NCBI GenBank assembly: GCA_013812145.1
Contig: JACCTY010000111.1
Span: 1-34,452 of the forward strand
DNA: 34,452 nt
Source: Geodermatophilaceae bacterium
Lineage (GTDB): Bacteria; Actinomycetota; Actinomycetes; Mycobacteriales; Geodermatophilaceae
Direction: 5' to 3'
The notes below the pieces were generated by a model. The model had not been told where the DNA came from and made no database searches. It worked only from the letters and a program-made list of their open reading frames with translations. Position 1 is the stretch's first letter. Each line of letters starts with the position of its first letter. Made by a program: the position numbers and the translations under genes. This document shows, piece by piece, positions 1 through 34,452 of this stretch.

Positions 1-38
1 CAGCCGGCGGCGCATCACCCTGACCGGAGGTCTGCGCC

Positions 39-1319
39 ATGCATGCACGAAGAGCACGACTCGTCATTGCGGCGGTGGTTTCATCCGTCTGCGTCGCAGC
101 CTCGGCCGTCCTCGCCGGTCCGAGCCAGGCCGCTGCTCCGGTAGCTGCGGACCCGGCCGTGATCACAGAGTGGAACGTCATCGCCGCGCGCACCATCTTC
201 ACCGAGAACCTCGTGGCGGTGCCGAGGTCGGGGTTGTACTTCGGCTTCATGCACATCGCGATGTACGACGCCGTCGTGGCGATCGAAGGCGGGTACGAAC
301 CGTACGCGTATCGGGCGGCTGCACCGCCCACCGCCTCCGCCGAGGTCGCCGCCGCGACCGCCGCATACCGGGTACTCAAGGAGTATTTTCCGGCCTCAGC
401 AGCCAATCTCACAGCCGACTACACGGCGTTCCTGGCCGGCGTACCCAATGGTGTCGGGAAGGTGCAGGGAAGGCTGGTCGGCGTAGCCGCCGCAGCCCGG
501 ATCATCCAGTTGCGACAGAACGACGGCCGCAATGCGATAGTGACACTGGACGTCGAACCCGCACCCGGTGTCTGGCGCCCGACGCCACCGGCCTTCGCTC
601 CGATGCTTGCGGCCGAACTGGGTTTCGTCACGCCGCTGCTGCTCGAATCTGCTATCCAGTTCCCGCTGCCCGGGCCGGACGCCCTGTCCACAGTCGGGTA
701 CGCGCGGGACTATGTGGAGGTGTTGCGGTACGGCGCGAAGGAGGGCTCTCGCCGCACCGCGGCACAGACCGACACCGCCTTGTTCTACAGCGACAACGCC
801 ATACTTCAGTTCCAGACGGGTCTTCGTGACCAGGTGACACGTCGTGGGCTCGACATCGTCGAAAGCTCGCGGGCATTCGCGCTGCTCGGGACCAGCACCG
901 CCGATGCCCAGATCGCATGCTGGCGGGCGAAGTATGACTACGCGTACTGGCGCCCGGTCACGGCCATCCCGCTGGCAGGCACCGACGGTAACCCGGCGAC
1001 CCGGCCCGACGCGGACTGGACTCCGCTCACCGACACCCCTCCCTACCCCGAGTACACGAGCGGGCACGCCTGTGTCACCGGAGCCACGACCGGCACCCTC
1101 AGCCACCTGTTCGGTGCGGACAGCCTCGACTTGAATCTCTTCTCAAACGTGACCATGACGACGCGGCACTACGACACCGCCGATGCCCTGGATCGGCAGA
1201 CCATGAACGCCCGGATCTGGCTCGGACTGCACTTCCGCAAGGCGATGACCGACGGCAATGATCTCGGTCACCACGTGTCCGACTGGGCGAGTTCGCAGTA
1301 CTTCCAGCCAACCGGCTGA
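39..1319 (+). CDS. Secreted vanadium-dependent haloperoxidase / PAP2-superfamily protein
   Basis: This is a complete 426-residue protein. An Arg-rich start, a hydrophobic stretch and an Ala-rich cleavage region near residues 30-33 indicate Sec export. The vanadate/phosphate pocket of the family is intact: Lys298 and Arg305 seven residues apart, the Ser341-Gly342-His343 motif preceded by PYPEYT, and Arg392 with His398 six residues apart. This spacing matches that known for vanadium chloroperoxidases. Members oxidise halides with hydrogen peroxide or act as acid phosphatases on the same fold, and sequence alone does not separate these. A GGAGG ribosome site at 26-30 lies 8 bases before the ATG. 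The next gene runs the same way with a short gap, but no functional link is evident. I am confident of the family and not of the halide or substrate. Confidence 0.85.
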   Translation: MHARRARLVIAAVVSSVCVAASAVLAGPSQAAAPVAADPAVITEWNVIAARTIFTENLVAVPRSGLYFGFMHIAMYDAVVAIEGGYEPYAYRAAAPPTASAEVAAATAAYRVLKEYFPASAANLTADYTAFLAGVPNGVGKVQGRLVGVAAAARIIQLRQNDGRNAIVTLDVEPAPGVWRPTPPAFAPMLAAELGFVTPLLLESAIQFPLPGPDALSTVGYARDYVEVLRYGAKEGSRRTAAQTDTALFYSDNAILQFQTGLRDQVTRRGLDIVESSRAFALLGTSTADAQIACWRAKYDYAYWRPVTAIPLAGTDGNPATRPDADWTPLTDTPPYPEYTSGHACVTGATTGTLSHLFGADSLDLNLFSNVTMTTRHYDTADALDRQTMNARIWLGLHFRKAMTDGNDLGHHVSDWASSQYFQPTG

Positions 1320-1383
1320 CGGTCAGCGTCGCGGTGATCTTGAATCCATGATCGTGGGTACGGTGTCGCCATCGGAGGTCGCC

Positions 1384-3972
1384 GTGGCTGCATCGCGGGT
1401 CGTGGAGTTGCGGGTACACGGCGTGTCCGGAACGCCGGCGGAGGAGCTGCTGGATGCTCCGCACGTCAGGCAGGTCGCCGGCGATGACAAGGCCGGTTTC
1501 TACCGACCCCGGCTGAGCGACGAGCCGGAAGATCTCAGCGTCGACGGCCCGGCACCGGCGTCCGGTCCGCAGCTCGAGGGCTATGCCTGGGGCGGACTGA
1601 CCTCGGGTGCGCCGACGCGTGCGTTGTGGCTGCTCCTGCTGCCGTTCACGCTCACCAACGTCGCCCCTCGGCTGCGACCGGCCGGACCCAAGCTGGAGTC
1701 GGGCCAGCTACGAGTGAACCTGTGGTGCTTGTGGCTGTTCAGCCGCCTGCTGGCCTTGTCGATGACGGTGCTCCTCGTCGCCGCGCTGGCCGGTGTCGGT
1801 ATCGACCTGATCGGGTGGCAGTGCGCCGGCTCCCCTCGCGCAGGTGTGGCCAACTGCTCGCAGGCCTCGCCCGAGTGGCTCATGGGACCGCTGCTTCGTC
1901 TTCCCGTCGAACACCGCCTGGCTGCCGGTGCCCTGGTGCCGTTGGCCGTCCTGACCATGCTGTGGCAACTGAGCGGTCGAACAATCAGCAACTACGAGCG
2001 GGTCACGTTCGAGCAGCGGGACGACAGTTCGGACGATCCAGACGACATTGAGCCCGCACTGGGCTCGAACTGGATGTGGCGCAACGAGAATCAGGTACGG
2101 CGGCTGCGACACCTGCACCTGCAGGCGGGCCTCGTCACCACGCTCTGGATCGTCACCGGCCCCCTCTACGACCCGTGGGTCGACTTCCGTCCTCCCATCG
2201 CCGTTCTTGCCGGCGCATACATCCTGATCATGTTGTGCCTACCGTCGTACACCGGCCGCGGTGAACACCCCCTCTTCACGTGGCTGAACCGAGTTGTGTG
2301 GGCGTTGCTCCTCGCCTGCACAGCCGGTACCGGGAAACTGCTGCTGCGTGGGCAGCAGCTCGTCGGCGAGACGCACGTCGGAAGCCTGCCCGGCTACCCG
2401 GAAGCGGGACGGGCGCTCTTCATGGGCCAGCTCGGCCTGCTCGTTGCGTTCATATTGTCGATCGTGGTCATGATCTGGCGCGGGCGGAACAATCGGGATC
2501 GCCTGGCACCCAGATCATTGTGGGACGGATCAGCAATACTCTTCGCGACCATGGGCGTCTTTTTGGGCGCTGTCTTCTCGGCCGGCGTGTACGTGTTTGC
2601 CACCGCCTGGCTGCGAACTGGGAGCCTGAGGCCGACCTTCGAGGATGTTTCCGCCCGAGTCAGCCGTTTCGTGGTTCCCGACATCATTCGAGAAGCCGCA
2701 CGGGCGTACGCCATCTCGGTGGCGATACTCGTCCTGGTGGTCGCCGTCCTGCTCCTGTGCTTCGTCGGGAACAAGCTCCTGCGCGGGCTCAGGAGCATCC
2801 TGCCGCGCCGGCTGCGAGACAAGCTGCCGCACTGGTTCACAGTGGGTTCCTGGCCGTCCAAGAAGTATCGGACCGCGCTCGTCCATGACTACGGGACAGC
2901 CGCGGTAGACGACGACCCGCCGCGCGCCCGGCAGGTCGCGAGCATGTTCTGGCTGGCCCAACGAGTCGACTACGCGCATCGATTTCTTGCCGGTCTCCTG
3001 CTTATCGGCCTGGTCATCACGATCCCCTTCGCGCTCCTCGCCTGGAAGCCGTCCTGGCTGTGGCACTGCGCGCGCCGATGGCACGACTACCCGGACCTGC
3101 GGGACGGTACGGCCGCGACCTGCGGCAGTGGCCACTTCTACTATGACTGGCTGCGCGACGGGTTCCTGTCGGCACGTTCGCTGCAGGGAACCGGAGGCTA
3201 TCTCGCCGTGTTGACCCTGCTGCTGCTCGTCGGACTCGGTGCGGCCGCCTTCCGCGTCGCCAAGACCCGCCGATCAATCGGCATCCTGTGGGATCTGGCC
3301 TCGTTCTGGCCCCGCTCGGCTCACCCGTTCGCAGCACCGTGCTACGCCGAGCGAGCCGTCCCAGACCTCGTCACGCGGGTGGATTGGTACACCAATGAAC
3401 GTCGCCGATCGGTGGTGTTGTCGGCGCACAGCCAGGGAACCGTCCTCAGTGCGGCGACCCTCTTCCAGCTGGACAAGCAGGTCCTTCCGCAGGTGGCCTT
3501 CTTGTCCTTCGGCTGTGTACTTCGCCGGCTCTACGCCCGATACTTCCCGGCCTACTTCTCGACGGCAGCGATCGAGGAAGTCCAGACCTTGCTTACCGGC
3601 AGCGATCGCCGGGTGCGCTGGCTCAACCTGTGGCGGCACAGCGACTACCTAGGCGGACAGGTGACCGCGGGTCCGCCTCCCGCCATCACGGCCGGTGAGT
3701 CGGTGCAAGCGCCCGACCCGGACATCGAAGTCGAGTGCATCGACCCCAGGTGGGACCGCCCGCCCGGGGACACCCAATACCCCGCCGCCTCCCGGCATTC
3801 CAACTACTGGCGGGACCACAGATTCGCGGTCGCTGTCAGGCGGCTCGCCGCCATGCTGCCGAAGTCAGCCGAGGCCGAGCGCCACGAGGGTCGCGTCGGG
3901 TTGCTCGACATGGATCAGGTGCGAGGCGTCGGGCACGTTCGTGATCCGGGCGTTCGGAAGGTCGACTCGTAG
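1384..3972 (+). CDS. Large multi-spanning membrane protein with lipase-like AHSQG motif
   Basis: I chose the GTG at 1384 because GGAGG (1374-1378) sits 5 bases upstream; ATG 1348 is an alternative without a good ribosome site. The 862-residue product opens with a short conserved-looking stretch (VELRVHGVSGTP). About eleven hydrophobic segments follow, with charged loops between them. The soluble C-terminal part carries A-H-S-Q-G around Ser683, a typical alpha/beta-hydrolase nucleophile elbow. Asp and His candidates follow in the HSDYLGG and RHSNYWRDH segments. The N-terminal HG could supply the oxyanion-hole motif. If so, one hydrolase site is split by some 600 residues of membrane sequence. 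Its 3' end overlaps the convergent hydrolase gene by 108 bases. I recognise no named family; a membrane-embedded lipase or esterase is an inference. Confidence 0.7.
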   Translation: MAASRVVELRVHGVSGTPAEELLDAPHVRQVAGDDKAGFYRPRLSDEPEDLSVDGPAPASGPQLEGYAWGGLTSGAPTRALWLLLLPFTLTNVAPRLRPAGPKLESGQLRVNLWCLWLFSRLLALSMTVLLVAALAGVGIDLIGWQCAGSPRAGVANCSQASPEWLMGPLLRLPVEHRLAAGALVPLAVLTMLWQLSGRTISNYERVTFEQRDDSSDDPDDIEPALGSNWMWRNENQVRRLRHLHLQAGLVTTLWIVTGPLYDPWVDFRPPIAVLAGAYILIMLCLPSYTGRGEHPLFTWLNRVVWALLLACTAGTGKLLLRGQQLVGETHVGSLPGYPEAGRALFMGQLGLLVAFILSIVVMIWRGRNNRDRLAPRSLWDGSAILFATMGVFLGAVFSAGVYVFATAWLRTGSLRPTFEDVSARVSRFVVPDIIREAARAYAISVAILVLVVAVLLLCFVGNKLLRGLRSILPRRLRDKLPHWFTVGSWPSKKYRTALVHDYGTAAVDDDPPRARQVASMFWLAQRVDYAHRFLAGLLLIGLVITIPFALLAWKPSWLWHCARRWHDYPDLRDGTAATCGSGHFYYDWLRDGFLSARSLQGTGGYLAVLTLLLLVGLGAAAFRVAKTRRSIGILWDLASFWPRSAHPFAAPCYAERAVPDLVTRVDWYTNERRRSVVLSAHSQGTVLSAATLFQLDKQVLPQVAFLSFGCVLRRLYARYFPAYFSTAAIEEVQTLLTGSDRRVRWLNLWRHSDYLGGQVTAGPPPAITAGESVQAPDPDIEVECIDPRWDRPPGDTQYPAASRHSNYWRDHRFAVAVRRLAAMLPKSAEAERHEGRVGLLDMDQVRGVGHVRDPGVRKVDS

Positions 3973-4794
3973 CCGCCGCGCGTCGATGGCCGGCACGAGC
4001 CGGTCTGCCGTCCCGTACGCCGCCCACACCGGGCACCGCACCCCCGACCAGGACATGCCGTCGCGGTAGCGGAAGCCGTTGCGAGCCGCCGCGCGGAACG
4101 ACGCCGGCCGCAGGCCGGCGACGAGATGGTCGAGAACGGACTGCCGAACGGCACCGGGGTGGGCGACGAACGGCGACAGCAGAGGTCGCAGGAGCCTGGC
4201 GCGCGACGCCGCCGTCAGGGCGGCGACGCCGAGACGGCCGGTCATCGCGAGTCCGTACTGCAGGCCGAATATTGCGGTGGCGACGCCCCCGGCCAGCCCG
4301 GCCGGCAGGCGGCCGTTCATGGCGTCGACGACCGAGTAGTAGGGACCAGCCGCAAGATGCAGCGACTCAACCCAGCGAGCGTGCCGCACCGCCAGGTCCG
4401 CGACGACCAGAGTCCCCATCGAATGCCCGACGAGGCGCAGCAATGAGAAGCCCATGTCCGACCGCGCGACGTCCAGGAGCACGTCACCCACCTCGGAGAT
4501 GTCGAGCCGACCTCGCAGGTTCTCCGACCTCCCGAAACCCGGCAGGTCGACGAACAGCGACGGGCCGAGCTCCGCGCCGCGTCCGATCGCAGCGCGCACG
4601 AGCGGGCCCCACGACGCCATGTCGTCGTGGACGCCGTGGACGAAGACCGTTCCCCGCCCACCTCTGGTCGTGCCATGTCGGAAGCACTGCACGCGGCCGA
4701 ACGCCGTGGCTACGGTGAACTCGACCCCCTCGATCAGCGTGGGCAGCGGCGTCACGTCGTACGGGCAATAGGTCCCCGTCATCGACGTCGCCAT
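3865..4794 (-). CDS. Alpha/beta hydrolase
   Basis: This is a 309-residue soluble hydrolase of ordinary alpha/beta-fold length. The HG oxyanion motif is at residues 53-54 (FVHGVHDD) and the nucleophile elbow G-H-S-M-G has Ser125. The probable acid is Asp264 (YGTADRLVP) and the probable base is His292 (ASHLIHVEQP). The start is either ATG 4794 or ATG 4782. The latter forms an ATGA overlap with the stop of the upstream kinase-like gene, which suggests translational coupling; neither has a strong ribosome site. It is the last gene of a minus-strand set with the kinase-like protein and the MenB/BadI-like hydrolase. It could be a thioesterase or ester hydrolase acting with that set, or a general serine hydrolase. 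The substrate cannot be read from sequence. Confidence 0.85.
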   Translation of the reverse strand: MATSMTGTYCPYDVTPLPTLIEGVEFTVATAFGRVQCFRHGTTRGGRGTVFVHGVHDDMASWGPLVRAAIGRGAELGPSLFVDLPGFGRSENLRGRLDISEVGDVLLDVARSDMGFSLLRLVGHSMGTLVVADLAVRHARWVESLHLAAGPYYSVVDAMNGRLPAGLAGGVATAIFGLQYGLAMTGRLGVAALTAASRARLLRPLLSPFVAHPGAVRQSVLDHLVAGLRPASFRAAARNGFRYRDGMSWSGVRCPVWAAYGTADRLVPAIDARRLRVDLPNARITNVPDASHLIHVEQPDATLVALGLG

Positions 4795-5513
4795 GGGCCG
4801 CGGAGCGCGTCGAGCGCGAGCGTCACAATCTCCTCGGTGCGCCGACGCTGAGCGTCCTCGACGAGCACGACGTTCCAGCCATGCGCGGACAGCAACGGCA
4901 GCGTTGTCTGTCGCCGGCGCTTCAGGTGCCCGCAGAGCGACGCCAGGTCCGTCACCGGTTCGGCAGCGCCGGCGAATCGGCCGATGAGCCACGGCAGCCA
5001 GGTCTCGCCCTCCCGGCGCACCGCCCGATCGAGTGCCTGCTCGACCGGGCCGTCCAGGTAGATCAAGACCGAGGATGTGTTCCTCAGGACATCGGTCAGC
5101 TCCTGGACGAACGTTGCGATCGTTCGCCTGTCGTGCCCCCATGCCAGCAGCGAGGGGATGAACGGCAGCAGGGAGTCGACAACCACGACATCAACACCGG
5201 CACAACACGAGTCGGCGAGATAGCTGGCCGTCGCTTCGAGCAGCAGCCGCGGCTCGACCCGACCGATGTCCCGGAACTGCTTGGCGACCGCGCCGTACGC
5301 CGGCCGGGTGAGGATGTCCTCCTCCCGGAAGTGGTCCACCGCGAAGCCCCGCTCGGCGAGCCGGGCGGCCAGGGCGGTGGCCACGGTGGACTTCCCGATC
5401 CCCGGCGCCACCCCGTCCACCGCGATGATGAGCGGCCAAGCTTGCGTGGATCCGTCGTCATTGGAGGCGATTTCGGTCGCCGGTTGACCCCAATCACCTC
5501 CGATGATGGCCAT
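4779..5513 (-). CDS. P-loop kinase-like NTPase
   Basis: This is a 244-residue protein with a glycine-rich nucleotide loop at about residues 35-43 (VAPGIGKST, Lys41). It follows a hydrophobic strand ending in Asp, as in nucleoside and uridine kinase-like P-loop proteins. The first loop Gly of the standard Walker A is a Val here. A second hydrophobic strand ending in VVVVDSLLP may serve as Walker B, and basic residues near the C-terminus (HLKRRRQT) could form a lid. The ATG follows the stop of the upstream gene after one base, and its own stop overlaps the start of the hydrolase downstream. It is therefore the middle gene of a coupled three-gene operon. The substrate is unknown; a small-molecule kinase is the best guess. 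I do not recognise a named family. Confidence 0.7.
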   Translation of the reverse strand: MAIIGGDWGQPATEIASNDDGSTQAWPLIIAVDGVAPGIGKSTVATALAARLAERGFAVDHFREEDILTRPAYGAVAKQFRDIGRVEPRLLLEATASYLADSCCAGVDVVVVDSLLPFIPSLLAWGHDRRTIATFVQELTDVLRNTSSVLIYLDGPVEQALDRAVRREGETWLPWLIGRFAGAAEPVTDLASLCGHLKRRRQTTLPLLSAHGWNVVLVEDAQRRRTEEIVTLALDALRGPWRRR

Positions 5514-5514
5514 T

Positions 5515-6309
5515 TCAGCGGTACGGCGTGAAGTCCGGCGGCCGCTTGTCGGCGAACGCCCGCGCCCCCTCCATGCCCTCCTCGCCGTGCGCGTACAGCT
5601 CCAGCCCGTCGAAGGCCAGGTGCGAGATGCCGCCGATGTGGTCGGTATCGGCGTTGAACGAGTGCTTGAGGAACCGCAGCGCGGTCGGTGAGTACGACCC
5701 GATCGTCGTACCCCATCGTTGCGCGGTGGGCAGCAGCTCCCCCGCTGGTACGACGGCGTTCACCAGCCCCCAGCGCTCCGCAGTGGCCGCGTCGAACTTC
5801 TCCAGCAGGAACCAGATCTGGCGGGCCCGCTTCTCCCCCACTACCCGCGCGAGGTACGCCGAGCCGAAGCCGGCGTCAAAGGAGCCGACCCGCGGTCCGG
5901 TCTGGCCGAACGTCGCGTGCTCGGCGGCCACCGTGAGATCGCACAGCACGTGCAGCACGTGACCGCCACCGATCGCCGCGCCATTGACTGCGGCGATCAC
6001 CGGCTTGGGAATGTCTCGGATGATCCGGTGCAGCCGCTCGACCTCGAACGTGCCCCACTCGGTTTCCCCGTATCCGCCGGTCTCGGCGCGTTCCTTGACG
6101 TCGCCGCCGGCGCAGAACGCCCGGTCGCCGGCGCCGGTTAGCACGACCGCAGCGACCTCCCGCGAGGCCCAGGCCAACTTGAACGCCGACAGCAGCTCGT
6201 CCACCGTGCGTCCCCGAAAGGAGTTCATCCGCTCCGGCCGGTCGATCGTGACGGTGGCTACCCCGTCGGCGACGGCGTACCGGATGTCGGTGAACTCCTC
6301 GGCCTTCAC
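5515..6309 (-). CDS. Crotonase-family ring hydrolase/cyclase (BadI/MenB-like)
   Basis: This 264-residue crotonase-fold enzyme has the CoA-enolate oxyanion segments AFCAGGD (65-70) and AAIGGGH (111-117). It also has the QTGPRVGSFDAG block, with Gly138, Ser143 and Asp145, and Tyr239 in LELYAHGEEG. These are the residues shared by 1,4-dihydroxynaphthoyl-CoA synthase (MenB, bicarbonate-type with Gly) and BadI, the hydrolase that opens 2-ketocyclohexanecarboxyl-CoA. A housekeeping MenB role is possible, but no other men gene is nearby. The gene is divergent from an SDR and close to RidA, an aryl-CoA ligase and an aminobenzoyl-CoA monooxygenase. I therefore favour opening of a 2-oxocyclohexane-carbonyl-CoA ring. 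It starts at GTG 6309 with a weak GGGACGG site upstream and heads the minus-strand operon with the kinase and hydrolase. Confidence 0.8.
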   Translation of the reverse strand: MKAEEFTDIRYAVADGVATVTIDRPERMNSFRGRTVDELLSAFKLAWASREVAAVVLTGAGDRAFCAGGDVKERAETGGYGETEWGTFEVERLHRIIRDIPKPVIAAVNGAAIGGGHVLHVLCDLTVAAEHATFGQTGPRVGSFDAGFGSAYLARVVGEKRARQIWFLLEKFDAATAERWGLVNAVVPAGELLPTAQRWGTTIGSYSPTALRFLKHSFNADTDHIGGISHLAFDGLELYAHGEEGMEGARAFADKRPPDFTPYR

Positions 6310-6340
6310 ACGCCCGTCCCAACCGTCGGCAGCTGCTGGC

Positions 6341-6346
6341 TATCGT
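6341..6346 (+). promoter_or_regulatory. Candidate -10 element for the SDR gene
   Basis: TATCGT fits the actinobacterial TAnnnT -10 pattern and lies in the 66-base divergent space between the MenB/BadI-like gene and the SDR. It would place a transcript start near 6353, ahead of the GGGAGG ribosome site at 6362-6367. No convincing -35 is visible, so this is tentative. Confidence 0.3.
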
Positions 6347-6375
6347 TGGCGATCGTAACGAGGGAGGTGGAAGCG

Positions 6376-7134
6376 TTGGGCGAGCGGCGAACGTGTCTGG
6401 TCACCGGCGGCGGCCGCGGCATCGGCCGCGCGGTGGCCCTTCAGTTGTCCGCGCTGGGGCATCGGGTGGCGCTGACCGCCCGGAACGCCGAGCAGCTCAC
6501 GGAGACCGCCGCGCTGCTGTCCGGTCCGACGATGACGCATCCCGCGGACATCACCGACGACGACGCGGTCGGCGAGTTGTTCGGCGCGGTCGAGGACGAG
6601 TGGGGGCCCGTGGACATCCTGGTGGCCAGCGCGGGCGCGGGCACCTCAGCACCGGTGCACCGGACCACCGACGAGGACTGGCAGCGGATGCTCGACCTGA
6701 ATCTGACCGCGCCGTTCCAGTGCATCCGCCGCGCCGTACCAGCGATGACCGACACCGGCTGGGGGCGCATCGTCGTCGTCGCGTCGATGGCCGCCAAGAT
6801 CGGAGCGCCGTACCTGGCGGCGTACACCGCGGCAAAGCACGGCGTGCTCGGCTTGGTCCGCGCGGCCGCGGCCGAACTCGCCGACAGCGGCGTCACCGTG
6901 AACGCCGTCTGCCCCGGGTACGCCGATACTCCGATGACCGACCAGGTGGTACGGGCAATCCAGAGCCGAACCGGCCGAACTACCAAGGAGGTGCGCTCGA
7001 TCCTCGCCCACAAGCAGCCGATCGGACGACTCATCACGCCGGAGGAGGTCGCGCAGACGATCATGCTGTGCGTCGCGAACGGCGCCATCACCGGACAGGG
7101 CATCAACGTCGACGGCGGCGCGGTGCAGTCCTGA
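6376..7134 (+). CDS. Short-chain dehydrogenase/reductase
   Basis: This is a 252-residue classical SDR. The nucleotide-binding TGGGRGIG is at residues 10-17, the structural ASAGAG segment replaces the usual NNAG, and the catalytic Ser137, Tyr150 and Lys154 (YTAAK) are present. It ends with the family's GQGINVDGG stretch. I chose TTG 6376 because GGGAGG (6362-6367) lies 8 bases upstream; GTG 6367 overlaps that site and TTG 6346 lies ahead of it. It resembles 3-oxoacyl and hydroxyacyl-CoA type SDRs, including BadH-like hydroxycyclohexane-carboxyl-CoA dehydrogenases. It is divergent from the ring hydrolase. In the island it could reduce the ring 5-oxo group left by the aminobenzoyl-CoA monooxygenase/reductase, or oxidise a later hydroxyacyl-CoA. 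The exact substrate is inferred only from context. Confidence 0.85.
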   Translation: MGERRTCLVTGGGRGIGRAVALQLSALGHRVALTARNAEQLTETAALLSGPTMTHPADITDDDAVGELFGAVEDEWGPVDILVASAGAGTSAPVHRTTDEDWQRMLDLNLTAPFQCIRRAVPAMTDTGWGRIVVVASMAAKIGAPYLAAYTAAKHGVLGLVRAAAAELADSGVTVNAVCPGYADTPMTDQVVRAIQSRTGRTTKEVRSILAHKQPIGRLITPEEVAQTIMLCVANGAITGQGINVDGGAVQS

Positions 7135-7159
7135 CGTTGCGCAGATCGACGTCACCAGC

Positions 7160-7165
7160 TACCTT
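7160..7165 (+). promoter_or_regulatory. Candidate -10 for leaderless padR transcript
   Basis: TACCTT ends 7 bases before the ATG of the PadR gene, and no Shine-Dalgarno sequence is visible. This spacing is what leaderless actinobacterial genes show. A TACCTTGTAG segment here could also be part of a self-operator, but the symmetry is weak. Confidence 0.35.
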
Positions 7166-7172
7166 GTAGCGC

Positions 7173-7514
7173 ATGGAACCAGGCAACGCCAGTAACCTGG
7201 CCCAGCTTCGCCGTGGTGCGCTCGAGTTCTGCGTGTTGGCGCTGTTGCGGGATGAGGAGCGCTACGGCTTCGATCTCGTCCGTGCACTCGGTGAGGTCGA
7301 CGGCCTGGTCACCTCCGAGGGCACCATCTATCCCCTTCTCGCGCGGCTGCGTCGAGACGGATTGGTCGACACGGTGTGGCGGGAGTCCGACAGCGGCCCG
7401 CCGCGCCGCTACTACCGATTGAGCCCTTCGGGAAAGCGATCACTGGCGGCGTTCGCCGAGGACTGGATCCGATTTCGTGACGGCGTGGACCGTCTGCTGG
7501 AGGTGGGACGATGA
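7173..7514 (+). CDS. PadR-family transcriptional regulator
   Basis: This 113-residue winged-helix repressor consists almost only of the PadR DNA-binding domain. It has the typical FCVLALLRDEERYGFDLV start, the TSEGTIYPLLARLRRDGLV recognition helix and wing, and RRYYRLSPSGKRSL. The short C-terminal helix suits the small PadR subclass. Its stop overlaps the start of the next gene (ATGA at 7511-7514). The next gene is a HAAS-domain membrane protein, a very common PadR partner. The position inside the aromatic catabolic island, directly after the SDR and upstream of RidA, makes it a candidate regulator of the island. Many PadR-HAAS pairs instead regulate only themselves. Its effector is unknown. 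Confidence 0.9.
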   Translation: MEPGNASNLAQLRRGALEFCVLALLRDEERYGFDLVRALGEVDGLVTSEGTIYPLLARLRRDGLVDTVWRESDSGPPRRYYRLSPSGKRSLAAFAEDWIRFRDGVDRLLEVGR

Positions 7515-8089
7515 CTGACCCAGGGGTTGCGAGTTACCTCGACCGGTTGCGCGCCGCGTCTCGGGAACTGCCCCCGAGCAGGCGAGAGGAACTCGTGGCG
7601 GAGATCCGCGCCCACATCGACGCTGCAAGCAGCGCCCGCGGCGCGGACGGCCCTGCTGCGATCCGCAACATCCTCGACCGGTTGGGCCCTCCCGAGGAGA
7701 TCGCGGCGGCAGCATTGTCCGAGCGCCACTCACACTCGGCCTACCCTGAACCGGGTCCGCGTCACCGGGGCCTGAGTGTCAGGGATCTCGCCGCAGTCCT
7801 CTTGTTGCCCTTCGGTGGCCTGATCTTCCTGGTCGGCTGGTTTGTCGGAGTGGTGTTGCTCTGGACGTCGGAGGACTGGACCGTTCGGCACAAGGTGATC
7901 GGGACGCTGGTCCTACCTTTCGGCGTGGTTTTCCCCCTGGCGCTGGGGGCGTTGCCCGGCCCCGGCCAACCTGCCTGGCTGGGGGCGTCCATCTTCCTCG
8001 CGCTCCTGGCGGCGCCGATCATCAGCGCCGGATGGCTGGCGAGTCGGGCACACGCCTCCCGGCGGCCGCGGGAGCTGCAGTGGGCGTGA
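7511..8089 (+). CDS. HAAS-domain membrane protein (PadR partner)
   Basis: This is a 192-residue protein. Residues 1-70 form the helical HAAS-type domain (a YLDRLRAASRELPPSRREEL start and an ILDRLGPPEEIA segment). It is followed by a linker and three or four hydrophobic segments between about residues 88 and 182. Such proteins are usually encoded directly after a PadR repressor and are thought to work with it in membrane or envelope signalling. It overlaps padR by 4 bases at the front and the RidA gene by about 10 bases at the back, so all three are probably cotranslated. No enzymatic motif is visible. I am confident of the HAAS-like N-terminus from its pattern, less so of any function. Confidence 0.75.
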   Translation: MTDPGVASYLDRLRAASRELPPSRREELVAEIRAHIDAASSARGADGPAAIRNILDRLGPPEEIAAAALSERHSHSAYPEPGPRHRGLSVRDLAAVLLLPFGGLIFLVGWFVGVVLLWTSEDWTVRHKVIGTLVLPFGVVFPLALGALPGPGQPAWLGASIFLALLAAPIISAGWLASRAHASRRPRELQWA

Positions 8090-8484
8090 ATCTTGACCGG
8101 GTCAATCCGCCAGAACTCGCGCGCCCGTCCGGGTTCAGTCATGTCGTGGTCGCTCCGGCGGGTCGTACGGCGTACCTGGCCGGGCAGACGGCGCAGGACG
8201 CCACCGGGCAGATCATCGACGGCGACATCGTCGAGCAGTTCGAGCAGGCGCTTGGCAACCTGCTGACCGCCCTCGCCGCTGCCGGCGGCGAACCCGACCA
8301 CCTGACCTCGGTGACGGTGTACATCGTCGACATGGCGGCGTACCGGGAACGCGCCCGTGACATCGGCGAGGTGTGGAAGCGTTTGGTCGGCCGCGACTAC
8401 CCGGCGATGGCCGGCATCGGTGTAGCACGGCTGTGGGACGACGCGGCGCTTGTCGAGCTACAGGGCAGTGCTGCCCTGCCGTGA
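8080..8484 (+). CDS. RidA-family (YjgF/YER057c/UK114) imine/enamine deaminase
   Basis: This 134-residue protein is the usual RidA size. The AYLAGQTAQDATGQI strand pair, a central EQFEQALGNLLTALAAAGGEPDHL helix and the VARL motif with Arg117 are present. That Arg corresponds to the substrate-carboxylate Arg of active RidA enzymes. The Glu usually found in the last strand seems to be Gln128 in my hand alignment. I chose GTG 8080 because GGAG at 8071-8074 is well placed; GTG 8086 forms a GTGA overlap with the stop of the HAAS gene. RidA enzymes hydrolyse enamines and imines to ketones and ammonia. In this island a natural substrate would be the enamine of 2-amino-5-oxocyclohex-1-ene-carbonyl-CoA or a reduced form. 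That is an inference; a general damage-control role is the alternative. Confidence 0.85.
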   Translation: MGVNLDRVNPPELARPSGFSHVVVAPAGRTAYLAGQTAQDATGQIIDGDIVEQFEQALGNLLTALAAAGGEPDHLTSVTVYIVDMAAYRERARDIGEVWKRLVGRDYPAMAGIGVARLWDDAALVELQGSAALP

Positions 8485-8607
8485 CCGTCCGCGTGGCTAT
8501 TCAACTGCCTGCCTGCTGCTACAGCGCACGTGTCCTTCCCGGTGCCTCGCCGCCGGCTGAGCCAGTCGCCGAACCCCCGTGATCATCGCGGCCGGCACGA
8601 CGACCGG

Positions 8608-9457
8608 TCAGGGACGGGCGGCGGTCACGAGCCAGGTTGCCGAGTCGTACCGGACGCCCTGATCGCCCCGGTGGGTGTCGATGCTCGCCCTGAGGGCATC
8701 GAGCGCGCGCGCTCGTTCGGGTGCGCTCAGACCATCGAGCGTCGAACCAGTCAGGCCGATCACGAAGCGGAAGGCGTCGTCGGTGTTGCGGCCGAAGTAC
8801 ATCGGTTCGCTGCGGTCCTCCAACCGGAGGTCGACGTATCCCGCACCGGTCAACAGACTCCGCACCCGATCGGGGTCACCCAGCGAGAACGGGCCTGGCG
8901 CCCCCGGCGCGGGTTGCTGCGGTGCACGTCCGACTGCCAACGCCGTCGAAAAGGCTGTGATCCACTCGTTGTGCTGCGCCGGCTGACAGACGAGCAGGAC
9001 GAGGCGCCCGCCGGGCCGGATGGCCCGTGCGATGTTGTCGAACGCGGCCTCGGGATCGGCGAAGAACATCGCTCCGGTGCGGCTGATCGCGAGGTCGAAG
9101 TCGCCTGCTCCGAAGGGATGGACCTGGGCGTCACCGTGTTCGAAGTGCGCGTTCGGCACGCCTTCGTCCGCGGCTCGCCGGCCGGCCAGCTCAATCATCT
9201 GCCGGGACACGATCCACGCCCAGTGCCCACCCTGATCGCGCACGACGCGCAGCCTCGCGAGTGCTCTGCCCCGTGCCGCAGCCGATGTCGAGCACCCGGT
9301 CGGTGGTCTCGATCGCCATTGCGTCGAAGAAGTGACCGGCGTAGCCGGCTACGGCCTCGTCGAACCGGTCGGCATTCGCCGCCCAGTAGTCGCCCAGGTC
9401 GCCGCCCCATGCCCGAAGCTGCTCGGCGTTCGACGGATCGACCGGCGTTGCCTGCAT
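8608..9457 (-). pseudogene. Class I SAM-dependent methyltransferase, frameshifted
   Basis: Two overlapping reading frames together make one methyltransferase of about 282 residues. The N-terminal frame starts at ATG 9457 and contains motif I (VLDIGCGTGQSTREAA). It runs to GVD and then hits a stop at 9191. The C-terminal frame resumes with SRQMIELAGRR, the post-I helix, then the acidic motif FDLAISRTGAMFF and RPGGRLVLLV, and ends at 8608. Removing one base near 9211 restores GVDVSRQM, the normal transition after motif I. The gene is therefore broken by a single inserted base, or the base is a sequencing error. It lies antisense between RidA and the CoA ligase, inside the catabolic island. The product resembles UbiE/COQ5-like methyltransferases; the substrate is unknown. 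Confidence 0.8.
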
Positions 9458-9555
9458 AGTCGCACCGTCGTTTCAGGTCCTAGCACGCCGGCGGCGTCTA
9501 CCGCTGGTGCTCGAACGGAGAATACTGGCGGCACGTCCACCAAGGAGGTCGTCAC

Positions 9556-11202
9556 ATGCAGCTGTCCCCGTCGGCGCACGTCGACACGTTCAGCCGCGAC
9601 CACCTGCCTCCCGCTGACCAGTGGCCAGAGCTGACGTTCGACCTCCCCGAGCTGCAGTACCCGGACCGGCTCAACTGCGCGGTCGCGCTGCTCCACGACA
9701 CCATCGCCGAACACGGCGCGGACCGCCCGTGCCTGCTGTCGCCGACCGAGACGTGGTCGTACGCCGAGGTACGCCGCGTCGCGCACCAGATCGCTGCCGT
9801 ACTCGTCGACGACCTGGGGCTGATCCCGGGCAACCGGGTGCTGCTGCGCGGTCCCAACACCCCGTGGCTGGCCGCCTGTTGGCTCGGCGTCGTCCTGGCC
9901 GGCGGCGTCGCGGTGACCACGATGGCCCTGCTGCGTCCCCGAGAGCTGCAGGTGATCGGCGACATCGCACAGGTTGACCTGGCGCTGTGTGATGCCCGCT
10001 TCCGCGCGGACCTGGACGCAGCCGCCATCCCCGGCCTGCGCACCATCAGCTTCGGCTCGGACGATCCTGACGACCTCAGCGCCCGGGCGGCCGGCAAGGA
10101 CGAGGCGTTCGCGCCGGTCGAGACGGCCGCCGACGACGTCGCGATGCTCGCGTTCACTTCCGGCACGACGGGCCGCCCGAAGGCCACCATGCACTTTCAT
10201 CGGGACGTGCTCGCCATGGCGGACACGTTCTCCCGACACGTCCTGAAACCGACGCCGGATGACGTGTTCACCGGTACTCCCCCGCTGGCATTCACCTATG
10301 GCCTGGGCGTGATCCTCATCTTTTCGTTGCGAGCAGGCGCCTCGACCCTGCTCGTCGAGCGCGCCGCGCCCGACGAACTGGCCGACCTGATCGCCGCCCA
10401 CCGGGTCACCGTGCTGTCCACGGCGCCGATGGCCTACCGCGCCATGATCACCGCGGGCAAGGCGGCACAGCTGGCGTCGCTGCGCCGCTGTGTCTCCGCC
10501 GGCGAGACGCTGCCGCGCTCGGTGTGGGAGACCTTCTATGAGGCAACCGGCGTGAAGATCATCGACGGGATCGGCTCCACTGAGATGCTGCACATCTTCA
10601 TCGCCAGCGCGGACGACGGGATCCGACCGGGCTCGACCGGCCGAGCGGTTCCCGGCTATACCGCGGCGGTCCTCGGCCCGGATGGCGAGCCGGTCCCCGA
10701 CGGCGAGCTCGGCAGCCTTGCGGTGAAGGGCCCGACTGGATGCCGTTACCTGGCCGACGAGCGGCAGCGCACGTATGTCCGCAACGGCTGGAACCTCACC
10801 GGCGACACCTATCTGCGAGACGCCGACGGCTATTTCTGGTTCCAGGCGCGCTCCGACGACATGATCGTCTCCTCCGGCTACAACATCGCCGGTCCCGAAG
10901 TGGAGGCCGCCCTGATGGGCCATCCCGACGTCACAGAGTGCGGCGTCGTCGGCTCACCCGATTCGGATCGCGGCAATGTCGTAGCGGCGTACGTCGTCCT
11001 GCGCGACGGCGTCGCCGGTGACGAGGTCAAGGCCAAGGAGCTGCAGGACTTCGTCAAGGCCGAGATCGCACCGTACAAGTACCCGCGCCTCGTGGAGTTC
11101 GTCGGCGAACTCCCGCGCACCAACACCGGAAAGCTACAGCGTTTCCGGCTGCGCGAGCGGGCCGCCGAAGCCGACGCGGCGCAGCCCGCGGCCCATGGCT
11201 GA
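9556..11202 (+). CDS. Aryl-CoA ligase, probable 2-aminobenzoate-CoA ligase
   Basis: This 548-residue adenylate-forming enzyme has the AMP-binding loop TSGTTGRPK at residues 201-209. It also has the benzoate-CoA-ligase-like AFTYGLG segment, the GIGSTEMLHIF motif, NLTGDTY, the hinge region YFWFQARSDDMI, GYNIAGPEVE and the catalytic Lys526 (TNTGKLQR). It is the length of the benzoate/2-aminobenzoate-CoA ligase family. AAGGAGG at 9542-9548 lies 7 bases ahead of the ATG. The gene is followed by the aminobenzoyl-CoA monooxygenase/reductase, so anthranilate is the most likely acid. ATP and CoA would yield 2-aminobenzoyl-CoA and AMP. Salicylate or benzoate cannot be excluded from sequence alone. It is the first gene of the plus-strand catabolic run that continues to 16101. 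Confidence 0.85.
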   Translation: MQLSPSAHVDTFSRDHLPPADQWPELTFDLPELQYPDRLNCAVALLHDTIAEHGADRPCLLSPTETWSYAEVRRVAHQIAAVLVDDLGLIPGNRVLLRGPNTPWLAACWLGVVLAGGVAVTTMALLRPRELQVIGDIAQVDLALCDARFRADLDAAAIPGLRTISFGSDDPDDLSARAAGKDEAFAPVETAADDVAMLAFTSGTTGRPKATMHFHRDVLAMADTFSRHVLKPTPDDVFTGTPPLAFTYGLGVILIFSLRAGASTLLVERAAPDELADLIAAHRVTVLSTAPMAYRAMITAGKAAQLASLRRCVSAGETLPRSVWETFYEATGVKIIDGIGSTEMLHIFIASADDGIRPGSTGRAVPGYTAAVLGPDGEPVPDGELGSLAVKGPTGCRYLADERQRTYVRNGWNLTGDTYLRDADGYFWFQARSDDMIVSSGYNIAGPEVEAALMGHPDVTECGVVGSPDSDRGNVVAAYVVLRDGVAGDEVKAKELQDFVKAEIAPYKYPRLVEFVGELPRTNTGKLQRFRLRERAAEADAAQPAAHG

Positions 11203-11214
11203 GCACCCAGTGCG

Positions 11215-11262
11215 TTGCGTCCGTACCTCAGGTCGCCATGGCGCTCAGCCCTACGGACGCAA
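11215..11262. repeat. Nested dyad: 11-bp inverted repeat around a 10-bp palindrome
   Basis: Arms 11215-11225 and 11252-11262 are perfect inverted repeats of 11 bases (TTGCGTCCGTA and its complement). Halfway between them, sharing the same axis at 11238/11239, is the perfect palindrome CGCCATGGCG at 11234-11243. The element fills most of the gap between the CoA ligase and the monooxygenase. No T-run follows, so a plain intrinsic terminator is unlikely. It may be an operator for a dimeric or tetrameric regulator, or an RNA stem setting relative expression. Confidence 0.7.
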
Positions 11263-11292
11263 TCGAGGGGTTGCTGAGATGAGCGTCATCTG

Positions 11293-13671
11293 ATGCGCAT
11301 CGCGATCGTGGGCGGCGGGCCGGGTGGGCTGTACTTCGCCGCGCTGGCCAAGCAACTGGACCCGGCGCACGAGATCACCGTCTGGGAGCGCAACGCCCCC
11401 GACGACACCTTCGGCTTCGGCGTCGTCTTCTCCGACGAGACCCTCGGCGGGATCGAGCATGCCGACATCGAGATCTACCGGGCGATGGAGGCCGAGTTCG
11501 CCCGCTGGGATGACATCGACGTGCACTACCGCGGCCAGGTCATCACGTCCGGCGGGCACGGTTTCGCGGCGATGAGCCGGCGTCGCCTGCTGCAGATCCT
11601 TCAGGAGCGCTGCCTCGACCTCGACGTCGATGTCAACTTTCGGTCCGAGGCACCAGCGATCGACGACCTGGCCGCCGAGTACGACCTGGTGCTTGCCGCC
11701 GACGGCCTGAACTCCGCCGTACGCCGGGAGCGCGCCGCCGCCTTCAATCCATCGGTCGAGACCCGCAGCTGCAAGTACATGTGGCTCGGCACCGACCTCG
11801 TCTTCGACGCGTTCAAGTTCTACATCGCGCAGACGCCGTACGGCGTCATGCAGATCCACGGCTACCCGTACGACGCCACCGGAAGCACGTTCATCGTCGA
11901 GATGAACGACGCGGTGTGGCGACGCGCCGGTTTCGACGGGTTCGCCGACCGGACGTTCCGACCTGGCGACAGCGACGAGGAATCGATCGCGCTCGTCCGC
12001 GAGCTGTTCGCCGACGTCCTCGACGGACATGAGGTCAGGGCGAACAACTCCCGCTGGATCAGCTTCGCGACGGTGCGCAACGAGTCATGGGTGGACGGCA
12101 ACGTCGTCCTGCTCGGGGACGCCGCGCACACCGCGCACTTCTCGATCGGTTCTGGGACGAAGCTGGCGATGGAAGACGCGTTGGCACTCGCCGCCTGCCT
12201 GGCCGAAGAGCCGGACGTCAAGAGCGCGCTGGCCGCGTACGACGCCGAGCGGCGGCCGGTCGTCCTGTCCACTCAGCGGGCGGCGCAGGCGAGCCTGGAG
12301 TGGTTCGAGAATCTCGGCCAGTACGTCGACCAGGAGCCGCTGCAGTTCGGCTTCAACATCATGACCCGCAGTCGCCGCGTCACCTACGACAACCTGCGGC
12401 TGCGCGACCCCGAGTTCGTCGAACGGGTCGACGAATGGTTCGCCGAGCACGAGGCGCGCCGTGGGGTCACACCGCGGCTGACCGGCACCCGGCCGCCGAT
12501 GTTCACACCGTTCCGGCTAGGCGCGCTGGAACTCGCGAACCGCATCGTCGTCTCCCCCATGGACATGTACGTCGCCACGGACGGCCTGCCCGGTGATTTC
12601 CACCTGGTACACCTCGGCGGCAAGGCCCTCGGTGGTGCCGGCCTGGTGATGACCGAGATGGTCTGTGTGTCGCCCGAAGGGCGCATCACGTTGGGCTGCA
12701 CCGGAATGTACGACGACGCGCACGAGGCGTCCTGGCGCCGGATCACCGACTTCGTGCACTTGCGCAGCGACGCTGCCATCGGCCTGCAGCTAGGCCATTC
12801 CGGCCGGAAAGGCTCGACCCGGCTCATGTGGGAGGGCATCGACGAACCGCTCGCAGCGGGCAACTGGGAGGTCTGCGGCCCCTCGCCGCTGGCCTACTCC
12901 CCCGCGAACCAGATCCCGCGCGAACTCGACCGCGCCGCAATGGACCTGATCCGCTCGGACTTCGTGGCGGCCGCCGAGAGAGGCGCCCGAGCCGGTTTCG
13001 ACCTGCTCGAACTGCACTGCGCCCACGGCTACCTGCTCTCGTCGTTCATCTCCCCGGTCGCCAACCAGCGCACGGATTCCTACGGCGGCTCGCTGGAGAA
13101 CCGGCTGCGCTACCCGCTCGAGGTCTTCGACTCGATCAAGGCGGTGTGGCCGGCGGACCGGCCGACCAGCGTGCGCATCTCGGCCACCGACTGGATCGAC
13201 GGCGGCATCACCGCGGCCGACGCCGTACAGGTCGCGCGAGCGTTCGCTGAGCACGGCGTGGACGCGGTCGACGTGTCCACGGGCCAGGTTGTCAAGGCCG
13301 AGCGGCCGGCATACGGGCGCTCCTACCAGACGCCGTACGCCGACCAGATCCGCAACGAGGTGGGCGTCGCCGTCATTGCGGTGGGCGCGATCTCGTCGTA
13401 CGACGACGTGAACTCGATCCTGCTCGCCGGCCGGGCCGACCTCTGCGCGATCGGACGCGCGCATCTTTACGATCCACAGTGGACACTGCACGCCGCTGCC
13501 GAGCAGGAGTACGCCGGACCCGGGGCGCGGTGGCCGGATCCGTATCGGGCCGGCAACCGGCGCCCGCAAGCCGGACGCACCGACGGGCCGAAACCTCGGC
13601 TGCAGCTCATTCGCGAGGGAGTTCCAGCGACACGGCACATGCGTTACCGACCGGCGAAGGAGCCGTCATGA
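11293..13671 (+). CDS. 2-Aminobenzoyl-CoA monooxygenase/reductase (fused FAD hydroxylase and OYE)
   Basis: This is a 792-residue fusion. Residues 1-390 form a class A FAD hydroxylase with G-x-G-x-x-G at 7-12 (GGGPGG) and the second FAD motif GDAAHTAHF around Asp276. Residues from about 400 to 790 form an old-yellow-enzyme FMN domain with LGHSGRKG (501-507), the HCAHGYL pair His575/His578 and the [14 protein letters not shown] block. This architecture is that of 2-aminobenzoyl-CoA monooxygenase/reductase. That enzyme hydroxylates and then reduces the ring to 2-amino-5-oxocyclohex-1-ene-carbonyl-CoA. Databases often label it salicylyl-CoA 5-hydroxylase/oxidoreductase. The ligase lies just upstream and the next gene overlaps by 4 bases. 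I see no strong ribosome site at ATG 11293. The fusion is clear; anthraniloyl-CoA as substrate is inferred. Confidence 0.85.
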
Positions 13672-14441
13672 GTGTTCTGCAAGACCTGATCGGTGCGTTG
13701 GCCGGTGGCTCGATTGAGGTCATCGACCTCACCGCGCCGCTGTCGGAGGACACCCCGATCCTGCAGTTGCCGCCGCCGTTCGCCAACACCCAACGGTTCT
13801 CCCGGACGGAGCTGAGCCGGTACGACGACCGCGGCCCGGCGTGGTACTGGAACGACTTCACGACCGGCGAGCACGTAGGTACACACTTCGACGCGCCGGT
13901 GCACTGGGTGAGCGGCCGCGACGGCGACGACGTGTCGCAGGTTCCGGCGGGCAAGCTCATCGCCCCGGCCGCGGTCCTGGACTTCGCGGACAGGGCGAGC
14001 GCCGATCCCGACTTCCTGCTCGAGATCGAGCACATCCGGGAGTGGGAGGCCGCCAATGGCGCGCTTCCCGACGGCGGCTGGCTGCTGTACCGAACCGGCT
14101 GGGACGACCGGTCGAACGACTCCGATCGCTTCCTGAACGTGAACGAGACCGGATCGCACACACCAGGAATCTCGGCGGAGTGCGCGCGGTGGCTGGCCGA
14201 GGAGTCCACGGTCACGGGTGTCGGCGTGGAGACGGTGGGTACCGACGCCGGCGCCGCGCACTCCTTCGACCCGACCTTCCCGTGCCATTCGTTCCTGCTC
14301 GGCGCGAACAAGTACGGGCTGACCCAGCTGCAGAACCTCGCTCGGCTGCCCGCGACCGGCGCGCTGCTCATCGCCGCGCCGCTGCCGATCGTGCGCGGGT
14401 CGGGCAGCCCGAGCCGGGTTCTGGGCCTCGTCGAACGCTGA
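13668..14441 (+). CDS. Cyclase-family metal hydrolase, probable isatin hydrolase
   Basis: This 257-residue PF04199-type enzyme has its metal-binding motif H-x-G-T-H-x-D-x-P-x-H intact at residues 69-79 (His69, His73, Asp75, His79). It resembles, from memory, the structurally studied isatin hydrolase of Labrenzia. Shared stretches are TPILQLPP near the N-terminus, the WN...GEHxGTHFDAPxHW core, ADPDFLL, a central VGTDAG and a closing [13 protein letters not shown] followed by GSGSP. No alignment was run. Isatin hydrolase opens isatin to isatinate with Mn(II). Kynurenine formamidase is the main alternative, but no tryptophan dioxygenase or kynureninase is present. The start overlaps the monooxygenase stop (ATGA), with AAGGAG about 6 bases ahead. 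The next gene follows after 7 bases. Confidence 0.72.
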
Positions 14442-14448
14442 CCCGCTC

Positions 14449-16101
14449 ATGCCCGACCACAAAGCCGTGAGCGTCGCGGACGTCGTCGGTCGAACGCTCG
14501 CCGAGCTGGGCGTCGACCTGGTGTTCGGCGTGGTCGGCAGCGGCAACTTCCATGTCACGAACGGATTGGTCGCCGGCGGCGCGCGGTTCGTCGCGGCCCG
14601 GCACGAAGCGGGAGCCGCAACGATGGCCGACGCCTACGCGCGGGTCAGCGGCCGGCTCGGCGCGGTCTCGGTGCACCAGGGCTGCGGGCTGACGAACGCG
14701 CTCACCGGGATCACCGAGGCGGCGAAGAGCCGCACGCCGCTGCTCATGCTCGCCGCCGAGGCCGGGATGCGGACGTCGAACTTCTTCGTCGACCAGAACG
14801 CGCTTGCCGAAGCCGTCGGTGCGGTTCCAGAGCGAGTGCATTCCGCGGAGACGGCGGCGGCGGACACGGTCCGCGCCTGGGCGCGCGCGGTGCACGAGCG
14901 GCGGACCGTCGTACTCAACTTGCCGCTGGACGTTCAAGCGGCGCCCGCCCCCGCCCAGCCGGCACCCGAGCTGCCCCTCTCTCCGCCGAAGCCGGCCGCG
15001 GACCAGAACAGCGTCGACCAGCTGAGCCGCCTGCTCGCCACGGCTGAACGACCCGTGTTCATCGCCGGCCGCGGCGCACGGCTGGCGAAAGCTCGCCCAG
15101 CGCTCGAGCGCCTCGGCGAGGCAGGCGGGGCGTTGCTCGCGACATCCGCGGTGGCCAAGGGATTCTTCCGAGGCAACCGTTGGGATCTGGATGTCAGCGG
15201 TGGGTTCTCCACGCCGCTGGCCGCGGAACTCATCGCCGCGGCAGACGTCGTCGTCGCCTGGGGATGCTCGCTGACGATGTGGACCACGCGGCATGGGCGG
15301 CTGATCGCCGACGGTGCGGCGCTCGTGCAGGTCGACTCCGACCCGGGCGCGATCGGCCGGCAGCGGCCGGTGCGGCACGCCATCGTGGGCGACGTCCTGG
15401 AGGTGGCCGTCCGAACCATGGCCCAGCTGACCGGATCGCGACCGGTCGGCTACCGGACGGAGGAGGTCGCGCGACGTCTGGCGCACGAACGCCGTTGGCG
15501 CGACGTACCGTTCGAGGACACGTCGACACCAGTGCGGATCGACCCGCGAACGCTGACCATCGGCCTGGACGACATGCTGCCGGACGAGCGGATCGTGGCA
15601 GTCGACTCCGGCAACTTCATGGGCTATCCGAGCATGTTCCTCGACGTGCCGGACGACGACGGGTTCTGCTTCACCCAGTCCTTCCAGTCCATCGGGCTCG
15701 GGCTGGCGACCGCGATCGGCGCCGCGCTGGCCAGGCCCGACCGGCTGTCGGTCGCCGCGCTCGGCGATGGCGGAGCGCTGATGTCCATCTGCGAACTGGA
15801 CACCGTCGTACGCCTCGGCCTGCCCATGGTCGTCGTGGTCTACAACGACGAGGCGTACGGCGCCGAGGTTCACCACTTCGGCCCGGATGGGTATCCGCTG
15901 GACACCGTCCGATTCCCGGAGACAGACATTGCTGCGATCGGGCGCGGCTTCGGCTGCGACGCCCGCACCGTCCGCACCCCGGCCGACCTCGACGGTGTAC
16001 GCCGCTGGCTCGACGGGTCACGCGACCGGCCGCTGTTGGTCGACGCGAAGGTCACCGAGGGCCCGTCCTGGTGGCTGGAGGAGGCGTTCCGCGGCCACTG
16101 A
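14449..16101 (+). CDS. Thiamine-diphosphate-dependent enzyme, possible isatinate decarboxylase
   Basis: This 550-residue enzyme has the acetolactate synthase/benzoylformate decarboxylase architecture. The PYR domain has catalytic Glu53 in RHEAGAATMADAYAR. A middle domain starts near residue 185, and the PP domain has GDG at 439-441 and Asn466 (VVYNDEAYG), the metal/diphosphate motif with normal spacing. It is last in a tight run after the isatin-hydrolase-like gene. Isatinate is an aryl 2-oxo acid (2-aminophenylglyoxylate) analogous to benzoylformate, so decarboxylation of isatinate is the natural guess. A simple decarboxylase would give 2-aminobenzaldehyde, and no aldehyde dehydrogenase is seen in the window. 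An oxidative reaction to anthranilate, or another oxo acid as substrate, is possible. No clear Shine-Dalgarno is visible, which suggests coupling. Confidence 0.8.
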   Translation: MPDHKAVSVADVVGRTLAELGVDLVFGVVGSGNFHVTNGLVAGGARFVAARHEAGAATMADAYARVSGRLGAVSVHQGCGLTNALTGITEAAKSRTPLLMLAAEAGMRTSNFFVDQNALAEAVGAVPERVHSAETAAADTVRAWARAVHERRTVVLNLPLDVQAAPAPAQPAPELPLSPPKPAADQNSVDQLSRLLATAERPVFIAGRGARLAKARPALERLGEAGGALLATSAVAKGFFRGNRWDLDVSGGFSTPLAAELIAAADVVVAWGCSLTMWTTRHGRLIADGAALVQVDSDPGAIGRQRPVRHAIVGDVLEVAVRTMAQLTGSRPVGYRTEEVARRLAHERRWRDVPFEDTSTPVRIDPRTLTIGLDDMLPDERIVAVDSGNFMGYPSMFLDVPDDDGFCFTQSFQSIGLGLATAIGAALARPDRLSVAALGDGGALMSICELDTVVRLGLPMVVVVYNDEAYGAEVHHFGPDGYPLDTVRFPETDIAAIGRGFGCDARTVRTPADLDGVRRWLDGSRDRPLLVDAKVTEGPSWWLEEAFRGH

Positions 16102-16152
16102 CCGCGCCAGTTCCGCGCATACTGGGCGGCACTGCCAGGAGGAGGTGACAGG

Positions 16153-16707
16153 GTGGCCGTGCGGCTGTCCAGCCGGCTGGCAGTGCTCCTGCTTGCGGCG
16201 GTGGCGCTGAGCATCGGGTTGACCCTCGCACCGCGGACTGCCTACGCCTGCAGATGCGCGCCACCGGCCAGCGACACAGCCGCCGCCGAGCGCGCCGACC
16301 TCGTGTTCGTCGGAGTGCTCGCGGATCAGAAGATCGACGCCGTCACCCTGGTGCGCACCCTGGACTTCGAGGTCAGTGCGGTCTACAAGGGCAAGGTTGC
16401 CGAAGAGGAGCGAATCATCAGTTTCGGCAGCAACAGCTGCGGTTACGAGGCTGACGGCCCCGGCCCGCACCTGGTCTTCGCAACTCGGGAGGTATACGGC
16501 GAGGATCTGTCTCTCTCCTACCTGCAGGCAATTCCGTGCAGTCCCAGCCGGACGGTCGCCGCGGGGGTTCCGGATCCGGCGCTCGGGGAGCCATCCTTAC
16601 CCGCTCCCCTGCCGGCAGGTCCCCTGCCGTTCATAATCGCGATCGCCGTCGCCGGTGCTGTCCTTGTCGGGTACGCCGCACCCTGGCGACGTCGGCGATC
16701 CGAGTGA
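16153..16707 (+). CDS. Membrane-anchored TIMP-like secreted protein (copy 1)
   Basis: This 184-residue protein has a signal peptide ending A-Y-A before Cys33, so the mature protein would begin with C-R-C. Cysteines follow at 96 and 129, mature positions 64 and 97. Residues 155-178 form a C-terminal membrane segment followed by RRRR. A mature N-terminal C-x-C and two partner cysteines about 65 and 95 residues later recall the N-terminal OB-fold domain of tissue inhibitors of metalloproteinases. The segment after it (ADLVFVGVL...VYKGKV) is also TIMP/NTR-like. It starts at GTG 16153 with GGAGG at 16141-16145. The stop overlaps the start of a paralogue. Function is unknown; an extracytoplasmic metalloprotease inhibitor or sensor is a structural guess. 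Confidence 0.75.
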   Translation: MAVRLSSRLAVLLLAAVALSIGLTLAPRTAYACRCAPPASDTAAAERADLVFVGVLADQKIDAVTLVRTLDFEVSAVYKGKVAEEERIISFGSNSCGYEADGPGPHLVFATREVYGEDLSLSYLQAIPCSPSRTVAAGVPDPALGEPSLPAPLPAGPLPFIIAIAVAGAVLVGYAAPWRRRRSE

Positions 16708-17351
16708 TGAACCGCCTGCTCGGCCGCCTCGGCGGCGTCCTGCTGCTCTCCCTCGGGTTTGCCACCGCGGGCGTATCCGGTCCGCCGCCGGCATTCGCCT
16801 GCGACTGCGCGAGCTCGCCGGACGATGCCGCGTACGCCGCCCGTGCCGACGCGGTCTTCGTGGGTAGGCTCGCCGCCCGTCAGCAGCCGACGCCGTACAC
16901 CTCCTCGCTGGACCCGGAAGTCCTCACCTTCGTGGTGAGCGCCGTGTACAAGGGCGACGTCGCGGACGAGCAACAGGTGGTCACGGCGGTCGACGGCGCC
17001 TCGTGCGGCCTCGAACTGGCCGGACCTGGGCCACACCTGGTCTTCGCGCGGATCGACCCGCGGCCGCAGGAGCAGTCCCCGAACGACGATCAGCTGTTGG
17101 CGGACCTGTGCGGCGGCAGCCGACCGCTGTCGGCGGCTGGGCCCGATCCCGGGCTGGGTACGCCGGCGACGCGTTATCCATCGGCACCCTCTGCGACTCC
17201 GACCACAGCGAGCAGCCCAACCCCGGCTGCCGCCACACCGGAGCCACCGGTTGAGACGACGGGGTCGACAGCGGTGCTGGTGGTCGGCGCGGCGGCCGCT
17301 GTGGGCGCAGCCGCGGCGCTGTTGGTCTGGCGGCGCCGGCGTACCGGCTAG
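16707..17351 (+). CDS. Membrane-anchored TIMP-like secreted protein (copy 2)
   Basis: This 214-residue paralogue of the preceding gene starts at ATG 16707, overlapping its stop by one base (GTG 16704 is also possible). The signal peptide ends A-F-A before Cys32, giving a mature C-D-C start. The other cysteines are 100 and 135, mature 69 and 104. The AYAARADAVFVGRL and SAVYKGDVADEQ segments match copy 1 closely. A Pro/Thr/Ala-rich linker at about residues 150-185, probably a cell-wall spacer, precedes a C-terminal membrane helix and an RRRR tail. The topology places the OB-fold-like domain outside the cell. As with copy 1, the partner is unknown. The two are cotranscribed and perhaps coexpressed from a promoter near 16110-16140. 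Confidence 0.75.
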   Translation: MNRLLGRLGGVLLLSLGFATAGVSGPPPAFACDCASSPDDAAYAARADAVFVGRLAARQQPTPYTSSLDPEVLTFVVSAVYKGDVADEQQVVTAVDGASCGLELAGPGPHLVFARIDPRPQEQSPNDDQLLADLCGGSRPLSAAGPDPGLGTPATRYPSAPSATPTTASSPTPAAATPEPPVETTGSTAVLVVGAAAAVGAAAALLVWRRRRTG

Positions 17352-17429
17352 GGAACCGGCACGCAGCTGCGCGCGTCGAAGCAGGGTCACACTGACCGGG
17401 AGGGGCGCTTCGAGACTCGGATCGGCAGA

Positions 17430-17663
17430 TTGGGGCTCGTTGTCCTGCTCGGGCTCAGCGTGGTCTGGGCGGGCGTGGCTCGCCCGGCCCTTGCCTGTAG
17501 TTGCGTGGCGAGGCAAGGCGACGCCGAGCTGGCCGAGCGCGCGCAGGCGGTGTTCACCGAGCTGCTCATCGAACGAGTCGGCACGGCCGCCGCCATCACC
17601 GCTGTCGGCTGCCTGCTCTGGCGCCGGCTGCCCTTGCGCCGGCACGGGGATCAACCCGGCTGA
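17430..17663 (+). pseudogene. Truncated third TIMP-like paralogue
   Basis: This 77-codon frame keeps the end of a signal peptide (ARPALA), the C-S-C motif and the following helix (AELAERAQAVFTE), which parallel both upstream copies. It then jumps directly to a hydrophobic C-terminal segment and a basic tail (WRRLPLRRHG). The OB-fold core with its two partner cysteines is absent, as after an in-frame internal deletion. The only start is a TTG at 17430 with no properly spaced ribosome site; GGGAGGGG at 17398-17406 is too far upstream. I treat it as a remnant of a tandem duplication. A functional mini-protein cannot be excluded. Confidence 0.6.
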
Positions 17664-17723
17664 CAGCGCCCCTTGCGCGGCGGTTGCGCCACCGCCACGG
17701 TCCAGGGGTGCACACTTGGTCCG

Positions 17724-18803
17724 GTGAGCGCCAACGTCGACCCCGGCAGGGTCGACCTGACGACGGTCGACCCACTGACTAGGCGCGATGTGGTGCCGCA
17801 ACCACGTCGTGCCCGGGCTCGCGCGCGGACTCAGCGGGTCGGTGCCGTGGTCCACCGCACCGTGACGCCGACGATCCGGCGCGGACCGATCCGGGCGCTG
17901 CGGCGCACCGTGGCCGCCGCGTGGAACGACCGGATCCTCGGCCTGTCCGCCGAAGCGGCGTTCTGGCAGCTGTTGTCCCTGCCGCCGCTGATCCTGGCCG
18001 TGCTCGGCTCGCTCGGGTACTTCGGCGGCTTCCTCGGTCCGAACACGCTGACCTCGATCGAGCGCAACATCCTGGAGGTGTCCAGCGGAGCCTTCACTCC
18101 GCAGGTCATCGACCAGCTGATCGAACCGACGCTGCAGCAGGTCCTGCGGCAGGGCCAGCTCCAGGTGGTCAGCATCGGCTTCGTGCTGTCGCTGTGGGCC
18201 GGCTCCTCGGCCATGTCGACATTCGTGAACACGATTTCGATCGCCTACGACCAGCGTGACGCGCGAGGAGCCGTCCGCAGCCGGCTGCTGGCGTTGCGCC
18301 TGTATGTCGTCTTCGTACTGCTGCTGGTGATCAGCCTGCCGCTGCTGGTGCTGGGCCCGGGCCTACTCCGGGACATCTTCCCGGCCGACTTCGAGCCGAC
18401 TGCCGAGGTGCTGATCAACGCGGTGTACTGGCCGTTCCTCATTGTGCTGCTCGTCGTCACGCTGGCGAGCCTGTACCGGGGGGTGCTGCCGCGCCGCCCG
18501 CCGTGGCATCGCCAACTGCCCGGCGCTGTGCTCGCGGTGGCGATCTTCGTCCTCGGCGGCATCGTCGTCCGCGAATACATCGCCTTTGTCCTGGTGCAGG
18601 CGCTCAGCTACGGCGCGTTGGCCACACCGATCGCCGCGCTGCTGTTCCTGTTCCTGATCGGGTTCGCGGTGATCTTCGGCGCGGAGCTGAACGCCACGAT
18701 CCAGCAGATGTGGCCCAGTCGCCCCAGCCGCAGCGAGCGTCGGCGGCTGGCCCGCGAGGCGATGGTGGCCGAGCGCAGCGGCGTACCGCTGCTCGTGCTC
18801 TGA
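17724..18803 (+). CDS. YihY/virulence-factor-BrkB family membrane protein
   Basis: This is a 359-residue inner-membrane protein. A basic N-terminus of about 60 residues precedes the family's ILGLSAEAAFWQLLSLPPLI amphipathic segment and about six membrane spans. It also has the conserved LWAGSSAMSTFVNTISIAYD region, and it ends in an Arg-rich cytoplasmic tail. The family was once called ribonuclease BN; that activity belongs to another protein, and the true role (envelope, possible transport) is unsettled. GTG 17724 is preceded by no Shine-Dalgarno. A CACACT hexamer 8 bases upstream would suit a leaderless transcript. It converges on the DUF3039 gene. Confidence 0.85.
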   Translation: MSANVDPGRVDLTTVDPLTRRDVVPQPRRARARARTQRVGAVVHRTVTPTIRRGPIRALRRTVAAAWNDRILGLSAEAAFWQLLSLPPLILAVLGSLGYFGGFLGPNTLTSIERNILEVSSGAFTPQVIDQLIEPTLQQVLRQGQLQVVSIGFVLSLWAGSSAMSTFVNTISIAYDQRDARGAVRSRLLALRLYVVFVLLLVISLPLLVLGPGLLRDIFPADFEPTAEVLINAVYWPFLIVLLVVTLASLYRGVLPRRPPWHRQLPGAVLAVAIFVLGGIVVREYIAFVLVQALSYGALATPIAALLFLFLIGFAVIFGAELNATIQQMWPSRPSRSERRRLAREAMVAERSGVPLLVL

Positions 18804-18817
18804 CGGCTCCCGTCGAC

Positions 18818-19045
18818 TCAAGCCTTGCGCAGCTGCGCGTAGATCTTCTTGCACCGCTCGCACACCGGCGATCCCGGCTTCGGCGAACGGGTGACCGGAA
18901 AGATCTCGCCGCACAACGCCTCGACCATCGTGCCCATCACCGCGCTCTGGGCGATCCGGTTCTTGCGCACGTAGTGGAAGACCTGCTCGCCCTCGTCGGT
19001 TCCGCTGTCCCTGACGTCGGGACGCTCGACGGTCTCCGTGCTCAC
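18818..19045 (-). CDS. DUF3039 family protein
   Basis: This 75-residue small protein is conserved across actinobacteria. It has the EGEQVFHYVRKNRIAQSAVMG core, ALCGEIFPVTRSP, and a C-terminal C-x-x-C (VCERCKKIY) that with the earlier Cys could bind zinc. It starts at GTG 19045 with AGGGAGG 5 bases upstream on the minus strand. It is divergent from psuG. The function of the family is unknown. Its presence with DUF3099 two kilobases away is a familiar actinobacterial neighbourhood. Confidence 0.85.
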   Translation of the reverse strand: MSTETVERPDVRDSGTDEGEQVFHYVRKNRIAQSAVMGTMVEALCGEIFPVTRSPKPGSPVCERCKKIYAQLRKA

Positions 19046-19097
19046 GACTACCTCCCTCGACGGCCCCGTCCATCATGCCAGCGGTAGCCTGCCGGTC

Positions 19098-20000
19098 GTG
19101 CCGCTGCCTCTGTCCACCTCCCCCGAGGTCGCACAAGCACAGGCGAACGGCGAGCCGATCGTAGCGCTGGAGAGCACGCTGATCGCCCACGGCCTGCCTA
19201 GGCCGGACAACCTTGCCGTCGCCCGGGAGATCGAGCAGATCGTCCGCCGGTATGGCGCCACGCCCGCTACGATCGCCGTCCTCGACGGGACCGTCCACAT
19301 CGGACTCGACGACACCGGACTGCGGCGGATCGCCTGCGACGACGCGATCCCCAAGCTCGGCATCCGCGACCTTGCAGTGGCATTGGCGAGCGGAGGAAGC
19401 GGCGCGACCACCGTCTCGAGTACGGCGCTACTCGCCATCAAGGCAGGAATCGCGGTCTTCGCCACCGGAGGACTCGGGGGCGTCCACCGCGGCGGTGGCT
19501 ACGACGAGTCGGCCGATCTGGCCGCGTTGGCCGGTACGCCGATCCTGGTGGTCTGCGCCGGCGTGAAGTCCATCCTCGACATCGAGGCCACCCTCGAGCG
19601 GCTTGAGAGCCTGTCGGTGACAGTGCTGGGTTACCGCACGAACCGCTTCCCCGGCTTCTACCTGACCGACTCCGGTTTCCCGCTGGACTGGCGGATCGAG
19701 GAACCGCACCAGGCCGCCGCTGTGTTCCGGACCCGCACCGATCTCCAGGCCGGCGCCGTCGTGGTCGCCAACCCGCTGCCCCCCGACGAGCAACTCGATC
19801 CGGGCCTGCACGACCGGGTGCTCGCCGCCGCGCTTGCAGCGGCCGCCGCCGACGGGATCACCGGCAAGGCTGTGACGCCGTACCTGTTGGACAGCCTGCA
19901 TCGGGCGACCGGCGGTGAGAGTCTGCGCGCCAACGTCACGATCATCCAGCGCAACGCCGAGCTCGCCGCCCGGATCGCCGGCGCGCTCGCCGCAGGCTGA
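19098..20000 (+). CDS. psuG: Pseudouridine-5'-phosphate glycosidase
   Basis: This is a 300-residue enzyme of standard PsuG length. Family motifs are ALESTLIAHGLPRP with the catalytic Glu25, LGGVHRG, and VCAGVKSILD with Lys157, the probable Schiff-base Lys. The Asn-containing NPLPP segment follows. It splits pseudouridine 5'-phosphate into uracil and ribose 5-phosphate. GTG 19098 was chosen because the homologous region begins there. There is no ribosome site, but TAGCCT at 19085-19090 lies 7 bases upstream, as expected for a leaderless start. A PfkB kinase follows 13 bases after the stop, completing the pathway. Confidence in the function is high. Confidence 0.9.
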   Translation: MPLPLSTSPEVAQAQANGEPIVALESTLIAHGLPRPDNLAVAREIEQIVRRYGATPATIAVLDGTVHIGLDDTGLRRIACDDAIPKLGIRDLAVALASGGSGATTVSSTALLAIKAGIAVFATGGLGGVHRGGGYDESADLAALAGTPILVVCAGVKSILDIEATLERLESLSVTVLGYRTNRFPGFYLTDSGFPLDWRIEEPHQAAAVFRTRTDLQAGAVVVANPLPPDEQLDPGLHDRVLAAALAAAAADGITGKAVTPYLLDSLHRATGGESLRANVTIIQRNAELAARIAGALAAG

Positions 20001-20013
20001 GGTGACCCGCGTC

Positions 20014-20916
20014 GTGGCCCGGGTCGTGGTCCTCGGCGACATCGTCGTCGACGTCGTCGCCGCCATGTCGGTGCCGGTTGCCAGCGGCAGCGACAGCCCC
20101 GCCCACATCCGGTACGCCGCCGGCGGAGCCGGAGCCAACGTCGCCGCCTGGCTCGCCGACCTCGGCGAACCGGTGAGCTTGATCGGCCGGGTCGGCGCCG
20201 ACGACGCGGGGAACCGCTGCCTGGCCTCGCTGACCGCGGCCGGCGTCGAGTTGTCCGTGGCGGTCGACCCGGAGGCGACCACGGGCACCGTGATCGTCCT
20301 GGTCGATCCCAACGGCGAGCGCAGCATGGTCCCCGACCGGGGGGCGAACCTGGGGTTGCGTCCGGCGGACGTGGACAAGCGGTTGTTCGTTCCCGGCGAC
20401 CACCTGCACCTGTCCGGCTACCCGCTGCTCGATGCCGGTTCCCAGGCAGCGGCGGTGCAGGCGTTGACGCTGGCCCGCGCGGCGGGAATGACGATCTCGG
20501 TGGATCCCGCATCCACCGCGCCGATCCTCGCCTATGGGACCGACCGCTTCCTCGCGGCGACCGAGGGCACCGACCTGCTACTGCCCAACCGGTCCGAGGC
20601 GGAACTCCTCACCGGACGGAGCGATCCCCATGCGGCGGCCGAGGAACTGGCGAAACGGTACGGCGCCGCTGTTGTCACGTGCGGGGCACAAGGCGCCGCC
20701 TGGGCAACCGACGGCGGCGGCGGCGGCGGCGGCAAGGCGGCGGGCCAGGTGCCGGCGCAACCGGCCCGGGTGGTGGACACCACCGGCGCCGGCGACGCCT
20801 TTGCCGCCGGCCTGCTCGCGTCCTGGCTGGCCGGGCGGCCGCTACCCGACGCCGTGCGGGCGGGGGCGGTGGTCGCCGCCCGCGCAGTCACTCACGTCGG
20901 CGCCCAACCCGGCTGA
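20014..20916 (+). CDS. psuK: PfkB-family carbohydrate/nucleoside kinase, probable pseudouridine kinase
   Basis: This 300-residue ribokinase-fold enzyme has the substrate-binding motif GGAGANVAAWLADLG near the N-terminus. The anion-hole and catalytic-base motif DTTGAGDAFAAGLL lies near residue 254. GTG 20014 is preceded by GAGGTGA with 8-base spacing, and GTG 20002 is an alternative. It follows psuG by 13 bases, so phosphorylation of pseudouridine is the natural assignment: PsuK makes the 5'-phosphate that PsuG cleaves. PfkB members are promiscuous, so ribokinase or adenosine kinase activity cannot be ruled out. A run of seven Gly encoded by seven GGC triplets interrupts a surface loop near residue 237. 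Confidence 0.8.
   Translation: MARVVVLGDIVVDVVAAMSVPVASGSDSPAHIRYAAGGAGANVAAWLADLGEPVSLIGRVGADDAGNRCLASLTAAGVELSVAVDPEATTGTVIVLVDPNGERSMVPDRGANLGLRPADVDKRLFVPGDHLHLSGYPLLDAGSQAAAVQALTLARAAGMTISVDPASTAPILAYGTDRFLAATEGTDLLLPNRSEAELLTGRSDPHAAAEELAKRYGAAVVTCGAQGAAWATDGGGGGGGKAAGQVPAQPARVVDTTGAGDAFAAGLLASWLAGRPLPDAVRAGAVVAARAVTHVGAQPG
20713..20733 (+). repeat. (GGC)7 triplet repeat inside the PfkB kinase gene
   Basis: Seven uninterrupted GGC triplets encode a poly-Gly insert in a predicted surface loop ahead of the catalytic motif. Slippage in units of three would change loop length without breaking the frame. Confidence 0.9.
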
Positions 20917-20941
20917 GAGGCTTGAGAACGAGGCTCAGCCG
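20910..20941. terminator. Hairpin overlapping two convergent stop codons
   Basis: CGGCTGAG at 20910-20917 and its exact complement at 20934-20941 enclose a 16-base loop. The left arm contains the stop of the PfkB kinase and the right arm contains the stop of the DUF3099 gene. There is no T-tract, but the position between convergent genes suits a bidirectional stem-type terminator. Confidence 0.5.
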
Positions 20942-21264
20942 TCGATGATTCGGCTGCTGCTCGTTGCCGTGCCGAGTGCCCGCTCCGGCGCTGGATGGCC
21001 GAACCGATTGATCCGCTCGGCCTTTTTGGGCGGCCGGTCGTTGGCGATGAGGACGGCCATCCACGGCAGCACGCAGGCCAGGCCGACGAGAATCAGCATG
21101 AGCCACACGATCTCGTAGAACGTGGCCGCGAGGATGAGGAACACGATGCGCAGCCCCATCGTGATGGTGTAGCGCTTGCGCCGCGAGTTGTGCTCGTCGA
21201 TCCGGCTCTGCTGTGCGTCGGTGATGAGCACCGGCCGCGCCGAGTCGGGTCTGTGCGAATCCAC
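20935..21264 (-). CDS. DUF3099 family membrane protein
   Basis: This is a 109-residue protein. The family's PVLITDAQQSRIDEHNSRRKRY stretch is followed by two membrane helices (about residues 40-80) and a hydrophilic tail. I chose GTG 21264 because GGGAGGG lies just upstream on the minus strand, with about 3 bases between. Upstream in-frame extensions are not supported by a ribosome site. The family is actinobacterial and uncharacterised. It converges on the psu pair and shares a hairpin with it. Confidence 0.8.
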   Translation of the reverse strand: MDSHRPDSARPVLITDAQQSRIDEHNSRRKRYTITMGLRIVFLILAATFYEIVWLMLILVGLACVLPWMAVLIANDRPPKKAERINRFGHPAPERALGTATSSSRIIDG

Positions 21265-21353
21265 TGACCCTCCCGATACCGGGCACGGCTCCCGGCCACC
21301 ACCCATGTTGCCACTCGAGCCCGGATGACGCACCCCGCCCGACGTCCGGCCGG

Positions 21354-21926
21354 CTAGGACTGCTTCGCTGCCTGCTTGGCCTGCCGCTTGTACTCCCGCA
21401 CCAGCGCCAGCGAAGCAGCATCGACGACGTCGGCGACCGAGCGGTGCGCACCGGTGTCGCCGTACGTGCCGGCCGACTCGCGCCAACCCGCCGGCTGTAC
21501 GCCGTACTGCTTGCCGAGCAGCGCAATGAAGATCTTCGCCTTTTGGGCACCGAAGCCGGGCAGTGCCGAAAGCCGGCGCAGCAGCTCCTCCCCCGTCGAA
21601 GCGTCCGCCCAGACGGCCTCCGCCCGGCCGTCGTAGTGCTCGACGAGGTGACCGCACAGCGCCTGCACGCGGCCGGCCATAGAGCCGGGGAAGCGATGTA
21701 TCGCGGGCCGGTCCGTGAACAGTTCGGCCACCTGCTCGGACGGCAGCTCAGCCAGCTCGCGGGCGTCCAGGTCGTGGCCGAGCCGTTCGCGAAGCACATA
21801 AGGGCCGACGAACGCCTTTTCCATCGGCACTTGCTGGTCGAGCAGCATTCCGATCAGCAGCGCCAACGGGTCGCTGGAGAGCAGCTCGTCTGCGGGTTCG
21901 GACATCGACAGTCGCACCGTGGGCAT
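21354..21926 (-). CDS. HhH-GPD-type base-excision DNA repair protein
   Basis: This 190-residue protein has the actinobacterial small HhH-GPD family pattern: [22 protein letters not shown] near the N-terminus and the helix-hairpin-helix [18 protein letters not shown]. It is shorter than full-length glycosylases, and I cannot identify the catalytic Asp or Lys with certainty. ATG 21926 or ATG 21905 could be the start, and neither has a ribosome site. The gene is divergent from the D-aminoacyl-tRNA deacylase gene, with 52 bases shared for both promoters. The C-terminus is Lys-rich (RQAKQAAKQ). DNA repair glycosylase function is the family label. Confidence 0.8.
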
Positions 21927-21978
21927 CCGCTCAGGGTGGCATGCGGGCGCGGTCCGGGGCGAGGGGCAGGATGTCCCC

Positions 21979-22404
21979 ATGCGCGCCGTCGTACAGCGGG
22001 TGTCGGAGGCGTCGGTGACGATCGACGGCCAGCGGTACGCCGGAATCGGTCGGGGACTGGTCGCGCTCGTGGGTGTCACGCACGACGACGACCTGGCGAA
22101 GTCCACCACGCTGGCCCGCAGGCTGCACGAGCTGAGGTTGTTCGACGACGGCCGTTCCTCGATCGCCGATCTGGACCTCGAGATCCTGGTCGTCAGCCAG
22201 TTCACGCTGTACGGAGACATCAGCAAGGGGCGCCGGCCGTCATGGCTGGCCGCCGCACCCGGCAGCGTGGCCGAGCCGCTGGTCGAGGCAGCCGTCGCAG
22301 CCCTGCGCGAGCGTGGCGCCCGCGTCCAGACCGGGCGATTCGGCGCCGACATGGCGGTTGCGCTGGTCAACGACGGGCCGGTGACGCTCGTCCTGGAGTT
22401 CTGA
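21979..22404 (+). CDS. dtd: D-aminoacyl-tRNA deacylase
   Basis: This 141-residue protein matches Dtd in full. It starts [17 protein letters not shown], has the active-site SQFTLYGD (Ser73-Thr76) followed by KGRRPSW, and carries the Gly-Pro motif N-D-G-P-V-T at 131-136 that gives chiral selectivity. The dimeric enzyme hydrolyses D-aminoacyl-tRNAs and glycyl-tRNA(Ala). AGG at 21968-21970 lies 8 bases before the ATG. It precedes sigB, with a 120-base gap holding the sigB promoter. Confidence 0.95.
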
Positions 22405-22444
22405 GCCCCGCGGCTCACGAAGTCATAACGCCTGCCGGCGCGCG

Positions 22445-22471
22445 GGAACACCCGAACACGCGCGGCGTTGA
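22445..22471 (+). promoter_or_regulatory. ECF-sigma-type promoter of sigB
   Basis: GGAAC at 22445-22449 and CGTTGA at 22466-22471 are separated so that GGAAC is followed by 17 bases and then GTT. This is the consensus used by SigE, SigH and SigR-like ECF sigma factors in actinobacteria. A transcript would start near 22478, about 47 bases before the sigB ATG. In mycobacteria sigB is known to be transcribed from such a promoter, which supports the reading. Confidence 0.65.
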
Positions 22472-22524
22472 ACAGGCAAGGGGCATGACCGCCCTGCTCA
22501 GCAACTTTGCGAAAGGGGCAGTTG

Positions 22525-23523
22525 ATGACACTGACCCAAGACACTGACACCAGCAGATTACGACCCGGCTCCGAGGATACCCGCGTTTCCGGGGCTTCGA
22601 CGGCGACCACCGTCTCGACCGACTTGGTTCGGGTCTACCTCAACACGATCGGCAAGACCAAGCTGCTCACCGCCGAGCAGGAAGTTGACCTCGCCAAGCG
22701 GATCGAGGCCGGCCTGTACGCCGGCCGGCTGCTAGCCGACTCGCCCACCACCTTCAGCTCGGCGCGAAACCGCGACCTGAAGGTGCTGGCACGCGACGGC
22801 GCCGCCGCCAAGCAGCACCTGCTCGAGGCCAACCTGCGCCTGGTGGTTTCCGTTGCCAAGCGCTACACCGGCCACGGCATGGCGTTCCTGGACCTGATCC
22901 AGGAGGGCAACCTGGGGCTGATCCGAGCGGTGGAGAAGTTCGACTACACCAAGGGCTTCAAGTTCTCGACGTACGCGACCTGGTGGATCCGGCAGGCGAT
23001 CACCCGGGCGATGGCCGACAGCGGGCGGACGATCCGGCTACCGGTCCACCTCGCCGAGCAGGTCAACAAGGTGATCCGTACCCGCCGGCGGATGCACCAG
23101 GAACTCGGCCGGGAACCCACCGAGGAAGAGATCGGGCTGGAGCTGGACCTGGAGACCGACCGGGTCGGCGAGCTGCTGCGCCATGCCCGCGACCTCGTCA
23201 GCTTGGATCAGACGGTCGGCACCGAGGAGGAGTCCCGGCTGGGTGACTTCATCGAGGACGCCGACGCTCCGATGGCAGAAGATGCCGTCGAGTTCGACCT
23301 CATGCGCTCCGGTGTCCAGGCGGCATTGTCCACATTGGACGACCGGGAGCGCGAAGTGATGCGGCTGCGGTACGGGATGGATGGTTCCAAGCCCCGCACG
23401 CTCGAGCAGATCGGGAAGGAGTTCGGCTTGTCGCGTGAGCGGGTCCGCCAGATCGAGCGGGACACGATGGCCAAGCTCCGCGAGCCGAGCCGCACGGGCG
23501 GTTTGCGCGACTACCTCGGCTGA
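22525..23523 (+). CDS. sigB: RNA polymerase sigma factor, SigB-type (group 1/2 sigma-70)
   Basis: This is a 332-residue sigma factor. Region 1.2 starts near residue 31 ([28 protein letters not shown]). Complete region 2 is at about 99-170 ([39 protein letters not shown]). Region 3 follows, and region 4 has the helix-turn-helix [19 protein letters not shown]. It lacks the long acidic N-terminus of the principal sigma and is close in size to mycobacterial SigB. ATG 22525 is preceded by GAAAGGGG. The ECF-type promoter upstream suggests induction by envelope or redox stress. The DtxR/IdeR gene lies 1.4 kb downstream, a neighbourhood known from mycobacteria and corynebacteria. Here a deacetylase gene lies between them on the other strand. 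Confidence 0.9.
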
Positions 23524-23574
23524 GCAAGCGGTTCAGGGCGGGGGATCAGGCGAGCGTGCCGTCGATCGGGCGGC

Positions 23575-24756
23575 TCAGTCCCTGCGATCATCGGGGTCCA
23601 GCCCGAACAGCGGGAAGCTCGCCCGCCTGGTCGCCGCGATCGCCCGGTCCAGAGGTGTCGTGCTGTCCACGTCCCAGGGCTGCCAGGCCAGGTCGGCGTC
23701 CTCGCCCATCGTCTGAGGTGCAGTGGCGCGCAGTGCCCGGCCGCGGACGTAATCGGTCCAGTCGGCGGGTATTGGCGTCCGCGGGTCCACCGGGTTGCCG
23801 GTTGCCTCGGCGAGCAGGTGAGTCCACGCCCTGGGCACGCATCGCACGAGCCCGTAGCCGCCGCCGCCGAGGACTAGCCAACGCCCGTCGCAGACCTCGT
23901 GCGCCAACGCGTGCAGCGCCGCGAATGCCGTGCGTTGACCGTCGACGGACAGCGCAAGGTTGGCCAGCGGATCGTCGCGGTGGGTGTCGCAGCCACACTG
24001 CGTGACGAGCACCTGGGGCCGGAATGCCCGCACCGTGCTCGGCACCACCGCATGGAAAGCGCGCAGCCAACCGCCGTCGGCGGTTCCCGCGGGCAGCGGC
24101 AGGTTCACCGCCGTACCGACGGCGTCGCCCTCCCCGTTCTCGTCCGGAAAGCCGGTGCCGGGCCACAGCGTGAGCGGGCTCTCGTGCACGCTGACCGTGA
24201 GAACCCGCGGATCATCGTAGAAAGCGGCCTGGACGCCGTCGCCGTGGTGCACGTCCACGTCGATGTAGGCGACCCGCTCGGCGCCCTGCGCGAGCAGCCA
24301 GGCGATGGCGATCGCGGCATCGTTGTAGACGCAGAAACCGGAGGCCTGGCTGCGCATCGCATGGTGCAGGCCGCCGGCGATGTTCACCGCATGCCGGCTG
24401 CTGCCCTCCCAAACCTGCCGAGCCGCGACGACGCTGCCCCCGGCGATCAACGCAGACACCTCATGCATCCCTGGAAACACCGGGTTGTCCGGCGTACCCA
24501 TGCCGAAGCCGGCCCGCCACGGTTCCTCGGGCGCGCGCCGTACCGCATCGAGATAGGCCGGGTCGTGGACGAGGGTCAGCACGTCGTCGTCGGCGGCCAC
24601 CGGCGCCAGCATGGTGACGTTCGGGCGTTCCAGTACGCCGAGGGATCCCGCCAGCCGCATCGTCAGGTCCAGCCGCACGGGATGCAGCGGATGCTGCGGG
24701 CCCATGTCGTAACCGAGAAACGCCTCGTCCCACACCACCGCCACGGAGTCACTCAC
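23575..24756 (-). CDS. acuC: AcuC-like acetoin-utilisation/histone-deacetylase-family protein
   Basis: This 393-residue zinc deacetylase has GGLHHAM with the catalytic His131/His132, DVDVHHGDG with metal ligands Asp168 and His170, CGCDTHRDDPL with Asp257 and the GGGGYG motif with Tyr301. Length and domain order match AcuC. In Bacillus AcuC deacetylates and activates acetyl-CoA synthetase; a similar role is likely here. GTG 24756 begins the conserved part (VSDSVAVVWDEAF). No ribosome site is visible, and the in-frame extension to 24807 is low-complexity and unlikely. The gene converges on sigB and diverges from the DtxR/IdeR gene. Confidence 0.88.
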   Translation of the reverse strand: MSDSVAVVWDEAFLGYDMGPQHPLHPVRLDLTMRLAGSLGVLERPNVTMLAPVAADDDVLTLVHDPAYLDAVRRAPEEPWRAGFGMGTPDNPVFPGMHEVSALIAGGSVVAARQVWEGSSRHAVNIAGGLHHAMRSQASGFCVYNDAAIAIAWLLAQGAERVAYIDVDVHHGDGVQAAFYDDPRVLTVSVHESPLTLWPGTGFPDENGEGDAVGTAVNLPLPAGTADGGWLRAFHAVVPSTVRAFRPQVLVTQCGCDTHRDDPLANLALSVDGQRTAFAALHALAHEVCDGRWLVLGGGGYGLVRCVPRAWTHLLAEATGNPVDPRTPIPADWTDYVRGRALRATAPQTMGEDADLAWQPWDVDSTTPLDRAIAATRRASFPLFGLDPDDRRD

Positions 24757-24884
24757 TTGGCGTGCCTCACTGCGCTCGGCGGCCGCGGTCGCGGCTCCGG
24801 TACCCATGTGTTCGCTCGCTGCGCTCGCTCACGACCTCTGACGCTACCGGCGGCGGTACCATCCGAGCGAGCTGAGGTGGTCAC

Positions 24885-25559
24885 GTGAGTGAGCTGATCG
24901 ACACAACGGAGATGTATCTCCGCACCGTCTTCGAGCTGGAAGAAGAGGGCGTGGTCCCGCTGCGGGCGCGGATCGCCGAGCGGCTGCACCAGAGCGGCCC
25001 GACGGTGAGCCAGACCGTTGCCCGGATGGAGCGCGACGGGCTCCTGTCGGTCGAGGGTGACCGGCATCTGCGGTTGAGCGACGTGGGCCGCAAGCTGGCG
25101 GTCGCCGTCATGCGTAAGCATCGGCTGGCTGAACTGCTCCTCGTCAACGTCATCGGCTTGGACTGGGAAGACGTGCACATCGAGGCCTGCCGCTGGGAGC
25201 ACGTGATGAGTGAGGCCGTCGAACGCCGGCTGATCACGCTGCTGGACAACCCGCATCAGTGTCCCCACGGGAACCCGATCCCCGGCCTGGAGGAGCTTGG
25301 CGCCGATCCGGAGGAGACCGCGCCGGAGGACATCGTGCAGCTCAGCACGTCGGCCACGACGGCCGGGCGGTTGGTCGTCGTACGCCGGATTTCCGAGCAA
25401 CTGCAGTCCGACGCCGACCTGATGCGCGTGCTCAAGGGTGCCCGGGTGCAGCCGGGCGAGCAGGTCACTGCGACGGCGATCGGCAGCGGCGTCCGGGTGG
25501 ATCAGACCGACCTGACCCAGACGGTCGCCGAACACGTGTTCGTCACGGTTGCCCGCTAG
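24885..25559 (+). CDS. ideR: DtxR/IdeR-family iron-dependent repressor
   Basis: This is a 224-residue protein in three parts: a winged helix (1-73), a dimerisation and metal-binding domain (74-140) and an SH3-like C-terminal domain (150-224). All metal ligands sit at the DtxR positions: Met10, His79, Glu83, His98, Cys102, Glu105 and His106. It is therefore probably a true Fe(II)-activated repressor of the DtxR/IdeR class rather than an MntR. GTG 24885 follows GAGGTGG, and TACCAT at 24857-24862 is a possible -10. The upstream gap contains a low-complexity CGCTCGCTGCGCTCG stretch at 24813-24828. It controls iron uptake and storage genes, none of which is in this window. Confidence 0.92.
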   Translation: MSELIDTTEMYLRTVFELEEEGVVPLRARIAERLHQSGPTVSQTVARMERDGLLSVEGDRHLRLSDVGRKLAVAVMRKHRLAELLLVNVIGLDWEDVHIEACRWEHVMSEAVERRLITLLDNPHQCPHGNPIPGLEELGADPEETAPEDIVQLSTSATTAGRLVVVRRISEQLQSDADLMRVLKGARVQPGEQVTATAIGSGVRVDQTDLTQTVAEHVFVTVAR

Positions 25560-25576
25560 AGCCCGCGACCAACACT

Positions 25577-25603
25577 TCGGGTGGCTGACCGGCGTCAACC
25601 CGA
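25577..25603. terminator. Weak stem between convergent ideR and aminotransferase genes
   Basis: TCGGGT at 25577-25582 and ACCCGA at 25598-25603 form a 6-base stem with a 15-base loop, placed between two convergent stop codons. No T-tract follows, and the stem is short. Confidence 0.3.
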
Positions 25604-25621
25604 GTCGGCAGGCAACGGTCC

Positions 25622-26782
25622 CTAGCCGCCCCGAGGTAGGGCGCGCAGGGCGAGTACGAGCTGAGCGCAGTCCTCGTCGGTGTTCCACGGGCCGACGCTG
25701 ACCCGGAGGAGCGGCCGTGGACCGGGAACCCAGCGGACCAGGATCCCGTCGGACTCCAGTTGCCGCACCAGGGCGTCGGGATTCACGGCAGGGGGCGGAC
25801 TCGTTGCGGCAAAGGGCGTCGGCCCGCCGGGATCGGCCACGTCGAGGTCAGGTACGTCGGCCAACTGGACGCGCAGTCGCCCGGCGAGAGCGGCGGCGTA
25901 GTCGCAGCCCGCGGCGACCCCGTGCCCGCTGCGCCAGCGCAAGGAGGCGACCAGGCCGGCCAGCGCGACCAGGCTGATCGAGCCCACGTCGTATCGCCTG
26001 GCACCTGGCCACAGCTCGGTGCCCGGCGCTCCCGGGCTCCGGTCATGTGTGACGTAGCCGCGCCAGGCGGGCACCAGGTGATCCAACCGGTCGGGCCGCA
26101 CGTACAGGGCACCGGTGCCCGATGGCCCACACAGCCACTTCTGCCCCGACACCGTGTAGAAGTCACAGCCCAGCGCGGCCAGGTCCAACGCGATCGCGCC
26201 TGCGGACTGCGCCCCGTCGGCCAGAACGGGCACGCCCCTGGCGCCGGCGGCGGCCAGGATGCCGGGCAGGTCCACGACCTCGCCAGTCGACCAGAGGACG
26301 TGCGAGCAGGCCACCAGCCGGGTGCGGTCGGTCAGCGCGGCAGCCACCGACGCCACCGCTCGTCCCGCGGTGGTCTCGACGGTGCGCACGACGACACCGC
26401 GGCTGGCGGTCAGGTGTGCCAGCGGCTCGGTCAGGCCCGGGTGCTCCACCGAACCGGTGACGACTTCGTCACCGGCCCGCCATGGCAGACCGGCCAGCAC
26501 GGAGTTGACGCCGTCTGTCGTGGAATGGGTGAGGGCAAGCTGCTCGGATCCGCAGCCGAGGACGAGGGCCAGCTCCTCCCGAGCCTGCGCCTCGAGCTCA
26601 TGCCAGAGATCCAGTCCCGCCGAGCCGATCCGGCCCGATGTGGCCGCCCAGTCCAGATGCCGGCGCATGGCATCCCGCGCCACCGACGGGAGCGGTCCGA
26701 ACGTGCCGGCGTTCAGGTATACCTGGGCGGTGACTGACGGCAGATCAGCGCGCATGACCCTGACGTCTGCTGAGCTCAGCAC
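25622..26782 (-). CDS. Aminotransferase class V-fold PLP-dependent enzyme
   Basis: This 386-residue fold-type I PLP enzyme has a YLNAGTFGPLP start and an ATG-equivalent THSTTDGVNS phosphate segment. It also has ADGAQSAG with Asp189, which pairs with the pyridine nitrogen, and SGQKWLCGP with the Schiff-base Lys215. I see no Cys-containing active loop typical of SufS or IscS, so a cysteine desulfurase is less likely. Isopenicillin-N epimerase-like or lyase members are closer in pattern. I chose GTG 26782 because AGGAGGAG precedes it directly; ATG 26755 is another option. It is divergent from the S9 peptidase. The reaction is not predictable from sequence. Confidence 0.82.
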   Translation of the reverse strand: MLSSADVRVMRADLPSVTAQVYLNAGTFGPLPSVARDAMRRHLDWAATSGRIGSAGLDLWHELEAQAREELALVLGCGSEQLALTHSTTDGVNSVLAGLPWRAGDEVVTGSVEHPGLTEPLAHLTASRGVVVRTVETTAGRAVASVAAALTDRTRLVACSHVLWSTGEVVDLPGILAAAGARGVPVLADGAQSAGAIALDLAALGCDFYTVSGQKWLCGPSGTGALYVRPDRLDHLVPAWRGYVTHDRSPGAPGTELWPGARRYDVGSISLVALAGLVASLRWRSGHGVAAGCDYAAALAGRLRVQLADVPDLDVADPGGPTPFAATSPPPAVNPDALVRQLESDGILVRWVPGPRPLLRVSVGPWNTDEDCAQLVLALRALPRGG

Positions 26783-26863
26783 ATCTCCTCCTCGGCTCAC
26801 CGGGTGACGGCCGGACGAGATACGTTAGCAACGCGAACTATTCACCCCTTGGGAGACAACCGG

Positions 26864-28903
26864 ATGACTGATGCCCCAGCCGACCCCTTCCTCGACCTGG
26901 CCGGTTACGTCGCGCTGCCCCGGCTCGCTGGTCTGGCCCTGTCCGTCGACGGCACCCGGCTCGTCACGTCCGTGGCCACCTTGAACGCGGACAAGACCAA
27001 GTGGATGACCGCGCTGTGGTCGGTCGACCCCGCCGGAGAAGCTCCGGCCCGACGGCTCACCCGCAGTGCCCCCGGAGAGTCGAACGCGGTTTTCGCGCCG
27101 ACCGGTGAGGTCCTGTTCACCTCCGCGCGGCCCGATCCCGAGGCCGGCAAGGGTGCCGACGAGCCGAAGCCGTCGCTGTGGGCGTTGCCCGCCCACGGCG
27201 GTGAGGCACGGCTGCTCGCCGCCTATCCCGGGGGTGTCAGCGGCGTGACGGTGGCCGCGGACCGCGGCACCATCGTCTTCTCCGCGGCGGCGATGCCCGA
27301 CGCGGGGACGGCCGAGGACGACGAGAAACTGGTCAAGGCGCGTAAGGAGGCGGGGGTGAGCGCGATCTTGTTCGAGGACTACCCCGTCCGGCACTGGGAC
27401 CACGACCTCGGCCCCGCGCATACCCGGGTCTTCGCCGCTGCCGGGGGACCGCTCACGGCCGACAGCGACTCAGACGGTCGGTTGGACAACCCCAGAGACG
27501 TCACCCCCGAGACTCCGGCCGTGCAGGACATCGAGGACCTCGCGCTCAGCCGCGACGGCCGGCTGCTCGCCGTCGCAGTCGGCGTACCGGACGGTGCAGC
27601 CTCCCGGCGGCAGCGCATCGACGTGGTCGACGTCGAGACCGGCGATCATCGGACCCTCGCCGACGACGAGGGCCACGACTACGGCGACATGGCCTTTTCC
27701 CCGGACGGTAGCCGGCTGGCCTGCATCCGGGGCAAGCACAGCAGCTGGGAGGAGCCCGGTGACCAGACGCTGTGGGTCATCGATGTCGGCAGCGGCGAGG
27801 GACGCGATCTGACGCCGAACTTCCCGAACTGGCCGGCCCATCCCGTGTGGTCCGCCGACGGTGACGCGGTGTTCTTCGTGTCTGACGAGGCCGGGCACCA
27901 CCCGGTCTTCCGGGCGGAACTGGACGGTGGGGCGGTCCTCCGCCTCACCGATCGCGGTAGCTTCAGCGACCTCCAGGTGCACCCCGACGGGGAGCGGCTG
28001 TTCGCGCTGCGGACGACCGTGGACGCCCCCGCGCAGCCGGTCCGGCTGGAGGCCGGGCAGGAGCCTTCGGTACTCCCGAACCCGGGCCAGGTGGACGACC
28101 TCCCGGGCACGCTGACCGAGGTCAGCACGGTAGTCGCCGACGGCTCGACCGTGCGGTCGTGGCTGGTGCTGCCGCGGGGGGCCTCGGCCGGACAGCCGGC
28201 ACCCCTGCTGCTGTGGATCCACGGTGGCCCACTGATGAGCTGGAACGCCTGGTCGTGGCGCTGGAACCCGTGGCTGATGGCGGCTCGGGGGTACGCCGTA
28301 CTGCTGCCCGACCCGGCCCTGTCTGCCGGCTACGGGCAGGACTTCGTCCGCCGGGGTTGGGGCGCGTGGGGAGCCTCGCCGTACACCGACCTGATGGAGA
28401 TCACCGACGCGGCAGTTGCCCGGGAGGACATCGACGAGACCCGGACGGCGGCAATGGGCGGCTCCTTCGGCGGGTACATGGCCAACTGGGTGGCCGGGCA
28501 CACCGACCGGTTCCGCGCCATCGTGACCCACGCAAGCCTGTGGCAGCTCGACCAGTTCTCGGGGACAACGGACGACGCGTGGTACTGGGCGCGCGAGTTC
28601 GGCGACCCGCTGCACGACCGCCAGCGCTACGAAGACAACAGCCCGCACTATTCGGTCGCCAAGATCACCACGCCGATGCTGGTCGTGCACGGGGACAAGG
28701 ACTACCGGGTGCCGATCGGTGAGGGGCTGCGGCTGTGGTATGACCTTCGCCGGCACGGTGTCGAGTCCAAGTTCTTGTACTTCCCCGACGAGAACCATTG
28801 GGTTCTCACCCCCGGGAACGCCCGGGTCTGGTACGAGACCGTCTTCGCGTTCCTCGCCCAGCACGTTATGGGCGAGAAGTGGTTGCGCCCGGACCTGCTC
28901 TGA
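26864..28903 (+). CDS. S9-family (acylaminoacyl/prolyl oligopeptidase-like) serine peptidase
   Basis: This is a 679-residue cytoplasmic peptidase. A seven-bladed beta-propeller-like N-terminal part (about 1-410) has WD40-type repeats such as FSPDGSRLA and WSADGDAVFFVSD. The alpha/beta-hydrolase catalytic domain (about 420-679) has WIHGGPLMSW as oxyanion region, GGSFGGYM with Ser534, HGDKDYRVP with Asp613 and ENHW with His645. Length and layout match the S9C acylaminoacyl-peptidase or dipeptidyl-peptidase group. GGGAG at 26851-26855 lies 8 bases before ATG 26864, and TACGTT at 26821-26826 is a plausible -10. No signal peptide is visible. Confidence 0.9.
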   Translation: MTDAPADPFLDLAGYVALPRLAGLALSVDGTRLVTSVATLNADKTKWMTALWSVDPAGEAPARRLTRSAPGESNAVFAPTGEVLFTSARPDPEAGKGADEPKPSLWALPAHGGEARLLAAYPGGVSGVTVAADRGTIVFSAAAMPDAGTAEDDEKLVKARKEAGVSAILFEDYPVRHWDHDLGPAHTRVFAAAGGPLTADSDSDGRLDNPRDVTPETPAVQDIEDLALSRDGRLLAVAVGVPDGAASRRQRIDVVDVETGDHRTLADDEGHDYGDMAFSPDGSRLACIRGKHSSWEEPGDQTLWVIDVGSGEGRDLTPNFPNWPAHPVWSADGDAVFFVSDEAGHHPVFRAELDGGAVLRLTDRGSFSDLQVHPDGERLFALRTTVDAPAQPVRLEAGQEPSVLPNPGQVDDLPGTLTEVSTVVADGSTVRSWLVLPRGASAGQPAPLLLWIHGGPLMSWNAWSWRWNPWLMAARGYAVLLPDPALSAGYGQDFVRRGWGAWGASPYTDLMEITDAAVAREDIDETRTAAMGGSFGGYMANWVAGHTDRFRAIVTHASLWQLDQFSGTTDDAWYWAREFGDPLHDRQRYEDNSPHYSVAKITTPMLVVHGDKDYRVPIGEGLRLWYDLRRHGVESKFLYFPDENHWVLTPGNARVWYETVFAFLAQHVMGEKWLRPDLL

Positions 28904-28924
28904 GCGCACGGCTCGACCCAGCAC

Positions 28925-29959
28925 TCAGGCCGCCTCTGCGCTGAGCGCCAGCGCAGCTCGCAGCGCCTTGGGCGGCACCCCTCGATCCAGGCCCTCGGTC
29001 AGCAAGACCGCGAACGAGTAGTCCGGGTCGCTGGCCAGCGCCCGGTCCAGCGCGATCCGTGCGTACGCCCCGTTGCCGCGGAGGTAGGCATGCACTGCCA
29101 GCAGCGTCGCAGGAGGAGCGTCGTACGGCGGAGTCGCCTTGCGGACGAGTTCGACCCACAGTGACTCCGCGGCATGTTCGAGGTCGGTGCCGACCCACAT
29201 CAGAGCGTCGTCACGTACCGCGACGTCGGCCAGGCCGAGTGCCAGCCGGGCCACCTCGGCGGCTTTCAATTCGAGGCTGACCTCGGCCCGGGACTCGACC
29301 GCCGCCCGGAGCAGCGCGCGGCTGCCGGCCGCGACGGCGTTCCAGCCTCGCTCGGACAACTCGGCGATGAGCTGCCGGCTCACCCACTCGAAGGTCCGAT
29401 CCAACGAGGCGCGGACAAACAGCCCCACCGGTCGGAGCGAGCGCTCGAGGTCCTCCCGGGAGGCATGCACCACGTCGCCCAGCCACGCCGAAGCCGCCGC
29501 CAGCTCCGACACCTCATCCGGCTCCACGGGCGTGCCCTCAGGAGGGCAGCAGGCCGGCGTCTGGCAGCGGTAGGACCGCCAGCGGCCGCCTCGGACCCAC
29601 AACGCGTCCTTGACCTCGATCCCCAGCGCTCGCGACGACTCCTGGATCGCCTCCACCAGGTCAGGGCAGGGTGGTTCGCCCGGACCCTCGCTGAACACCA
29701 CAAGGAAGACGCCGCCCGAACCGGCATTCTGCAGATGGGCTGCAATCAGCTGAGCCAGCTCGCCTGAACAGTCTGGCGGCGGCAGGTCCACCCGCATGGT
29801 CAGGCACACCTGCGGCGCCTGCGAGCCGAGTCCCACCGCTACCACGGACTCGCAGGGGTGGAAGCCGACGAGGTAAGGGACCGCAGCGACGATCTGCCCC
29901 GGACTGCGCAGACGGATCGCCGGAGCCGGGTTCGTGCGAGACGTCGGGATCGCTGACAT
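28925..29959 (-). CDS. DUF4192 family protein
   Basis: This is a 344-residue protein of the actinobacterial DUF4192 family, recognised by the opening RLRSPGQIVAAVPYLVGFHPCESVVAVGL. Alternating helix-rich repeats follow in the C-terminal half (ALLRAAVESRAEVSLELKAAEVARLALGLADV). ATG 29959 is chosen because homology begins there; there is no strong ribosome site. Two DnaA-box-like sites lie 51-80 bases upstream. The function of the family is unknown. It converges on the S9 peptidase gene with a 21-base gap. Confidence 0.8.
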   Translation of the reverse strand: MSAIPTSRTNPAPAIRLRSPGQIVAAVPYLVGFHPCESVVAVGLGSQAPQVCLTMRVDLPPPDCSGELAQLIAAHLQNAGSGGVFLVVFSEGPGEPPCPDLVEAIQESSRALGIEVKDALWVRGGRWRSYRCQTPACCPPEGTPVEPDEVSELAAASAWLGDVVHASREDLERSLRPVGLFVRASLDRTFEWVSRQLIAELSERGWNAVAAGSRALLRAAVESRAEVSLELKAAEVARLALGLADVAVRDDALMWVGTDLEHAAESLWVELVRKATPPYDAPPATLLAVHAYLRGNGAYARIALDRALASDPDYSFAVLLTEGLDRGVPPKALRAALALSAEAA

Positions 29960-30009
29960 GACCCGAGCCTGGCTGTTGCGGCCAGGCCGGGACAGCCTCG
30001 GATCAGACC

Positions 30010-30039
30010 TGTGGACGACCAGGCTTGGGCTGTGGACAA
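30010..30039. promoter_or_regulatory. Pair of DnaA-box-like sites
   Basis: TGTGGACAA at 30031-30039 is the exact complement of the actinobacterial DnaA box TTGTCCACA, and TGTGGACGA at 30010-30018 differs at one position. Both point the same way and are 21 bases apart start to start, two helical turns. They lie in the noncoding gap between the IclR gene and the DUF4192 start. A regulatory or DnaA-titrating site is more likely than an origin, because only two boxes are present. Confidence 0.5.
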
Positions 30040-30088
30040 ACTTGCCCAATAACGTCCCGCGCTTGTTGGGTCGGTCCGCCTGGCACGG

Positions 30089-30919
30089 TCAGGCCAGCTG
30101 GGTCAGCCGGTCGGCGTGGCTGACCGCGTAGCTGGCTTGGGTGGCGGCGCAACGTACGACGTTCTCGAGTTCATCGCGGCGCCGCAGCATCGAGGCCGGC
30201 CTGGTGCCGACGGCGATGGCACCGATAACGCTGCCACTGCGACGGACGGGAGCCGCCAGGCACGCCAGCTCAGTCTGGAACTCCTCGAGTTCCACGGCGA
30301 TGCCGTTGGACCGGACGGCGGCCAGCTGAGCCTCCAGAGCGGGGACCTCGCTGACCGTCTTGTCGGTGACCGGGGCGATGCCGCAGACGTCGATCAGCCT
30401 TGCCCTGTCCCGCTCCGGCATATGTGCGAGCATCACCTTTCCGAACGCGGTGGAATGCGGCGCATCGCTGAAACCGACGTCGAGTGGTGGGGGCATCGGG
30501 TACGCCGGCGACTCCGCCACGTAGGCGATCACGATCTGACCTTCGCGGAAGACGGCGAAGCAGGCCGCGGCCCGCGCCTGGTCGTGAACCCTCCGCACGA
30601 GGTCGGCGATCTCCGGCGTCACGGACAACTGCCGGTTCAGCCCGTTGTGCAGTTCGACAGCTCCGTATCCGATGCCGTAACCACGAGACTCCGGCAGCCG
30701 AACCAGCAGTCCCCGATCGGTCAAGGTGTGCAGCAGGTGGTACGTCGTGGACAAGTTCGCATCGAGCCGCCGCGCGATCACCTTGGCGGTGATGCCGTCG
30801 GAGGCAGCCGCGACGATGAACAGCAACCGGAGCGCGCGATCGACCGAGGCGATGGTCTTACGGGTCGAAGGGCCAGCTTCCACCCGGCCAGTGTGGCCCG
30901 ATGACAGCGAAGTCACCAC
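30089..30919 (-). CDS. IclR-family transcriptional regulator
   Basis: This is a 276-residue regulator. The N-terminal winged helix (about residues 22-85) contains ITAKVIARRLDANLSTTYHLLHTLTDRGLL. The C-terminal effector domain follows, with GKVMLAHMPERDRARL and the ELEEFQTELACLAAPVRRSGSVIGAI block typical of IclR, including the Cys that often lines the ligand pocket. It starts at GTG 30919 (GTG 30916 also possible), 16 bases after the groEL stop and on the same strand. It is probably the last gene of the monooxygenase-associated operon. It is a good candidate for its regulator, responding to the hydrocarbon or a downstream metabolite; that is inferred from position. Confidence 0.9.
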   Translation of the reverse strand: MVTSLSSGHTGRVEAGPSTRKTIASVDRALRLLFIVAAASDGITAKVIARRLDANLSTTYHLLHTLTDRGLLVRLPESRGYGIGYGAVELHNGLNRQLSVTPEIADLVRRVHDQARAAACFAVFREGQIVIAYVAESPAYPMPPPLDVGFSDAPHSTAFGKVMLAHMPERDRARLIDVCGIAPVTDKTVSEVPALEAQLAAVRSNGIAVELEEFQTELACLAAPVRRSGSVIGAIAVGTRPASMLRRRDELENVVRCAATQASYAVSHADRLTQLA

Positions 30920-30935
30920 CTTGAGGGCGAACCGC

Positions 30936-32687
<1,752 letters not shown>

Positions 32688-33713
32688 TTATGGGACGAGG
32701 ATCGCTCGACCCCGGACCTTGCCGGCGTCGAGGTCGTTGATGGCATCGACGGCGGCGTCCAACGGATAGGTCTTGGTGTGCAGCGTGACCTTGCCCGCCT
32801 GGGCCAGGACCATGAGTTCGGCAAGATCGTTGTACGTGCCCACAATGTTCCCGACGATGTTGCGTTCGGTCGAGATGATGTCCAGGGTCGGAATGTTGAC
32901 GGTGCCGCCATAGCCGATGACGTAGTAGGAACCGCCACCCCCGGTCATCGCGAACCCGTCCTGCTCGGCGCCCTGCTCAGCGACGAAGTCCAGCACGACG
33001 TTGGCGCCCGTGCCGTCGGTGAGGCCCATCACCGCATCGACCTGGCCGCCATCGGCGACCACGGTGTGATCTGCTCCCAGTTGCTCAGCGAGCTTGAGCG
33101 CATCCGGATTCCGGTCGACCACAACGATCCTCGTCGCCGTGAGCGCGGCGAGACACTGGATGCCGATGTGCCCGAGCCCGCCCGCGCCGATGAGCACGCA
33201 CGTCGTACCGGGATAGAGCAGCGGGATGGCTTTGCGGACCGCGTTATAGGCGGTGATGCCGGCATCGGCCAGCGCCGCCACGTCTTCCGGCTTGGTCTGC
33301 GGGTCGAGCTTGACGCACGCCCGCGCCGAGGTGAGCAGGTATTCAGCCATCCCGCCATCGGTGCTCAGGCCCGGAAAGGCGCTGTTGCTGCAGTGCATGT
33401 CATTGCCGGCGCGGCAGGCCCGGCAGAGCCCACAGGTCGGCGTGGGATGCAGGATGACCGTGTCGCCGACCTCCACGTTGGTGACCGCGGCGCCGATGTC
33501 GTGCACCCAGCCGGCGTTCTCGTGGCCGATGGTGTAGGGCAGCGCCACGCCCATCGCCTCGGCCCACTGGCCCTCCACGATGTGCAGGTCGGTGCGGCAG
33601 ACTCCCGCGCCGCCGATCTTCACGATGACATCGAGCGGACCCTGGATGCTCGGCTCGGCCACCTCCTCGACCACAGGTAGCTGGTGGTATTCGTGCAGCC
33701 GAACTGCCTTCAT
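32688..33713 (-). CDS. Zinc-dependent NAD-linked alcohol dehydrogenase
   Basis: This is a 341-residue medium-chain dehydrogenase. The catalytic zinc site is Cys39 with His64-Glu65 (GHENAG). The structural zinc Cys are 94, 97, 100 and 108. The Rossmann motif GAGGLGHIG follows, and an Asp after the second strand (VVVDRN) indicates NAD preference. The ATG overlaps the stop of the upstream DUF59 gene (ATGA), with GGGAG about 8 bases ahead. In propane monooxygenase clusters this position is held by an alcohol dehydrogenase that oxidises the propanol or related alcohol formed by the oxygenase. The substrate is inferred from that context. Confidence 0.9.
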   Translation of the reverse strand: MKAVRLHEYHQLPVVEEVAEPSIQGPLDVIVKIGGAGVCRTDLHIVEGQWAEAMGVALPYTIGHENAGWVHDIGAAVTNVEVGDTVILHPTPTCGLCRACRAGNDMHCSNSAFPGLSTDGGMAEYLLTSARACVKLDPQTKPEDVAALADAGITAYNAVRKAIPLLYPGTTCVLIGAGGLGHIGIQCLAALTATRIVVVDRNPDALKLAEQLGADHTVVADGGQVDAVMGLTDGTGANVVLDFVAEQGAEQDGFAMTGGGGSYYVIGYGGTVNIPTLDIISTERNIVGNIVGTYNDLAELMVLAQAGKVTLHTKTYPLDAAVDAINDLDAGKVRGRAILVP

Positions 33714-34423
33714 CTGGAGTCTCCCTGTGCGCCGACTGGACGGTATCTCTCCTGCAACAAGCCCCGGCAGATGCTGGAGTTCGCTTCCACGCTCACCCGG
33801 GTGACCCGGGCCTTGCGCAGGTGCAGCGGCAGGTCGTCAGTTTCGACTGCCGTGCCGCTGCTCGGGTCGATCAGCAACGGATCGCTATCACCGGCGGGCA
33901 GTCCGAGTTCGGCGCGGCGGCTCCGCAGCCGATCGAGATCGCCGCTGGCGGGCACCTCGCCGAGCGTCAGACCGACCAACTCCTCACCGGTGTGTCCGCG
34001 GGCGATCAGCGGGCGGCAGACCCGATCGGTGCCGGCCCAGACCGCCTTGCGCACGAAGTCGGCCCGCAGGGTGTCGAGCTCACCGACCGCCTCGTCCGTG
34101 AAGGATTGGACGAAGCCTGCCCGTGCGGCCACACCGCCATTGATCTCGGTGGAGGCGAAATGGTCCTCCAGCACGATGTCTGCACGGCTCACACCGCTGA
34201 CCCCGCTGACCGCGTCGTAGGCGTCGGCCACCATGAGAAATGCGAAGTTCGGCGCACAGAAATAGGTGGGAAGCTGGAGCCGCACCTGCGCCACGCCGTC
34301 GTTGGAGACCGTGCACGACGCCACGAAGCCCAACGAGGTGATCGACTCGTCCAGTTCGGGGTCGCGCACGGACTCCAATGCGACCAGAACGCGAGAAGCA
34401 GCGGCAGTTGCCGCAGTTCTCAC
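33710..34423 (-). CDS. MIP18/DUF59-family protein of monooxygenase clusters
   Basis: This 237-residue protein has an N-terminal DUF59/MIP18-like domain (about 1-95): SVRDPELDESITSLGFV, then LPTYFCAPNFAFLMVADAYDAV with the conserved Cys used by iron-sulfur assembly factors. A C-terminal part of about 130 residues is unique to this branch. It starts at GTG 34423, which overlaps the stop of the upstream gene (GTGA), and its own stop overlaps the adh start. Such proteins accompany binuclear iron monooxygenases, probably in metal-centre assembly or maturation. That is known by association rather than by reaction. Confidence 0.8.
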   Translation of the reverse strand: MRTAATAAASRVLVALESVRDPELDESITSLGFVASCTVSNDGVAQVRLQLPTYFCAPNFAFLMVADAYDAVSGVSGVSRADIVLEDHFASTEINGGVAARAGFVQSFTDEAVGELDTLRADFVRKAVWAGTDRVCRPLIARGHTGEELVGLTLGEVPASGDLDRLRSRRAELGLPAGDSDPLLIDPSSGTAVETDDLPLHLRKARVTRVSVEANSSICRGLLQERYRPVGAQGDSR

Positions 34424-34452
34424 GGCCCAACCAGTACCGCGTCGTCCTGGGA
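34420..34452 (-). CDS. C-terminal end of an upstream gene, cut by the window edge
   Basis: The last 33 bases on the minus strand read as a ten-residue C-terminus (SQDDAVLVGP) followed by a TGA that overlaps the GTG start of the DUF59 gene. Tight coupling suggests the same operon. In mycobacterial propane monooxygenase clusters the gene in this place is an amidohydrolase, but ten residues are too few to confirm it. Confidence 0.5.
   Translation of the reverse strand, partial: SQDDAVLVGP

Follow-up and report, generated by a model that had tools for sequence, protein, structure and literature searches.

Among the membrane lipases with which the present locus can be compared, the hydrolase is a complete unit that is joined to a membrane domain. 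In PGAP1, the GPI inositol deacylase, a membrane domain of ten helices cradles a serine α/β lipase domain with the triad Ser327, Asp407 and His443; the lipase is located at the luminal interface, with Loop1 leading to the membrane domain and jelly-rolls as additional parts, and the passages of the paper drawn upon here mention no interruption of the lipase (PMC10761859). The families Abhydrolase_9 (PF10081) and Abhydrolase_9_N (PF15420) are the transmembrane lipases for which PMC11878206 and PMC13334175 cite Lazniewski et al. 2011; they are described as putative membrane lipases in which the transmembrane domain is separate and fused to the hydrolase (PMC11878206). An insertion into the fold itself is known from DUF6792 (PF20591), where a helical insert of 229 residues, termed unique in the superfamily and not predicted to be transmembrane, lies between β8 and the catalytic His, just before the latter (PMC11878206). 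In the 2024 survey of the superfamily, membrane domains are mentioned as attachments to the hydrolase, and the nine passages on transmembrane segments considered here contain no description of a fold that a membrane domain interrupts (PMC11878206). Among the papers listed in searches of the open-licence PMC literature, no title or abstract opening describes a hydrolase interrupted or split by a membrane insert, which is weak evidence of absence.

The window analysed here, a stretch of 34,452 nucleotides from a Geodermatophilaceae bacterium (contig JACCTY010000111.1), encodes a protein in which, by comparison with the complete hydrolases of these membrane lipases, it is the catalytic fold itself that seems to have been opened, with more than 500 residues threaded through it. 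With PGAP1 the window protein shares the combination of a (putative) serine lipase domain and a predicted ten-helix membrane domain, whereas its hydrolase fold is interrupted and predicted to be cytoplasmic and that of PGAP1 is luminal (PMC10761859). It resembles Abhydrolase_9 as a putative membrane lipase of the same superfamily, with the difference that its membrane domain is inserted, and it resembles DUF6792 in carrying a helical domain within the α/β hydrolase fold, which here is a membrane domain and lies between β3 and β4 (PMC11878206). Neither the PGAP1 profile PF07819 nor PF10081 and PF15420 matched any of the 40 sequences of alignment A1, which are 24–45% identical to the window protein, at E ≤ 1. 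That an α/β hydrolase fold is split by a membrane domain is very probably the right description of this protein, and the architecture is apparently undescribed within the α/β hydrolases. If true, it would be an unusual way of building an enzyme into a membrane, and it would pose the evolutionary puzzle of how an enzyme of 150–200 residues tolerates such an insert. Without a match in Pfam or NCBIfam, the protein also belongs to a part of actinobacterial membrane biology that lacks annotation.

The gene lies within an open frame that spans positions 1258–3972 of the + strand in the window's list of open reading frames, and the coordinates 1384–3972 given by the first-pass annotation agree with that frame, with the GTG codon and with the GGAGG ahead of it, on which the assignment of the start rests (Table 1). 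The alternative longer starts, ATG 1348 and ATG 1258, add residues without a hydrophobic stretch, and from the GTG start, where the first strand opens at residue 6, no signal peptide is apparent. It has to be noted that the starts of the relatives were set by rule (the nearest start, or six residues ahead of the HG motif) and therefore do not independently support the choice of GTG 1384. The gene is present as a single copy in its own genome (3.08 Mb, assembled into 186 contigs).

Table 1. Positions in the window of the gene, its predicted domains and the residues discussed in the text.
Feature	Position	Strand	Remarks
Gene of the predicted split α/β hydrolase with membrane insert	1384..3972	+	862 aa, GTG start
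GGAGG, Shine-Dalgarno-like	1374..1378	+	five bases 5' of GTG 1384; from sequence
N-terminal hydrolase part, residues 1-75	1384..1608	+	strand 6-12 (β3), HG, short strands 28-33, 37-42, 63-69
His12-Gly13, oxyanion-loop-type motif	1417..1422	+	H in 119/121, G in 120/121 intact rows
Helices 76-84 and 86-97	1609..1674	+	hydrophobic; P87, F88, N92, A94 conserved; probably interfacial, to judge from charges
Inserted membrane domain, residues 107-624	1702..3255	+	ten transmembrane helices, as read from the model
Cys147...Cys158, first far-side loop	1822..1857	+	both in 101 rows, neither in 19, one in 1
C-terminal hydrolase part, residues 626-836, β4 onward	3259..3891	+	conservation, model, fold match
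β4 + RR..GILWD..(T/S)FWPR..HPFA.P.YAER.VP.L..R, residues 629-665	3268..3378	+	highly conserved; partly by locus selection
AHSQG nucleophile elbow, residues 681-685	3424..3438	+	Ser683 at 3430-3432; S683 in 121/121 intact rows
Asp754, proposed catalytic acid	3643..3645	+	D in 120/121 intact rows; aligned with cousin Asp
His805, proposed catalytic base	3796..3798	+	H in 126/126 rows, 121/121 intact; aligned with cousin His

The first-pass annotation recognised no named family, and the libraries bear this out, as the window protein gave no Pfam or NCBIfam match at E ≤ 10 and no PADLOC match, and a sequence search of the PDB returned two chance-level matches only. When the 40 members of A1 were compared with Pfam, 22 families were matched at E ≤ 1 by any member, among them, weakly, Abhydrolase_1 (8 members, best E 9.9e-5), Cutinase (PF01083; 9 members, best E 0.0087) and Lipase_3 (PF01764; 9 members, best E 0.0096); in NCBIfam, a phosphoglycerate mutase model was matched by two members (best 3.3e-4) and the T6SS effector family BTH_I2691 by one (2.1e-5). 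The hydrolase-type matches of the family profile were weak as well (best E 0.01), and its matches to designed helical bundles and GPCRs, which arise via the hydrophobic middle, were discounted.

The structure of the window protein, predicted with AlphaFold2 on alignment A2 (45 sequences; mean pLDDT 79.9, pTM 0.85), has strands at residues 6–12, 28–33, 37–42, 63–69, 676–682, 704–709, 746–750 and 782–784, and its long helices fall within residues 107–624. With Foldseek alone, no match at E ≤ 0.001 was obtained for the whole model (best E 0.12, probability 0.98), the top six rows being LipA-type lipases, and the fold match rests on VIA-align, applied as a second look at the list of Foldseek. This aligned the model with Lip_vut1 (6nkc) at Z 12.5 and rmsd 3.0 over 160 of 172 residues (model 2–825), and with Bacillus subtilis LipA (1isp) at Z 12.4 and rmsd 3.3 over 163 of 179 residues (model 4–825 on chain 2–176), and it covered 160–163 residues of the smallest lipases (172–180 residues). 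The best 50 rows by Z, which comprise lipases, cutinases, thioesterases, acyltransferases, an effector and a putative hydrolase, each run from model residue 1–5 to 823–831, and lysosomal phospholipase A2 and LCAT are also found along with the cutinases among the matches. Since the small lipases are covered nearly in full, starting at their N-terminus, the match requires the first strand of the model at the place of β3. The prediction thus joins the N-terminal strand and the C-terminal part in a single fold that has the insert between β3 (HG) and β4, and in the model the earlier proposal of a single active site, in an α/β hydrolase fold interrupted by a membrane domain, is supported by a fold match that spans both ends and needs the N-terminal strand at β3 for their packing. 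At 13–14% identity, the fold predicted here is shared with LipA and Lip_vut1 from the first strand up to the region that contains the catalytic His; both are, however, single-domain lipases of 172–179 residues in the structures, whereas in the window protein about 550 residues are inserted between β3 and β4.

By these features of sequence and predicted fold, the window protein is a member of the α/β hydrolase superfamily. Besides the overall fold (VIA-align Z 12.4–12.5 on the predicted model), it has the elbow Sm-x-Nu-x-Sm after β5 in the form of AHSQG, an HG-type oxyanion loop after β3, which is strand 6–12 of the model, and, as read from the sequence, the order Ser-Asp-His, with the putative acid after β7 and the putative His after β8, an order that recurs in the distant cousins discussed below. 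His12-Gly13 is a motif of the oxyanion-hole type and not the catalytic His.

The conservation of these residues was followed in a pooled set of 135 open reading frames, including that of the window, of which 126 rows of at least 640 aa were aligned; 121 of them were regarded as intact, the remaining five having a broken frame or a missing start (L075, twice, L077, L128 and L166). The pooled rows include closely related species and are therefore not independent, and the loci found by pattern were selected around residues 635–644, so that conservation is inflated there and not at HG, Ser, Asp or His. The HG motif, which had been put near residue 10, is present and lies, more exactly, at residues 12–13, whereas AHSQG with Ser683 is found where it had been claimed, at residues 681–685, and the Asp and His candidates can be identified as Asp754 and His805. 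Conservation of HG and AHSQG among homologues is likewise confirmed, with HG and [AG]HSQG kept across the family: two of the intact rows deviate at HG (PG in L067, PR in L065), one has E for Asp754 (L058), and G685 is kept in all 121. Variants of the nucleophile motif among the relatives are HSQG, HSHG, HSMG and YSQG, also after Cys (CHSQG). Within the 40 sequences of A1, the invariant residues are H12, G13, W69, P87, N92, A94, H245, F641, P643, H647, P648, Y654, S683, G685, F721 and H805, while D754 and D787 reach at least 90%. The distance from HG to Ser ranges from 505 to 766 residues (median 615), which implies that a large insert is present in each intact row. Mutual information of the N-terminal with the C-terminal part did not exceed that with the membrane domain (53 versus 47 of the top 100 pairs, at equal column numbers), a comparison that is uninformative at about 74 effective sequences.

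Serine-hydrolase activity of the window protein is probable. It would be absent if the family were a non-catalytic descendant that has kept the fold as a platform for lipid binding or regulation without turnover, and there is some precedent for this in that triads can persist for structural reasons and in that two of the distant cousins (L225 and L226) carry GHGIG at the position of the nucleophile Ser. Decayed enzymes, however, usually lose their catalytic residues, whereas here Ser683 and His805 are kept in all 121 intact rows and Asp754 in 120, together with an oxyanion motif that is nearly always retained, and such a descendant is accordingly improbable.

The membrane domain, when modelled alone (pLDDT 74.7, pTM 0.78), showed no convincing similarity to any of the solved structures with which it was compared, the best VIA-align Z being 6.8 at rmsd 13.1 and the best Foldseek E 0.3; such scores also arise for unrelated helical models, and therefore neither a known nor a new fold is claimed for it. 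Its ten helices, together with the invariant residues R121, T128, R242 and H245, which lie within the membrane region or at its edge, might be taken to mean that transport or channel function is the main role of the protein, to which the cytoplasmic hydrolase-like domain was added for regulation or substrate processing. There is little chance of this being so, since the membrane domain is less conserved than the other segments (mean frequency of the commonest residue 0.49 versus 0.54–0.71, the value of 628–700 being raised by locus selection), since the scores just given include no convincing transporter match, and since the cousins have 0 to 6 segments, which makes the membrane part the variable part.

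As to topology, about eleven membrane segments had been proposed, and eleven hydrophobic 19-residue peaks are indeed found between HG and AHSQG (a twelfth lies over the nucleophile strand); ten crossing helices, however, fit better. Two of the peaks are weak in the window protein, namely 80–98 (0.19, with a family mean of 1.19), which is modelled as the two helices 76–84 and 86–97, and 307–325 (−0.02, with a family mean of 0.99), which is modelled within one long helix, 297–326. The charges of the loops agree with 307–325 as a crossing and not with 80–98 as one, and 307–325 can be read as crossing and 80–98 as interfacial, a reading that hydrophobicity alone does not decide and in which the count of ten follows from the model and the loop charges. 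With the loop borders taken from the predicted model, the loops on the hydrolase side carry 0.194 K+R per residue and those on the far side 0.060, and the direction is the same in 121 of 121 rows. According to the positive-inside rule, positively charged loops mark the cytoplasmic side, and the hydrolase domain is thus predicted to face the cytoplasm. Cys147 and Cys158 lie in the first loop of the far side and are retained or lost jointly in 120 of the 121 rows; a disulfide between them is possible, the pattern being as expected outside the cytoplasm. That eleven crossings would instead put the two ends on opposite sides of the membrane, with the N-terminal HG unrelated to the C-terminal hydrolase, is highly improbable, for although there are eleven peaks between the motifs and in one cousin (L227) the plain rule gives three segments, the charge pattern agrees with ten helices in every one of the 121 rows, HG and HSQG are retained together, and the fold match uses residues 1–5 to 823–831 in the best 50 rows.

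The window protein is therefore best regarded as a membrane-integral α/β serine hydrolase, likely a lipase or esterase whose lipid-like substrate would be located on the inner side of the cytoplasmic membrane. In the mechanism proposed here, the polypeptide would open directly with β3 and the HG oxyanion loop, following which the chain would exit the fold into the ten-helix membrane domain (approximately residues 107–624) and re-enter it with β4, the AHSQG elbow with Ser683, β6, Asp754 and His805. The even number of crossings would leave both halves in the cytoplasm, packed as one catalytic domain, and the fold would close only with the membrane domain in place, the insert leaving it beside the oxyanion loop. 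This closure and this position would make the membrane domain well placed to hold a lipid or feed it to Ser683, and the architecture thus yields a direct hypothesis for the delivery of lipid to a cytoplasmic active site, although an active part of the membrane domain in substrate delivery is a tentative and rather unlikely element of the model. For the substrate itself, the chances are about even that it is a lipid or lipid-like ester at the inner leaflet, an ester-bonded lipid being favoured by the fold itself, by the hydrophobic insert next to the oxyanion loop and by the folds closest to it, namely those of LipA, lysosomal phospholipase A2, LCAT and cutinase. The almost invariant stretch FWPR..HPFA.P.YAER.VP (residues 641–660) follows β4, where a lid is commonly located, and an anionic head group could be bound by its Arg and His residues.

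A weak C-terminal match in one genome (G231, E 2.1e-5) led to a second family of distant cousins, the layout of which consists of an N-terminal VHGIGEQ or HGMGxQ, hydrophobic segments, a HSLGSVIAYD-like motif, FGSP, an Asp and a C-terminal His. In hhalign comparisons, A1 was aligned with four cousins at 97.2% (E 4.4e-11), which placed Ser683, Asp754 and His805 on the S, D and H of the cousins, and with L228, a protein of 303 aa that has no segment between its motifs, at 92.0% (E 6.5e-7), while A2 was aligned with L206 alone at 73.9% (E 2.8e-5); these alignments cover the C-terminal part only, and the correspondence of the HG ends was established by inspection. A search with the profile of the four cousins matched 14 of 396 genomes, all searches of genomes for cousins being within one phylum, and six of its matches were weak (L218–L223). 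One further weak match, L196 in G143, was rejected as a cousin, as it resembles an unrelated peptidase-type gene. None of the cousins scanned (L195, L206, L207, L208, L225, L227, L228 and the divergent L199) had a Pfam match at the cut-off; below it, the PGAP1 profile PF07819 matched L208 (E 0.0075) and L195 (E 0.18). Viral contigs scanned with one cousin and plasmid records searched with cousins yielded no relative.

Between HG and the nucleophile, the segments above threshold number six in L206, six in L207 (the sixth at only 1.13), two each in L208, L225 and L226, three in L227 (the first at only 1.12) and none in L228, so that, by plain counting, six of the seven cousins examined have an even number; the weak first segment of L227 may be an interfacial helix like 76–97 of the window protein. 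Two further segments follow the nucleophile of L227 and, by inspection, precede its Asp. Given these varied numbers, the β3–β4 slot seems to have accepted membrane segments of differing size, and the direction would be that of a continuous enzyme gaining an insert. A wider reading, which is speculative and rather doubtful, would unite both families in an unnamed superfamily of bacterial hydrolases with paired membrane segments in the β3–β4 slot (crossing numbers of 0, 2, 6 or 10 as the examples are read here, with one example that counts 3 by the plain rule), the chain always being led back to the cytoplasm. The enzyme would then be membrane-conditional, with an active site that exists only once the membrane domain has folded and with lipid handed by this domain from the bilayer to the cytoplasmic Ser683.

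Relatives of the window protein at E ≤ 0.001 were detected in 29 of 396 genomes from across the phylum and in 22 of 59 nearer genomes, its own genome being counted in both; the 29 include a match of about 100 residues in a frame of 398 aa (G377), which is probably not a member, and one of 50 residues on a short contig (G042). In the named genome collection, a pattern of the β4 region matched at least 593 stretches, at least 587 of which encode relatives, and the best 80 of these relatives come largely from Streptomyces, Micromonospora and Nocardiopsis, further genera being Actinoplanes, Dactylosporangium, Phytoactinopolyspora and Fodinicola, among others. In the collection of plasmid records, the window protein matches one record, the 11.9-Mb NZ_LT559118 of Nonomuraea gerenzanensis, with 44% of the query covered. 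Of the 12 neighbouring open reading frames examined within the window's first 12 kb, one of the SDR type has similar genes at scattered positions in five other loci, and two have one each. The gene neighbourhood was rejected as evidence of function, the neighbours not being conserved. The contexts in Streptomyces, Micromonospora and Nocardiopsis recur within a genus and largely differ between genera, and the neighbour genes seen at the genus level include those for a PALP enzyme, a DeoR regulator, AAA/beta-helix proteins, SmpB and DUF2516.

Among the cousins, a second and more distant family, the proteins encoded at loci L225 and L226 are about 445 aa long and retain the VHG motif, AHTRYF and two strong hydrophobic segments, with GHGIG occupying the position at which the nucleophilic serine is expected. 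These two apparently represent a catalytically dead version. In the cousin at locus L227, hydrophobic segments lie between HG and the serine, two more are found between the serine and the presumed aspartate, and an additional membrane region follows downstream of the hydrolase part; a single fold thus carries membrane segments in two positions.

Within the main gene's own family, the divergent paralogue of genome G161 has VPGI as its oxyanion motif, as against VHGV. The contigs of five family loci (L075, L128, L133, L161 and L166) each show the family gene in two overlapping frames, which reflects either sequencing errors or else broken genes.

Of the neighbours in the window, the convergent gene encodes an ordinary, continuous alpha/beta hydrolase. 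The sub-threshold Pfam matches of the upstream product include PAP2 and the second domain of VCPO, both at E 0.15; we take this product to resemble a vanadium haloperoxidase-type protein.

Coordinates of the neighbouring genes, the paralogue and the cousins
Feature	Position	Strand	Remark
Upstream gene	window 39-1319	+	Pfam matches weak, all below cut-off
Convergent neighbour	window 3868-5142	-	Abhydrolase_6, E 2.6e-13
Second family copy, genome G161	L067:4711-7119		
Cousin gene	L225:894-2228		in a genome coded f2 at family and g2 at genus level
Cousin gene	L226:1604-2947		in a second genome with the codes f2 (family) and g2 (genus)
Cousin gene	L227:1294-3627
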